A stretch of 54,940 nucleotides of DNA from NCBI GenBank assembly GCA_902768975.1, contig CACXMZ010000003.1, forward strand, positions 1 through 54,940, given 5' to 3'. Positions 1 to 54,940 of this stretch are shown here, in pieces (positions within the stretch are counted from its first letter, which is position 1; each line of letters begins with the position of its first letter). This stretch comes from an uncultured Coriobacteriaceae bacterium. Lineage in GTDB: Bacteria; Actinomycetota; Coriobacteriia; Coriobacteriales; Eggerthellaceae. The translations under genes were made by a program, and so were the position numbers. The notes below the pieces were generated by a model. That model was not told the DNA's origin. It did no database searches and saw only the letters and a list, made by a program, of their open reading frames with translations.

Positions 1-2
1 AG

Positions 3-416
3 GGATACCAGGTGATAGAGATTAGCACGATGGCGTTTATAGTACCTGGGGCATGGCTATTGTTGAGGGGTGGCTATCCTTTCTGGACGGTCTTTGTTAG
101 TATGGCTGTGTTTGAGGCACTGAATCATGCCTGTACGGTATGGTTTGCCAGCACGAGATATGGTTTCCCGTGGCGTTATTTCATCAAGGATGTGTATCTG
201 CCATTTGCTGTGATGACTGTCATTGCTTTCTGTATGGTCTATGGGGGAAGGACTTCTGGACTGGCAGAGTCTGCGTCTTTTCTTGAAGTGGCAGGCTGGT
301 GTCTCGTCATTGAATGGATCATGCTGGCATTGGTAGCCTGCATTGTGCTGAAAAGACAGGAACGAGAAATGTTGTATGGCCTGCTGGCCAAAAAGCTATG
401 GAGACGAAAGGCGTAA
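3..416 (+). CDS. C-terminal fragment of a polysaccharide flippase-like membrane protein
   Basis: The reading frame is open at the left edge of the window, so only the last ~138 codons are present. The visible part has several hydrophobic helices separated by short basic loops and ends in a basic tail (LAKKLWRRKA), as in Wzx/MATE-type lipid-linked oligosaccharide flippases. The next gene, which overlaps its last bases, is a family-2 glycosyltransferase, and this pairing is common in O-antigen or capsule loci. Base composition and codon use are unlike everything after ~670 and look like Bacteroidota. The family call is an inference from hydropathy and neighbour; it could be another polytopic membrane protein of the same locus. 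Confidence 0.5.
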   Translation, partial: GYQVIEISTMAFIVPGAWLLLRGGYPFWTVFVSMAVFEALNHACTVWFASTRYGFPWRYFIKDVYLPFAVMTVIAFCMVYGGRTSGLAESASFLEVAGWCLVIEWIMLALVACIVLKRQEREMLYGLLAKKLWRRKA

Positions 417-667
417 AGGTTTCTATCATCATACCTGTTTATAATGTGGCTCCGTATATAGGAGAATGTCTGCAGAGCGTGATGCAGCAGAGCTACAAGG
501 GTGATGTAGAATGCATCCTCGTTGATGATTGTGGATTGGATGAAAGCATCGTCATTGCAGAGCAGATGATAAAGGAGTATAACGAGAACGAAGGACGAAG
601 AACGAAAGACGATAACGTTAGGGGGAGGATTAGGTTTAGGATTTTACACCATGAGCGGAACAGGGGA
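401..667 (+). pseudogene. Family-2 glycosyltransferase, N-terminal fragment cut at the junction
   Basis: The ATG at 401 starts a GT-A fold glycosyltransferase: VSIIIPVYNVAPYI, then CLQSVMQQS, then ILVDDCGLDES (nucleotide-binding Asp pair), then ILHHERNRG, the usual motif before SxARNxG. The frame stays open to 778, but after the NRG at 659-667 the translated residues stop resembling any glycosyltransferase. From there the DNA encodes a transporter on the opposite strand. Family members are about 250-350 residues, so roughly two thirds is missing. The start overlaps the end of the flippase fragment. It is an orphan fragment created by a genome break or assembly join. Confidence 0.75.
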
Positions 668-1480
668 AATGGCTTCGAAAGGTTCGAAGATGCTTGGCGG
701 AATAAGTTCGGTGACTATTTCGGCAAAGCTTCGGTCGATAGGGAGGGTGAATTCGGCCGCGATGCTACGGACGTTTGAAAACAACAGGAGTGTCATGGAC
801 GTTGCGATAATCGCAAGGAAAATGGCAAAGACAGACGTGCCAAACGTTCGCACTTGCATGCGGCGTATGCTGGAGTCCCTCTGTGCTGTAATGTAGGCGC
901 TGGTAAGGTTGTAGAGGAGCGAAAAGAAGGTCATGGGTGCGCCAACCATGAGTGCCGCGTTTGTGTAGAGCTTTTCGAGCGGGAAGATGTAGCCGTCAAG
1001 CAGCTCCATTTGCGCGGGGGTGTCCATAGTGGTGCGAATGTAGGCGTAGCACACAAAGGCGAGTAGCGTGGCAACGATGCAGGCGGGCAGCGACTTGTGC
1101 ATAGCCCTTCGTACCGAAATGGTAATGGCGTTGTAGCCCGTGCGATAGCTGAAGTCCAGCTTGTCGTCGTGGCCCTTGAGGATTTTGTCTTCGAGCGAGT
1201 CGGCGCCTTCGGCGTAGGGGGTGAACATGCGGCCTTCGAAGGCGATTCGGATGCTCAGGTCGCCCAGCTTGTTTACGCCGGAAATGCTGAGGTCGGTGTT
1301 TTCGTCGAGGCCCCAGTCGACCAGCTTTTGCATAAGGCTTTCGAAGACGAGCAGGGCTTCGGAAGCGACTTGTGTGCTGATGTCCCTGCGGGTGAGCATG
1401 TTTTCGACAAAGGAATACGCGCCTGTGAAGTCGCCGTCTTTGATACGGAAGGTTTCGTCGTATTTCTTTACTGAAATCAT
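644..1480 (-). pseudogene. Dicarboxylate/amino acid:cation symporter with N-terminal cytosolic domain, C-terminus lost
   Basis: The product is 278 residues. Residues ~125-278 contain membrane helices and the motif ELIPPSIFEPFEAISPVPL, typical of the sodium/proton:dicarboxylate symporter family (DAACS, GltP/DctA-like), which moves C4-dicarboxylates or glutamate into the cell. Complete family members run more than 400 residues and carry the substrate-binding HP1/HP2 loops in the missing half. Here the frame ends in VPLMV-stop exactly where the foreign left-hand sequence begins, so the stop codon is probably not native. Residues ~1-120 form a soluble extension not normal for the family; the helix VASEALLVFESLMQKLVDWG recalls the N-box helix of GHKL ATPases, a tentative likeness. 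No clear ribosome-binding site precedes the ATG. Confidence 0.6.
647..667. other. Chimeric junction with ~21-nt overlap
   Basis: These bases read plausibly in both flanking genes: HHERNRG of the glycosyltransferase on the plus strand, and SPVPLMV of the symporter on the minus strand. Left of here composition is Bacteroidota-like; right of here it is the host genome. A shared word of about 21 bases is what a short-k-mer assembly join would leave. Confidence 0.6.
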
Positions 1481-1618
1481 AGGTTAACAATACCACGCGA
1501 AAAGGCTTTTGTCTTGACCGTGGGGTTTGCTCCAAAAGGGGGACAAGGGTACCGTTGCTGTATAATTCCTGCTAAAATATACGTAGTTTCTAATTATCTA
1601 TAAAGGAAATACGCATAT

Positions 1619-1918
1619 ATGAGTAATCTATTTGACATCCAGAAGCTGCCGGGAGAAATGCTCCAAGAAGTAGCAGCCCGCGAAAAGGCGCTCCGCAAGA
1701 AGAAGGGCTTTTCTCAAGAGGAACTTGCACGCAAAGCTCGTGTTAGCCTTGGGTCGCTGCGTCGCTTTGAACAAACAGGGCGCATCTCCTTCGAATCGCT
1801 CGTTGCTATTTCGTTTGCGCTTGGCTGTGAAAACGAATTGGAAGGGCTGTTTGCCAAACCTGCCTATGCTTCCATTCAGGAGGTGATAGACGATGCCAAA
1901 AAAGCCCAGCACCATTAG
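1619..1918 (+). CDS. hipB: HipB-like XRE-family antitoxin/repressor
   Basis: A 99-residue DNA-binding protein. An XRE helix-turn-helix spans about residues 25-80 (FSQEELARKARVSLGSLRRFEQTGRISFESLVAISFALGC). It lies directly upstream of, and overlaps by 26 bp, a HipA-family kinase, the standard hipBA order. In that family HipB binds and neutralises HipA and represses the shared promoter. The ATG at 1619 is preceded by AAAGGAAA at good spacing. A TATAAT at 1560-1565 is a possible -10 but no good -35 is visible. Operon coupling by overlap suggests tight stoichiometric expression. Confidence 0.8.
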   Translation: MSNLFDIQKLPGEMLQEVAAREKALRKKKGFSQEELARKARVSLGSLRRFEQTGRISFESLVAISFALGCENELEGLFAKPAYASIQEVIDDAKKAQHH

Positions 1919-3020
1919 CCCTGCCACTCTAAACGTGTTGCTTGACGGGGAGCACGTAGGTACGCTCGCACAAACAGTAGAGGGTCCCGTTGCCTTTCAG
2001 TATTCCGATGCGTGGCTGCAAAACGGCTTTTCAATTAGCCCGCGTAGTTTGCCGTTGGACGAAGGTGTTTTTGTTCCCCAGTGGCAGCCCTTCGCTGGGC
2101 TCTTCGGAGTTTTTCATGACAGCCTGCCAGACGGGTGGGGCGCTCTTTTGCTTGACCGCATGTTGGCCAGGCAAGGTATTGACCCTGCGACCGTTGGTCC
2201 ACTTGCGCGCCTTGCTATTGTAGGCAGCACAGGCCGCGGTGGATTAAGCTACCAGCCTGAAGAAACGCTTCTACAGGAAAGCTTGCCGCTTGACTTGGAC
2301 GAGCTGGCGCAACATTGCAGGCAAATTTTCGATAATGCCCAAGCGGACAATCCGGATTATTTCGATGCCGTGTACGCCGCAGGTGGCTCGTCGGGTGGTG
2401 CGCGACCGAAGGCGTATTTTGAAGACGCCGAAGGAAGTTGGCTGGTTAAGTTTCCTTCCCGCATAGATTCAGAAAACATCGGTCAACTTGAATATGATTA
2501 CGCCCTTTGTGCGCAAAGCTGTGGAATAGACATGCCCGACGTTCGTTTATTTCCTTCAAAAATATGTGGCGGTTATTTTGCGTCGCGCCGTTTCGACCGC
2601 GAAGGCACGTGTCACATTCATATGCTTTCGGCTTCGGGCTTGCTGGAAGTTTCGCATCGAGTACCTGCACTTGACTACCGTAGCTTGTTCCAGCTTTCGT
2701 ACTTCCTTACAGGTGGCAGCGACGAAGCGGAACAGCTATTTAGGCGCATGTGCTTTAACGTATTTGCGCACAACCACGACGACCATTCGAATAATTTCTC
2801 GTGGCTGTGTGAACAGGGCGTTTGGCGTTTGGCCCCCGCATACGATCTTACCTATTCAAGCACGGCATTTGGTGGCCACACAACCACCGTGTTGGGCAAC
2901 GGCAACCCCGGTATGGAAGACGTGCTTGCTTTGGCGAAGGAAGTTGGTCTTCCGCAGGCGGCTGCAAAGCGAATCACAGAGCAAGTCCAGGAGGCCTGCC
3001 AGGAAATCATTCCCGCATAG
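1893..3020 (+). CDS. hipA: HipA-family Ser/Thr kinase toxin
   Basis: A 375-residue protein. The N-terminal subdomain (about residues 10-115) has FSISPRSLPL and FGVFHDSLPDGWGALLLDR, typical of HipA-N. The kinase core has a glycine-rich AGGSSGGARPKA loop, WLVKFPS (ATP lysine), YFASRRFDR, the catalytic FNVFAHNHDDHSNN and the metal-binding PAYDLTYS motif. The characterised relative phosphorylates glutamyl-tRNA synthetase and halts translation. This protein is shorter than E. coli HipA (440 residues), closer to short HipA variants, so the target could differ. All catalytic motifs appear intact, so it is probably active. It overlaps the hipB-like gene. Confidence 0.85.
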   Translation: MPKKPSTISPATLNVLLDGEHVGTLAQTVEGPVAFQYSDAWLQNGFSISPRSLPLDEGVFVPQWQPFAGLFGVFHDSLPDGWGALLLDRMLARQGIDPATVGPLARLAIVGSTGRGGLSYQPEETLLQESLPLDLDELAQHCRQIFDNAQADNPDYFDAVYAAGGSSGGARPKAYFEDAEGSWLVKFPSRIDSENIGQLEYDYALCAQSCGIDMPDVRLFPSKICGGYFASRRFDREGTCHIHMLSASGLLEVSHRVPALDYRSLFQLSYFLTGGSDEAEQLFRRMCFNVFAHNHDDHSNNFSWLCEQGVWRLAPAYDLTYSSTAFGGHTTTVLGNGNPGMEDVLALAKEVGLPQAAAKRITEQVQEACQEIIPA

Positions 3021-3030
3021 GGGGCAAGGA

Positions 3031-3092
3031 GGGACGGAGGTATTTATCTCAAAACTCCTCCGTCCCCATTTGAGACAGGGTACCGTCCCCTT
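3031..3092. repeat. REP-like hairpin downstream of hipA
   Basis: A 10-bp perfect stem (GGGACGGAGG at 3031-3040 with CCTCCGTCCC at 3057-3066) is followed by TTTGAGACAGGGTACCGTCC. The word GGGACAAGGGTACC also occurs at 1541-1554, left of hipB. GGGACGG/GGTACCGTCCC-type palindromes are common dispersed REP elements. This copy also serves as the only terminator-like structure after hipA. Confidence 0.5.
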
Positions 3093-3283
3093 GTTCGTAC
3101 TGTGAAAAGCCATTTTGTGTAAGTGACTAGAAATTCGCGCCCTCTGACCTGGCGTGAGAGAAATCTGTGACTTTTTTGCTTAAGTTTCGTTGACATTTCT
3201 GTGGTGCTTTTTGAGACATATTTGAGACTTATCTGTTGAGCTTTGTGAGACCTTTTATCGCTAGAGTAAATAGTGCTCAGCGG

Positions 3284-3289
3284 TATAAG
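3284..3289 (+). promoter_or_regulatory. Possible -10 (TATAAG) for the small peptide gene in R1
   Basis: TATAAG lies about 50 nt upstream of the ATG at 3339 and is conserved in R2. No good -35 is apparent, so this is tentative; transcription could start earlier in the strongly conserved leader. Confidence 0.25.
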
Positions 3290-3338
3290 CCCTGTGCGTA
3301 AGCAGCGCCTTCTTGCCATGGAGAGGAGGTGATTGCTC

Positions 3339-3461
3339 ATGGACCTAGCGATTGCAATCGTTCAACTGATAACTGAGTTATTGGCGCTGGCGGCTGCCGC
3401 TGTAGGTCTCGTGACCGGGTCGCGTAAAACGCGCCAATGTAAGCGAAAACGTAGGCGTTAA
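3339..3461 (+). CDS. Small hydrophobic/cationic peptide, copy 1 (type I toxin-like)
   Basis: A 40-residue ORF with a very strong Shine-Dalgarno (GGAGAGGAGGTG, about 7 nt before the ATG). Residues 2-26 form one hydrophobic helix (DLAIAIVQLITELLALAAAA) and residues 29-40 a strongly basic tail (RKTRQCKRKRRR). This layout is that of membrane-acting type I toxins of the Fst/Ldr/Hol_Tox kind, although I do not recognise a specific family. Compared with copy 2 there are 7 synonymous codon changes, 5 conservative replacements (A/V, V/M, T/A, G/T, S/T) and no indels, which argues that the peptide is translated and selected. The stop codon sits in the loop of a terminator-like hairpin. Confidence 0.6.
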   Translation: MDLAIAIVQLITELLALAAAAVGLVTGSRKTRQCKRKRRR

Positions 3462-3470
3462 CCTACGTTT
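3447..3470. terminator. Hairpin overlapping the peptide stop codon, possibly bidirectional
   Basis: AAACGTAGG (3447-3455) pairs with CCTACGTTT (3462-3470), with the TAA in the loop. On the minus strand the stem is followed by TTTTC, on the plus strand by TTTCTCAATTTC. The same hairpin is kept in R2 at 5703-5726. It could end both the peptide mRNA and a convergent antisense RNA. Confidence 0.5.
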
Positions 3471-3520
3471 CTCAATTTCAACGGCGCTGCGTTCCACTCG
3501 CATAGGCAGCCGCTGAGTAG

Positions 3521-3529
3521 ATTGTACCA
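3521..3529 (-). promoter_or_regulatory. Antisense extended -10 promoter (TGGTACAAT)
   Basis: Read on the minus strand, TGG-TACAAT is an extended -10. Transcription would start near 3514 and run ~65-70 nt into the hairpin at the end of the peptide ORF. The sequence is identical in R2 (5780-5788). The arrangement resembles the convergent toxin/antisense RNA pair of the Fst par loci. Confidence 0.4.
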
Positions 3530-3729
3530 CATCTGACGTTCCATTCCTCATTTATTCACCGCAGTATAAAACGCAAGTTCAGGCAGTCAAAATGGCCATT
3601 GTGCAAATATGTCAATCGGCGGTTTACCTATTGTGTTGCCTTGCACAGTATCTTTTTCGTGTCGTGTTACACAACGGAAAGAAATGGGTCGAGCTCCTAT
3701 TGCCTGACTCAAAGAAGAAAGGACGCATC

Positions 3730-4371
3730 ATGAAAAAGGGACTGACCGAACTGGTATTCATCGTTGACCGCAGCGGATCAATGGCGGGGCTTGAAGCCGA
3801 CACCATCGGTGGCATCAACGCAACGCTGGAAAAGAATCGCGCACTTGAGAGCGAGGCGAACGTTTCCATCGTGCTGTTCGACAACGTGTCTGAAGTGTTG
3901 GTAGACCGCAAACCCCTTACCGAAGTGGGCAACCTTACCGAAGACGACTATTGGGTGCGCGGCTGCACAGCGCTGCTGGACGCGGTGGGCGGTGCCATTA
4001 AGCATACGGCTCGCGTGCAGGACTACATGCCAAGCGAGTACAAGGCTGAACACGTCATTTTTGTTATTACGACCGACGGCTATGAAAATGCAAGCACGGA
4101 ATACAGCTACAAAAAGGTGAAAAAGCTTATCGAAAAGCGCACCAAGGAAGGCTGGGAGTTTATCTTCTTGGGCGCCAATATTGATGCGGTAAGCGAAGCG
4201 GCGCGCATAGGCATTGGGTCCAAGCGTGCGGTTACTTATTTGGCCGACACGGAAGGCAGCAACATTATGCACGAGGCTGTTTCCGTGGCATGCTGCAGTA
4301 TCCGCGACTGTGGTGAGCTGGATGCAAACTGGAAGGCTGAAGTTGAGGCCGACACCGCGGCGCGCGGATAG
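3730..4371 (+). CDS. VWA-domain protein with intact MIDAS
   Basis: The start at 3730 is chosen over upstream in-frame starts because AGAAAGGA precedes it and the VWA fold begins at once (MKKGLTELVFIVDRSGSMAG). The product is 213 residues, essentially a single von Willebrand A domain. The metal-ion-dependent adhesion site is complete: DRSGS at residues 13-17, the Thr in GCTALLDAVG and the Asp in TTDGYEN. No signal peptide or membrane segment is seen, so it is cytosolic. Similar stand-alone VWA proteins occur in many Firmicutes and Actinobacteria, but I know of no assigned role. It is followed at 75 bp by another conserved gene, and the two are bracketed by repeats R1 and R2. Confidence 0.75.
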   Translation: MKKGLTELVFIVDRSGSMAGLEADTIGGINATLEKNRALESEANVSIVLFDNVSEVLVDRKPLTEVGNLTEDDYWVRGCTALLDAVGGAIKHTARVQDYMPSEYKAEHVIFVITTDGYENASTEYSYKKVKKLIEKRTKEGWEFIFLGANIDAVSEAARIGIGSKRAVTYLADTEGSNIMHEAVSVACCSIRDCGELDANWKAEVEADTAARG

Positions 4372-4445
4372 CATATAGGCGCCTCACCAATCGAGTACGC
4401 GGATAGCAGGCAGGCGTCCCAGCAATCGAGTACAATCTAATTCAA

Positions 4446-5213
4446 ATGGCTAAGCATATGAAAGATACTATGCCTGACAGGCAGGACCAGGGCGCGATAG
4501 CACGTCACTCAGAGCGTGCGCTCGACCCTGGCCTGCGTGCGCGTCATAAGAACCGTGAACTTGACCCTAGCCTGCGTGCGCGTATTGCTGCTTTTATCGA
4601 CCAGTTCTTTGAAGGCGAAAGCGAAGACGAGGGCTTAGGTCTTGAGGCGGTCGAAAGCGCTGACTTTGGAGTAGGCGAGTGCGTAGATTTCGATGAATCT
4701 GAAGGCAGCACGTTCGTCTGCCTGAGTTATGATAGCGCACTATCTGAAGAAGAATCCGTGTTTGACAAACTCGTGAGTAGTAAGCCCATGGCGGGAAAGC
4801 CTGCACGAGAAAAGGTCAAGCTAGAATCTCCCGCGCTTGGTGCAGCGCCACAGGGTTTGCGTGCGTGGCTCGACCAGGTGGACGAACCTTTCACCACCAC
4901 GCTTTTGGCGCTTATCGACCACAAAGGCATGCAGGACACAGAAGTGTACAAGCGCGCGCATATCAGTCGCCAGCTGTTCAGCCGCATTCGCAGCGACGCG
5001 AATTATCGACCCGCGAAGGAAACGGTGCTGGCACTGACGGTAGGGCTGCAGTTGAACCCCGAAGAAGCCCGTGACCTGCTGGAACGCGCTGGTTTTGCCC
5101 TTTCACGTTCGAGCAAGCGAGACGTTATCGTGGAGTATTTTTTGGAAAAGGGCATATATAACATCATGGATATCAACGCGGCGCTTCACGAATTTGACCA
5201 AGCCTTGTTGTAG
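4446..5213 (+). CDS. Conserved hypothetical protein with C-terminal HTH-like domain, VWA partner
   Basis: A 255-residue protein. The N-terminus is charged and carries two short repeats (LDPGLRAR, LDPSLRAR). The middle, about residues 55-130, is acidic and probably disordered. The C-terminal ~110 residues (ALIDHKGMQDTEVYKRAHIS, RQLFSRIRSDANYRPAKETV, LALTVGLQLNPEEARDLLER) form a helix-turn-helix-like, all-helical module that I recognise from conserved proteins found next to VWA genes. It may bind nucleic acid or the VWA protein; function unknown. No ribosome-binding site is obvious before the ATG at 4446; an ATG at 4458 is an alternative. Confidence 0.65.
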   Translation: MAKHMKDTMPDRQDQGAIARHSERALDPGLRARHKNRELDPSLRARIAAFIDQFFEGESEDEGLGLEAVESADFGVGECVDFDESEGSTFVCLSYDSALSEEESVFDKLVSSKPMAGKPAREKVKLESPALGAAPQGLRAWLDQVDEPFTTTLLALIDHKGMQDTEVYKRAHISRQLFSRIRSDANYRPAKETVLALTVGLQLNPEEARDLLERAGFALSRSSKRDVIVEYFLEKGIYNIMDINAALHEFDQALL

Positions 5214-5594
5214 CGTTGGTGACGCACTAGCACGCAAGTTGGTTGACGAGATGCTCAACGATGATTTCCCCGAGTTTGACTAATTAAAAGCGAGTTTTGC
5301 CAAAAATTTGCCACACAGTTATTAAATCTCGAAAGTGCGAGCTTTTGTGTTCGCGCTGTGAAAAGCCATTTTGTGTAAGTGTTTAGAAATTCGCGCCCTC
5401 TGACCTGGCGTGAGAGAAATCTGTGACCTTTTTGCTTAAGTTTCGTTGAGGTTTCTGTGGTGCTTTTTGAGACATATTTGAGACGTATCTGTTGAGCTTT
5501 GTGCGACCTTTTATCGCTAGAGTAAGTAGTGCTCAGCGGTATAAGCCCTGTGCGTAAGCAGCGCCTTCTTGCCATGGAGAGGAGGTGATTGCTC

Positions 5595-5717
5595 ATGGAC
5601 CTTGCAATTGCGATCGTTCAACTGATAACTGAGTTATTAGCGCTGGCGGCTGCGGTTGTGGGTCTGATGGCCACGACGCGTAAAACGCGCCAATGTAAGC
5701 GAAAACGTAGGCGTTAG
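5595..5717 (+). CDS. Small hydrophobic/cationic peptide, copy 2 (type I toxin-like)
   Basis: A 40-residue paralogue of the peptide at 3339, with identical first 20 residues and identical basic tail (RKTRQCKRKRRR). The ribosome-binding site GGAGAGGAGGTG is unchanged. Differences are limited to positions in the helix (A21V, V25M, T26A, G27T, S28T). The stop codon TAG falls in the loop of the same hairpin (5703-5726). If this is a type I toxin, the antisense promoter at 5780-5788 would supply its antidote RNA. Confidence 0.6.
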   Translation: MDLAIAIVQLITELLALAAAVVGLMATTRKTRQCKRKRRR

Positions 5718-5726
5718 CCTACGTTT
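5703..5726. terminator. Hairpin overlapping the stop codon of peptide copy 2
   Basis: AAACGTAGGC (5703-5712) pairs with GCCTACGTTT (5717-5726). It matches the R1 hairpin, with one additional G-C pair replacing a C/A mismatch, so the structure is kept. Confidence 0.5.
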
Positions 5727-5779
5727 CACAAAAAACAAACGGCGCTGCGTCAACACTCGCATAGGCAGCCGCTGAGTAG

Positions 5780-5788
5780 ATTGTACCA
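5780..5788 (-). promoter_or_regulatory. Antisense extended -10 promoter in R2
   Basis: TGGTACAAT on the minus strand, identical to the R1 copy at 3521-3529, positioned to produce a ~65-nt RNA ending in the hairpin. Confidence 0.4.
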
Positions 5789-5916
5789 CATCTGACATTC
5801 CATTCCTCATTTATTCACCGCAGGTTTCGGAAGAAATAAACTAGAACTACCTGCCTTATAGGTCGCCCGCCTGTCCTTTGCTTATTGAAAAGCGTTGCTA
5901 AGCAAAGATGCGGGAG

Positions 5917-5925
5917 TGGTAAAAT
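5917..5925 (+). promoter_or_regulatory. Extended -10 promoter of lemA
   Basis: TGG-TAAAAT lies 31 nt upstream of the GTG start at 5957; a TTGCTA at 5895-5900 is a weak -35 with a long 19-nt spacer. Confidence 0.4.
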
Positions 5926-5956
5926 TAGGTAAATGAACAGGCGAGAGGAGCCCATC

Positions 5957-6508
5957 GTGAGTCCCATTACCATCATTTTGCTCGTACTTGTTATTGTGGC
6001 AGCAGCGTTCATTGCCTATTACAACAAGTTTGTACGCATGCGTAACATGGTGGACAACGCCTGGGCCCAAGTGGACGTGCAGCTGCAGCGCCGCTACGAC
6101 CTTATTCCCAACCTAGTGGAAACCGTGAAGGGCTATGCTGCCCATGAACAGGCAACGCTGGATTCGGTGACGCAGGCGCGCAGTAAGGTGGCAGGTGCGC
6201 ACACGCCCACGGAACGCATGGAGGCCGAAAACGTACTTTCGGGCACGCTGAAAAGCCTGTTTGCAGTAGCCGAGCAGTACCCCGACTTGAAGGCGAATGC
6301 TGGTTTTGTGACTTTGCAGCAGCAGCTGGAAGAAACTGAAGACAAGATCAGCTACATGCGTCAGAGCTTCAACGACACTGTTATGAAGTACAACACAGCC
6401 ATTCAGCAATTCCCGGGCACGCTGTTTTCTAGCCTCTTTGGGTTTGAGCGCCGTGCCAGCTACGACGCAGACCTCGGCACCGACACTGCCCCCGAAATCG
6501 GCTTCTAG
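5957..6508 (+). CDS. lemA: LemA family membrane-anchored protein
   Basis: A 183-residue protein with one N-terminal membrane helix (ITIILLVLVIVAAAFIAYY) followed by the LemA helical domain: NMVDNAWAQVDVQLQRRYDL, IPNLVETVKGYAAHE, and a conserved tail FPGTLFSSLFGF. LemA proteins are anchored by the helix with the helical bundle outside or inside the membrane; molecular role unsettled. The GTG at 5957 is preferred because GAGAGGAG stands 7 nt upstream; an ATG at 5933 is in frame but lacks such a site. The neighbour beyond tRNA-Ser is a DUF2207 protein, a very common genomic partner of LemA. Confidence 0.85.
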   Translation: MSPITIILLVLVIVAAAFIAYYNKFVRMRNMVDNAWAQVDVQLQRRYDLIPNLVETVKGYAAHEQATLDSVTQARSKVAGAHTPTERMEAENVLSGTLKSLFAVAEQYPDLKANAGFVTLQQQLEETEDKISYMRQSFNDTVMKYNTAIQQFPGTLFSSLFGFERRASYDADLGTDTAPEIGF

Positions 6509-6553
6509 CGGAAGCGGTCGCGATTTGGGTCTACGGCGGCCCTCTGGTATGCA

Positions 6554-6581
6554 AACGCCCCGTTGCCGGGGCGTTAGTTTT
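6554..6581. terminator. Terminator between lemA and tRNA-Ser
   Basis: AACGCCCCG (6554-6562), TTGC loop, CGGGGCGTT (6567-6575), then AGTTTT. It can end the lemA transcript and, read from the other strand, tRNA-Ser. Confidence 0.8.
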
Positions 6582-6584
6582 CGC

Positions 6585-6675
6585 TGGCGGAGAGATGGGG
6601 ATTCGAACCCCAGATACCCTTTTGGGGTATACTCGCTTAGCAGGCGAGCACCTTCGGCCTCTCGGTCATCTCTCC
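6585..6675 (-). tRNA. tRNA-Ser (GCT)
   Basis: A class II tRNA on the minus strand: acceptor stem GGAGAGA/TCTCTCC, discriminator G, encoded CCA (6585-6587), anticodon arm CTCGC-CTGCTAA-GCGAG (anticodon GCT, codons AGC/AGU), long variable arm, and T-arm GGGGTTCGAATCCCC. Length 91 including CCA. Confidence 0.95.
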
Positions 6676-6756
6676 GGAACTCTTTTGCGCAACCCTAATG
6701 GAAGCGCGACAAAGTATAATACCTCATAGCATAACTATTCTGCAAGGAGGGAGCGC

Positions 6757-8769
6757 GTGCAAATCACAAGGCAAGCGCAACAGGGGCAGGTCCATAATTC
6801 GCGGCTAGGCGCACATGCCATAAGGCTGCTTGTGCTTATTGCCTGCGTGGCGGCACTCAGCCTATTTGTGGCACCCGCGCCCGCCCTTGCCAAAAGCTAT
6901 ACCATGCCCGAAGTAAGCATTGAAGCCACGGTGAACGCCGACGGCAGTCTACACGTGGTGGAGCAGCGTACCTTCGACTTCGACGGCAGCTTTACCTGCG
7001 TGTGGTGGGAATTCAACAGGCTGTACTCACCTAAGGAACTGCAGGTCAACGGCGTGTCTTTGACGCTCGGTATGGGGTCGCCAGCAGATGCGGCCACAGC
7101 AAGCATGCCCCTTGAAGAAGTGCCTTTCAAAACCCTGTGGCGCAGCGAAGGTGGGCCTGGCAGGGCTGCCTATTCTGTGGACAAAGCCTACGACGGCGTG
7201 TACGTGTTCTTCGATGTGAGCAACACACTTATGCGCGTGACGCTGGACTACACCGTTTTGAACGCGGTGGAAGTGTATACCGACTGCGCGCACTTGTATT
7301 GGCAGTTTGTTGGGCCCGATTGGGCGGAAGACAGCCAGGATGTTGAATGCGTTATCAGCTTGCCGGCTGGCAAAACTCCTGCGGTGGAAGGCGACACGGT
7401 GCGCGCCTGGGGCCATGGCCCCTTGGATGGCGCAGTGCAGTTCAGTGAAGACGCCACCCAAATTACCTACTCCGTTCCGCGCGTGAAGTCGGGCGAATAC
7501 GCCGAAGCACGCATTGTGTTCCCAACCGACTGGCTCAGCCTGCCTGCGGGTTACGAAACCAAGAACCGTGCTGGGCTTGAAAGCATTCTTGAAGCCGAGC
7601 GGGCGGAAGCGGACAAGGCGAACCGTGGGCGCATTATATCCATGATCTTCTTTGGTGTTCTGGGACTGATTTCGGCCCTGAGCGTTTTGTGGGCTGCTAT
7701 TAATTGGCTGCTGTACGGCCGTGAGTACCGCCCCGACTTTACTGAAAAATACTGGCGCGACCTGCCCAACAAGGACGCGCATCCTGCAGTTATAAACCGC
7801 CTGATGAACTGGGACAAGACATCTTCCATGGACGTAGTGGCAACCATTTTGCACCTGGCTGACGAAGGGGCCATTTCCATCAATCAGGGTCCACGTATTA
7901 AAAACGACGGAACCTGGCTTTCAGGCGACGACGACTATTACCTTACGCTAAACAAGGAAGTTAGCCAGAACCTTACGAATAACATCGACATTGAATTAAT
8001 CAAGCTGTTGTTTGGCGACATTGCCAAGAACAGAGACAGCGTTTGGATAAGCGAAATTGAAGCTTGGGGCGACACACACAAAGCGAGTTTCAACGGCAAG
8101 CTTTCGAAGTGGCACAAGAAGCTGGACTCCGAAGTAAGGAAGTTTGGCTATTTTGAGGTCGAAGGCGAAGAGAAGCAATATTTTGGATTTATGATTGCGG
8201 GCTTGCTGGTTTTGGTGGGCGCTTACGTTTCGTTCGATCTAGAAAACTGGTGGCCCAGTATCTTCTTTACAGTTGGCGCAGCGGTGGTAGCGCTATTTTC
8301 CATTTTTATGCCGCGTCGCAGTAGAAAGGGTGCCGAAGACTATGCCCGTGCGAAGGCGCTCAAGCGTTGGTTGAAGGACTTCACATTGCTCAATGAAAGC
8401 ATTCCGACCGACGTGAAAGTGTGGGGCCATTTTATGGTGTACGCCTTCGTGTTCGGCGTTGCGGCGAAGACCTTGCAGCAGTTGCGTGGCGTGGTGCCCG
8501 AAATGTTTGCTGAAGGGCAGGGCATGGGTACAGGCGGCGGCAGTGGTTTGCCTTGGCATACCTGGTATGTTTCAGATGGCATCGGCGCATCCACGAGGCA
8601 TTCCTTTGCGGACGCATTTGACAAAATGTGGTCTAACACCGCGAGCTCGGCTGCTGCAGCCGTGAGTTCCAGTAGCGGTGGCGGCTGGTCGAGCGGTGGA
8701 GGCTTTAGCGGCGGCTTTTCCGGTGGCGGAGGCGGCGGCTTCGGCGGAGGCGGCGGCGGAGCTCGGTAG
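6757..8769 (+). CDS. DUF2207 membrane protein with Gly-rich C-terminus
   Basis: A 670-residue protein starting at a GTG with a strong site (AAGGAGGG). Residues ~25-46 are a signal peptide or anchor (LVLIACVAALSLFVAPAPAL), then comes an extracellular domain of the DUF2207 type (VNADGSLHVVEQRTFDFDGS). A membrane helix follows near 295 (ISMIFFGVLGLISALSVLW), then a cytosolic winged-helix-like part (DVVATILHLADEGAISI), two further helices near 470-510, and a low-complexity tail of Gly and Ser (GGGFSGGFSGGGGGGFGG). This is the usual DUF2207 layout, including the glycine tail. It follows lemA, its usual partner; an envelope role is likely but unproven. A hairpin element begins directly at its stop codon. 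Confidence 0.8.
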   Translation: MQITRQAQQGQVHNSRLGAHAIRLLVLIACVAALSLFVAPAPALAKSYTMPEVSIEATVNADGSLHVVEQRTFDFDGSFTCVWWEFNRLYSPKELQVNGVSLTLGMGSPADAATASMPLEEVPFKTLWRSEGGPGRAAYSVDKAYDGVYVFFDVSNTLMRVTLDYTVLNAVEVYTDCAHLYWQFVGPDWAEDSQDVECVISLPAGKTPAVEGDTVRAWGHGPLDGAVQFSEDATQITYSVPRVKSGEYAEARIVFPTDWLSLPAGYETKNRAGLESILEAERAEADKANRGRIISMIFFGVLGLISALSVLWAAINWLLYGREYRPDFTEKYWRDLPNKDAHPAVINRLMNWDKTSSMDVVATILHLADEGAISINQGPRIKNDGTWLSGDDDYYLTLNKEVSQNLTNNIDIELIKLLFGDIAKNRDSVWISEIEAWGDTHKASFNGKLSKWHKKLDSEVRKFGYFEVEGEEKQYFGFMIAGLLVLVGAYVSFDLENWWPSIFFTVGAAVVALFSIFMPRRSRKGAEDYARAKALKRWLKDFTLLNESIPTDVKVWGHFMVYAFVFGVAAKTLQQLRGVVPEMFAEGQGMGTGGGSGLPWHTWYVSDGIGASTRHSFADAFDKMWSNTASSAAAAVSSSSGGGWSSGGGFSGGFSGGGGGGFGGGGGGAR

Positions 8770-8936
8770 TTTCGCTGTTCTAACGAACAGCGAAATTAAT
8801 CGACGTTGCGGGAGCGTGTGGCACCTTATCTTGCCGCTCCAAGCCCTCGTCGCGTAGCGAAGTACGCTTCCTCGGGCTTTCCCGGCAATCTAAAGCGCCA
8901 CACGCACCCTCACTGACTTAACCTAGACCCGTCAGT
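8770..8936 (+). other. Structured intergenic element A (two-hairpin family)
   Basis: Hairpin 1: TTTCGCTGTTC (8770-8780), TAAC loop, GAACAGCGAAA (8785-8795), perfect. Then ATTAATCGACG leads into a long imperfect stem: GCGTGTGGC (8814-8822) with GCCACACGC (8897-8905); an internal loop with TTATC on the 5' side and TCTA on the 3' side; TTGCCG/CGGCAA (8831-8836/8883-8888); AAGCCC/GGGCTT (8841-8846/8874-8879); and GCGTA/TACGC (8852-8856/8863-8867) at the tip. A last small stem ACTGAC/GTCAGT closes at 8936. The layout matches elements B (44856) and C (54651), with different stem sequences. Confidence 0.75.
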
Positions 8937-8940
8937 TACA

Positions 8941-9846
8941 ATGTGTTGTATGAATCTACCAACTTGGGCATACAAACTCATGCTTCTTGCGGCACCTCTT
9001 ATCTGGGGTGCTTCCTTTGTGGTGATGAAATACTCGCTCGACATCATGGGTCCCGCCATGCTGGTGGGTATCCGTTTTGTGGTGGCGGGCTTGCTTGTGC
9101 TCGTCTTTTTCTTTCCGCGGGTGCGCGCCAACTTGAACAAGAAGACCATTACCGCAGGCGTTATTTTGGGCGCTGTTTACTTCGCGGCATACTGGGCGCA
9201 AAACGTGGGGCTTACCGACACAACCCCAGGTAAGAACGCCTTTCTTACCGCTGCCTATGTCGTCATGGTGCCGTACCTCTATTGGATTTTGGCCAAGAAA
9301 AGCCCCAACATCTATAACATAATTGCCGCCATTCTTTGCCTTGCGGGCATTGGTTTTGTTTCGCTCGATGCGGCCCTGAACATGGGCTTTGGCGACAGCA
9401 TGACACTCGTGGGCGGCTTCTTCTTCGCGCTGCACATGGCGCTCATTCCGTACTTCGCGCGCGACTACGACATTTTCACCATGAGCTTTCTTCAGTTTAT
9501 AGTCTGCGGAATTTTGGGCCTTATCGTTGGCTTTGCCATAGAGCCCCTGCCGAGCCTGGCTGAGCTTGCCAACCCCACCTTCTTCTGGCAGATGTTCTAC
9601 CTAGCCGTTGGTTCGTCCTTCCTGGCTTCCATGTGCCAAAACGTAGGCCAGACGCGCGTGAACCCCAGCCAGGCTTCGCTCATCTTAAGCCTTGAAGGGG
9701 TGTTTGGTGTGCTCATTAGCATTGCTTTTTATGGCGAAGTGCTCACCGTGCGCGTTATCATTGGTTTTGCCCTTATCTTTATTGCGGTTATCGTAAGTGA
9801 AGTACTTTCGACCAAGGAGATCCCATGGCAGAGAAAAGCAATCTAG
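8941..9846 (+). CDS. DMT-superfamily (EamA) transporter
   Basis: A 301-residue polytopic protein with ten predicted helices in two EamA repeats (first repeat: LAAPLIWGASFVVMKYSLDI; second begins near MTLVGGFFFALHMALIPYFA, ending with LILSLEGVFGVLISIAFYGE). Members export amino acids, metabolites or drugs; the substrate cannot be told from sequence. The start may be the ATG at 8941 or at 8950; neither has a ribosome-binding site. The first lies within a few bases of a TTACAAT-like -10, so a leaderless transcript is possible. Its last 22 bp overlap the shikimate kinase gene, implying one transcript. Confidence 0.8.
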   Translation: MCCMNLPTWAYKLMLLAAPLIWGASFVVMKYSLDIMGPAMLVGIRFVVAGLLVLVFFFPRVRANLNKKTITAGVILGAVYFAAYWAQNVGLTDTTPGKNAFLTAAYVVMVPYLYWILAKKSPNIYNIIAAILCLAGIGFVSLDAALNMGFGDSMTLVGGFFFALHMALIPYFARDYDIFTMSFLQFIVCGILGLIVGFAIEPLPSLAELANPTFFWQMFYLAVGSSFLASMCQNVGQTRVNPSQASLILSLEGVFGVLISIAFYGEVLTVRVIIGFALIFIAVIVSEVLSTKEIPWQRKAI

Positions 9847-10331
9847 TCTTGATAGGCATGCCGGGTGCAGGCAAGAGTTCCATGGGCGTGGTGGCGGCCA
9901 AGATGTTGGGTATGGATTTCATTGACTGCGACTTGCTTATCCAGGGGCGCTTTGGACGCACGCTTGCGCGCATCATTGACGAGGCGGGCGCCGAAGGCTT
10001 TATCGAAATCGAAAACGAAGTGCTGCGCGAAATCGAATGCGAAAACACGCTTATTGCGACGGGTGGGTCGGCCGTGTATTCCGAAGAAGCCATGGCGCAC
10101 TTGCAAAGCATAGGTACTGTGGTGTACCTGCAGGTTTCGATTGAAGAACTGAAGGAGCGCTTGGGCGAATTGGCGGAACGCGGCGTGGTGATGCGTGGCG
10201 ACTGCCATTCCCTGGAAGACCTGTATGCGGAACGCCTGCCGCTCTACGAACGCTGGGCCGACATTACTATTTCAGTCGACAACACTTCCATCCGTGAAGC
10301 CGCCGAAACCTTGGTGAATACGTTACAATAG
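9825..10331 (+). CDS. aroK: Shikimate kinase
   Basis: A 168-residue P-loop kinase that phosphorylates shikimate at the 3-hydroxyl with ATP, the fifth step of chorismate (aromatic amino acid) synthesis in the cytosol. Walker A is GMPGAGKSS at residues ~11-19. The shikimate-binding Asp is in DFIDCDLLI, the conserved ATGGSAVYSEE carries the GGG-like substrate loop (here GGS), and the lid arginine lies in ERLPLYERWAD. Length is normal for AroK. It starts inside the end of the transporter gene. GGS in place of the usual GGG is a mild deviation seen in some family members. Confidence 0.88.
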   Translation: MAEKSNLVLIGMPGAGKSSMGVVAAKMLGMDFIDCDLLIQGRFGRTLARIIDEAGAEGFIEIENEVLREIECENTLIATGGSAVYSEEAMAHLQSIGTVVYLQVSIEELKERLGELAERGVVMRGDCHSLEDLYAERLPLYERWADITISVDNTSIREAAETLVNTLQ

Positions 10332-10338
10332 CGCACGT

Positions 10339-10414
10339 GCCTCCGTAGCTCAGGGGATAGAGCACCGCTCTCCTAAAGCGGGTGTCGGCCGTTCGAATCG
10401 GCCCGGGGGCACCA
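10339..10414 (+). tRNA. tRNA-Arg (CCT)
   Basis: Acceptor GCCTCCG/CGGGGGC with one G-T pair, D-arm GCTCAGGGGATAGAGC, anticodon arm CCGCT-CTCCTAA-AGCGG (anticodon CCT, codon AGG), T-arm TCGGCCGTTCGAATCGGCC overlapping the usual GTTCGAAT, and encoded CCA. Length 76. Confidence 0.95.
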
Positions 10415-10433
10415 GATAACTTCCAGCATGAAG

Positions 10434-10449
10434 CGGCCCGGGGGCACCA
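10434..10449 (+). repeat. Duplicated 3' end of tRNA-Arg
   Basis: CGGCCCGGGGGCACCA at 10399-10414 (T-arm 3' half, acceptor and CCA) is repeated exactly at 10434-10449, 35 bp further on. This is the footprint expected of tRNA-targeting site-specific integration. No integrase is present. Confidence 0.85.
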
Positions 10450-10494
10450 CAATAATGCGTCTGGTGTATAGCCCTTTTTTCAAGTATTCAGAAA

Positions 10495-10516
10495 GCGTGT
10501 AGCACGCGGCTTTTTT
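10495..10516 (+). terminator. Terminator after tRNA-Arg
   Basis: GCGTG (10495-10499), TAG loop, CACGC (10503-10507), GGC and six T residues. It separates the tRNA transcript from the heme operon. Confidence 0.7.
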
Positions 10517-10609
10517 CGCGAAATACCAGCCGTTTTGGTAAGGTTTGTTGTGCAGAATTGAACGAGACGAGCCCCTTGATTAATGGGCTGGGCGGACAGG
10601 ATTAACTAC

Positions 10610-11560
10610 ATGGGAAAAGTCGTTCGCATAGGTACACGGGGAAGCAAGCTGGCGCTGTGGCAGGCCAATTACGTGGCCGATCTGCTACGCGCGGCGGTGC
10701 CCGACTACACCTTTGAAGTTGAAATCGTTAAAACCAAGGGCGACAAAATTCTTGACGTGGCCCTTTCCAAGATTGGTGACAAGGGTCTGTTTACCAAAGA
10801 ACTTGAAGTGGGCCTGCTGGAAGGCAGTGTGGATTTGTGCGTGCATTCCTGTAAAGACATGCCCACCCAGTTGCCCGAAGGCCTGGCGCTCGTTGCCATG
10901 CCACCGCGCGTGGACCCGCGCGACAGCTTGGTGGCGCCCACTGAAGGCATGACCATTGAAACCATTCCCACTGGAGCGCGCGTGGCAACAGGTTCCCTGC
11001 GCCGCGTGGCCCAGCTGGCACGTCTGCGCCCCGACGTGGAAATCTGTGAAATCCGTGGCAATGTGGACACGCGCATTGGCAAGGTGGTCGAAGGTGAATT
11101 CGACTGCGCCATTTTGGCGGCGGCGGGCATTACGCGCCTGGGTCTGACGGAACATATTTCATCTATTATCCCTGTTGAAACCATGATTCCTGCGGTGGGC
11201 CAGGGCGCCATTGTTATTGAGGCGCGCGAAAACGACGAAGAAATTGCCCAACTGTGCGCCACTATTGCCGACGCGAATACCATGCGCGCCGTGGAAGCGG
11301 AACGCATTGTCCTGGCCGAGCTGGAAGGCGGCTGTCAGGTGCCTATGGGTGCCCACGCCCGCCAGGAAAACCGCGACGGGCACGACCTGTTTGTGCTCGA
11401 TGCCTTTGTGGCTTCCCTCGATGGCCAGCGCTTGGTGCGCACCCACCTGGAAGGCAGCGCAGAAAGTTCGCAGGCGCTTGCCAAGCAGGCGGTGGCGGAC
11501 TTGCGCGAACAGGGCGCCGAAGAAATCTTGGAAGAAATACGTGTGATGGAAGGTCAATAA
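10610..11560 (+). CDS. hemC: Porphobilinogen deaminase (hydroxymethylbilane synthase)
   Basis: A 316-residue cytosolic enzyme that joins four porphobilinogens into hydroxymethylbilane. The ATG at 10610 is chosen because the family N-terminus begins there (VVRIGTRGSKLALWQAN); an ATG at 10583 would add nine residues. Seen motifs: KTKGDKI, DLCVHSCKDMPTQLP (catalytic Asp region), GSLRRVAQL, EIRGNVDTR, and the dipyrromethane-cofactor Cys242 in EGGCQVPMGAHA. Full length for the family. First gene of the heme cluster; its stop overlaps the next start (TAATG). No terminator-like structure separates it from downstream genes. Confidence 0.95.
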   Translation: MGKVVRIGTRGSKLALWQANYVADLLRAAVPDYTFEVEIVKTKGDKILDVALSKIGDKGLFTKELEVGLLEGSVDLCVHSCKDMPTQLPEGLALVAMPPRVDPRDSLVAPTEGMTIETIPTGARVATGSLRRVAQLARLRPDVEICEIRGNVDTRIGKVVEGEFDCAILAAAGITRLGLTEHISSIIPVETMIPAVGQGAIVIEARENDEEIAQLCATIADANTMRAVEAERIVLAELEGGCQVPMGAHARQENRDGHDLFVLDAFVASLDGQRLVRTHLEGSAESSQALAKQAVADLREQGAEEILEEIRVMEGQ

Positions 11561-13113
11561 TGAGTGCAGCGTGCGTATATTTGGTGGGCGCAGGCCCAGG
11601 CGACCCAGGACTTTTAACCCTGCGAGCCAAGGAATTGCTTGAAGCGGCCGACTGCGTGGTCTATGACTATCTGGCAAGCGACGCGTGCATGCGTTTTGCC
11701 AACCCTAAGGCTGAACAGATCTTCGTGGGCAAGAAGGGCTTTTCTGCTCATGTGACTCAGGATGAAATCAATGCCTGTCTGGTGGAAGTTGCCAAGCGCT
11801 ACGAAGACGGGAAGGTGGTGCGCCTGAAGGGCGGCGACCCGTATGTGTTTGGGCGCGGTGGGGAAGAAGCTCTGGTGCTTGCCGCTGAAGGCATTCCCTT
11901 TGAAGTGGTGCCTGGCGTAACGGCTGCCGTGGCGGCGTGCGCCTATGCGGGCATTCCCGTGACGCACCGGACGGTGTCTTCTTCGGTGGCGCTGGTTACG
12001 GGCCATGAAACGCCCGACAAGGACGCCCCCGTTATAGACTGGAACCACCTGGCGCAAGGCGTAGACACCCTGTGCTTCTATATGGGCATTCGCGACTTGC
12101 CTCAGATTGTGGAACGTTTGGTGGCGGGTGGCCGCAGCCCGGAAACTCCCGTGGCCCTGGTGCGTTGGGGAACAAGGCCCGAGCAGGAAACGCTTACGGC
12201 CACACTGGCTACCGTGGTGGAAGAAGTCGAAAAGGCGAACTTCCAGGCGCCAGCCATTATTGTGGTGGGCGACGTGGTGGGCCTGCGCAATTCCTTGCAA
12301 TGGTTTGAAAACCGCCCGCTTTTTGGCAAGCGTTTTGTGGTTACGCGTACGCGCGAACAGGCATCTTCCCTGGTAGGAGCCCTGGAAAGCCTGGGTGCCA
12401 ACGTTGTGGAATTCCCTACAATCGAAGTGGTGCCGCGTAGCCTCAACGAAGAAATTGCCGCTAAGCTGGCCGCACTTTCTGAATACGACTGGGTGGTCTT
12501 CACGAGCGCCAACGGCGTTGAGGCAAGCTTCAATTTGCTTAACGAAGCCGGCCTGGACGCGCGCGCCTTTGCCACCTGCAAGATTGCCAGCATTGGCCCT
12601 GCCACCACCAACACGCTGCGAGCGCATGGGCTGGTGGCCGACTTGGTGCCACCGCGCTACGTGGCGGAATCGGTTGCCGAAGCGCTGCTGGAAGCGGGCG
12701 TGGCCCAGGGGAGCAAGCTGTGTATCCTGCGCGCCAGCGCAGCCCGCGACGTGCTCCCTGAATTGCTCGAAGAAGCGGGGGCCACGGTGGACGTGGTGCA
12801 CGTTTACGACACGGTGGCTCCGCAGGAATCTGAGCAAGCGGCGGAAGTCATCCAGCTTCTGCGCAATGGTGCCATTGACGCGGTTACCTTTAGCGCGTCT
12901 TCGACGGTGCGTAATTTCTTCAAGCTCGTCGAAGGCGAATTGGCGGAAGGCGAAACCGTACTTGCACTTATGCAGGACGTTGCGGCCATAAGCATTGGTA
13001 CAATTACGTCGAACACAATCAAGGACCTTGGTCTGGAAGTTGCTGCCGAAGCCGACCCCTTTACCATTCCGGGTTTGGTGCAGGCAGCCCTCGATTATTT
13101 TGGCCGCGCCTAA
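11560..13113 (+). CDS. cobA-hemD: Uroporphyrinogen-III C-methyltransferase / uroporphyrinogen-III synthase fusion
   Basis: A 517-residue bifunctional protein. Residues ~1-250 are [18 protein letters not shown] at the start, [18 protein letters not shown], and [19 protein letters not shown]. This half methylates uroporphyrinogen III at C2 and C7 with SAM to give precorrin-2. Residues ~265-515 are HemD, which closes and inverts ring [34 protein letters not shown], and a C-terminal [13 protein letters not shown]. The start is ATG 11560, overlapping the hemC stop by one base. The fusion couples uroporphyrinogen III formation to its entry into the siroheme branch, in line with the downstream ahb genes. 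Confidence 0.93.
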
Positions 13114-13149
13114 GCCGCTGCCAGGACTGCTGAACAGGAAGGGACAAGC

Positions 13150-14130
13150 ATGGGATTTCCAACATACCGACCCCGCCGCATGCGCGTAAATGAAGCAGCG
13201 CGCAACCTAATCCGCGAAACCGCATTGGACGCGGGCGACTTTATCTACCCCTTCTTTGTATGCCCTGGCACGGGCGTGCGTGACGAAATTCCTTCCATGC
13301 CGGGTGTGTTCCGCATGAGCATTGACCAGCTCGAAGCTGAAATGAAAGAGCTTCTTGACCTGGGCATTCGCTATGTCATGCCCTTTGGCATTCCCGAAGA
13401 AAAAGACGAAGTGGGCAGCGGCGCCTACGCCGAAGACGGCATTGTGCAGCAGGCGGTGCGCGCCATTAAGGTTGCCACGCCGGACATGTATGTTATCTGC
13501 GACGTGTGCCTGTGCGAATACACGAGCCATGGGCATTGCGGCTTGCTGGACGAAGCGGGCTACGTGAAGAACGACGAAACTCTGGAGTTGCTGGCAAAGG
13601 TTGCCGTGAGCCAGGTGCGCGCGGGTGCCGACATGGTGGCGCCGTCCGACATGATGGACGGGCGCGTGGCGGCCATTCGGGCAGCGCTCGACGAAGCAGG
13701 TTTCGTGAACACGCCTATCCTGGCTTATTCGGTGAAGTATGCCAGCGGCTACTACGGCCCCTTCCGTGACGCGGCCGATTCGGCGCCAGCTTTCGGTGAT
13801 CGCCGTGCCTACCAGATGGACCCCGCCAATGCCGAAGAAGCCTTGCGCGAAGCCGAACTCGACATCGAAGAAGGCGCTGACCTGCTTATGGTTAAGCCCG
13901 CCTTGGCCTACCTGGACGTACTCAAGGAAGTGCGTGACACCTTTGGTTACCCCACGGTGGCCTACAACGTTTCGGGCGAATATGCCATGGTGAAGGCCGC
14001 TGCAGCCAATGGCTGGATCGACGAAAAGCGCGTAGTGCTGGAAACCTTGCTTTCCATGAAACGCGCGGGTGCCTGTGCCATCCTGACCTACCATGCCAAG
14101 GATGCGGCCCGCTGGCTGGCTGAAGGCTAA
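13150..14130 (+). CDS. hemB: Delta-aminolevulinic acid dehydratase (porphobilinogen synthase)
   Basis: A 326-residue enzyme condensing two 5-aminolevulinates to porphobilinogen. Schiff-base lysines are Lys196 in [11 protein letters not shown] and Lys249 in [12 protein letters not shown]. The zinc-site cysteines are present: Cys120, Cys122 and Cys130 in [14 protein letters not shown], so it is of the Zn-dependent rather than the Mg-only type. Normal length. GGAAGGGA precedes the ATG, and the gap to cobA-hemD is 36 bp. A 248-bp gap with no gene follows before ahbC. Confidence 0.95.
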
Positions 14131-14378
14131 TAATATACTACCTGCACACTACGTCTTTACAGCGTTTGTAGTACGCCTTTTCTCCAACTGTTAGGAAAGC
14201 GTGAAACGCCACGTCACACGCGCAAAATGCCCCCAATATTTCGCTATCTTTAGAGTATTCGTTTTGACTACAAAACGTATCTTTTTGCGATATGGCAGCG
14301 CAGGCAGACGGCGTTGCTTGAATAAAAAGGGCGCGCTGCTGCGCCGCTTGGGGAGAGAAAAGAAAGAGAGAAGCCTCC
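14131..14378 (+). other. Leader region before ahbC, no gene seen
   Basis: The 248-bp region has an AT-rich middle (TTGACT at 14263-14268 is a possible -35 without a convincing -10) and a GC-rich inverted repeat (GGGCGCGCTGCTGCGCCGC, 14329-14347) just before the ribosome-binding site. It may hold a second promoter that divides the early from the late heme genes. Confidence 0.3.
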
Positions 14379-15635
14379 ATGATTGGTATTTCGAAACTTT
14401 ACTGTGGTGCCGTGGAAGCGGCCGACGTTTTGCGCTACAACCGCGAGTCGGGCAAGCTGCCCAGCCACATGCTGCAGTTTTCTGCCGACAAAAAACCCGT
14501 CGTGGTTTGGAATTGCACGCAAACCTGCAACCTGAAGTGCGTGCACTGCTACGCCCATTCCGAAGGCAAGAAATACGAAGGCGAAATGACCACTGAAGAT
14601 GCTAAGGTCATGATCGACGACCTGGCTCAATTTGGTGCTCCCGTCTTGCTGTTTAGCGGTGGTGAACCCACCATTCGCCCCGACATGCCTGAACTGGCCC
14701 AGTACGCTAAGGACCGCGGCATGCGCGTGGTTATTTCCACCAATGGCACGCTCATCACGCCTGAACTGGCCAAGACATTGGCCGACGTGGGCCTTTCCTA
14801 TGTGGGCGTTTCCCTGGACGGTGGACGCGAAACGCACGACAAGTTCCGCGGCGTTGAAGGCAGCTTCGACAAAGCTATTGAAGGCATTCGCAATTCGCGC
14901 GACGCAGGCATCAAGGTGGGCCTGCGCATGACCATCAACAAGCTGAACTGGCGCGACATCAACGAAATCTTCGACCTGATGGAAGAAGAGAAAATCAATC
15001 GCGCTTGCTTCTATCACCTGGTTTATACCGGCCGCGGCAGCGAACTGATGAACGAAGACCTCGACCACGCCGAAACGCGCAAGGCGGTGCGCCTGATTAT
15101 GGACCGCACGCGCGACTGGTTCAACCGCGGCGGCAAGCCCGAAATCTTAACGGTGGACAACCACGCCGACGGCCCCTTCGTGTACATGGAACTGCTCCGC
15201 GAAGACCCCGAGCGTGCCGCCGAAGTGCTGCAGCTGCTCCAGTGGAACCAGGGCAATTCCACGGGCAATGGCATCTCGTGCGTCAGCTGGGACGGTGAAG
15301 TTTACGCCGACCAATTCTGGCGCCACTTTAGCTTCGGTAACGTAAAGGACCGCCCGTTCAGCGAAATCTGGACCGACGTGAGCCGCGAAACCGAACAGTC
15401 CGACCTCATGTTTAAGCTGAAGGACAAGCGCCCGCACGTGACGGGGCGTTGCGCCAGCTGCCAGTGGCTCGACATTTGTGGCGGCAACTTCCGCGTGCGC
15501 GCTGAAGCAGCCACGGGGGATTTGTGGTCGCCTGACCCGGCGTGCTACCTGACCGATGAAGAGATTAGTATTTCCGATCCTGTTGCTTTGGCTGAAGCGC
15601 ATGCGCGCGCCAATGCTGAAGCTGGTCTTGAATAG
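14379..15635 (+). CDS. ahbC: Radical SAM 12,18-didecarboxysiroheme deacetylase (AhbC/NirJ1-like)
   Basis: A 418-residue cytosolic radical SAM enzyme, assigned to removal of the two acetate chains of didecarboxysiroheme to give Fe-coproporphyrin III. The family N-terminus (MIGISKLYCG) leads to the CX3CX2C cluster motif, Cys50-Cys54-Cys57 (TCNLKCVHCYAH), then LLFSGGEPTIRPD and VVISTNGTLIT. The SPASM-type C-terminus carries further cysteines (ISCVSWDGEVYADQ, GRCASCQWLDICGG, ACYL) for an auxiliary cluster. An additional Cys46 (WNCTQTC) stands where the relatives I recall have Val. The next gene, ahbD, follows after 8 bp. Confidence 0.85.
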   Translation: MIGISKLYCGAVEAADVLRYNRESGKLPSHMLQFSADKKPVVVWNCTQTCNLKCVHCYAHSEGKKYEGEMTTEDAKVMIDDLAQFGAPVLLFSGGEPTIRPDMPELAQYAKDRGMRVVISTNGTLITPELAKTLADVGLSYVGVSLDGGRETHDKFRGVEGSFDKAIEGIRNSRDAGIKVGLRMTINKLNWRDINEIFDLMEEEKINRACFYHLVYTGRGSELMNEDLDHAETRKAVRLIMDRTRDWFNRGGKPEILTVDNHADGPFVYMELLREDPERAAEVLQLLQWNQGNSTGNGISCVSWDGEVYADQFWRHFSFGNVKDRPFSEIWTDVSRETEQSDLMFKLKDKRPHVTGRCASCQWLDICGGNFRVRAEAATGDLWSPDPACYLTDEEISISDPVALAEAHARANAEAGLE

Positions 15636-15643
15636 AGGCAGCC

Positions 15644-17083
15644 ATGGCGGGCGCATTGCACGACATGATGGAAGCTGCGCGCGACGAAGCAGAGCGCGCG
15701 GGCAAGCTAGGGGGCGAAAGTGCCCCTGCCGGGCATGGCGGGCACCCTGGCGGGCATCCAGCTGGTATTCCCAAAGTGGGGAAGATGCCTGACTTCGTAA
15801 AGAAGATGCTTGAAAAGGGCGAAGGAGCGGGCGGCCACCCTGGTGGACACCCTGGCGGCCACCCTGGCGGCCACCCGGGCGGGCACCCTGGTGGTGCACA
15901 CAAGCATAGTGCAGCAGGGCGTGGCATGCGCCCTGGCGGCGGCGAAGCGGCCCAGGCCTACGAAGCCCGTACAGGCATTAAGGCGCCGCGCATCATTGCC
16001 TGGGAAATCACCCGCAGCTGCAACCTAAGTTGCGCCCATTGTCGTGCGGCGGCCGAATTTGGTTCGTACCCGGGCGAACTTTCGCTCGACGAAATCAAGG
16101 CGGTCATCGACGACATCGCCTCCATTACCAACCCCATCCTCATTGTGACGGGTGGCGAACCGTTCATGCGTCCCGATATTTGGGACATTATCGACTACGC
16201 GCGCGAAAAGGGCTGCATGCCCGTGGTGGGTACCAACGGCACCATCATCACCGAAGACATCGCGCAGAAGATGGCCGAACATGGCATTACGCGCATGTCG
16301 GTTTCGCTCGATTTCCCCGACGCGGAACGCCACGACGGCTTCCGCGGTCTTGAAGGCAGTTTCGACGAAGCTATTCGCGGCATAAAGCTGGCGCAGGAAC
16401 ATGGTGTGGGCGTGCAAATTAACACGACCGTGACCAAGCAGAACGCCGAAACACTCCAAGACATGCACGACTTAGCGTTGGACTTGGGCGCCGAAGCCTT
16501 CCATCCATTCTTGCTGGTGCCTACGGGCCGTGGCGAAAATCTGCGCGACATCGAACTTTCGCCTGAAGAATATGAAGAGGTGCTGACCTGGGCATACTAC
16601 AAACAAAAGGCAAGCCCCATGCACTTCAAACCCACCGATTCGCCGCAGTACTACCGCATTGCGCACCAGAAGGCGCGTGAAGAAGGCAGCAAGGTAAGCG
16701 CCGAACAGTATGGCATGGAAGCCATGACGCGCGGTTGCCTGGGTGGCATTACCTTCTGCTTTATTTCCCATGTGGGTGACGTGCAGCCTTGCGGCTATTT
16801 CGACATGCAGCTGGGCAATGTGAAGGAACGTCCCTTCAGTGAAATCTGGACCGACTCGCCCGTGTTTGCCGACCTGCGCGACTATTCCAAGCTGAAGGGT
16901 AAGTGCGGCGCCTGCGAATACAAGGGTGTGTGTGGAGGTTGTCGTGCGCGCGCCCTTTCCGCAACGGGCGACTACATGGAAGAGGAGCCCTATTGCGCCT
17001 ACGTGCCGCGTGCCCTACGCGCTGGCCAGGGCGAAGTAATGGAAGCAGCCGAAATGACCGAAGCCGAGGGGGTGGAGTCCTAG
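15644..17083 (+). CDS. ahbD: Radical SAM heme synthase AhbD with His-Gly-Pro-rich N-terminal extension
   Basis: A 479-residue protein. Residues ~108-465 are an AhbD-type radical SAM enzyme: Cys126-Cys130-Cys133 (SCNLSCAHCRAA), LIVTGGEPFMRPD, VGTNGTIIT, and a C-terminal auxiliary-cluster region (GCLGGITFCFISHVGDVQPC, GKCGACEYKGVCGGCRAR). AhbD converts the two propionates of Fe-coproporphyrin III to vinyls, making heme b. Residues 1-105 are unusual: HGGHPGGHPAG at 31-41, a short amphipathic piece (VGKMPDFVKKMLEKG), then five GGHP repeats at 63-82 and AHKHS. The repeat could bind metal or heme; this is inference. Its stop lies 1 bp before the next start. Confidence 0.85.
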   Translation: MAGALHDMMEAARDEAERAGKLGGESAPAGHGGHPGGHPAGIPKVGKMPDFVKKMLEKGEGAGGHPGGHPGGHPGGHPGGHPGGAHKHSAAGRGMRPGGGEAAQAYEARTGIKAPRIIAWEITRSCNLSCAHCRAAAEFGSYPGELSLDEIKAVIDDIASITNPILIVTGGEPFMRPDIWDIIDYAREKGCMPVVGTNGTIITEDIAQKMAEHGITRMSVSLDFPDAERHDGFRGLEGSFDEAIRGIKLAQEHGVGVQINTTVTKQNAETLQDMHDLALDLGAEAFHPFLLVPTGRGENLRDIELSPEEYEEVLTWAYYKQKASPMHFKPTDSPQYYRIAHQKAREEGSKVSAEQYGMEAMTRGCLGGITFCFISHVGDVQPCGYFDMQLGNVKERPFSEIWTDSPVFADLRDYSKLKGKCGACEYKGVCGGCRARALSATGDYMEEEPYCAYVPRALRAGQGEVMEAAEMTEAEGVES

Positions 17084-17084
17084 T

Positions 17085-18344
17085 ATGAAGGATACGCTCC
17101 AGCAGCAAGTGCTCGACACCATTCAGTCGAACTTCCCTTTGGAAGAAGATCCTTACGGTGTGCTCGCCGCTCAGTTTGGCGCAACGCGCGACGAAATCCA
17201 GGACGCCGTTTGTAGCCTGTGCTTTAGCGGGGGTGTGCGTCGTATTGGCGCTTCCTTCGACTCGCGCAAGCTGGGTTACACGTCTACGCTGTGTGCTCTG
17301 GCAGTTCCTGGTGGGGAAGACGAAGTCCTGCGTGCGGCAGAAATCATTAGCACCTTCCATGGCGTGACGCACAACTATGGGCGCGCGCACCGTTACAACA
17401 TTTGGTTCACCCTCATTACGCGTTCAGTGGAAGAAAAGCAAGCCATTCTGGATGCCATTCGTGAACAGACGGGCTGCGACGACTTGCTCGACATGCCTTC
17501 CATTCGCAAGTACAAGATTGCGGTGGACTTTGGGCGCCATCGTGCCAAGAGTAATGGTGGCGCAGGCGGCCACGGGCATGGGTCCAGCCACGCTTCTTCG
17601 AGCGGCCACGGGCATGGCCACGCTGCCGCCCACGGCAATGGTGCCGCCCAGTCAAGCCAGGATGCGGGCGCACCCTTTAACGCTGAAGACGCTTTCGACG
17701 TAGCCCTGGTCCGCTGGGCCCAGGACGACATTGCCCGCGACCAATACGGCGACCTTATCGACGACCCTTACATAGCGGGCGCAGCTTGCTTAAACGAAAA
17801 ACTGGGGCGCAATGACGTGACCCCCGCCAAGATTATCGGGCGCCTGCGTGAACTGAAGGCCCAGGGCACCGTCCGTCGTTTTGGCGCCATGGTGCGCCAC
17901 CATGTTATTGGCTTTGCCTTTAATAGCATGACGGTATGGAATGTGCCCGACGAATATGTGGACCAGGCGGGCGAGCTGTTCGCAAGCGCGCACTTTGTTT
18001 CGCATTGCTATACGCGCCATCGCATGGGTAGTTGGAACACCAACCTCTACGCTATGACGCACGCGCAAACCGCCGAAGAACTGGTAAGCAATATCGAAAC
18101 CTTGCAAACCATGCTTGAAACGTCGGACATTCCCTACGAAGAACACTTCGCGCTGGAAACGACTGCAGAATTCAAGAAAGTTTCGATGCGCTATTTCCTG
18201 CCGTCGCAGGCCTTAAGCGGTGGCTTTACTGCTACCATGACTTCGCCAGCTTTGCAGGAACGCACTGCTCAAGCAAGCGCGAGCCTTGCACCCGACGCAA
18301 GCACGGTGCACGACGCGCCTACTGCTTGCCCTTATGCTGTTTAG
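17085..18344 (+). CDS. ahbAB: Siroheme decarboxylase, AhbA-AhbB single-chain fusion
   Basis: A 419-residue protein made of two AsnC/Lrp-like halves. Residues ~1-150 are AhbA-like (VCSLCFSGGVRRIGASFDSR, THNYGRAHRYNIWFTL); residues ~203-395 are AhbB-like (GTVRRFGAMVRHHVIGFAFN, HCYTRHRMGSWNTNLYAMTH). The dimer normally formed by separate AhbA and AhbB removes two acetate carboxyls from siroheme to give 12,18-didecarboxysiroheme. The His pairs in both halves sit where substrate-binding residues are expected. The join (~152-200) is a Gly/His linker with GGHGHG and SGHGHGHAAAHG. The C-terminal ~25 residues after YFLPS are low complexity. Overlap-like spacing with ahbD and 9 bp to hemL show one operon. 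Confidence 0.85.
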   Translation: MKDTLQQQVLDTIQSNFPLEEDPYGVLAAQFGATRDEIQDAVCSLCFSGGVRRIGASFDSRKLGYTSTLCALAVPGGEDEVLRAAEIISTFHGVTHNYGRAHRYNIWFTLITRSVEEKQAILDAIREQTGCDDLLDMPSIRKYKIAVDFGRHRAKSNGGAGGHGHGSSHASSSGHGHGHAAAHGNGAAQSSQDAGAPFNAEDAFDVALVRWAQDDIARDQYGDLIDDPYIAGAACLNEKLGRNDVTPAKIIGRLRELKAQGTVRRFGAMVRHHVIGFAFNSMTVWNVPDEYVDQAGELFASAHFVSHCYTRHRMGSWNTNLYAMTHAQTAEELVSNIETLQTMLETSDIPYEEHFALETTAEFKKVSMRYFLPSQALSGGFTATMTSPALQERTAQASASLAPDASTVHDAPTACPYAV

Positions 18345-18353
18345 GAGGTTCCT

Positions 18354-19640
18354 ATGCTTGACCATAGCAAGTCCCAAGCCGACTTCGCCCATGCCCAAAC
18401 ACTCATCCCCGGTGGCGTTAATTCGCCCGTGCGCGCGTTCGCAAGCGTGGGTACGAACCCGGTGTTTTACGACCATGCTGAAGGGAGCCACATCTGGGAC
18501 GTGGACGGCAATGAATACGTCGACTTCGTGAGTTCTTGGGGTCCCATGATTTTGGGGCATCGCCCAGCGGCTGTTGAAGAAGCGGTGCGTGCCCAGCTTG
18601 GCCGCGGTGTTTCCTATGGTGCACCGTGCGAAGAAGAAATTGCGCTCGCAGAAAAGATTATCGAAGTGGTGCCTGCGGCTGAAAAAGTTCGCATGGTTTC
18701 AAGCGGCACCGAAGCCGTTATGTCGGCCCTGCGTTTGGCACGTGGCTTCACGGGGCGCGACAAGATTATCAAGTTCGAAGGCTGCTACCACGGCCATTCC
18801 GACGCGCTGCTCGTAAGCGCGGGAAGCGGCGTGGCAACCCTGGGGATTCCTGGTACGCCGGGCGTAACGGCGGGTGCTGCGGCCGACACGGTCGTACTGC
18901 CTTATAACGACTTGGAAGCGGTTCAGCAGGCTTTCGAAGCAGCGCCGGGCGCCTTTGCTGCGGTGGTGTTGGAGCCCATCGCGGGCAATATGGGCGTGGT
19001 GCCGCCTGCGGAAGGTTACCTGCAGGGCCTGCGCGACTTGTGCACTCAGCACGACGTGCTGCTTATCTTCGACGAAGTTATTACGGGCTTCCGTGCTGCC
19101 CTCGGTGGCGCGCAGGAGCTTTATGGTGTGCTGCCAGACCTGTGCACCTTTGGCAAGATTATTGGCGGCGGCTTCCCCGTGGGTTGCTTTGCGGGCCGTG
19201 CCGACATTATGGACACGCTGGCACCGGTGGGCCCCGTGTATCAGGCGGGTACTCTTTCGGGTAACCCCGTGGCTATGGTGGCAGGCCTTGCCCAGCTTAC
19301 CGAACTCGAAAAGCCAGGCACCTATGAGCGCCTGGAAGCATTGGGCGCGCGCCTTGAAGCGGGCCTGCAAGAAGCTATTGAAGCTGCCGGCATTGAAGCC
19401 TGCGTTAATCGCGCTGGCTCGGTGGCGACCTTGTTCTTTAGCGCCGGGCCTATTCGCAATTGGACGGACGCGGCGGCTTGCGACACGGAAAGCTTTGCGC
19501 GCTACTTCCGTGGCATGCTCGAACGTGGTTTCCTTATTGCGCCGAGCCAGTATGAAGCCCTGTTCGTAAGTACGGCGCACACTGAAGAAGAAATCGATGC
19601 TTTTACGGCGGCCGCAAAAGAGGTTTTGGCGAACCTGTAA
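18354..19640 (+). CDS. hemL: Glutamate-1-semialdehyde 2,1-aminomutase
   Basis: A 428-residue PLP enzyme that converts glutamate-1-semialdehyde to 5-aminolevulinate, the first committed tetrapyrrole precursor. Motifs: [11 protein letters not shown] at the N-terminus, [41 protein letters not shown] (PLP Asp), and the Schiff-base lysine in [13 protein letters not shown]. Normal length. TAGGAGGTT precedes the ATG. It is the last gene of the cluster, followed by a strong terminator. Its usual partner, glutamyl-tRNA reductase (hemA), is not in the cluster. Confidence 0.95.
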
Positions 19641-19663
19641 GCGGCGAATCTGCAAACTGTGCC

Positions 19664-19701
19664 ACTAACAAAAAGCAGCCCGAAGGCTGCTTTTTGTTAG
19701 T
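19664..19701. terminator. Bidirectional terminator between hemL and pknB
   Basis: A perfect 17-bp stem, ACTAACAAAAAGCAGCC (19664-19680), CGAA loop, and GGCTGCTTTTTGTTAGT (19685-19701), with T tracts on both strands. It ends both convergent operons. Confidence 0.9.
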
Positions 19702-19720
19702 GCGTATGTGGCGCGCGGCA

Positions 19721-21760
19721 CTAGCCTGCCGAACTGCTGCTGCTCGGGTCGTCGGGCCCTGGGTCCGGGGTAGGCGCTGGTTCGGGCGCCGTGTAGGAAA
19801 GGGTTACCACCAAGGTAAGGTCATGGCGAATGTCGGTGATCTGCCCCGAAGTCGCCGTGCCATAGTCATGGGCACCGTCCGTCACACTGGCGATGGCATA
19901 ATTTGCCGGCACAGTGATGTAGTAACCTACTGAACCACCGTCGTCTACTTCGTAGCTGTCAAGCGCTACGGTTGCGGCTGCGGTAACCGGGTCAGCGTAG
20001 ATTTCTGCGCGAACCTGGTGGCGGCTTGCGCCGTCGCTAATGGTAATAGAAACCGTGTCGCCCTTCTTCAGTTCAGTACCAGGACCAGGGTTCATGGCCA
20101 TGACGGTACCAGCGGCATAGTCGGAGCTATTGTCGTGGTAGACCTCCACGTTGAAGCCCTGGTTGGTGAGCGTGGTGCGTGCGTCCGCTTCGCTGCGACC
20201 ATAGACGTCTTCAACAGCTATCTTGCCAGAGCCCTTGGAAAGGACGTAGCTTACCGTTGACCCAATGTCGACCGAAGTGCCTGCAGCAGGGTCCTGCCTA
20301 ATAAGTAAGCCCGATTCAACCGAGTCGGAATTTTCGGCGTTTTCTTCCTTCGCCTTTAAGCCCGCTGCTTCAAGGAGCTGCTTAATTTGGTCGGCGTTTT
20401 TGCCTTGCAGGTCGGGCACAAGGACCTTTTCTTTGCCCACCGAAACGAACAGGGTTACTTCGGTGCCCTTTTCTGCTTCAGCATTGGCAGCAGGGTCCGT
20501 ACGGATAACCTTGCCAGACTCGACCTTTTCGTCGTAGGTTTCTTTGGCTTCCTTCACCACGAAGCCTGCGTCGGTAATTTCCTTGGTAGCTTCTTCAACG
20601 GTTTTGCCTGCTACGTCGGGAATCTTGAGGACTTCAGGCGTAGGTTCGGGGGTGTTGCCGAGCAGGAACCAGGCTGCAGCACCAAGCAGCGCAAGCACGG
20701 CAAGAATGGCTGCAACAATAGCAACGACGCGCCCCTTGCCGCTCTTTTCTTCTTCAGGTGCAATGGCGCGCATGGGTGCATAGGGTGCAGCGGCCCCGCC
20801 ACCTGCGTTGGCGCCTGCTTCGAGCGTAGGCATAACGGACGTACCGTCTGCGTAGGGCAGGGGTGCGCTGTTTACACCGTAAGCTTCTGGGCTTGCCACT
20901 TCGGTAGCTACGGTGCCACCAAGGTTAACGTTGCGGCCTGCCAAAAAGTCGTTGAGGGCATGCTTCATGTCGCCCACGGTTTCGAAGCGATTGCGCGGGT
21001 CCTTTTCCAGGGCGCGCATGATAATGGCTTCAAGCGAAGGGTCCAAGTTGGGGTTGATTTGCGTGGGTGGCACGGGGAAGTCCTGCACCTGCTTGGTAGC
21101 AACGGTAACTGAGTCGGGCCCGTCGAAGGGCAGCTTGCCCGTGGCGGCTTCGTAAAGCACGATGCCCAAGGAATAGATGTCGCTGGAGTTGGTAAGTTCT
21201 TTGCCTTGAGCCTGTTCTGGGGAAATATAGTGAGCGGTACCCAGGACAGCGCTTGTTTGGCCTTGAACCGTATTCTTGGCGTGAGCAATACCAAAGTCCA
21301 TGACCTTCACGTTGCCGTCGGGCTGGACCATGATGTTTTGCGGCTTAATGTCGCGGTGGATAATGTCTTGCTTGTGCGCCACGGAAAGAGCCTGGCACAC
21401 CTGGGCGCCGATTTCGGCAACCTTGCGCTGGTTAATGGCACCGCGCTGCTTGATGGCCGTCTTTAAGTCGCTCCCGCGCACGTATTCCATGACGATGTAA
21501 TAGGTGCCGTCGTCCTGGCCCCAGTCGTACACATTCACGATGTAGGGGCTGGAAAGGTTGGCAGCCGAAGCGGCTTCCTGGCGGAAGCGCTGGGTGAATT
21601 CTGTGTCGGCAGCATATTGGGGCAGCATAACCTTCACTGCCACCATACGGCCAAGCACGCGGTCTTGGGCGCGATACACCTCGGCCATGCCGCCAATACC
21701 TATGCGTTCTGTGATTTGATACCGGTTGTTAAAAACCCTGCCTATCATGTTCCCGCTCAC
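19721..21760 (-). CDS. pknB: PASTA-domain Ser/Thr protein kinase PknB
   Basis: A 679-residue membrane kinase. The kinase domain (~12-270) has GIGGMAEVYRAQD, VAVKVM (ATP Lys), HRDIKPQNIMV (catalytic Asp), DFGIA, and GTAHYISPEQ. One membrane helix lies near 348-370 (VVAIVAAILAVLALLGAAAW). Three PASTA repeats follow (starting IPDVAGKTVEEA, VPDLQGKNADQI and VEDVYGRSEADA), then an additional ~90-residue domain and a Pro/Asp/Ser tail. PASTA repeats sense muropeptides or lipid II, and the kinase tunes wall synthesis and division. The GTG at 21760 is chosen because GGAG lies upstream at good spacing. Last gene of the fhaA-fhaB-pstP-SEDS/PBP operon, 65 bp after the fusion gene. Confidence 0.93.
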   Translation of the reverse strand: MSGNMIGRVFNNRYQITERIGIGGMAEVYRAQDRVLGRMVAVKVMLPQYAADTEFTQRFRQEAASAANLSSPYIVNVYDWGQDDGTYYIVMEYVRGSDLKTAIKQRGAINQRKVAEIGAQVCQALSVAHKQDIIHRDIKPQNIMVQPDGNVKVMDFGIAHAKNTVQGQTSAVLGTAHYISPEQAQGKELTNSSDIYSLGIVLYEAATGKLPFDGPDSVTVATKQVQDFPVPPTQINPNLDPSLEAIIMRALEKDPRNRFETVGDMKHALNDFLAGRNVNLGGTVATEVASPEAYGVNSAPLPYADGTSVMPTLEAGANAGGGAAAPYAPMRAIAPEEEKSGKGRVVAIVAAILAVLALLGAAAWFLLGNTPEPTPEVLKIPDVAGKTVEEATKEITDAGFVVKEAKETYDEKVESGKVIRTDPAANAEAEKGTEVTLFVSVGKEKVLVPDLQGKNADQIKQLLEAAGLKAKEENAENSDSVESGLLIRQDPAAGTSVDIGSTVSYVLSKGSGKIAVEDVYGRSEADARTTLTNQGFNVEVYHDNSSDYAAGTVMAMNPGPGTELKKGDTVSITISDGASRHQVRAEIYADPVTAAATVALDSYEVDDGGSVGYYITVPANYAIASVTDGAHDYGTATSGQITDIRHDLTLVVTLSYTAPEPAPTPDPGPDDPSSSSSAG

Positions 21761-21825
21761 GTTTAAACTCCTTTTGGACCCATGCTAGTCACACCAGTTT
21801 TATGTAGTGTAATAGCATACCTCAT

Positions 21826-24585
21826 TTATAGGGCTCCTTGCACTTCGAGGGCCACTCTTAACACATTATTCGCGCGGGTGGCAGCATCCGCATAGTCTTC
21901 TGCACCCTGCTCGATAACAATGGCAATTACCACCTTGCTGTCTTCGGTGGGACCAAAGCCCACAAACCATGAATCGTCTACGGGCTTTCCCGTTTCGGCC
22001 GTACCCGTTTTACCTGCGATATTAACGCCATATACCTGGGCGCCCACGCCCGTGCCCGACTCCACGACCGTTGCCAAAACATTCTTCACGCGTTGGGCGG
22101 TATTTGCAGAAATAGGCTTTGAAAGAATGCTGGGTTCCGTTTTTTCAGCAAGGGCACCTTGCGAATTGTAAACACTGTCGACCAGGTAAGGCTTTTGTAT
22201 GGTGCCTTCGTTGGCGATAGCTGCCCCCACGAGCGCCATTTCAAGGACGGTTGCCTGGGGGCCTGCGGGGCTAGCGTGTTGGCCAACGGGCTGGCCGATG
22301 GCGGACCAAGCGGTTTCCCACGTGGTCATTTCGTTCGGGTCTGGCATGAGTGAACGAACGGCGGGAATGTCGAAGTTGATGTCTTTGTTGAAGCCGAATT
22401 CTTCGGAACTCTGCACCAGAAGGTCGGATCCAATTTCAACACCAAGCTGGCCATAGACCGTGTTGGAAGACCACTGGGTTGCTACTTCAAGCGTTACGTT
22501 GCCCAGGGCGTTTTCGTCGTAGTTGTAGACCATGGCGTTGCCAATTTCGATTGAACCAGGGCTGTCGTAGGTGCTTTGTTCGTTCGCGATATTGTTGTCG
22601 ATGGCCGTAGCAAGCGTCACGATCTTGAAGGTAGAACCCGGGGCATAGAGCGCCTGGGTGGCGCGGTTGAAGAGCGCCCCGCCTTCCTGTTCAGTGTTGA
22701 TAAGGTCTTCAAAACCAGCGGCGTCGTAGGTGGGTGCGCTTGCCAAGGCAAGGACGGCACCTGTTTCTGGGTCAAGGACTACGCATGCCCCGTTGTAGCC
22801 CTCCAGGGCGTTCTGCGCAGCCTGCTGAATTTCAGAATTGATGGTGAGTTGTATGTCGTTTCCGCTGGTAGAAAGCCCGGCGTAGGAATTAAGGACGTCG
22901 GTCCAGGTGGCAAAATGGTCGTCGCCCACGAGGGTTTCCGCGTAGCTGTTTTCCAGGCCACTGGCACCATAGCGCGGCGAATAGTAGCCCACCACATGCG
23001 AAGCGAGCGTGCCTGCGGGGTAGGTGCGCGTAAAGCCGCCGTTGTCATTTTGAACGCTTTGGGCAAGTACGACGCCGTCGGCTGTGGAGATGGTACCGCG
23101 TTCACGGTTGGCTTGTTTATCAAGCGTGTGGCTGTTGGCCGGCATGCTGCGATAGCTTTCAGCCTGCACCACCATGATGAGGGTGAGGTTCGCAACGAGC
23201 GCCGCAAAAAGCAACGAGAACGCAATCATGAGATTAGTAAGACGCTTGCCCAAAGAAACGCGGCCAAGCACGCTGTTTTCAGACGGGTTGGCACGCTGGA
23301 TGCCTGTGTTGACTTCAGTTTCTACGCCCGTACCTTCGTTGCCGCACAACAGCAAAAAGCCCACAGCAATAAAGCTCGCCAGCAATGACGAACCGCCTTG
23401 GCTAATGAAGGGAAGGGTGAGGCCCGTAAGGGGGATAAGGCGCGTTACGCCACCCACAATAATGAAGGCCTGGAGCACAATGGTGGTGGTAAGACCGGTA
23501 GCGATAAATGAACTCACGTCGCTTTTTGCGCGCGCAGCAGTAACGATGCCGCGAATGGCGAAGCACAGGTACAGCAGCAGCACACCCGCCGCACCCAGAA
23601 GGCCGGTTTCTTCAGCAATGGCGGCGAAGATAAAGTCGCTTTCGACAACGGGGATAAGGTCGCATAGACCTTTGCCAATACCCACGCCCAGCAGATTGCC
23701 GTCGGCCATGGAATAAATGGCCTGGGTGAGCTGGTAACCCGTGTTTTCGGCGTCGGCGAAGGGGTCGAGCCAGGTTGCCACACGCACCTGCACGTGGGTA
23801 AAGGCGCCCCACATAATAAAGGCTCCAATGCCGGCCAAGACCAAAGCGAATATGACGTAGGATTTTTTGCCGCTTGCTACATAGAGCATGGCGATAAAGA
23901 CAAAGAACACCACGAGGGCCGAGCCAAGGTCTTTTTCAAAAATAACAATGACAAGCGAAATGCCCCACATAATAAGCATGGGAAGCAAGGTGCGGAAGTC
24001 GGGCAAGTGGAAGGGCCCAACCGAAACGGTAAAGACCGAAAGCATTTCACGGTTGGTGGCAAGGTAGCCCGCCAGGAATAAGACGATGAGCACCTTAGCA
24101 ATTTCGCCAGGTTGGAAGCTAAAACCGGCGATGTCGAGCCAAATGCGGCTGCCATAGATTTCCGTGCCAACCACAGGGAGCATGGGGGAAAGCAGGAGCA
24201 CGAAGCCAGCGATCATAAGCGTGTATTTGTACTGGGCCACTTTGTCGACGTTGCGGACCAGGGCAAGAACGAGCACCATGGCGGCAATGCCCGCGTAGAG
24301 CCACATAAGCTGGCGCACAGCAAGGGTAGGTGCGAGGCGCGTGACAAAGGCGATGCCAATGCCAGAAAGCGCAAAGCTAATGGGCAGGATGGCGGGGTCT
24401 GCCCCCGGTGCCCACTTGCGCACGGCAAAATGAGCCAGTGCAAAGGCTGCCAAAATGCCCAAGGGCACACCCAGCGTATTGACGCTGAGCGTGAGGCCTT
24501 GATTGATTACGATCATGGCGTAGAGCAGCAGCACGATGGGTGCGGCGAGCAGTAAGAGCAAGAGTTCTGTATTGCGCCGCGTCAT
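21826..24585 (-). CDS. rodA-pbpA: SEDS glycosyltransferase fused to a class B penicillin-binding transpeptidase
   Basis: A 919-residue fusion. Residues ~1-430 are a RodA/FtsW-type polytopic glycosyltransferase that polymerises lipid II (RIWLDIAGFSFQPGEIAKVL, FEKDLGSALVVFFVF, WLDPFADAENTGYQL, FISQGGSSLLASFIAVGFLL). A separate helix near 455-478 is followed by a class B PBP (RGTISTADGVVLAQS, then transpeptidase motifs STFK in PGSTFKIVTLA, SSN in WSSNTVYGQLG, and KTG in AGKTGTAETG). In other actinobacteria rodA and pbpA are adjacent separate genes; here they form one chain with a short linker, fixing a 1:1 polymerase/cross-linker pair. The start ATGA overlaps the pstP stop. All active-site motifs are intact. 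Confidence 0.92.
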   Translation of the reverse strand: MTRRNTELLLLLLAAPIVLLLYAMIVINQGLTLSVNTLGVPLGILAAFALAHFAVRKWAPGADPAILPISFALSGIGIAFVTRLAPTLAVRQLMWLYAGIAAMVLVLALVRNVDKVAQYKYTLMIAGFVLLLSPMLPVVGTEIYGSRIWLDIAGFSFQPGEIAKVLIVLFLAGYLATNREMLSVFTVSVGPFHLPDFRTLLPMLIMWGISLVIVIFEKDLGSALVVFFVFIAMLYVASGKKSYVIFALVLAGIGAFIMWGAFTHVQVRVATWLDPFADAENTGYQLTQAIYSMADGNLLGVGIGKGLCDLIPVVESDFIFAAIAEETGLLGAAGVLLLYLCFAIRGIVTAARAKSDVSSFIATGLTTTIVLQAFIIVGGVTRLIPLTGLTLPFISQGGSSLLASFIAVGFLLLCGNEGTGVETEVNTGIQRANPSENSVLGRVSLGKRLTNLMIAFSLLFAALVANLTLIMVVQAESYRSMPANSHTLDKQANRERGTISTADGVVLAQSVQNDNGGFTRTYPAGTLASHVVGYYSPRYGASGLENSYAETLVGDDHFATWTDVLNSYAGLSTSGNDIQLTINSEIQQAAQNALEGYNGACVVLDPETGAVLALASAPTYDAAGFEDLINTEQEGGALFNRATQALYAPGSTFKIVTLATAIDNNIANEQSTYDSPGSIEIGNAMVYNYDENALGNVTLEVATQWSSNTVYGQLGVEIGSDLLVQSSEEFGFNKDINFDIPAVRSLMPDPNEMTTWETAWSAIGQPVGQHASPAGPQATVLEMALVGAAIANEGTIQKPYLVDSVYNSQGALAEKTEPSILSKPISANTAQRVKNVLATVVESGTGVGAQVYGVNIAGKTGTAETGKPVDDSWFVGFGPTEDSKVVIAIVIEQGAEDYADAATRANNVLRVALEVQGAL

Positions 24586-25670
24586 GGGGTGTCCTTTGCA
24601 ATGGCGCTGCGGTATTCGTTGACAAGTTCTTCGGCAGCTTCAAGGTTGTCGACGCGAATGACACCTTCGCTCAAACGCTTGGCAACGCCGGGCTGAAGTT
24701 TGCTAATTTCGACTTCGGTAACATGGTCGAGGTGGGAAAGCTCCATGCCAAAGACGGTGTCGGGAACCCCCTGGTAAACAGCCACTTTTCCGTCTTGCGC
24801 GGCGAGATAGGCGGTGTTTTGCGTGTAGGTGTACACCCCAAAGGCAATGGCGGCAACCACTACGGCGGTGAGCAGCGCGAGCATTACGGCACCCAAGCGG
24901 CTTTTGCGCACGGTCTTGCGCGTTTCGCGTTCCGTATTGCCTTCAATGTCGAGAACGATAACGGTAATGTTGTCGTGGCCGCCTGCCGCAATGGCTTCGT
25001 TAACGAGCATGCTGGCGGCACGTTGGGGGTCGCGCGTGCGGACCAAGATGTTTTCAATCTGGTCGTCTTCAAGCATGGTTGAAAGCCCGTCCGAACAGAG
25101 GAGCAGACGGTCGCCCGCTTTTACGTTAAGTTCGTAGAGGTCGGGCTGCATGCCTGGGTCGGACCCAAGGGCACGGGTAATAACCGAACGCTTGGGGTGG
25201 ACCTTGGCTTCTTCGGGCGTTATTTCGCCCGCTTCGATCATGTCGGCCATAAGCGAATGGTCGCGCGTGAGTTGCTGCATCTTGCCTCGGTGCAAAAGGT
25301 AGGCGCGACTGTCGCCCACCTGGGCAAGGGAAAGGCGTTCGCCTTCAATGAGGGCAGCAGTGAGCGTGGTACCCATGCCAGCGCGGCCCTTTTTGCGTGC
25401 CGCAGTTATAACGGCATGGTTCGCTTCAATAACGGCATTGGCGAGGTCTTCGGAATTGGCCCCCGATGTGACCATTTCGGCGAGGGTGCGTACGGCAATT
25501 TCGCTCGCTACTTCGCCAGCGGCGTGGCCACCCATGCCGTCGGCAACGGCATACAGAGGCGGGGAAACAACCAGACTGTCTTCGTTGTGTTCGCGGAGGC
25601 AGCCAATGTCGGTGCGGCTTCCAAAGCTTGCTTTGGAGCGGCCGGGATTTGCGCTGGGGCGAGAAGCCAT
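24582..25670 (-). CDS. pstP: PP2C-family Ser/Thr protein phosphatase PstP
   Basis: A 362-residue protein that dephosphorylates PknB and its targets. The PP2C domain (~15-250) holds the metal-binding motifs DIGCLREHNEDS, YAVADGMGGHAAGE, LLLCSDGLSTML and GGHDNITVIVLDI. A basic segment (RKTVRKSRLG) precedes one membrane helix (AVMLALLTAVVVAAIAFGVY), then an extracellular tail of ~75 residues that resembles a BofC/SpoIID-free PASTA-less sensor only vaguely; I do not recognise it. The stop TGA overlaps the downstream ATG. One base separates it from fhaB. Confidence 0.92.
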   Translation of the reverse strand: MASRPSANPGRSKASFGSRTDIGCLREHNEDSLVVSPPLYAVADGMGGHAAGEVASEIAVRTLAEMVTSGANSEDLANAVIEANHAVITAARKKGRAGMGTTLTAALIEGERLSLAQVGDSRAYLLHRGKMQQLTRDHSLMADMIEAGEITPEEAKVHPKRSVITRALGSDPGMQPDLYELNVKAGDRLLLCSDGLSTMLEDDQIENILVRTRDPQRAASMLVNEAIAAGGHDNITVIVLDIEGNTERETRKTVRKSRLGAVMLALLTAVVVAAIAFGVYTYTQNTAYLAAQDGKVAVYQGVPDTVFGMELSHLDHVTEVEISKLQPGVAKRLSEGVIRVDNLEAAEELVNEYRSAIAKDTP

Positions 25671-25671
25671 G

Positions 25672-26085
25672 CTAGTTAAACCTTACTCGCATGGCAACGT
25701 CGCCAACGGTTACGACATCCTTGTCGTGGAGGCCGCAGGGCCCGTCGATACGCTGCTTGTTAACAGTCGTTCCGTTGGTGGAACCGAGGTCTTCAACAAA
25801 AAGGTTTTGGCCCATGAGCGTGAAACGGGCGTGGCGCCCTGAAACATAGCTCGCTCCAATGACGATGTCGGCCCCAGGGTTGCGCCCTACAATAACGGGG
25901 CCATGGACGGCAATTTGCACGCCACGCAGTTCCTTGGGGCCCTGTTCAACCGCGATTGACCAGCCCTTTTCCTTCTTGCGCTGGCCGCGCACCAGGCCAA
26001 TGCCCGTTTTCATAAGCGCGAGCAAGAAAATATAGAGCAGCGCAACAAAAAGCAGGCGGGCTATAAGAAGGGTGACGTCAATCAC
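25672..26085 (-). CDS. fhaB: FHA-domain membrane-anchored protein (FhaB-like)
   Basis: A 137-residue protein with an N-terminal membrane helix (LLFVALLYIFLLALMKTGIG) and a C-terminal forkhead-associated domain (VIVGRNPGADIVIGASYVSG, then RHARF and EDLGSTNGTTVN). FHA domains bind phosphothreonine; in mycobacteria the equivalent protein (FhaB/FipA) is a target of PknA/PknB and links them to division. Gene order with pstP and fhaA is the conserved actinobacterial one. Confidence 0.88.
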   Translation of the reverse strand: MIDVTLLIARLLFVALLYIFLLALMKTGIGLVRGQRKKEKGWSIAVEQGPKELRGVQIAVHGPVIVGRNPGADIVIGASYVSGRHARFTLMGQNLFVEDLGSTNGTTVNKQRIDGPCGLHDKDVVTVGDVAMRVRFN

Positions 26086-26109
26086 GGCAGCGCGTCCTTG
26101 TCTTTAAAC

Positions 26110-27375
26110 CTAGCCTTCAAGGAAGAGCAGGTCGGTTGTGCCAATGGTTACGCGGTCGCCCGTGTTAAGCGTTGTGGAACTAATGCGTTCGCCATTGACC
26201 TTGGTGCCATTGGTCGAACCTAGGTCGGTAAGAACCCACACGCCCTGCAATTCATAGCGCAGTTCAGCGTGGCTGCGGCTGGCATTGATGTCGTCGATGG
26301 TAATGTCGCAGGAATGGCTGCGCCCAATAATTAAGCGGCCACCCGTGAGGCTGTAGTCGCGGTTGCTTACCGTATTTACCAAACGAGCACGCACTGCCGC
26401 TGCATTGGGGGCAGGGGTAGCTGCGCCGCCAGTAAAGACCTGCGTGTTGACTGCAGGGGCGGGCTGGGCAGGAGGGGTTTGCGCGAAGTCGCGTGAGTCG
26501 TGAGCGTAGGGACTGTAGGATTCAACGTCGAGGCCAGAAAGGTCTGCGTAGCTTGAAAAGTCGTCTTCAGGTTCTGCTGGCGTGGCAGCAGGTGGGTTAA
26601 TGAGCTGGGCAGATACGCCGTGCTTTTCGTAGTCTTCAAAGTCTTGGCTGTTGAAGGTGTATTCGCCGTAGTCTATGCTGCGGTCGATTTCTTCTTCAGG
26701 CACATAGGGAAGCGGTTGCTTTTTGGGCAGGATTGCGTCGGACAAGTCGAGCGGGTCAACAATGTCGGCCGAATTCGAACGAGCAAGGCGGTCTGCGTAG
26801 GCACTGTGGCCAAAGGCGCCCGAGTCAACGCGCTGGCCGCTTGAAGGCACGGGAATAGCCTGGGCAGGTGCGGGTTGAGCCATGGGTGCTGCGGGAGCAG
26901 CGGGAGCAACGGGGGCAGGCGCTGGCGCAGCGGCGGGGGCAGCGTCCTTCTTGTTCAGCAGCCCATAGCGCTGCATTTCTTCACGACGCAACTGGGCCAC
27001 AATAGGTGCCGAAACCAATTCGGCTACCACGTCGAATTTTCCGCGCTTGAGCGAGTCGTCCACAATAAAGCGCACGAGGGGCTGGCCGTCCATGGTAAGG
27101 CCTTCTTCAGTGGCACGTGCCGAAAGGAAGGTTTCCGTTTCACCGGCAATGGTGGGGTAGTAACCGAAAAGCTTCTGGTCGTCTTCAGCGTTAACCAGGA
27201 CGGTGTAGAGCGTTGGCGCATACTGCTTGCCCGCGCCAACCATCTTTTCACGGCGCATGGCCTTTTCAGCTTTTTTCGAGATTTGAACTGGGGAAATAGG
27301 TGCATTGAAGATTTTGCCAGCGGCGCCTTCAAGACCGTCTTCCATCTTGTTTTCGAAACGAGAAAAAATGCCCAC
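26110..27375 (-). CDS. fhaA: FhaA-like protein (DUF3662 plus FHA)
   Basis: A 421-residue protein. Residues ~1-115 form the DUF3662 domain (FSRFENKMEDGLEGAAGKIF, KAMRREKMVGAGKQYAPTLY), which in mycobacterial FhaA interacts with the pseudokinase domain of MviN/MurJ. A Pro/Ala-rich linker (~150-330) follows, then an FHA domain (LIIGRSHSCDITIDDINASR, SHAELRYEL, DLGSTNGTKVNGERI). The start is GTG 27375 with AAAGGAGC upstream. First gene of the wall-regulation operon, so its promoter should lie in 27376-27480. Confidence 0.9.
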   Translation of the reverse strand: MGIFSRFENKMEDGLEGAAGKIFNAPISPVQISKKAEKAMRREKMVGAGKQYAPTLYTVLVNAEDDQKLFGYYPTIAGETETFLSARATEEGLTMDGQPLVRFIVDDSLKRGKFDVVAELVSAPIVAQLRREEMQRYGLLNKKDAAPAAAPAPAPVAPAAPAAPMAQPAPAQAIPVPSSGQRVDSGAFGHSAYADRLARSNSADIVDPLDLSDAILPKKQPLPYVPEEEIDRSIDYGEYTFNSQDFEDYEKHGVSAQLINPPAATPAEPEDDFSSYADLSGLDVESYSPYAHDSRDFAQTPPAQPAPAVNTQVFTGGAATPAPNAAAVRARLVNTVSNRDYSLTGGRLIIGRSHSCDITIDDINASRSHAELRYELQGVWVLTDLGSTNGTKVNGERISSTTLNTGDRVTIGTTDLLFLEG

Positions 27376-27484
27376 GAGTAGCTCCTTTAAACTGCGAATA
27401 GGGTACCTATATCTCTGTTAAGAGAATTGTGCCACAAATAGGGCTTTATGTGCGCTTTTTTATGTAATTGCCACGCAAATAGGC

Positions 27485-28651
27485 TTATTTGATCAAACGA
27501 ACGCGAATGACTTCGCCAATGGCGCAAATAGCTTCAATGTAGGCCTTTTCGGCAGGCTGGTCGAGAGCGATAAGCGTGTAGGCGTAGTCGCCGCGGGAAG
27601 CGTTGACCATGTTGGCAATGTTGGCGCCGTTTTCACCCAGGATATTGGTAATCTGGCCCACCATGTTGGGAACATTTTTGTGGAGCACAGCAATGCGCCC
27701 GCCGTCGGCTTCCGCACTGCCCAGGGTTGCTGCGGGGAAGTTCACCGAATTGACGATATTGCCGTTTTCAATGTAGTCCACCAGTTCGTTGACAGCCATG
27801 ACGGCGCAATTGTCTTCCGCCTCTGTGGTGGAAGCGCCCAGGTGGGGGGTGACCATAACGTTTTGCATCTGCATGACGGCCGGAGTGGCGAAGTCAGTGA
27901 TGTAGCAAGCCACCGTGCCCGCTTCAAGTGCCTTGGCCATGGCGGCTTCGTCGACGAGGGTGTCGCGCGAGAAGTTCAAAATGACGGCGCCTGGCTTCAT
28001 TTTTGCGAAAGCCGCTTCGCCAAGCATGCCCTTGGTGGAATCCAGGGCAGGAACATGCACGGTTATGAAGTCGCAGGTCTTGTAGATTTCATCCATAGTG
28101 TCCACGTGGTTGACGCGGGTGTCGATATTCCAGGCGGCGTCGACCGAAACGTAGGGGTCGCATCCGTAGACCTTCATGCCGAGGTCGATGGCAGCGCGGG
28201 CAACGCGGGCACCAATGGCGCCCATGCCAATAACGCCAAGCTTCTTGCCCATGATTTCAGAACCAGAAAAGGCCTTCTTGGCAGCTTCGACCGACGTGGC
28301 AATTTCGGGGTCGCCCGCATTGTCGCGGCACCACTGAATGCCGTCGATTAAGTTGCGGCTTGCCATAATCATTGTGGCTACGACCAGCTCTTTTACGGCG
28401 TTGGCGTTGGCGCCGGGGGTATTGAACACCACGATGCCTTCTTCTGCGCAACGGTCCAGCGGAATATTGTTAACGCCTGCACCCGCGCGCGCAATGGCGA
28501 GGGTTTCAGGACCAAATTCCATGTCGTGCATCTTGGCGCTGCGCACCAGAATGCCCGTGGCTTTCTTGATGTCGTCGGTAAGTTCGTAGCTTGCAGGAAG
28601 CTGGTCGGTACCGTGGCTAGAAATGTTATTGAGGCAATGAATCGTTGGCAT
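27485..28651 (-). CDS. serA: D-3-phosphoglycerate dehydrogenase
   Basis: A 388-residue NAD-dependent enzyme, the first step of serine synthesis from 3-phosphoglycerate. Substrate-binding domain with ARAGAGVNNIP and FNTPGANANAVKE; Rossmann motif GVIGMGAIGARVARAAIDLG; catalytic Arg-Glu-His set including NFSRDTLVDE, and PHLGASTTEAEDN near 280. A C-terminal ACT domain (NMVGQITNILGENGANIANM) should give serine feedback inhibition. Single-gene transcript on the minus strand, divergent from the lipoprotein gene. Confidence 0.93.
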   Translation of the reverse strand: MPTIHCLNNISSHGTDQLPASYELTDDIKKATGILVRSAKMHDMEFGPETLAIARAGAGVNNIPLDRCAEEGIVVFNTPGANANAVKELVVATMIMASRNLIDGIQWCRDNAGDPEIATSVEAAKKAFSGSEIMGKKLGVIGMGAIGARVARAAIDLGMKVYGCDPYVSVDAAWNIDTRVNHVDTMDEIYKTCDFITVHVPALDSTKGMLGEAAFAKMKPGAVILNFSRDTLVDEAAMAKALEAGTVACYITDFATPAVMQMQNVMVTPHLGASTTEAEDNCAVMAVNELVDYIENGNIVNSVNFPAATLGSAEADGGRIAVLHKNVPNMVGQITNILGENGANIANMVNASRGDYAYTLIALDQPAEKAYIEAICAIGEVIRVRLIK

Positions 28652-28729
28652 CTTATGTCCTTTTCGTTGTGCGGAGTATATACAAGGTATTTATCTGGCG
28701 TCCTAGAATAACAGAATAGCGCCTTCGCG

Positions 28730-28738
28730 TGGTAGAAT
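28730..28738 (+). promoter_or_regulatory. Extended -10 promoter of the lipoprotein gene
   Basis: TGG-TAGAAT about 41-50 nt upstream of the start; the same extended motif is seen before lemA, the response regulator and the ABC lipoprotein. Confidence 0.45.
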
Positions 28739-28778
28739 ACAGCGGCAATGCACATTCTGTCCGATAAAAGAAAGGCTA

Positions 28779-29258
28779 ATGGTTCTTATGAAAAAGATAG
28801 CGCTTGTTTTCGCTCTCGCTTTGGCGCTGAGCTTTGGTCTGGCTTCTTGTGGCGGTGCGCCTAAGGAAGACTTCACTCCCAACTTTGCTGGAACCTGGGA
28901 ACTTATTCAGGTTGAAGGTGGCGACAATAGCCTTTCTCAGGACGACTTTGTAATGCTTAAGGACCTCGGCATGTCCTGCACGCTTAACCTTGCTGAAGAC
29001 GGCACCTATACCTTCGACATGTTCGGCGACGTTTCTTCGGACGCTTGGGAAGCCGTTGCGGCCGACACAGCTACGCTGACCATGTCTGGCCAGTCGGTAA
29101 ACGTGACACTTGCAAACGACACGCTGACACTTGAGCAGGGTGGCGACGAAAAGCTTATCTTTGCGAAGGCCGGTGCGCCAGCTGCTGCTGAAAGCAGTGC
29201 TGCTTCAAGCGAAGAAGCCGCTGCCGAAGACGAAGCTGCCGCTTCGAGCGCTGCATAA
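28779..29258 (+). CDS. Small lipoprotein of unknown function
   Basis: A 159-residue lipoprotein. The signal peptide (KKIALVFALALALSFG) ends in the lipobox LASC, so the mature protein begins at that Cys. A compact all-beta domain of ~100 residues follows (FAGTWELIQVEGGDNSLSQD, GTYTFDMFGDVSSDAW, VNVTLANDTLTLEQGGDEKL), resembling lipocalin-like extracytoplasmic domains. The C-terminus is a Ser/Ala/Glu tail. The ATG at 28788 is an alternative start; a GAAAGG site lies 3 nt before the first ATG and 12 nt before the second, so neither spacing is ideal. Function unknown. Confidence 0.75.
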   Translation: MVLMKKIALVFALALALSFGLASCGGAPKEDFTPNFAGTWELIQVEGGDNSLSQDDFVMLKDLGMSCTLNLAEDGTYTFDMFGDVSSDAWEAVAADTATLTMSGQSVNVTLANDTLTLEQGGDEKLIFAKAGAPAAAESSAASSEEAAAEDEAAASSAA

Positions 29259-29293
29259 AGCGTAGGGCCTTGTGCCCTGGCTTGGTTGCTAAC

Positions 29294-29318
29294 GAAAGCC
29301 CCCTTATAGGGGGCTTTC
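29294..29318 (+). terminator. Terminator after the lipoprotein gene
   Basis: GAAAGCCCCCT / AGGGGGCTTTC with a 3-nt loop, followed by TTTGTC. Confidence 0.85.
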
Positions 29319-29323
29319 TTTGT

Positions 29324-29395
29324 CCCTTCACCAACGATTAAAAATAAAAAACACCTTGCGGTGCTTTTTTATTTTTAATGGTGCGGGTGAAGGGA
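29324..29395. repeat. Duplicate of tRNA-Leu 3' end plus its terminator (copy 1)
   Basis: The 72-bp segment CCCTTCACC...GGTGAAGGGA is repeated at 29509-29581 with a single-base length difference. It contains an AT-rich palindrome around CACCTTGCGGTG and the last 17 bases of the tRNA-Leu gene including CCA. The left end (CCCTTCACC) is itself an inverted copy of the tRNA end. Copy 2 is the functional tRNA terminus. Confidence 0.9.
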
Positions 29396-29403
29396 GTTAG
29401 CTC

Positions 29404-29487
29404 GCGTCAAGGCCAAGCCGCTTCGCGGTTGCTTCGCAAGCCTTGACTCTCGCTGTTTCGGGTGTCCGGCAAGCGTACACCCGAAAT
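29404..29487. other. Two hairpins between the tRNA-Leu end duplicates
   Basis: GTCAAGGC (29406-29413) pairs with GCCTTGAC (29440-29447), enclosing AGCCGC/GCGGTT. A second hairpin is TTTCGGGTGT (29456-29465) with ACACCCGAAA (29477-29486). The ~113-bp island between the repeats has no ORF. Confidence 0.6.
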
Positions 29488-29508
29488 GAACCCCCGGGGC
29501 TTCTGCGC

Positions 29509-29581
29509 CCCTTCACCAACGATTAAAAATAAAAAAACACCTTGCGGTGCTTTTTTATTTTTAATGGTGCGGGTGAAGGGA
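29509..29581. repeat. tRNA-Leu 3' end/terminator duplicate (copy 2)
   Basis: Second copy of the 72-73 bp repeat; its right end lies inside the functional tRNA-Leu gene (acceptor and part of the T-stem). The AT-rich palindrome here (29523-29561) acts as the tRNA terminator on the minus strand. Confidence 0.9.
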
Positions 29582-29651
29582 CTTGAACCCCCACGGGCCG
29601 AAGCCCACTAGCACCTGAAGCTAGCGCGTCTGCCAATTCCGCCACACCCGC
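29565..29651 (-). tRNA. tRNA-Leu (CAG)
   Basis: Class II tRNA on the minus strand: acceptor GCGGGTG/CACCCGC, discriminator A, encoded CCA, anticodon arm CTAGC-TTCAGGT-GCTAG (anticodon CAG, codon CUG), long variable arm, T-loop GTTCAAGT. Length 87. Confidence 0.95.
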
Positions 29652-29817
29652 GTGTGTTTCGTTCGCTCGCGCGAACAGGCAAGGAAGAATGTTAGCGCAG
29701 CGGCAAGCGCTTTGCAAGAAATATTCTTTCGAATTAAAACTCCCACATTATTTCTAATTCCTAAGATGTATACTTATGCTGTTGAAGACCCTTAGCCATT
29801 AGAGCGAAGGAGAGGCC

Positions 29818-30375
29818 ATGCCCATAGAACGGAACCCGCGCGATTCGCGCCTGCGCTATACCAAAGAATGTCTGTATGCGTCCTTCTTGGAGCTGCTTCC
29901 CGCAAAGCCCGTTTCGGACATTACCGTTATTGAGATATGCGAGAAGGCAGGCATTTCACGCAAGACCTTCTATAAGTACTACACCGACCAGTTTGCTCTG
30001 CTGCGGGGCATGCAAGAAGATCTTTTCGAAGACTACCAGGAACGTTTAGCGGGTATTCCTGAAGACGTGTTTGCCATTGCCCCTGAGCTTATTCATTTCG
30101 TTGACGAAAACCGCGTACTTATGAAGGCGGTGTTCGCTAACCGCGGGGAAGGCAATTTTGTGGACCGCGCCCTGGACGACTTGTACGAACGTTACGCGCC
30201 CGCTTGGCAAAAGGCCAACCCCAAGCTTTCGGCGGCGCAGGTTGAATCGCTGTTCTACTACGTGGTCTCAGGCCTCTTTGGCCTGGTACGCCATTGGCTC
30301 TTTGACCAACCGAAACGCAGCGCCAACGACGTCATCGCCGACGCCAATTACCTCATGAAGCTTTCCACTCCTTAA
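29818..30375 (+). CDS. TetR/AcrR-family transcriptional regulator
   Basis: A 185-residue regulator. The N-terminal helix-turn-helix (~12-58) is clear: RYTKECLYASFLELLPAKPV, then DITVIEICEKAGISRKTFYK YYTD. The C-terminal ligand/dimerisation domain ends with YYVVSGLFGLVRHWLFDQP, like the TetR_C groups seen beside YhgE or drug-efflux genes. Ligand and targets unknown; nothing beside it is an obvious efflux pump. GGAGAGGCC precedes the ATG. It is transcribed alone and ends at the bidirectional terminator at 30623. Confidence 0.85.
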   Translation: MPIERNPRDSRLRYTKECLYASFLELLPAKPVSDITVIEICEKAGISRKTFYKYYTDQFALLRGMQEDLFEDYQERLAGIPEDVFAIAPELIHFVDENRVLMKAVFANRGEGNFVDRALDDLYERYAPAWQKANPKLSAAQVESLFYYVVSGLFGLVRHWLFDQPKRSANDVIADANYLMKLSTP

Positions 30376-30432
30376 AAAAGTGGGGCACTTCCCGCTTGCT
30401 CATAGTTACATTTGACGATCGGGCAAGGGGTT

Positions 30433-30493
30433 CTGTAGTCATTTTTCGAGCTTCTCGTGTCGTTAAAAAAATGACCGAGAAAAATGACTACAG
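30433..30493. other. Long inverted repeat in the 320-bp gap after the TetR gene
   Basis: CTGTAGTCATTTTTC (30433-30447) is perfectly complementary to GAAAAATGACTACAG (30479-30493), with an internal CTCG/CGAG pair. A second hairpin (GCAATTTTCG / CGAAAATTGC) lies at about 30557-30583. The rest of the gap (30376-30696) holds no credible gene. Confidence 0.6.
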
Positions 30494-30622
30494 AGTTCCC
30501 TTGGTAATGCGTTGTGCGGGGAAAGTGACCGTTAACGATGTCGCGAGATCACATTCCGCAATTTTCGCTGTTGCCGAAAATTGCACTTAACTAAGTGAAC
30601 GAGCGTCAAGCGGAGCGCATGA

Positions 30623-30652
30623 AAGAAAAAGCCCTAAAACGGGCTTTTTCTT
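30623..30652. terminator. Bidirectional terminator
   Basis: AAGAAAAAGCCC (30623-30634), TAAAAC loop, GGGCTTTTTCTT (30641-30652). Serves the TetR gene and the convergent membrane-protein gene. Confidence 0.85.
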
Positions 30653-30696
30653 GAACAGCGGGAGCAGTCGTAAACGGGCACTTTCCCGCTCTATTT

Positions 30697-32349
30697 CTAA
30701 GAAAGGCGCTTGTTTGCGTAGGTGTAGAGTGCGCTAATGCCGAAGCAGACAAGGCCAGCTACCACGAGCGCTACTGCGTGAGCGAGCGCATCGCCGCTGA
30801 GGTCGAAGACCGCAATCTTAAGGATGCAAAGCAGCGTGAGCACGAGGCCGCACAGGCGCAAGGGCTTTTCCCCAAACCAGAACCCTGCAGCAATAGTAAC
30901 GAGGGCGCACACGATGGCAACGGCACTCCATACGTAGGGTGAAACGTATTCGAAGGGAATGCCGCAGAGGTAGTTTGTAACCACGCCCGAAAGGCTCAGG
31001 GCAAAGAGTACAGGAATGGCAGGATTCGGGCGCACGTAGCCTTCCTTGGTGCGGTCGTGGGCACGCAGCCCGGCAAGTGCTACGGCACCAACGGTGAACA
31101 GACCATAGGTAACAACGGTGAATAGGTCGGCGGCCGAAGCCAGTGACGTAAACAGGAAACCGAGCGCCGCCATGGTGAATACGACAATTTCGTTAACGCG
31201 CCATGCAGGTTGGTTGCTGTGCAGGGGCGCCGGAAGGGGGCTGCGGGCGGCAACAATAAGGATGGCAATAAGGAGCACCAACATGGCACCCTGGGCGTAT
31301 TGCCAGGAACTGGAAATGCCCGCGAAGAACAGGGCAGCTTCAGAAACGAAGAAGCTTGCCAGCACCTTCTTGTGCACGTTCGCCAGGTTGGGGTTTTCAG
31401 AAGTTGCAGACTTAACGGCAAGTTTCATGCCGGTAATGCCAAGCGCAACAATATAGAGCCCCGCAAGGATGAAGGCCGCGGCCATCCAGGGCTGAAGGTT
31501 GATATTTATATAGTCGTAGCCTTCGGCCATGCGAACAGCGTCGCCTTCCAGGAAAGAAACGCCAAAAAGACCAGCGAGGGCGCAAAGCGCAATAGCAAGG
31601 GGCCAGGTGCGGGTATAAATAACGAGCGCAATGGTAACCGCCATCCAAATGCCCGAAACCACTAAAGCGGTGGTGTGGTTAAACAAGCCGAAGAAAGCCC
31701 AGCTTGCCCAAATGGCTACAAAGAAGGCTGCCATGCCACTTACAAAAAGGGCATAGGTAAACACGTTGCGGCTCTTCGTTACGAGGAAGGCACCGCCACC
31801 AGTGAGCAGAATAGCAAAGAGGAAGATAAATATTGCTTTGACCATGTCGGGAAGCTGGGGAATGAAGCTTGCGCCGAGCAAGATAAGACCAGAAAGGACG
31901 AGGAGGGCAGCAATAACGCCAACCACCTTGCCGCCGAAAAAGACTTCACTGTCTTGCGAAGGCCCCGGAATGCCTTGGCCAGGGGCAACGGGCATGTTTT
32001 GGCGGATGGGCGCCGGTTGTACGGCGGCCGGCTGCACAGGAGCAGGCTGCGCAGGAACAGGCTGTGCAGGGACCGACTGTACAGGAACTGGCTGCAGGGG
32101 TACTGGCTGTGCGGGAATTGGCTGCGCGGGGGCTGCTTGTGTTCCATAGGCAGGTACACTCGGTGCAGGAACTGCCTGCTGGGGGACCTGGGGAGCCCCC
32201 GGTGCGGGAACTGCCTGCGGCGCTTGCATGGGCGCGCCTTGCGCAGGAGCTGCTGAAGGCTGGTAGGGAGGAACAGCTTGCGCCGGCCATGGCTGAGGCT
32301 GCCCTTGGGCGTTTGCAGGGGGCTGCGGCATTTCGTGGTTCTTATTCAT
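30697..32349 (-). CDS. Polytopic membrane protein with Pro/Gln/Ala-repeat N-terminus
   Basis: A 550-residue protein. Residues ~1-135 are a low-complexity, cytosolic Pro/Ala/Gln/Val segment with repeated QPVP/AQPVPAQPAP units. The rest is ~12 hydrophobic helices with very short loops (VVGVIAALLVLSGLILLGAS, FVAIWASWAFFGLF, LPLAIALCALAGLFG-like). It resembles DUF2157/DUF2339-type integral membrane proteins, but I cannot assign a family with confidence. AGGAGGAAC precedes the ATG. Expression is driven by a strong promoter enclosed by inverted repeats at 32367-32431. No enzyme or transport motif is visible. Confidence 0.6.
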   Translation of the reverse strand: MNKNHEMPQPPANAQGQPQPWPAQAVPPYQPSAAPAQGAPMQAPQAVPAPGAPQVPQQAVPAPSVPAYGTQAAPAQPIPAQPVPLQPVPVQSVPAQPVPAQPAPVQPAAVQPAPIRQNMPVAPGQGIPGPSQDSEVFFGGKVVGVIAALLVLSGLILLGASFIPQLPDMVKAIFIFLFAILLTGGGAFLVTKSRNVFTYALFVSGMAAFFVAIWASWAFFGLFNHTTALVVSGIWMAVTIALVIYTRTWPLAIALCALAGLFGVSFLEGDAVRMAEGYDYININLQPWMAAAFILAGLYIVALGITGMKLAVKSATSENPNLANVHKKVLASFFVSEAALFFAGISSSWQYAQGAMLVLLIAILIVAARSPLPAPLHSNQPAWRVNEIVVFTMAALGFLFTSLASAADLFTVVTYGLFTVGAVALAGLRAHDRTKEGYVRPNPAIPVLFALSLSGVVTNYLCGIPFEYVSPYVWSAVAIVCALVTIAAGFWFGEKPLRLCGLVLTLLCILKIAVFDLSGDALAHAVALVVAGLVCFGISALYTYANKRLS

Positions 32350-32366
32350 TGTTCCTCCTATGTATT

Positions 32367-32431
32367 AAAGGTAACATCTGTCTCTATTATAATGGCTTTA
32401 AAAAGGCTGTCAAGAGACAAATGTAACCTTT
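32367..32431 (-). promoter_or_regulatory. Strong sigma70-type promoter enclosed by 19-bp inverted repeats
   Basis: Minus-strand promoter TTGACA (32413-32408), 16-nt spacer, TATAAT (32391-32386), consensus in both boxes. Inverted repeats flank it: AAAGGTAACATCTGTCTCT (32367-32385) and AGAGACAAATGTAACCTTT (32413-32431), 17 of 19 positions complementary. The arms could be operators for a dimeric or looping regulator, or ends of a tiny invertible promoter. Confidence 0.7.
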
Positions 32432-32472
32432 TTTAAATTTCTTATACTTTAGTCCGCTGTAGTAAAACTTAG

Positions 32473-32478
32473 GTATAA
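32473..32478 (+). promoter_or_regulatory. Possible -10 of the TAXI/TRAP operon
   Basis: TATAAT about 100 nt upstream of the lipoprotein start; no good -35 at 16-18 nt. Confidence 0.3.
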
Positions 32479-32577
32479 TACTGAAACCTTATTTTAGCAG
32501 TGCACTATGCACGTGCTTCATAACAAATCGGGTACGTGCCAATTAATCCAAAGTGATTATTGGGAAGGGAGACATTT

Positions 32578-33627
32578 ATGGCAAGGCTTACGAGAAGAAA
32601 CTTCATTGGTTTGGGCGTAACTGCGGCGGCTACCGTTGCGCTGACCGGTTGCGGTGGCGGCGGTGGGGCTGCTGCTTCAAGTGCTGCAGCTGGTGCTGCT
32701 ACAAGTGCCGCAGCTGGTGGTGCTGGCCCCATGGGTACTGGCCAGGCCCTGGAATTTAAGACCGGCGGCGAATCTGGTACCTACTATGCCTTCGGTTCGG
32801 TTATTGCCCAGCATGCCGTTAACACGGTGGGCGTAAACCTGAACGCTGTTGTAGGCAATGGGTCGCAAGCCAACGTGCAGGACCTGCAGGACGGCATTTC
32901 CGACGTGGCCTTCTGCCAGTCCGACGTGGAAGCATACGCCTTCGAAGGCACCAACATCTTTGCCGACACGGGCGCGGTTAATTGCTTCAGCACCGTGGCT
33001 TGCCTCTATGACGAACAGGTTCAGATTGTTACCTGCGACGAAAATATCAAGACGGTTGAAGACCTGAAGGGCAAGAACGTCTCCATTGGTGCGTCTGGTT
33101 CGGGCGTGTACTTCAACGCTATCGACATTCTGGGCGTATATGGCTTGAGCGAAGCCGACATCAACCCCACGTACCAGAGCTTCGGCGACTCTGCCAACGA
33201 CCTGAAAGACGGCAAGATCGACGCTGCCTTTATCGTGGCTGGAGCGCCGACCACGGCTATCACCGACCTTTCCACGTCCAAGCAGGCCTACCTGGTCTCT
33301 TTGGACAGCGCTCATGTAGACCAGCTGCTGGCCGCTTCGCCGTATTACAGCAAGGCCACCATTCCTGGCGGCACCTATGCTGGCGTCGACGAAGACGTGA
33401 CCACAGTTGCTGTTGGCGCGGTTATTATCGCCAACGACACGGTTTCTGAAGATGACATCTATGCTCTGTGCTTCGACATCTTCGAGGATCCGGCTGCTCT
33501 GGTTGAAAACCATGCCAAGTACGGTGAAGTAAGCATCGACAAGGGCGCTTCGATCACCGCTGTTCCTTATCATCCGGGTGCTGCGAAGTACTTCGAAGAA
33601 AAGGGCAAGAGCGTAGCCGTTAAGTAG
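32578..33627 (+). CDS. TAXI-family TRAP transporter substrate-binding lipoprotein
   Basis: A 349-residue extracytoplasmic binding protein. The start at 32578 has GGGAAGGGAG upstream. The N-terminus combines a twin-arginine signature (TRRNFIGLGV) with a lipobox (LTGC), so it is probably exported folded and lipid-anchored. A Ser/Ala/Gly linker leads to the TAXI domain (KTGGESGTYYAFGSVIAQHA, then GNGSQANVQDLQDGISDVAF and DLKGKNVSIGASGSGVYFNA, GAPTTAITDL). TAXI proteins feed fused TRAP permeases; characterised members bind small carboxylates such as glutamate or 2-oxoglutarate. The permease follows. Ligand not assignable. Confidence 0.88.
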   Translation: MARLTRRNFIGLGVTAAATVALTGCGGGGGAAASSAAAGAATSAAAGGAGPMGTGQALEFKTGGESGTYYAFGSVIAQHAVNTVGVNLNAVVGNGSQANVQDLQDGISDVAFCQSDVEAYAFEGTNIFADTGAVNCFSTVACLYDEQVQIVTCDENIKTVEDLKGKNVSIGASGSGVYFNAIDILGVYGLSEADINPTYQSFGDSANDLKDGKIDAAFIVAGAPTTAITDLSTSKQAYLVSLDSAHVDQLLAASPYYSKATIPGGTYAGVDEDVTTVAVGAVIIANDTVSEDDIYALCFDIFEDPAALVENHAKYGEVSIDKGASITAVPYHPGAAKYFEEKGKSVAVK

Positions 33628-33693
33628 TTTGGGGGAAGCTGCCTTCAGGAGTAACTTCTCGGAGGCACAAAACCTTCAAGGGTAGATGGTTTT

Positions 33694-33719
33694 GGACGCG
33701 CAGCTTTTGTTGCGCGTCC
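33694..33719 (+). terminator. Hairpin between TRAP binding protein and permease
   Basis: GGACGCGCA (33694-33702) with TGCGCGTCC (33711-33719), 8-nt loop, followed by TGTTTAAG. It may attenuate or stabilise, letting the binding protein be made in excess of the permease. Confidence 0.65.
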
Positions 33720-33744
33720 TGTTTAAGGGTACAATACAGCAACT

Positions 33745-36033
33745 ATGCCAAATAAAGGGAAAGACAAATTTGACAAAACCTTGCGTTCTGACGAGGAAGC
33801 GAAGCTTTCGCTTATTGCCGAACCGTTTGACGGCGTGAGCCTCGTGGCAGGCGAAGCAGTGGCCGACGCGGTCGAAGACGCCACGGGCGTTATGAGCGCT
33901 ATTAAAGCGGCAGACGCAGCGGCGATTACTGCGGCTAACGTCGACGCCGAAGGCCTGCGCGCCACGCTTGCGGGGCCCAATGTTGCTAACAAGGCCAAGC
34001 ACCCCATCAGTTCGACGGCGGTTATTGACGAAGACGACGCCGACGTCGACGACATCATGCGCAAGTACGACCGCGAATCGAACACGCGCATTTGGGAAGG
34101 CACGGCCAAGCAGGTGGTTTCTGTCATTCTGGTGCTGTTTTCTCTCTATTGCATTGGCATGACGCTGTTTTCAACGGAGCTGCCCGAAACGCGTCTGGCG
34201 CGCTTTGTGGGTTTCATTGTCATTATTGGCTATATGATGTACCCCGCAAACAAAAAGAAGGTGCGCCCGAATTACATTCCCTGGTATGACATTGTGCTTA
34301 TGGTGCTCGGCGCGGCGGCCTTCTTCTATTTTGCTTTTTATGCCATCGACATTATTAACCTGCGTGGACGCATTGAAATCCACCACGTGGTTATGGGTGT
34401 CATTGGCATTTTGGTGGTGGCGGAACTGTGCCGGCGCTGCGTGGGTGTGCCCATCCTCGTGGTGGTGGCTTGCCTGCTTATCTATGCCTTCTACTATTTC
34501 TTAGGCATGCGCGGCTTGGACCCCATAACGGCGCTTTCCCAGGTTATTAACCGCATGTTCTATAGCACCAGTGGCATTATCGGCACGCCTATTGACGTGT
34601 GCTTCAAATATATTGTGCTCTTTATTATCTTTGGTGCGTTCTTGGAGCGCACCGGCATCGCTTCCTTCTTCATCTCTCTGGCCAACCGCATTGCGGGCTG
34701 GAGTAGCGGTGGCGCCGCCAAGGTGGCCGTTATTTCTTCGGCCCTGTGCGGCATGGTGAGCGGCTCTTCCGTTGGCAACACCGTAACCACGGGTTCGGTC
34801 ACTATTCCCATGATGAAGAAGACGGGCTACCGTCCTGAATTTGCTGCTGCGGTTGAAGCCGCCAGTTCAACGGGTGGGCAGATCATGCCGCCTATCATGG
34901 GCGCTGCGGCCTTCCTTATGGCTGAATACATGGGCATTCCCTATATTGAAGTAGCGGCCAAGGCTATAATCCCGGCCCTGCTCTACTTTGCTGGCATCTT
35001 TATTACGGTGCATCTGGAAGCAAAGAAGCTGGGCTTGCAGGGCATTCCGCGCGACCAGCTGCCCAAGGTGAGCTACCTCATTAAGAACAGCTACCTTATT
35101 CTGCCGCTCGTGCTGCTGGTATGGTTGGTGGCTTCGGGCACGCGCACTATGGCCGTTTCTGCTGCTATTTCAATTCTGGGCGCCATGATTATTGGCGCGG
35201 TGAACTTCTTCCTCACCGAACTGCGCGAACGCGAAGCGAGTAAATCCATGGGCGCGGTGCTTGTCGACACCGCCAAGATCGTAACAGTTACTACTTTCGA
35301 AGCCCTGCGTGCAGGTGCGCGTAGCTGTGTGGCGGTGGCGGTTGCTTGTGCCATGGCGGGTATGATTGCTGGCTGCATTACGGTTACTGGTTTGGCTTCC
35401 ACGCTCATTAACGTTATCGTGAACTTCGCGGGCGATGCCACTATTATTGGCCTGGTGCTTACCATGCTTACCTGTATCGTGCTGGGCATGGGTGTTCCCA
35501 CCACGGCGAATTACTGCATTATGGCCGCGACCACGGCACCCATCCTTATTCAGCTGGGTATTCCGCAGGTGGCAGCACACTTCTTCGTGTTCTACTTCGG
35601 TATTGTGGCCGACATTACGCCACCGGTTGCCCTTGCGGCTTACGCGGGCAGCGCCATTGCGAAGTCCAACCCCATGAAGACGGGCATGAACGCTGCCAAG
35701 CTGGCTATTGCTGCGTTCATCGTTCCTTATATTCTGGCTTTCAACCCCGTCATGATTTTGGAAGGCAGCTTTACCTTCCTGCAAGTTGCCCAGGTTGTTG
35801 CCACTTCGCTCATTGGTTTGTTTGGCGTGGCGTGCGCACTTAACGGTAATCTGTTTACCAAGATTAACCCGGTGTTCCGTTTACTGTTTGCAGCAGGCGG
35901 CCTTCTGATGATGGTGCCCGACACGCTAACCGACGTTGTGGGTATAGCCATTATCGCGGCCCTTGTTGGCATTCAATACGTCTTGCGCAAACGCGGAACT
36001 AGCACTCCGCAAACCCCTGCCGTCGCTGCGTAA
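33745..36033 (+). CDS. TRAP transporter fused permease (DctQM type)
   Basis: A 762-residue integral membrane protein fusing the small (DctQ) and large (DctM) TRAP subunits. Residues ~1-120 are an unusual soluble, acidic N-terminus. The four-helix Q part follows (VVSVILVLFSLYCIGMTLFS...), then the M part with SGSSVGNTVTTGSVTIPMMK, GGQIMPPIMGAAAFLMAEYM and GMGVPTTANYCIMAATTAPI, the signature TRAP helices. It imports a carboxylate using an ion gradient with the TAXI protein upstream. The ATG has no ribosome-binding site and lies 11 nt after a TACAAT, so a short-leader transcript of its own is possible. It is convergent with the kinase gene, only 3 bp away. Confidence 0.9.
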   Translation: MPNKGKDKFDKTLRSDEEAKLSLIAEPFDGVSLVAGEAVADAVEDATGVMSAIKAADAAAITAANVDAEGLRATLAGPNVANKAKHPISSTAVIDEDDADVDDIMRKYDRESNTRIWEGTAKQVVSVILVLFSLYCIGMTLFSTELPETRLARFVGFIVIIGYMMYPANKKKVRPNYIPWYDIVLMVLGAAAFFYFAFYAIDIINLRGRIEIHHVVMGVIGILVVAELCRRCVGVPILVVVACLLIYAFYYFLGMRGLDPITALSQVINRMFYSTSGIIGTPIDVCFKYIVLFIIFGAFLERTGIASFFISLANRIAGWSSGGAAKVAVISSALCGMVSGSSVGNTVTTGSVTIPMMKKTGYRPEFAAAVEAASSTGGQIMPPIMGAAAFLMAEYMGIPYIEVAAKAIIPALLYFAGIFITVHLEAKKLGLQGIPRDQLPKVSYLIKNSYLILPLVLLVWLVASGTRTMAVSAAISILGAMIIGAVNFFLTELREREASKSMGAVLVDTAKIVTVTTFEALRAGARSCVAVAVACAMAGMIAGCITVTGLASTLINVIVNFAGDATIIGLVLTMLTCIVLGMGVPTTANYCIMAATTAPILIQLGIPQVAAHFFVFYFGIVADITPPVALAAYAGSAIAKSNPMKTGMNAAKLAIAAFIVPYILAFNPVMILEGSFTFLQVAQVVATSLIGLFGVACALNGNLFTKINPVFRLLFAAGGLLMMVPDTLTDVVGIAIIAALVGIQYVLRKRGTSTPQTPAVAA

Positions 36034-36036
36034 AAT

Positions 36037-37803
36037 CTAATCGTGGCGGATGGGTACGCCATAAATACAGAGGACCCCGCCCACCGCGAGGGGTACTAAG
36101 GCGCGCACAAAGTCGATAGCTTCTGGCATGATGGCGGCACCTGCCGTGCTTGCAGCAACATGGGCGAAGGCCGCAAGCAACAGGATGGCACCCGCCACAA
36201 GAGCACCCACAAAACCGAGCATGCGATTGGCGCGTGAACAGAAGGCAGCCATAACAGCCGCTGCGGCGACCCAGGTAATGGCGTCAATCCAGAGGCCCGG
36301 GGTCGTAAGGATGTTGCGTATAGCTTCAAAACCCAAGTTGTTATGGGTGGCAAGGTCAGCACTTGCCCAAATGGGGAGCATGTCCCAGTTGGTGAGCCCC
36401 GTTGCGGCAGATCCCGCCAGCGCAAGGGCCAATACGGCCGCAAAGGCGGCACCTATAATGGCGTCTTTTACATGTAGGAAATAGCCGCAGAGTATGGGGG
36501 TAGTGGCGCCGAGGCCGAGCAGACCCAAGGGCGCAATAGAAAGGGGAGCACAGGCGGCTTCGAAACTGTGGCGCCCGCTAAAGAACCACCATAGGGCGCC
36601 GACAACCAGGAGCACCGCACCTGCAAGGTAGGCCCCCTGGGCAACAAGGGCAAGCGAAAAGATAGCTACTGCAATAAGGGCACCTATGTGGGGTATGACC
36701 GCCGCGGCAACAATAACGAGCGCCAGGATGCCCCAGAACACAAGACCCTGCACGCCACCAATCCAGGGATGCATGCAGGAAAGCCCAAGCGCCCCCACGA
36801 TGGTGCAGTTAACAACCGACCAGAGGCGCAGAAGCAGTCGCGCACGCCAAGGGTTCGTGCGGTCGAGGGCGGAAACTTCAACAGGGGCAAGTTCACTTTC
36901 TTCGGCATCGTCGGTAGCGGCACCCACCAGGCGGGCGAGCTGGCGCTTACCTGTTTTAGGATTGCCCAAGAAGGGCTGGAGTTCTTCGGCGAAGTCTGCC
37001 ACGGTGGCATAGCGTTCTTCGCGGTCGGGGGCGAGGGCATAGAAGAGCACGTCGTCCGCTTCGCTGCTTATGCCTTCCATGCAAAGTGAAGGCAAAACCA
37101 ATTCCGCTTCGTCGATGGCGCGCTTGGCTCCTTTGAGGTCTTCGGCGAAGAAGGGGTTGCTGCGTGCGATCATTTCATAGGCGAGGGAAGCAAGGGCCCA
37201 TTCGTCGCAGCGCACGTCTAGGGTTTGGAGCGCCATTTGCTCAAGCGGCATATAGCCAATGGTACCGCCCGCTGCCTTGTCAAAACCTTCCCTATTCGAA
37301 AGTTTGGCCAGACCAAAGTCGGTTACCTTCACGTCGCCCTGCCGCGTGATAAGCACATTGTCGGGCTTGATGTCTAAATGGAGCACCTGGTTTTCATGGG
37401 CAACCTGGAGCGCATGCGCCACGCTTTTGAAAACAGCACCCACGATTTCGGGGGTGATTTCGTCGGGGTAGTTGTGCATGAGCTGCGTTAAGGTGCAACC
37501 ATCCACGTATTCCATAATGAGGTAGGCGGTCGTTCCTTCAATTTCGAAGTCGATCACGCCCACAATGTTGGGGTCGTTAAGCAGGGCAGCCGTGCGGGCC
37601 TCTTCAAGGCCAGGAATGCTGGAAACGTCGTAGGTGCCAGCGTCGCTGGTGGGCGCGGGAATAAGGCTTGGATCTACCTGGAGCATCTTAATAGCCACGC
37701 GGCGCTGGATGCGCGGGTCCCAGGCAACCACCACGGTGCCGTAGCCACCTGCACCTGCTTCTTCAAGTGGCCTATAGCGATTAAGTATGAGTTCTTCTGC
37801 CAC
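36037..37803 (-). CDS. Membrane Ser/Thr protein kinase
   Basis: A 588-residue protein. The kinase domain (~9-275) has AGAGGYGTVVVAWD, VAIKML (ATP Lys), HLDIKPDNVLI (catalytic Asp), TDFGLAK, and GTIGYMPLEQM. The usual HRD is HLD, so it is a non-RD kinase that may not need activation-loop phosphorylation. The C-terminal ~260 residues hold about eight membrane helices in place of the extracellular PASTA repeats of PknB. It could sense a membrane or small-molecule signal, but nothing identifies the ligand. Third gene of a minus-strand run with the pyridoxal kinase (54-bp gap) and a small membrane protein. Confidence 0.85.
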   Translation of the reverse strand: MAEELILNRYRPLEEAGAGGYGTVVVAWDPRIQRRVAIKMLQVDPSLIPAPTSDAGTYDVSSIPGLEEARTAALLNDPNIVGVIDFEIEGTTAYLIMEYVDGCTLTQLMHNYPDEITPEIVGAVFKSVAHALQVAHENQVLHLDIKPDNVLITRQGDVKVTDFGLAKLSNREGFDKAAGGTIGYMPLEQMALQTLDVRCDEWALASLAYEMIARSNPFFAEDLKGAKRAIDEAELVLPSLCMEGISSEADDVLFYALAPDREERYATVADFAEELQPFLGNPKTGKRQLARLVGAATDDAEESELAPVEVSALDRTNPWRARLLLRLWSVVNCTIVGALGLSCMHPWIGGVQGLVFWGILALVIVAAAVIPHIGALIAVAIFSLALVAQGAYLAGAVLLVVGALWWFFSGRHSFEAACAPLSIAPLGLLGLGATTPILCGYFLHVKDAIIGAAFAAVLALALAGSAATGLTNWDMLPIWASADLATHNNLGFEAIRNILTTPGLWIDAITWVAAAAVMAAFCSRANRMLGFVGALVAGAILLLAAFAHVAASTAGAAIMPEAIDFVRALVPLAVGGVLCIYGVPIRHD

Positions 37804-37857
37804 GATTAAGCTTCCTTTATGAAACTCGGTACTCCTTATGATACCGCAGATGAAGGG

Positions 37858-38715
37858 CTAATTTAAGAGTTCTGCAATTTTGCCCAGCAGGGGTTCAAAA
37901 CTCACGCCGCGGTTTTCAAAGTCGGGCTGCTTGGCAGAAACCACCATGGCATCTGCCGTGAAGTCGGCGGCAAAGCTGGTAGCTTCAGCAAGGCTGCGGC
38001 CCGCCATGACGGCAGCCAGCAAGGCGCTTGCGAATAGGTCGCCCGTGCCGTGGAGCATGTAGGGCAATTTCGGGTTTGTGGTTTCAATAAAGTCAGTGGC
38101 TTCGCCCCATACGTAGTTATGGATAAGCCCGTCGCCGTGTTCAATGCCCTTAAGCACGACGTTTTTCGCGCCACGTTCACGCAGGGCAGAAATTATGTCG
38201 CGCACTTCAGTTTCGGCAATGTCGGCGCCTGTCCATTCGCGACCAAGGATAATGGCCGCTTCCGTTAAGTTAGGAGTAAGGATGTCGGCATCGCAGGCAA
38301 GGTCTGCCATGGCGCTTACCAATTCAGGGGTGTAGGTGGGATAGACCTTGCCATGGTCGGCCATGACGGGGTCTACCACGCGCAGTGCCGTGGGGTAACG
38401 TTCGTAAATGCTGCGGATAATGTCCACCTGTTCGGGGGCGCCCAAAAAGCCCGAGTAGACCGCATCAATTTCAACGCCAATGCCGCGCCAGGCTTCCAGG
38501 TAGTCGGCCAGGATGTTGGTGGTGTCGTGCATATACCAGCCGGGGAAGGCGGTGTGGCTCGAAAAAAGTCCCGTGGGAACAGGGCAAACGTCGCAGCCTG
38601 CCGCCGAAAGTACGGGAATGGCAACACCGAGGCTGCACTTGCCGTAGCCGCACAAATCGTGCACGGCAGCAATACGCGGGATATAGGATTCTTGGCGTTC
38701 GTAAAGAGTGCTCAT
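37858..38715 (-). CDS. pdxY: Pyridoxal kinase
   Basis: A 285-residue ribokinase-fold enzyme that phosphorylates pyridoxal/pyridoxine for PLP salvage. Motifs: AVHDLCGYGKCSLGVAIPVL at the N-terminus, LFSSHTAFPGW (substrate loop), VVDPVMADHGKVY, LTPNLTEAAIILG, and the catalytic/anion-hole GTGDLFASALLA. Length matches PdxY/PdxK. Start codon directly abuts the stop of the small membrane protein (TAAATG), so translation is probably coupled. Confidence 0.92.
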   Translation of the reverse strand: MSTLYERQESYIPRIAAVHDLCGYGKCSLGVAIPVLSAAGCDVCPVPTGLFSSHTAFPGWYMHDTTNILADYLEAWRGIGVEIDAVYSGFLGAPEQVDIIRSIYERYPTALRVVDPVMADHGKVYPTYTPELVSAMADLACDADILTPNLTEAAIILGREWTGADIAETEVRDIISALRERGAKNVVLKGIEHGDGLIHNYVWGEATDFIETTNPKLPYMLHGTGDLFASALLAAVMAGRSLAEATSFAADFTADAMVVSAKQPDFENRGVSFEPLLGKIAELLN

Positions 38716-38934
38716 TTAGACTTCCTTTGTTTCTTCGGCGGAACTTTCTTCTTCGTCGTCGTCATCGAAGAAGGACCAGTCGTCTTCGCTTGCTTCGTGG
38801 TTCACGTAAATCTTGCGCGTACGGCGCTCCATAATGACGCAGGCGATCAAGCAAATGACGATAGTCGCCGCAAAGAGTACGCCCATACCCGCATAGGTTT
38901 CAAAAAGAAAGTGATACAGTTCGCTAATCTCCAA
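38716..38934 (-). CDS. Small single-helix membrane protein
   Basis: 72 residues starting at a TTG with AAAGG upstream. One membrane helix (MGVLFAATIVICLIACVIME) is followed by a short basic patch (RRTRK) and an extremely acidic tail (SFFDDDDEEESSAEE). Its stop abuts the pyridoxal kinase start. No family recognised; the topology suggests a cytosolic acidic tail that could bind a partner. Confidence 0.6.
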   Translation of the reverse strand: MEISELYHFLFETYAGMGVLFAATIVICLIACVIMERRTRKIYVNHEASEDDWSFFDDDDEEESSAEETKEV

Positions 38935-39056
38935 AGCTCAAGCCTTTCTGCGCTGATTATCTGAATCGGTTTTGAATAAAGTATACTAGCTGCATACGTG
39001 ATTGCACTAATGATTTGTGTAATGCCCATACATGCAAAAACTATTCAGGAGGCACT

Positions 39057-40343
39057 ATGCTTGACGCACGTTTCGTACGTGAAAACCTAGACCTGGTTGA
39101 AACGGCTATGAAGAACCGCAATTTTGCGTGGGATTCTTCGTATTTTGTCGAATTGGACGAAAAGCGCCGTGCGGCCATTGCTGAAGAAGAAACCCTGCAA
39201 GCTAAGCGCAATAGCCTTTCCAAGGAAATTGGTGCGCTTATGGGTGCGGGCAAGGCCGAAGAAGCGGAAGAAGCAAAAGCCCAGGTAGCTGAACTGAAAG
39301 AAGCCCTCGAAGCCTTGGGTGCTGCTCACACAGAAGCGGAAGACGCCCTCCATGAATTGCTTATGGGCGTGCCCAATATTCCGCACGAAACCACGCCTGT
39401 AGGTGCCGACGAATCGGAAAACCCTGAAGTGCGCCGCTGGGGCACCCCGCGCGAATTCGACTTTGAAGCGCAGGCACATTGGGACTTGGGTCCTGCCCTT
39501 GGCGTGCTCGACTTCGACCGTGCAGTCAAGCTTTCTGGCAGCCGTTTTGTGGTCCTGGGTGGCATGGGTGCTCGCTTGGAACGTGCCCTCATTAACTTCA
39601 TGGCCGACACGCACACGGCTAACGGCTTTAAAGAATGGTGGTGCCCTTCGCTCGTAAATGGTCAGACCATGACGGGCACAGGTCAGCTGCCTAAGTTTGA
39701 AGAAGACCTCTTCAAGACCAAGGACGAAAGCCTGTACCTTATTCCGACGGCGGAAGTGCCGCTCACTAACCTGCATGCCGGGGAAGTAATCGAAGCGGCC
39801 GACCTGCCCCTGCGTTATTGCGCCTTCACCAACTGCTTCCGCGAAGAGGCGGGCAGCGCGGGGCGTGACACGCGCGGGCTTATTCGCCTGCATCAGTTCG
39901 ACAAGGTCGAAATGGTGAAATTCGCCACACCTGAACAGGCCTACGACGAACTGGAATCCATGACCGAAGAAGCTGAACTTATTTTGCAAAAGCTTGGCCT
40001 GCCGTATCGCGTTATCGCATTGTGCACGGGCGACCTGGGCTTTTCTGCAGCTAAAACCTACGACCTGGAAGTCTGGCTGCCCAGCTATAACGACTACAAG
40101 GAAATTAGCTCCTGCAGTTGCTGTGGCGACTTCCAGGCCCGTCGCGCCAATATTAAATACCGAGACCCAGGCAATTTCAAAGGGAGCGCCTTTGTCTATA
40201 CGCTCAACGGGTCGGGCCTGGCTGTTGGCCGCACCATGGCCGCCATTATGGAAAACTACCAAAACGCCGACGGCAGCATAACGGTGCCCGAAGCGCTGGT
40301 GGGTTACATGGGCGGCGTCACAAAAATCGAAGCGGAGAAATAG
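39057..40343 (+). CDS. serS: Seryl-tRNA synthetase
   Basis: A 428-residue class II synthetase that charges tRNA-Ser. The start at 39057 has AGGAGGCAC upstream and matches the family N-terminus ([20 protein letters not shown]). The coiled-coil arm spans ~30-105. Class II motif 2 is [20 protein letters not shown], and motif 3 is [18 protein letters not shown]. Also present: [11 protein letters not shown] (serine binding) and [13 protein letters not shown]. No T-box leader is visible in the short upstream region. Followed after 3 bp by an unrelated repeat protein. Confidence 0.95.
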
Positions 40344-40346
40344 TCT

Positions 40347-41525
40347 GTGGCAAACACGCGCCACATGGAACCCGAAGAACTCGTCGAAGGCAACGAGCCT
40401 GAAGACGAAGGGCTTGAAGCAGCCCCTGAAGAAGACGACGCAAATGCGGACGATGTAGCGAGCGATATAAGCGAAGCCCCTGCACCGGAGCCTGACACGC
40501 AGCTTCCCGCGGGCATAGAAGAATCCCTTAGCTTTTTTTCGCGCATTAAATGGGGCCGCGTAGCCCTGGCCTGCCTTTTCGTCTTTTTGGTGGTAGCCGC
40601 CGCTCTATTCGTGTGGAACCGTTGGTATCGTTTTGACGACGCTGCCGACATTCAGGGCACATGGCGCGACGTTTATTCGGGCGCAGTTATGGAAGTGAAT
40701 GCAACGCACATGAAGCTTGCCGAAGACGCTGTCTTTGAATACCGCATCGACACGACGGCTAAAACCATTAGCTATAACTTTGGCGGCAGTGAAGGCTTTT
40801 CGTCCTATCGTTTCAGCGAAGACCGGCAAAGACTCGTCCTTGAAGACGGTGCCGAAACCGACTGGAGCTTGGTGTTTCATTTCCAGGACGACCCTGGTTT
40901 TGCCGAAGGCGAACTAAGCGAAGGCATGACGCGCCTGGAAAAGGTTTCCAACGACATTCCCGAAATCAAGTTGCCAGGGGGCAACCGCCCAGCAGGTGCC
41001 CTGGTGCAGTCTGAACCACAGAAGCCCAGTGCATCTTCTTCGGCGGCTTCTTCAGGTGCGGCTGCTTCTTCGAGCGCCGCTTCGTCTAAGCCGAAGGCTT
41101 CACAAACCGAACCTGACGAAAACGGCCACATCGTGGGGCCCGACCGCAATGCTAAGGGCTATTACGACGAACAGGGCATTTTTGTTCCCGTGAGCTATGG
41201 GCATTTTGACGCGTCGGGCGAATGGGTGGACGACGGTGCCGGTGGCTATATGGACGAAGAAGGCAACTGGATCGAAGGGCCTACGGGCTATTACGACGCC
41301 AACGGGCTTTGGGTGGACTACAATGCGCCGGCACAAGAAAGCACCGGTTCTGAAAGTGGGCAAAACGCGAATGCTTCAGGGGGCACGAGCGGTTATTACG
41401 ACCAGTATGGCAATTGGGTCGACACCAGTTCCTGGAACACCGATGGCACGCCCGCGAAAACACCTGAAGCCGCAGATGGTCAAGATGGTGGCGAAACCGA
41501 AGAAGCCTACGATGAAAGCTGGTAA
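40347..41525 (+). CDS. Single-pass membrane protein with five GYYDxxGxW repeats
   Basis: A 392-residue protein starting at a GTG with GGAG upstream. Residues ~1-60 are acidic and cytosolic; one membrane helix lies near 70-90 (VALACLFVFLVVAAALFVW). An extracellular beta domain follows (IQGTWRDVYSGAVMEVNATH, a lipocalin/DUF-like fold). A Ser/Ala linker leads to five short aromatic repeats: GYYDEQGIFV, GHFDASGEWV, GYMDEEGNWI, GYYDANGLWV, GYYDQYGNWV. Such aromatic repeats often bind glycans or choline, but these are shorter than classical ones. It follows serS by 3 bp and overlaps the next gene. Function unknown. Confidence 0.65.
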   Translation: MANTRHMEPEELVEGNEPEDEGLEAAPEEDDANADDVASDISEAPAPEPDTQLPAGIEESLSFFSRIKWGRVALACLFVFLVVAAALFVWNRWYRFDDAADIQGTWRDVYSGAVMEVNATHMKLAEDAVFEYRIDTTAKTISYNFGGSEGFSSYRFSEDRQRLVLEDGAETDWSLVFHFQDDPGFAEGELSEGMTRLEKVSNDIPEIKLPGGNRPAGALVQSEPQKPSASSSAASSGAAASSSAASSKPKASQTEPDENGHIVGPDRNAKGYYDEQGIFVPVSYGHFDASGEWVDDGAGGYMDEEGNWIEGPTGYYDANGLWVDYNAPAQESTGSESGQNANASGGTSGYYDQYGNWVDTSSWNTDGTPAKTPEAADGQDGGETEEAYDESW

Positions 41526-41955
41526 GCTGCTTGTCGTTGACAAATTAACGGTTTACGGCGACCGTATAGTGGCTCAGGTTTCGGTTGATGTTTCGCGTAC
41601 CTATACCACACCTGAGCTGGCGAAACAGGCCCTCGAGTCGCATCCTCATTTAGCACTTCATACCTGTATTAACGAAAAAGGCCCCACTTTCGCGGCCGTA
41701 ATAGAGCGCACCCCCATGCCGCACTTGTACGAACATTTGGTAGTTGACATTCTTTCGCAAAAACAGGCGGACGAACTTGCTTCGGGCGAAGCTGCAACGC
41801 ATGAAAATAGCGGGTCGGGCCTCGTGGTAGGTACGAGTGAATGGCTGGACCGCAAAGCTGGCACAGCTCGCGTTGAAGTTTCATATGCCGACGACCTGGC
41901 TGCTCTTGCCGCGTTTAAAGAAGCTGAAGAGTTCTTGAACAATATGACGGCTTAG
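41512..41955 (+). CDS. Small protein resembling the N-terminal module of cyanophycin synthetase
   Basis: 147 residues, starting at ATG 41512 inside the end of the preceding gene. The pattern HPHLALHTCINEKGPTFAAV, then PMPHLYEHLVVDIL, and a C-terminal ARVEVSYADDLAALAAFKEA resembles the N-terminal domain of CphA (PHxxEHxxLEL...). It lacks the ATP-grasp and Mur-ligase domains, so it cannot synthesise cyanophycin alone. Similar stand-alone proteins may be regulators or relics. The likeness is from memory and needs a profile search; it may be an unrelated conserved family. Confidence 0.45.
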   Translation: MKAGKLLVVDKLTVYGDRIVAQVSVDVSRTYTTPELAKQALESHPHLALHTCINEKGPTFAAVIERTPMPHLYEHLVVDILSQKQADELASGEAATHENSGSGLVVGTSEWLDRKAGTARVEVSYADDLAALAAFKEAEEFLNNMTA

Positions 41956-42066
41956 TAACTTATTGCCCCAGCCTGCCCGTACAGGGACTATAATGAACAG
42001 GAAGCAAAAACGGGCGCGCAACCCCGTAAAGAAGAGGCTGCATGTGCAGTTGTTAAGGAGGCTCTC

Positions 42067-42579
42067 ATGGCTGGAAGGTTAGGTACATTCATTATTGGCG
42101 GTATCGTTGGCGCTGCGGCTGCGCTGCTTTATGCACCGCGTACGGGCGAAGAAACTCGCGCATACGTGGCCGACAAGGCTAATGAAGCATGGGGCAATGC
42201 TCAGAATTACAGCAACGACGCTTCTAATTTGGGCCAGCAGTTCTATGGCGACGCAGTAGCGAAGAGCCAGGAAATGTATCAGAACGCCGCTGAAGTTGCT
42301 CAGCAGGCTTACACGCGTGCAGCTGAAACGGCCCAGGATGTGTTCAATAACGCTCAAAGCCGCGTGCAAGACGCAGCGGGTGGCCAGAACCCCTTTGCTG
42401 CTCCTGCTCAGAACGACGAACTGCGCGAAAAGATCGAAGCAGCTCGCGCTCGCATTGCAGCACAGGTTGCAAAGAACGCTGAAACTTCCCAGCAGGTTGC
42501 TAGCCAGATTGAAGTGGAAGCCCAGGCGGTTGTTGAAGCCGCTGGCGACGCTGCTGCTGCTCCTGCAGAAGAAGCCTAA
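42067..42579 (+). CDS. YtxH-domain protein
   Basis: A 170-residue protein with the YtxH start (GRLGTFIIGGIVGAAAALLY, then APRTGEETRAYVADKANEAW), a short membrane-associated helix followed by a long Ala/Gln-rich coiled-coil. YtxH proteins are general-stress, envelope-associated proteins without a defined mechanism. TAAGGAGG precedes the ATG. A TATAAT at 41986-41991 may be its promoter -10. It is followed after 6 bp by a PRC-barrel gene. Confidence 0.8.
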   Translation: MAGRLGTFIIGGIVGAAAALLYAPRTGEETRAYVADKANEAWGNAQNYSNDASNLGQQFYGDAVAKSQEMYQNAAEVAQQAYTRAAETAQDVFNNAQSRVQDAAGGQNPFAAPAQNDELREKIEAARARIAAQVAKNAETSQQVASQIEVEAQAVVEAAGDAAAAPAEEA

Positions 42580-42585
42580 ATTCGC

Positions 42586-43419
42586 ATGAAGACATACAGT
42601 ACGCGCGACCTTTCGGGCATGCGCGTCTTGGGTGGTGGTTCGCGCGAGTCGCGTATTGGCAAGGTTGCGCGTTTCATCTTTCATCCAAGCGAAAAGCGGT
42701 GCGTGGGTTTTGTAACCAAGCGCCCAGACCTTGCGCTCATGTTCCACCGGGCCGACATGTTTGTGCCCTTGGACGCCTTTGAAGTGCGCGACGACGCAAT
42801 CTACATTACCAAGGAAAGCAAAGACGCCACGGGCCCTGCTGCGGTAAAGCGGCTCGGACTCAATTGGGACTTTTGCGTAATGTGGGAAGGCATGCCACTT
42901 ATTAAGGAGTCGGGCGAAGAACTTGGCCACATTGGCGACATCGTTTTTTCAGCCAAGACGGGCGAAGTTGTTTCGGTCGCCGCTGAACGGGGCGCCACCG
43001 CCAAGACCTTGCTCGGCCAGATGGTTATTCCCAAGGACCAAATCATTGGCTTTAAGCTGGGCATTGGCGTGGAATTGGCCGACGAATGGATAGAGCAAGA
43101 AGACGGCACCGAAGAATTGTTGCGTGGGGCCATCCTGGTTTCCGACAGTGTGAACTTAAGTAATACCGAAGGTGGCATTGCCGAAGCGGCAGGGCAGAGC
43201 GCGGCGCGTGCTCAAGACAAGGTGCGCAAGGCGGCGCAGTCGGTCAAGCCCAAGGCAGAACAGGCCACCAAAAAGGCAGGCGAAGCAGTAAACAAGGGGG
43301 TCTTTGCTACGGGCAGGCAGCTCGGGCGGGCCAAAGGTATGTTTTCGGCCTTTAAGGAAGAGTACGACAAAGCGAACGGAAAAAGCGGTAAGGGTAGTGG
43401 ATCAAAGAAGCAAAGATAA
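42586..43419 (+). CDS. PRC-barrel domain protein
   Basis: A 277-residue cytosolic protein. Two PRC-barrel-like repeats occupy ~1-85 (MKTYSTRDLSGMRVLGGGSR, IGKVARFIFHPSEKRCVGFV) and ~100-180 (KESGEELGHIGDIVFSAKTG). The C-terminus is a basic Lys/Ala coiled tail ending KSGKGSGSKKQR. PRC barrels in bacteria occur in RimM and photosynthetic H subunits and mediate interactions; no catalytic role is evident. In operon with the YtxH gene and overlapping the next gene by 23 bp. Confidence 0.8.
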   Translation: MKTYSTRDLSGMRVLGGGSRESRIGKVARFIFHPSEKRCVGFVTKRPDLALMFHRADMFVPLDAFEVRDDAIYITKESKDATGPAAVKRLGLNWDFCVMWEGMPLIKESGEELGHIGDIVFSAKTGEVVSVAAERGATAKTLLGQMVIPKDQIIGFKLGIGVELADEWIEQEDGTEELLRGAILVSDSVNLSNTEGGIAEAAGQSAARAQDKVRKAAQSVKPKAEQATKKAGEAVNKGVFATGRQLGRAKGMFSAFKEEYDKANGKSGKGSGSKKQR

Positions 43420-44149
43420 TAATCAGGGCGGCAAAACAATTCTTTTGTTTGGCCGCGAAATACCCCGGAGCAACCTCTTCCGCCTCGCAGGGCTTCTTGT
43501 CTTTTTCATCATTCTTGCTCTTTCCGTGGCCGCCGTTTGGCCCATGATAAACACTTTGCTCACTAGCGGCCCCGAACAGCTTGTCCAAGAGATTCGTTCA
43601 GCGGGGTCCATGGGTGTGCTCATGTTGCTCGCCCTGCAGTTCGTCCAAATTCTCGTTGTGTTTATACCGGGTGAAGTGACCCAGCTGGCGGCTGGCATGA
43701 TGTACGGGCCATGGTTTGGCGCATTTATTATTGTGGTGGGCTGCTTGGCTTCGAGTGCCGTTATTTATCAGCTGGTACACCGGCTTGGCCAGCCCTTTGT
43801 AGAAGACATGGTCTCAACGAAATACCTCGAGAAGTTCCGTGAATTCGAACAATCGGGCAAGCTTAATACCATCGTGTTTATTCTTTTCCTTATTCCCGGC
43901 CTTCCCAAGGACGTCTTCACCTATCTGGTGCCCCTGACCAGAATGCCCATGAAAACCTACCTGACCATTATTACAATCGCGCGTTTCCCCGGCATAATTA
44001 TGTCTACCTACGCAGCGTCTGGCTTTATGGATGGCAACATTGAGTCAAGCATTGCCATTCTGGTAGTCTTGGCGCTAATTGCAGGTCTTGCCATTATTTT
44101 CAAGGACAAGCTGCTTGCACTTATTCAAAAGAAAGGCAAAAACGAATAG
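43397..44149 (+). CDS. VTT-domain (DedA/TVP38-like) membrane protein
   Basis: A 250-residue protein; GTG 43397 is chosen because it is the first start that avoids long overlap with the PRC-barrel gene. Six or so helices include the SNARE-assoc/VTT core: FVQILVVFIPGEVTQLAAGM, MYGPWFGAFIIVVGCLASSA, and the re-entrant loop FILFLIPGLPKDVFTYLVPL with RFPGIIMSTYAASGF. Proteins of this superfamily flip or transport lipids and undecaprenyl phosphate. Third gene of the YtxH/PRC group. Confidence 0.85.
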   Translation: MDQRSKDNNQGGKTILLFGREIPRSNLFRLAGLLVFFIILALSVAAVWPMINTLLTSGPEQLVQEIRSAGSMGVLMLLALQFVQILVVFIPGEVTQLAAGMMYGPWFGAFIIVVGCLASSAVIYQLVHRLGQPFVEDMVSTKYLEKFREFEQSGKLNTIVFILFLIPGLPKDVFTYLVPLTRMPMKTYLTIITIARFPGIIMSTYAASGFMDGNIESSIAILVVLALIAGLAIIFKDKLLALIQKKGKNE

Positions 44150-44249
44150 GCCATTTTCCTTACTTTCTGCGAGTAACAGCCTGTCTACAAACTGCAGGGA
44201 TGCGGCGTTCCTGGGCTATCCTTGAGCCAAGAACAAAAGAGGTGGCATT

Positions 44250-44852
44250 ATGGCTGAAGAACAATTTGACCAGTCCAGGCAAGACGCATACGAAGCGGCC
44301 TATTATGAAGCGGCAGCCCAGGCGGCACCCGACGCGGTACCAGCTGGCACTGAAGCAAGCCAGGCAACCGAACAGTATCATGCGGACCCGTTCGTAGCTG
44401 CCATGTCGGATGCAACAACGCAACGTGCTGAAGGCAACCCGTACCAGCAGCCCTGGAGCAGTTCCACTGCTTCGGCTGGGCAGGGCTATAGCCAGCAGTA
44501 TCAGCAAGCTTACCAGCAGGGCTACCAGCAGGCTTATCAGCAAAACTACCAACAGGACTACACGGGCCAGCAGTATTACACCCAGCAGGCCTATGTGCGC
44601 ACCAAGGACCATGTGGCTGCGGGTTTGCTCGCCCTCTTTTTAGGTTCGCTCGGGGTCCACAAGTTTTATTTAGGTTATAACAATGCAGGCTTTATTATGC
44701 TTGGCGCAACCATCTTGGGTTCACTCTTTACCTTCGGGCTCGCCGGCATGGCCATGGGTATAATCGCGCTTATTGAAGGCATTATCTACTTAACGAAACC
44801 GCAGTCCGTCTTTGATGCGGTTTATGTCTACGGCCACAAAGAATGGTTCTAG
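44250..44852 (+). CDS. TM2-domain protein with Tyr-Gln-rich N-terminus
   Basis: A 200-residue protein. Residues ~1-110 are low complexity with YQQ repeats (QQYQQAYQQGYQQAYQQN). Residues ~118-195 are the TM2 domain: VAAGLLALFLGSLGVHKFYL, GYNNAGFIMLGATILGS, and FGLAGMAMGIIALIEGIIYL. Two membrane helices joined by a short loop with the conserved DHxAGxxL...GxHxFYLG pattern. AAGAGGTGG precedes the ATG. The Q/Y-rich region may be disordered. Element B begins 3 bp after its stop. Confidence 0.85.
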   Translation: MAEEQFDQSRQDAYEAAYYEAAAQAAPDAVPAGTEASQATEQYHADPFVAAMSDATTQRAEGNPYQQPWSSSTASAGQGYSQQYQQAYQQGYQQAYQQNYQQDYTGQQYYTQQAYVRTKDHVAAGLLALFLGSLGVHKFYLGYNNAGFIMLGATILGSLFTFGLAGMAMGIIALIEGIIYLTKPQSVFDAVYVYGHKEWF

Positions 44853-44855
44853 TTT

Positions 44856-45020
44856 ATTCCGCCGTTCTAACGAACGGCGGAATCCTCGACGCTGCAATCC
44901 AATAACGCTTCATATTTCACCCTTGTTTTGCCCCTCGTGTACCAAAGTACACTTCGGGCCAAAGGCGGGCGAACTATTTTGCGTTATTGGATTTCGCTGA
45001 CACTTCGACTACCTGCGATT
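44856..45020 (+). other. Structured intergenic element B
   Basis: Hairpin 1: ATTCCGCCGTTC (44856-44867), TAAC loop, GAACGGCGGAAT (44872-44883). Then CCTCGACGCTGC leads into the main stem AATCCAATAACGC (44896-44908) with GCGTTATTGGATT (44981-44993), internal TTCACCC/GGGCGAA with one mismatch, and the tip GTGTAC-CAAA-GTACAC (44937-44952). Ends with CTGACACTTCGACTACCTGCG. The 24 nt at 44933-44956 are identical to 54726-54749 in element C while the supporting stems differ. Confidence 0.75.
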
Positions 45021-45147
45021 CCACGAGCGGGCGCATCGTTTTGCCAAATCACGCCTCAGCACTTTATTTTGTTATTGGATTTCGCTGACTCTTCGACTAC
45101 CTGCGATTCCACGAGCGGGCGCATCGTTTCCCAAATCGCGCCTCATG
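44983..45147 (+). repeat. Tandem duplication of the 3' half of element B
   Basis: A unit of 88 bp starting GTTATTGGATTTCGCTGAC at 44983 recurs at 45071 with a few substitutions. It duplicates the 3' arm of the main stem, so two 3' arms can compete for one 5' arm. The gap 44853-45213 contains no gene. Confidence 0.85.
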
Positions 45148-45165
45148 CTTCTCCCTAAAGCTAAA

Positions 45166-45195
45166 AAAGAAAGCGCTCGAAAGAGCGCTTTCTTT
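45166..45195. terminator. Bidirectional terminator before the aldolase gene end
   Basis: AAAGAAAGCGCTC (45166-45178), GAAA loop, GAGCGCTTTCTTT (45183-45195). Main terminator of the minus-strand aldolase. Confidence 0.85.
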
Positions 45196-45213
45196 CTTCG
45201 TTTTTTATAAGTT

Positions 45214-46164
45214 CTAGAAGCTTTCGCGGAGGACGTATTCGAGGTCGGTGTTAAAGACCTGGAGGGCGTCTTCAACGCTGTAGTCCGAAAGCGTAATAGC
45301 TGAAATAGCTTGCGTGAGGCGGACCGCTTCGTCGAGGCTGCGCATATGGATGTTGCGCCCGGTGGCATTGCCGCATGCACCGCCGATGTGGATCTGGTCG
45401 TGCAGGTGCTGCAGGAATTCGCCCACGTCTGCCTTGGAACCACCCGCGCACACCAGTCCCGTACGGCCTGCAGCCTGGCTGGCAATGGCCAGGTTTTCAG
45501 CACTGGTCTTGTCTTCGGTAGCCTTTGGCGGGTTTACCTTCACGAAGTCAGCACCCAGGGAAACGGCAGCACCGGCAGCGCCTGCAATAAGTTCGGGCGC
45601 CTTTTCGTCTGCCACGGCCTTGCCGCGGGGGTAGATCCATAGGACCACAATCAGGCCGGCCGCATGGGCTTCAGCGATAAGTTCGCCCGCTTCGGAAAGC
45701 ATGGTAGATTCATATTCGCTGCCCAGGTAAATGGTGTAGCCCACGCCCACAATGTTGCAGCCCGCTTCCTTCATGGCAAGCACGGCTTCAAAGTCGTGGA
45801 GCTGGGGTGAATACGGGTCGTCCTGTTCGGTTTTGACCAGGTTGGTCTTGGAATTCATCTTAATGAGGTAGTTGATTTCAGGGTAGTCAGGCGCATATTG
45901 CGCAATGAGCCCGCGCTGGCCAGCCAGCACGCCGCACACACCCTGGGAACCAATTTGGAACAGGTGCTCGGGGTCGTTGTCGGAAGGGTCAATGCCTTCA
46001 CCATAGAAGTCGCCATTGAGATGTTCCATCTTTTGGTCGCAGGCAAAGAGCATCAGGCGGCCCGTGCCACGCGTGGCCTTCAGATAATTAGTAATGTACT
46101 CGTCGCGCGATTCTGGCAATACGTCAGCAGGAACTCTTACGTCGTCACGTGTGATGTTAGGCAT
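45214..46164 (-). CDS. Archaeal-type class I aldolase (fructose-bisphosphate aldolase/DeoC-LacD superfamily)
   Basis: A 316-residue TIM-barrel aldolase. The start is ATG 46164 with AAGGAGGAAACC upstream, giving MPNITRDDVRVPADVLPESR. Seen motifs: RLMLFACDQKMEHLNGDFYG, AGLIVVLWIYPRGKAVADE, the Schiff-base region GADFVKVNPPKAT, and a phosphate-binding end LVCAGGSKADVGEFL. The family includes archaeal-type FBP aldolase and related enzymes that make ADH/DKFP precursors of aromatic amino acids. FBP aldolase is the more likely role, because a conventional shikimate pathway gene is in the window. Monocistronic. Confidence 0.8.
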   Translation of the reverse strand: MPNITRDDVRVPADVLPESRDEYITNYLKATRGTGRLMLFACDQKMEHLNGDFYGEGIDPSDNDPEHLFQIGSQGVCGVLAGQRGLIAQYAPDYPEINYLIKMNSKTNLVKTEQDDPYSPQLHDFEAVLAMKEAGCNIVGVGYTIYLGSEYESTMLSEAGELIAEAHAAGLIVVLWIYPRGKAVADEKAPELIAGAAGAAVSLGADFVKVNPPKATEDKTSAENLAIASQAAGRTGLVCAGGSKADVGEFLQHLHDQIHIGGACGNATGRNIHMRSLDEAVRLTQAISAITLSDYSVEDALQVFNTDLEYVLRESF

Positions 46165-46243
46165 GGTTTCCTCCTTGGGGTTCAAGTCCTTGGAACCTAC
46201 TACTTAATGTAGTCATTCTAACAGACTTGCAGTCCCTTGAGTC

Positions 46244-46942
46244 CTACAGGCGTTCTTTAGCAAGCACGGGGCGACCGCAGCTTACTTGCAGGTTTCCGTT
46301 GCGGGTACGCAGAGCGTCGAGCAGAGCCTTTTCTTGCGTGGCGTCCTTAAGCGTGATGTCGTAGGTAAGCTGGTAGAGGGCACCCATGTTGGTAGTTTTT
46401 GCTTCCGCAAGTTCTGCCTTGCTGGTGTATTGGCTAAACAGGTCGTCGAAGGTGCCGCAATAATTCAAGTCTTCGGGAATGGTTACCTTTAAGGTTTTGT
46501 CGGCCTGTTGTGTAGCCGTGCCACCCAAGGGGGAAAGCACGAAGATGACGTTGGCAATGCCTACGATGAGAGTGAAAACAATGGCAAGCCCCAGGTAGCC
46601 CATGCCAGTTGCCAGACCCACGGCCATGGCCAAAAATACGGCACCAATATCCTTGGCGGAACCAGGGATTGAACGGAAGCGCACGAGGTTAAAGACGCCC
46701 ATAACGGCCACGCCGGCGCCAATGTTTCCGTTTACGAGTGCAATTACCATTTGAACAATAACTGGCAAGAGGGCCAGCGTGACCACGAAGTTTTTCGTAT
46801 GTTCTTGCTTGAACATATAAATGAACGCGATAGCTACGCCAAGCGCAAGCGAAGTCAGCGAACACAAGAGGAAAGCGCTGCTTGAAATGGATACGCTTGT
46901 TTCGGTGCTGGCGAGGATACTTGAAAATAGTGAGTCAAACAT
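46244..46942 (-). CDS. DUF4956 membrane protein
   Basis: A 232-residue protein; ATG 46942 is chosen because GGAGACTATT precedes it. The N-terminal part has four helices (FLLCSLTSLALGVAIAFIYM, NFVVTLALLPVIVQMVIALV, the conserved VFNLVRFRSIPGSAKDIGAV loop, and FLAMAVGLATGMGYLGLAIV), followed by a cytosolic alpha/beta domain of ~90 residues. DUF4956 proteins are the usual partner of VTC-domain polyphosphate polymerases, and the VTC gene lies directly upstream. It probably anchors the polymerase or conducts polyphosphate. Confidence 0.85.
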   Translation of the reverse strand: MFDSLFSSILASTETSVSISSSAFLLCSLTSLALGVAIAFIYMFKQEHTKNFVVTLALLPVIVQMVIALVNGNIGAGVAVMGVFNLVRFRSIPGSAKDIGAVFLAMAVGLATGMGYLGLAIVFTLIVGIANVIFVLSPLGGTATQQADKTLKVTIPEDLNYCGTFDDLFSQYTSKAELAEAKTTNMGALYQLTYDITLKDATQEKALLDALRTRNGNLQVSCGRPVLAKERL

Positions 46943-46957
46943 AATAGTCTCCAATCG

Positions 46958-47902
46958 TTAAGCGACAGCTTTGTTTACAACTTGGGAAGCTGCGGCCGTG
47001 CTTGTGGCCGTAGCTGTGGTGGACGTGCTTGTGGCAGTGGCAGTAGTCGTAGCCGCGGCAACCGTGCTTTCGTCACGGGCGCCAAAGTCGCGCAATTCGC
47101 TGGCTTGTGGCGCGTGTGTCAACGCGGGCTGCGAAGGGAAGGCAGCGCGGTAGGCGCGCCCATATTTCGTGTTCGATACTGGGTAGATTTTCGCTTGGTC
47201 AAGAGCGTGAACAAGCCAGAGAGGGTAGGCGCCCTGCGCTTTTATTTCAAGGATTATTTCATTGTTGGGCATGAGCTGTTCGCCTTCAGCTTCGCCAAAA
47301 CCCAAGGGCTGCGTGCGCCAGCGGGAATCAAAGTCGAAGGTCATGCGCACGCCCGAGCCGTCGTTCGTGCGTAGGCTCATGCGCTCCACGGCAATAATCA
47401 TGGCGGGTGCGAGCGGCTGCCAGCGGTCGATGCAGGCGCGGATTTCGGCTGCAATTTGCCTGTCGCGCCACGTTGCTCCGAGTTCAAGGTCCTTTGAAGT
47501 AGCTGGGTAGGCAGCCATGGCTTCTTCGTAGTCCATGCCGTCCATGAAAGCCAAGGCCCCTTGTAGGCTCATGACCATGCGGCGCTTGTACACAATGCCC
47601 TTGAATTTTTTCTTGAGTTCAACAAAGGCAACCTGGTCAGGATCTGCGCTTTGCGTTTCACCCATGGTGCCGTAAACGCGTACGCGTAACTTTTCCTTGT
47701 AGAGCGGCTTTTCCATGGAGCGGTTTATCATGCGCCAGTCGGGCGTGTCGTAATACAAGCTTTCAATGTGGCTGTAGGCGTATTCGTCTTCTTCGAGCTT
47801 TTCGCCAATCAGGCCCATCAGTGCTAAATACTCACCCTGGTTAAGAACGTATTTCTTTTCTTTGCGCTTAAAGTTTGCATGTGCGTGATGTGTTGTTTGC
47901 AT
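46958..47902 (-). CDS. VTC-domain polyphosphate polymerase
   Basis: A 314-residue protein. The VTC tunnel domain spans ~8-245: FKRKEKKYVLNQGEYLALMG, IESLYYDTPDWRMINRSMEK, KEKLRVRVYG, VAFVELKKKFKGIVYKRRMV, and a late LILEIKAQGAYPLWL-like EIKA motif. These basic and acidic residues line the active-site tunnel that turns nucleotide phosphate into polyphosphate. The C-terminal ~60 residues are an Ala/Thr/Ser repeat (TATATSTSTTATATSTAA), likely flexible. Upstream gene of a two-gene operon with DUF4956 (15-bp gap). Confidence 0.88.
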   Translation of the reverse strand: MQTTHHAHANFKRKEKKYVLNQGEYLALMGLIGEKLEEDEYAYSHIESLYYDTPDWRMINRSMEKPLYKEKLRVRVYGTMGETQSADPDQVAFVELKKKFKGIVYKRRMVMSLQGALAFMDGMDYEEAMAAYPATSKDLELGATWRDRQIAAEIRACIDRWQPLAPAMIIAVERMSLRTNDGSGVRMTFDFDSRWRTQPLGFGEAEGEQLMPNNEIILEIKAQGAYPLWLVHALDQAKIYPVSNTKYGRAYRAAFPSQPALTHAPQASELRDFGARDESTVAAATTTATATSTSTTATATSTAAASQVVNKAVA

Positions 47903-48000
47903 ATCTACCTTCTTCCTTCCAACGCTTATGCACTCTAGGCTTCATTTCTTAAAAGAAACTGAAAGGCTACAGTGGGTTTTAAGCTTTGTTTCAGGTTCGC

Positions 48001-48009
48001 TGGTAGAAT
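48001..48009 (+). promoter_or_regulatory. Extended -10 promoter of the two-component operon
   Basis: TGG-TAGAAT, 28-36 nt upstream of the response-regulator start; -35 not convincing. Confidence 0.45.
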
Positions 48010-48036
48010 GAAGCACGTAAAAGGGAAGGACGAACA

Positions 48037-48711
48037 ATGTACGTGTTAATTGTTGAAGACGACTTGCGCTTGGCCGACGCGGTGGCGCAGATTCTGCGTA
48101 ATAACGACTATCAGGTAGATGTGGTGCACGACGGCGCCGACGGTTTGGCCTACGCCGAAACGGGCAACTACGATGCCGTGGTGCTCGACGTTATGCTGCC
48201 CAAGATGAACGGTTTTGACGTGGTGGCTGAATTGCGTCGCCGCAAGGTTGCAACTCCCGTGCTTATGCTTACGGCACGTGACGCTTTGGGCGACAAGGTG
48301 GGCGGGCTGGACAGCGGCGCCGACGACTATATGACCAAGCCTTTTGCCCCTGCCGAATTGATGGCGCGCCTCCGTTCGCTTACGCGTCGCCAAGGTGAAG
48401 TGCTTTTTGAAACCGCTGAATACGGCGACGTTAAGCTTGACCTGGACAGCTGCGATCTTATCTGCGGCGAAAAGAGTATCCACTTGGGCTACAAGGAATT
48501 CTCTATCGCCAAGATTCTGATGGCGAATCCAGGACGCGTGGTTTCAAAGGAAACCTTGATCGAAAAGGTCTGGGGCTACGACTCCGAAGTGGAAGACAAC
48601 AACGTGGAAGCCTACATTTCTTTCCTGCGCAAGAAGTTCGACTTCGTAGGGTCGAAGGTCAAGATTACTACCTTGCGCAAGGTTGGTTATCGCCTCGATG
48701 AAGGGGAGTAG
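48037..48711 (+). CDS. OmpR/PhoB-family response regulator
   Basis: A 224-residue regulator. The receiver domain (~1-115) has the acidic pair EDD near residues 7-9, phospho-acceptor Asp in VVLDVMLPKMNGFD, conserved Thr in LMLTARD and Lys in MTKPFAP. The winged-helix output domain (~128-222) has LGYKEFSIAKILMANPGRVV and VWGYDSEVEDNNVEAYISFL. Pairs with the histidine kinase 5 bp downstream. GGGAAGGAC precedes the ATG. Confidence 0.93.
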   Translation: MYVLIVEDDLRLADAVAQILRNNDYQVDVVHDGADGLAYAETGNYDAVVLDVMLPKMNGFDVVAELRRRKVATPVLMLTARDALGDKVGGLDSGADDYMTKPFAPAELMARLRSLTRRQGEVLFETAEYGDVKLDLDSCDLICGEKSIHLGYKEFSIAKILMANPGRVVSKETLIEKVWGYDSEVEDNNVEAYISFLRKKFDFVGSKVKITTLRKVGYRLDEGE

Positions 48712-48716
48712 CGAAG

Positions 48717-50042
48717 GTGCTTCTTAAGCGTGGCGCAGATCCTGTTCTGCGAAGATTTCAGATCCAGTTCATTCTTGTTACGACCTTGTTCGTGGCCGTT
48801 ATGCTTGTGGGCATGTTTGTTGTTGCGGCTTATGCTACCTATACCCAGCACGAGAATGACATTAACGAAGCGCTTGAATCACGCTATGTTCGTGTAGAAC
48901 AGATGCGAAGTGGCTTCATCATGGAACCCAAGGACATGCATGACTTTGATTCTGGCATGCCTGGGCGTGGTCATGGTGAACAGCGCGACGCAGCCCGCGA
49001 CCCCCTCGTGGTAACGTCGGCGTATTTTCTTGACACGGAATCGAATATCAAAGAAGTAATTTCCAATGAGCTAACCCTGGATGACGAAGTGGTTCAAGAA
49101 ACGGTGTCGTATATTTTTGAAACCGTCGAGCTTAACATGGACGACGACGCACGGGGCAGGGTTGACCAGCTGAACCTTTACTATAAGGTGCACGCCTTTG
49201 ACGATGGCTATCTTTTGGTTGTGGCTTCGGGCAACTATATCGATCGAGCTATGTATTCCCTGTTCACAACCGTTGGTTCTGTGGTGGCAGCCCTGTTTTT
49301 GTGCTTGTTGGCACTCATTATCGTGCTTTCACGCTGGGTTGTTAAGCCGGTTGAACGCGCCTGGAACCAGCAGCGCCAGTTTATTGCCGACGCAAGCCAT
49401 GAATTGAAAACACCCCTTTCGGTTATTCGCGCAAACGACTCTCTCATCATGGCGGACCCGACGGCAACGGTGGCTTCGCAAATGCAGTGGATAGAAAGCA
49501 CGGAAACAGAAGCAACCATCATGCAGGACCTGGTCAACGACATGCTTTTTCTGGCGAAGTCGGAAAATACGCAAAGCGAAGTGGTGAAATCGGCTGTGGA
49601 TTTCAGTACGGTGGTACAAGGCGCGGAGTTGCAGTTTGAGTCGGTGGCTTTCGAACGGGGCGTGCTCATCGAGTCTTCCATTGCCGAAGGCATTCAGGTT
49701 ATGGGTGAAGAAAAGAGTCTCAGCCGCCTGGTGGGCACGCTTATGGACAATGCCTGTAAGTACGCCCAAGACGGGGGCAGGGTTACCGTAAAACTCAAGC
49801 GCATGACTTCGCACTGTGCACTGAGCGTGACCAATACGGGTGAGCCCATTCCCGCCGAAGACCTCCCGCATGTGTTTGACCGCTTCTATCGTTCCGACAA
49901 GGCTCGCACGCGCGAACAGGGTGGTTTTGGTTTGGGGCTGGCCATTGCGAAGAGCATCGTGGAAGAGCATCGCGGCAGTATCGATGTTACCAGTAGCCAG
50001 GGTGAAGGAACCACGTTTACCGTAGCGCTTCCTCTTGCGTAG
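48717..50042 (+). CDS. Sensor histidine kinase
   Basis: A 441-residue membrane kinase starting at a GTG with GGGGAG upstream. Helix 1 at ~16-40, an extracellular sensor of ~135 residues, helix 2 at ~178-205. HisKA has the phospho-acceptor His in FIADASHELKTPLSVI; HATPase_c has LVGTLMDNACKYA (N-box), FDRFYRSDKARTREQGGFG and LGLAIAKSIVEEHRG (G-boxes). Partner of the response regulator upstream. The signal is unknown; no HAMP or PAS domain is evident between helix 2 and HisKA. Confidence 0.92.
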   Translation: MLLKRGADPVLRRFQIQFILVTTLFVAVMLVGMFVVAAYATYTQHENDINEALESRYVRVEQMRSGFIMEPKDMHDFDSGMPGRGHGEQRDAARDPLVVTSAYFLDTESNIKEVISNELTLDDEVVQETVSYIFETVELNMDDDARGRVDQLNLYYKVHAFDDGYLLVVASGNYIDRAMYSLFTTVGSVVAALFLCLLALIIVLSRWVVKPVERAWNQQRQFIADASHELKTPLSVIRANDSLIMADPTATVASQMQWIESTETEATIMQDLVNDMLFLAKSENTQSEVVKSAVDFSTVVQGAELQFESVAFERGVLIESSIAEGIQVMGEEKSLSRLVGTLMDNACKYAQDGGRVTVKLKRMTSHCALSVTNTGEPIPAEDLPHVFDRFYRSDKARTREQGGFGLGLAIAKSIVEEHRGSIDVTSSQGEGTTFTVALPLA

Positions 50043-50146
50043 AGCACAATTTATGCACCCTATTTGCAGGATACGTAGCATTTTTCCCGAACTGTATGTT
50101 TATATGTGCTATGCAGGCACTATTCGGCTATAATTTTCCTTTACGT

Positions 50147-50230
50147 GCCCGGGTGGCGGAATGGCAGACGCGGAGGTCTCAAAAACCTTTGGGGCGACCC
50201 GTGTGGGTTCGACTCCCACCCCGGGCACCA
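50147..50230 (+). tRNA. tRNA-Leu (CAA)
   Basis: Class II tRNA: acceptor GCCCGGG/CCCGGGC, anticodon loop CTCAAAA (anticodon CAA, codon UUG) closed by AGGT/ACCT, long variable arm, T-arm GTGGGTTCGACTCCCAC, encoded CCA. Length 84. Confidence 0.95.
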
Positions 50231-50288
50231 TATTACACAATCGCCAGGTAAACATGGCTAAGACGTATGGGCAAAAAGAACAAAGCAA

Positions 50289-51860
50289 ATGGCTGAAAAG
50301 GTACAAGGAAAACATGCGGCAGGTGCTCACGCTGTGGGTGCGCAGAATGAAGGCATCGGCAAAGACGCCGAAGGCAACACGGTGCTTTGGACGGCCGACG
50401 CTGAAGGCGGCTGGACTCCTGTTGAACTTAAGAAGAAGCATCGCACGGGCCGTATAGTCGCCATTGTTCTTGCTGTGCTCCTTGCCTTGGTCGGGGCGGC
50501 ATATGCTGGTGGCTGGTGGTATTTCAGCAACCACCTTTTCCCCAATACCACTATGGCGGGCACCGACATGTCGTACAAAACCACCGAAGAGCTTTCGCAG
50601 ATTGCCAGCTCGCTGGGTAGCAATTACACCATGAGCATTAAAGGTGAAGGTGCCAGCTTTATGGTTGCCGCCCAGGACGTAGCGGCCGGCATCGACGGCG
50701 AAGCGGTGGCTGCAAAAGCAGTCACCAACGACACCGCTCTTCGCTGGCCCTTGGAACTGAATAAAGAGCACGACCTCACCGAAATTGTGCTTGAAGAATT
50801 TGATACGGGCACTTTTAAGACCGACCTTCGTAGGCAGATCCAGGCTTACAACGTGACGGCCAAGGACCCTGAAGACGCCTATATCGAATACGACGCTGAA
50901 AACAAGAAGTACGTAATCCGCCCCGAAGTTGAAGGAACCAAACTTCAGGTGCAGCCCATTTTGGACCGTGCCGAAGAAGCGCTTGTGGGCATGGAGGCGA
51001 GTGTCGAAATTCCCCACGACATGCTTGTGCCTGCCGAAATTCTTGCCACGGACAAGCGCCTGACCGAAGCGGTTGACCAGGCCAATAACTACTGCAAGGC
51101 CAATCTTGATCTCGTGTTGGGCGACACGGCCATTCATGCAACTACTATCGATGCAAGCCAGATTTCCCAATGGGTCACCATAGACAAAGACTACCAAGTA
51201 GCCTTTAACGAAGAAGCCATGAATACCTGGATTCAGGACCTCGCAGCGAGTCTGAACACGGTTGGCACCGACCGCACCTATGTGCGTCCTTCCGACGGTG
51301 CGGAATTTGCGGTTGGTGGCGGCACCTATGGTTGGGAAATCGACAACGACAGCCTTATAACCCAGGTGAGCGAAGGTATCAAGGGTGGTGCCGAAGCAAC
51401 CATTACCGTCCCCACCTTCACTGAAGGCTATACCTGGAATGGGGCGGGGCAGCCCGACTGGGGCAACTTCGTTGACGTCGACCTTTCGCAGCAGCATGCG
51501 CGCTTCTTTAATACAGCGGGCGAATGCCTGTGGGAATCTGACTTTATTTCCGGCATGCCCGACGGCAAGCACGACACAACCCCTGGGGTGTGGAGCATAC
51601 TCTATAAGGAAAGTCCTTCGGTTTTGCGTGGCGAAATGCTTCCTTCGGGTAAGCGCGAATACGAAACGACGGTGCAGTACTGGATGCAATTTACCTATAC
51701 GGGTATTGGTTTGCACGACGCTACCTGGCAGTGGGCTTTTGGTGGCAACAGCTATGCCATTGGCTATGGTTCGCATGGTTGTGTGAACCTACCTTATTCT
51801 GCGGCAGAACAACTCTACGGGCTTGTCGAACCGGGCAATGCCGTTATCGTTCACTGGTAG
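50289..51860 (+). CDS. L,D-transpeptidase (YkuD) with peptidoglycan-binding domains
   Basis: A 523-residue cell-wall enzyme. Residues ~1-50 are cytosolic, a membrane helix lies at ~52-76 (IVAIVLAVLLALVGAAYAGG), then two PG_binding_4-type domains (~100-360), then the YkuD catalytic domain (~385-523). The catalytic motif is intact: GYGSHGCVNLPYSAAEQLYG, with the nucleophile Cys near residue 498. It makes 3-3 crosslinks or attaches proteins to peptidoglycan. The ATG at 50289 is the first start after an in-frame stop, without a good ribosome-binding site. It follows tRNA-Leu directly. Confidence 0.9.
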   Translation: MAEKVQGKHAAGAHAVGAQNEGIGKDAEGNTVLWTADAEGGWTPVELKKKHRTGRIVAIVLAVLLALVGAAYAGGWWYFSNHLFPNTTMAGTDMSYKTTEELSQIASSLGSNYTMSIKGEGASFMVAAQDVAAGIDGEAVAAKAVTNDTALRWPLELNKEHDLTEIVLEEFDTGTFKTDLRRQIQAYNVTAKDPEDAYIEYDAENKKYVIRPEVEGTKLQVQPILDRAEEALVGMEASVEIPHDMLVPAEILATDKRLTEAVDQANNYCKANLDLVLGDTAIHATTIDASQISQWVTIDKDYQVAFNEEAMNTWIQDLAASLNTVGTDRTYVRPSDGAEFAVGGGTYGWEIDNDSLITQVSEGIKGGAEATITVPTFTEGYTWNGAGQPDWGNFVDVDLSQQHARFFNTAGECLWESDFISGMPDGKHDTTPGVWSILYKESPSVLRGEMLPSGKREYETTVQYWMQFTYTGIGLHDATWQWAFGGNSYAIGYGSHGCVNLPYSAAEQLYGLVEPGNAVIVHW

Positions 51861-51879
51861 TCGGGTAAAAGGAGGACCA

Positions 51880-52182
51880 ATGAAAATTTTAGGTTTAGGC
51901 ATTCCTGAACTCCTTATCATTCTTGCGGTTGTCCTGCTTATTTTTGGGCCGAAGTATCTTCCGAAGTTGGGGAGCGCTTTTGGCAAGACGGCAAAAAGCA
52001 TGCGCGAAGGCATGGGTGAAGTTCAGAAGAAAGTCGACGAGTCCTTCGCTGACGACGAAGACGAAGAAGCAGAAGAAGCCCCCGTGCGTGCCCTTGAAGA
52101 AGCTAAGTCTGAAACGGCTGCCGTTTATGAAGCGGGCGAAGAACCGGTTGAAGACGAAGTGGCAGAAGGCGAAGCTGAATAA
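51880..52182 (+). CDS. tatA: Twin-arginine translocase subunit TatA
   Basis: A 100-residue protein; start at 51880 with AAAGGAGGACC. It has an N-terminal membrane helix (IPELLIILAVVLLIFGPKYL), the hinge FGPKYLPKLG, an amphipathic helix (GSAFGKTAKSMREGMGEVQK) and an acidic tail. TatA forms the pore of the Tat exporter; substrates include the RR-signal TAXI protein in this window. After the TAA at 52180 the same frame continues with 16 acidic codons to a TGA that overlaps the next ATG, so the tail may have been shortened recently. tatB/tatC are not in view. Confidence 0.9.
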   Translation: MKILGLGIPELLIILAVVLLIFGPKYLPKLGSAFGKTAKSMREGMGEVQKKVDESFADDEDEEAEEAPVRALEEAKSETAAVYEAGEEPVEDEVAEGEAE

Positions 52183-52229
52183 GCAGACCTTGAATTAGCA
52201 GAGCCTGAACAAGTAGAAGCTGAATACGT

Positions 52230-53483
52230 ATGAAATCGCTTTTGCCAAGTCCAGCTGTTGCCATAGTTGGGCGGCACAATTCCGGGAAAACCACGCTTAT
52301 CGAAGCGCTCATTGCGCAGCTTTGTGCGCGCGGGGTAGACGTGGGAAGCATTAAGCACCATAGCCACCTTGGTTTTGACATAGACATTCCTGGCAAGGAT
52401 TCTTATAGGCATCGTGCGGCAGGTGCAAGTGAAACCATCATTGCTTCGCCCGACCAAATGGCCCAAATAAAAAGCTTGGATCATGAATTAGAGTGTGCGG
52501 ACTTGGTAGAAAAAATGCCTGGTCACGACATTATTCTGGTTGAAGGCTACCGCAAGAGTGGTCTCCCAACCATAGAAATAATGCGTGCAGGAAATGAAGC
52601 CGACGAAGCCGTTGCGGCTGCATTTCTGGAAGCTGCAAAGGTGGGCGAACCGCTCAGTAGCGACTTTGTACAGCGAGCCCGTTGGGCGGCTTCTTACGAC
52701 CCTACAGACGACCGCGTTGCCAAGATGCCCCATGCGGCTACGGTGGCGGTGGTAAGCGACATTGCCGCTGCACGTGAAGCAGCGCAGGAGTACGGCGTCC
52801 CCGTATTTGACTTGGACGACTATGCTGGCGTATGTGACTTTTTGCAAGAGCGTTTTATGCGGCCGCGTGTTACGGTAGCCATTCAAGCAGGCGGCGAATC
52901 CAAGCGGATGGGTCGTAGCAAGGCAACGGTTCCTTTCGCGGGTCGTCCTTTGATTGCGCGCATTGTCGAACGAGTGGCTCCCGCAGCCGACGAAATTCTT
53001 ATTACGACAAACGAGCCTGAAAACCTGCAGTTCCTTTTCGACGAATACCCCAAGTTGCCTATTCGCCTGGTCCGTGACGAACTGAATTATCGTGGTGCTC
53101 TTCCTGGCTTTTTGACAGCCCTGAGCGCTGCGCAAACCCCCTATGTGGCTATTGTTGCGTGCGACATGGTATTCGTTTCCCCGCGCCTCATTGCGGCTGA
53201 ATGTGCTGAACTTTCTCTTTCGCAAGCCGACTGCGTGGTGCCCGTAAACAAGCACGGCTTTGAACCCTTCCATGCGGTCTATAAGCGGGAAAGCTGCCTG
53301 GAGGCAGTGAAGCGTTGCATAGACGCGCAGGAACAGCGTGCGCAGTCCTTCTTTAAGGATGTAGAGCTGTGCGAATTTTCACAGGAACAAGTACTGGCGT
53401 CAGAACCTATGGGCGGTTGTTTCATTAATGTGAATACCCCAGAAGAGCTGGCCGCCATAGAACGTCAATTCCTCGACGCATAG
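52230..53483 (+). CDS. mobBA: MobB-MobA fusion for molybdenum cofactor maturation
   Basis: A 417-residue fusion. Residues ~1-170 are MobB: P-loop GRHNSGKTTLIEALIA, SIKHHSHLGFDIDIPGKDSY, DIILVEGYRKSGLPTIEIMR. Residues ~212-415 are MobA: VAIQAGGESKRMGRSKATVP (GTP/molybdopterin guanylyltransferase signature), and CDMVFVSPRL. MobA attaches GMP to molybdopterin, producing the MGD cofactor of DMSO-reductase-family enzymes; MobB assists. Many of those enzymes are Tat substrates, so the tatA neighbour is sensible. The start has no separate ribosome-binding site; it sits in an ATGA with the apparent old tatA end. Confidence 0.92.
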   Translation: MKSLLPSPAVAIVGRHNSGKTTLIEALIAQLCARGVDVGSIKHHSHLGFDIDIPGKDSYRHRAAGASETIIASPDQMAQIKSLDHELECADLVEKMPGHDIILVEGYRKSGLPTIEIMRAGNEADEAVAAAFLEAAKVGEPLSSDFVQRARWAASYDPTDDRVAKMPHAATVAVVSDIAAAREAAQEYGVPVFDLDDYAGVCDFLQERFMRPRVTVAIQAGGESKRMGRSKATVPFAGRPLIARIVERVAPAADEILITTNEPENLQFLFDEYPKLPIRLVRDELNYRGALPGFLTALSAAQTPYVAIVACDMVFVSPRLIAAECAELSLSQADCVVPVNKHGFEPFHAVYKRESCLEAVKRCIDAQEQRAQSFFKDVELCEFSQEQVLASEPMGGCFINVNTPEELAAIERQFLDA

Positions 53484-53569
53484 CTCTTTCATCTGGCGTT
53501 CTTGCTATCGGCGCATAGCTCTTTCATCTGGCGTTTTCTTATTAACGCATAGATTATTCGTCTGACGCT
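53477..53569 (+). repeat. Three tandem ~35-bp repeats at the mobBA stop
   Basis: CGCATAGCTCTTTCATCTGG begins at 53477, 53512 and, diverged, 53546 (CGCATAGATTATTCGTCTGA). The first copy includes the last codon and TAG of mobBA. The remainder of the gap to 53770 has only the promoter below. Confidence 0.85.
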
Positions 53570-53675
53570 TTTTGCGTTCTTTCTTATACGGTGCGCCTAA
53601 AAGGGCGTGCGTAAGCCGTAGCGTAGGCTCGAAAATTGTGGCTTCCATGCCATTTTTTACCTCTGGGGGACTCTT

Positions 53676-53684
53676 TGGTATACT
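53676..53684 (+). promoter_or_regulatory. Extended -10 promoter of the ABC transporter operon
   Basis: TGG-TATACT, with TTTACC 17 nt upstream as a weak -35. A small hairpin GCTTTAG/CTAAAGC at about 53694-53711 follows in the leader. Confidence 0.5.
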
Positions 53685-53770
53685 AATTCGGTTGCTTTAG
53701 CACACTAAAGCATTGCTGCATTACTGTAGTAAAGTGCTTGAGTGCATAAACATGAGAAAGGGAAGGGAAT

Positions 53771-54649
53771 ATGAAAAAGAAACTAATTGCCTTGACCGTA
53801 TTTACCCTGGCTGCTGCTCTGGGCGTTTTTGCTCTGGCTGGTTGTGCCGGTGGTGGTGCTGCAAGTAGCGCCGCTGCAAGTGCCGACTCCTCTGCAGCCG
53901 CCAGTGCTGACTCGTCTGCTGCTCCTGCAGCTGCCGAATTCGACGGCAAGTTCGTAGTTGGCTTCGACCAGGAATACCCGCCTTATGGCTTCGTTGGCAA
54001 AGACGGCGAATTTACTGGCTTCGACCTGGAATTGGCCCAGGAACTGTGCGCACGTAATGGCTGGGAATACAGCTGCGTGCCCATTAACTGGGACACCAAG
54101 CTTGAAGAACTCAACGCTGGTGCCTTCGTTTGCATTTGGAATGGCTTCACCATGGAAGGCCGCGAAGCAGACTATGCGTTCAGCAAGCCCTATATGGACA
54201 ATGGCCAGGTCATTATGGTGAAGGTCGACAGCGACATTAAGGCGCTGGCCGACCTTGCTGGCAAGACCGTGGGTACTCAGGTTGACTCGGCGGCTCATGA
54301 AGTGCTCGAAGGCGACCAGGCCACGCTGGCTGGCACCTTTGCTGCCCTGGAAACCCGTCCCGATTACAACATTGCTGCAACCGAACTTGAGGCTGGTGCT
54401 CTTGACGCCCTGGCATGCGACCTGTCCATTGCTGCCTATCAGATGTCTCAGAACCCTGGCAAGTTCAAGGTGCTCGACGAACAGCTTTCCGCTGAACACT
54501 ATGCTGTTGGCTTCAAGAAGGGCAACGAAGCTCTGGCCGACCAGGTAACCGCTACGCTACAGGAAATGGCAGCCGACGGTACCGTTGAAGCCCTGTGCGA
54601 AAAGTATGCCGAATACGGTATTAGCTTCGACAACTGGGTATTGAAGTAG
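53771..54649 (+). CDS. Amino-acid ABC transporter substrate-binding lipoprotein
   Basis: A 292-residue family-3 solute-binding protein. The signal peptide (LIALTVFTLAAALGVFAL) ends in the lipobox LAGC; a Ser/Ala/Asp linker follows; the binding domain begins FVVGFDQEYPPYGFVGKDGE and continues with FTGFDLELAQELCARNGWEY, DAFVCIWNGFTME-like and LAGKTVGTQVDSAAHEVL. It delivers a polar amino acid to the membrane permease that starts 198 bp downstream; the ligand cannot be assigned. GGGAAGGGAA precedes the ATG. Element C lies between it and the permease. Confidence 0.92.
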   Translation: MKKKLIALTVFTLAAALGVFALAGCAGGGAASSAAASADSSAAASADSSAAPAAAEFDGKFVVGFDQEYPPYGFVGKDGEFTGFDLELAQELCARNGWEYSCVPINWDTKLEELNAGAFVCIWNGFTMEGREADYAFSKPYMDNGQVIMVKVDSDIKALADLAGKTVGTQVDSAAHEVLEGDQATLAGTFAALETRPDYNIAATELEAGALDALACDLSIAAYQMSQNPGKFKVLDEQLSAEHYAVGFKKGNEALADQVTATLQEMAADGTVEALCEKYAEYGISFDNWVLK

Positions 54650-54650
54650 T

Positions 54651-54809
54651 TCCGACGTTCTGACGAACGTCGGATTAGTCGACGCTACGAAGCGATGTGG
54701 GCGATATCTTGCCCCTTGTTTTGCACCTCGTGTACCAAAGTACACTTCGATGCAAAGAGCGGGGCAATCTAGGCACCCGCATCGCTTCTCGCTGACACGT
54801 CGACTACCT
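54651..54809 (+). other. Structured intergenic element C
   Basis: Hairpin 1: TCCGACGTTC (54651-54660), TGAC loop, GAACGTCGGA (54665-54674). An outer stem TAGTCGACG pairs with CGTCGACTA. Main stem GAAGCGATGTGGG (54689-54701) with CCCGCATCGCTTC (54776-54788), one U-G pair. Then an internal loop (GATATC on the 5' side, TCTAGGCA on the 3' side), TTGCCCC/GGGGCAA (54709-54715/54761-54767), TTTGCA/TGCAAA (54720-54725/54751-54756), and GTGTAC-CAAA-GTACAC at the tip (54730-54745). Confidence 0.8.
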
Positions 54810-54847
54810 GCGGAAAAGACTTTGTAGAACCAAGAAAGAAAGTTGTA

Positions 54848-54940
54848 ATGGAATTTGGCGTCATGATGGAAATGCTGAGCCGTGGCTTTATTGTCACGGT
54901 TGAGTTGTTTTTCCTTACGCTGCTCGGCTCACTGCCGCTT
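54848..54940 (+). CDS. Amino-acid ABC transporter permease, N-terminal part
   Basis: The first 31 codons of a gene that runs off the window: EFGVMMEMLSRGFIVTVELF followed by FLTLLGSLPL, the first helix typical of HisMQ-type amino-acid ABC permeases. It should pair with the binding protein upstream. The ribosome-binding site is weak (AGAAAG). Only the start is visible, so the family assignment rests mainly on context. Confidence 0.75.
   Translation, partial: MEFGVMMEMLSRGFIVTVELFFLTLLGSLPL

Follow-up and report, generated by a model that had tools for sequence, protein, structure and literature searches.

The window, that is, the whole stretch of 54,940 nucleotides that was analysed, contains a gene in which AhbA and AhbB, the two halves of siroheme decarboxylase, appear to be joined in one chain by a segment rich in glycine and histidine. 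This raises the question whether the gene encodes a complete enzyme, and what the joining segment and its histidines might contribute to it. The gene, ahbAB (17085-18344, plus strand), was translated and found to encode 419 amino acids, with an ATG start codon and 0 internal stops. The ATG lies one base past the stop codon of ahbD, and a GGAG stretch is located 5' of it. The protein is composed of the following parts:

17085..17540, plus strand: AhbA half, residues 1-152; HTH and RAM-like ferredoxin domain; matched by NF040708 and 4czd_A; pLDDT mostly >90
H96, Y98, R100: HNYGR motif of the AhbA half; invariant in 31 sequences
17541..17672, plus strand: Gly/His-rich linker, residues 153-196; 7 His, 12 Gly; predicted to be disordered
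17673..18203, plus strand: AhbB half, residues 197-373; matched by NF040707; HCYTR motif (H307, Y309, R311); K364/K365
18204..18344, plus strand: C-terminal tail of ~46 residues, ending in TACPYAV; mostly predicted to be disordered; not conserved

Both halves exceeded the cut-offs of the respective NCBIfam equivalog models. The AhbA model NF040708 scored 174.9 bits over residues 7-149 (cut-off 140), and the AhbB model NF040707 scored 181 bits over residues 244-370 (cut-off 125). Pfam recognized a NirDL-like HTH domain and two AsnC-like ligand domains. The HxYxR motifs of both halves as well as K364/K365 were invariant in 31/31 aligned fused orthologues; they correspond to the HxYxR and C-terminal lysine residues whose roles are discussed in PMC4145669 (Palmer et al. 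2014). The 31-sequence alignment was also used as input for an AlphaFold model, which had a mean pLDDT of 84. Both halves were modelled confidently, most residues having values >90, and values <50 were obtained for residues 161-192 and 382-419. The best Foldseek matches of the model were the single-chain NirDL structures 4ch7 and 4czc (E 6e-25, TM 0.80 on target), followed by AhbA/B (4czd), and the predicted fold is an Lrp/AsnC-like HTH plus RAM arrangement paired as a pseudo-dimer. The cut-offs, the alignment, the model and the Foldseek search together support the assignment as AhbA-AhbB and the dimer within one chain that a preliminary description of this DNA had proposed. The C-terminal TACPYAV was considered as a CP heme regulatory motif and rejected: relatives end earlier or differently, the nearest one with CSRAV and others without any tail.

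The gene is part of a heme operon in which all genes have the same direction, with ahbC and ahbD directly upstream of ahbAB:

10583..11560, plus strand: hemC, hydroxymethylbilane synthase; TIGR00212, 332.4 bits
11254..13113, plus strand: cobA-hemD, uroporphyrinogen-III methyltransferase/synthase; TIGR01469, PF02602
13150..14130, plus strand: hemB, porphobilinogen synthase; NF006762
14379..15635, plus strand: ahbC, 12,18-didecarboxysiroheme deacetylase; TIGR04546, 698.9 bits (cut-off 650)
15644..17083, plus strand: ahbD, heme b synthase (radical SAM/SPASM); TIGR04545, 498.7 bits as protein and 500 in the genome search (cut-off 500)
17085..18344, plus strand: ahbAB
18354..19640, plus strand: hemL, glutamate-1-semialdehyde 2,1-aminomutase; TIGR00713, 611 bits

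The true start of cobA-hemD is probably later than the first GTG, because the matched part begins near residue 103. The genome (1.89 Mb, 96% complete, 10 contigs) has Eggerthellaceae MAGs from deer gut as its closest named relatives. A search of this 96% complete genome yielded no match to hemE and, for cytochrome cd1, no match to PF02239. Therefore, the product should be heme b, the absence of these matches pointing away from the classical route and from heme d1, and a heme d1 role for ahbAB was rejected. Taken together, the ahbAB product is very probably a one-chain siroheme decarboxylase that serves the anaerobic synthesis of heme b via siroheme. Its catalytic activity is predicted by homology, and its two halves would most likely pair within the molecule, joined by a disordered tether.

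The fusion as such turned out not to be new. According to the preliminary description, characterised siroheme decarboxylases are heterodimers of two proteins. This is wrong, as Hydrogenobacter NirDL (PDB 4ch7/4czc) is a fused enzyme with a solved structure (PMC4835899) and most archaea have the fused form. The fusion is present in almost all heme-making archaea except methanogens (PMC3942049, Kuhner et al. 2014; PMC3004389, Storbeck et al. 2010), and it was confirmed for archaea in a 2024 survey (PMC11237513). AhbA and AhbB were also fused in all of the 31 sequences that we aligned; in one more distant genome (G039), the two halves lie in different frames. The implied novelty was thus not borne out: the AhbA-AhbB fusion is already known, widespread and structurally solved.

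The linker (RAKSNGGAGGHGHGSSHASSSGHGHGHAAAHGNGAAQSSQDAGA, residues 153-196) comprises 44 amino acids by translation, close to the ~48 residues rich in Gly-His pairs that had been described. At the genome's histidine content of 1.96%, the binomial probability of at least 7 histidines in 44 residues is about 2e-5. Because the reading frame is intact, both halves are above the cut-offs and the linker histidines are beyond chance, the initial observation was correct. Over ~450 kb of the genome (24%), low-complexity stretches of Gly and His numbered only three, i.e. the ahbAB linker, the N-terminus of AhbD, and a MarR-like regulator beside cydB; the part of this background scan with the regulator had been picked because the pattern had already matched there. 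The regulator (L106:8351-8956; contig C9 near 48.4 kb) is encoded directly 3' of a gene for a cydB-like cytochrome bd subunit. It contains the insert GPHGGPHGGRCGHGPHGHGHGHGKCRKGHGK, the only other in-frame GHGH stretch found in the genome, which is possibly a metal- or heme-sensing segment. As a general marker of heme proteins GHGH was rejected: 31 of 60 related genomes have GHGHGH stretches, so that its presence does not single out heme enzymes.

Comparison with relatives revealed that the histidines of the linker are patchily distributed. The nearest relative, G004, has domains ~93% identical to those of ahbAB and a linker of the Gly/His type with 63 amino acids and 10 histidines. The DNA of this linker contains near-exact repeats (CAC GGG AAC GGC AAC GGG CAT GGT), as in a recent expansion. 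Three further genomes of the same genus have linkers of another type (G001, 2 His and no Gly-His pairs; G002 and G003, 0 His each), and their orthologues keep the same catalytic residues. Elsewhere, His-rich linkers were found in G336 and G339 and, weakly, in G351 and G361; most relatives have 0-1 His. A different case is G325 (L045), in which a long His-rich insertion (ARHGHAGASSGVAGHPSGHPGMHPSG...GHPVGHPGG) is located within the HTH region of AhbB and not in the linker. Linker lengths among the relatives range from 13 to about 60 residues, the composition varies freely, and the 31-sequence alignment contains no conserved linker column. On a tree that was built without the linker columns and has open branches, the His-rich state, assigned by a His count threshold that we set, changed at least three times. 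A role of the linker histidines as catalytic or conserved ligands was rejected on the basis of the 0 conserved columns. Since the histidines are patchy and have no conserved position, the property that the linkers share is flexibility. Among the 31 orthologues, the linker histidines are not conserved, and this is one half of what the preliminary description had named as evidence against its own proposal.

A second His-rich segment, missed in the preliminary description, was found on the neighbouring enzyme and is more notable than the linker. AhbD has an N-terminal extension with a His-rich tail (GGHPGGHPGGHPGGHPGGHPGG) consisting of GGHPGGHP repeats (15740-15894 of the window), and a tandem DNA repeat is present in ahbD at 15828-15894. 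The tail motif was searched in the DNA of 395 genomes of the order, and the 30 fetched loci were translated. Every multi-copy array among these 30 loci was the N-terminus of an AhbD, and the other matches were isolated and nearly all apparently in a wrong frame, except for one or two single copies (e.g. in G301). A tail with at least four histidines was found in about 24 of the 25 genomes that have a readable start of ahbD next to ahbAB. Three genomes (G008, G010, G012) contain a more distant AhbD-like protein that has no room for a tail. Most AhbD proteins from beyond the order have no tail; weak tails occur in three genomes from another order of the class. A strong HPGGHP tail was observed on the AhbD of G616 (L114), from another family of the phylum, which represents an independent gain or a transfer. 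Between adjacent repeat units of ahbD, 93 differences fall on the third codon position, 12 on the second and 4 on the first, a count that is biased because the units were chosen partly by their peptide. This pattern speaks against recent slippage and suggests that the peptide was kept while the DNA drifted. On His-rich AhbD and on coriobacterial heme synthesis, the open-access literature yielded nothing relevant beyond PitA, which is discussed below.

What, then, may the linker do? The AhbA and AhbB halves would fold together into a pseudo-dimer as in NirDL and AhbA/B, siroheme would sit in the cavity between them with its iron ligated by a histidine of AhbA, and the HxYxR side chains would remove the carboxyl groups of the acetates at C12 and C18. 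AhbC and, subsequently, AhbD would then convert the product. For the linker, the most likely role is that of a flexible tether, which would be disordered and would keep AhbA and AhbB together at a ratio of 1:1. Its Gly/His make-up would be recent, lineage-specific and dispensable for catalysis, with at most weak metal or heme binding. In the solved heterodimeric enzyme of Desulfovibrio desulfuricans, both halves together build a single tetrapyrrole cavity (PMC4145669), and therefore there are no two separate active sites for a linker to bridge. This single cavity, the lack of conserved histidines, and the same-genus orthologues without Gly-His pairs weaken the earlier proposal that the linker holds iron-tetrapyrrole or metal between active sites. 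However, a purely neutral tether does not readily account for a Gly/His composition well above chance, nor for the His-rich linkers in separate lineages (G336/G339, G351, G361, and the insertion in G325), nor for the His-rich tail that is kept on the next enzyme, AhbD.

The chances are about even that the Gly/His run reflects neutral low-complexity drift, i.e. repeat expansion in a permissive linker that functions by its length and flexibility alone. This is consistent with a Gly/His linker that is common to the window and G004 only and differs in length between them (44 versus 63), with the DNA repeats in G004, and with the freedom of the relatives' linkers in length and composition. On the other hand, the window and G004 hold the same Gly/His composition despite the turnover of their sequences, and His-rich linkers arise in other lineages. 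We regard it as rather doubtful that the linker is a holding site for metal or iron-tetrapyrrole, at which the histidines, together with the AhbD tail, would bind iron, siroheme, the product or heme b and would thereby buffer reactive intermediates or mediate heme feedback. Such a site would fit the presence of 7 histidines in 44 residues, one of only three such stretches in 24% of the genome, and the GGHPGGHP tail, which is present in nearly all readable AhbD orthologues of the order, is nearly specific for AhbD there, and has repeats that differ 93 times at codon position 3 versus 16 times at positions 1 and 2. By analogy, the linker may be able to bind metal or heme: in PitA, a haloarchaeal enzyme of heme synthesis, Co2+ is bound by a His-rich linker (PMC5746218). 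Moreover, the AhbA/B proteins of M. barkeri and D. vulgaris bind heme b away from their active site (PMC4145669). However, these two-chain enzymes still copurify with heme, and therefore heme binding needs no linker. In addition, three same-genus genomes and the majority of the 31 orthologues either lack linker histidines or do not have them in Gly-His pairs, and GHGHGH occurs in about half of the related genomes, as described above. That ahbAB results from an assembly error, a frameshift or a false gene fusion can be dismissed, because no support for this was found in the 10-contig assembly, the frame is intact, the same fusion occurs in 31 sequences including single-contig genomes, and an independently assembled relative has the same linker type, so that the relatives already refute it. 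The Gly/His character of the tether is most plausibly low complexity peculiar to the lineage, which may or may not be accompanied by weak binding of metal or heme.

Fusion of the enzymes goes further in many relatives. AhbD, AhbA and AhbB form one reading frame in 14 genomes of the tree and in G325, single-contig assemblies included. These chains have ~700-1000 amino acids (L008, L025, L034, L046, L005, L006, L035, L036, L047 and others), and the one-chain state changed at least four times on the tree. In the open-access literature searched, AhbD-AhbAB fusions are reported for five Methanomicrobia assemblies only (PMC11237513). The AhbD tail, some AhbAB linkers and the one-chain AhbD-AhbA-AhbB proteins might represent an order-wide physical coupling of successive heme enzymes; iron-tetrapyrrole intermediates would then be retained by disordered His segments and handed from one enzyme to the next. 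We consider such channelling improbable; it is undescribed for the siroheme-dependent heme pathway in the open-access literature searched. Because it has His-rich segments on two enzymes and AhbD-AhbA-AhbB fusions that occur naturally, the lineage lends itself directly to tests of channelling or heme feedback. It thus bears on how reactive iron-tetrapyrrole intermediates are handled among AhbAB, AhbC and AhbD, and on where AhbA/B bind heme b outside the active site (PMC4145669). Taken alone, the linker matters little, because the AhbA-AhbB fusion is already known.

Among the known systems, Hydrogenobacter NirDL is assigned to heme d1 synthesis, whereas cytochrome cd1 was not found in the genome of the window, and no His-rich linker is known for NirDL. 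The enzyme of Hydrogenobacter thermophilus (4ch7, 4czc) is likewise a one-chain siroheme decarboxylase, has the catalytic motifs in common with ahbAB, and is its best structural match. The two share about 24% identity across the alignment, and NirDL is shorter in its solved chain, with 342 residues compared to 419. AhbA/AhbB of D. desulfuricans (4czd, 4un1) share the fold, the HxYxR motifs and the ahb pathway for heme b with ahbAB, and the AhbA half is 45% identical to that of the window, but they are two separate chains without a linker. The archaeal AhbAB (Ahb-NirDH) proteins represent the same gene fusion in a different lineage, the window belonging to a coriobacterial order, and a His-rich linker is not mentioned for them in the available parts of PMC3004389 and PMC11237513. 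AhbAB-AhbD fusions are common to the Methanomicrobia assemblies (PMC11237513) and to relatives of the window in the order. PitA of Haloferax volcanii (ChdC-ABM) is also a heme-synthesis enzyme fused via a flexible His-rich linker, for which Co2+ binding was found (PMC5746218), whereas for the linker of the window it is the composition alone that can be compared. PitA belongs to the unrelated aerobic coproheme route, has other domains, and its heme is assigned to the ABM-like domain and not to the linker (PMC5746218). Genes of similar structure to PitA are found in all sequenced haloarchaea (PMC5746218), whereas linker histidines of AhbAB occur only in the window, in G004 and in a small number of further lineages.
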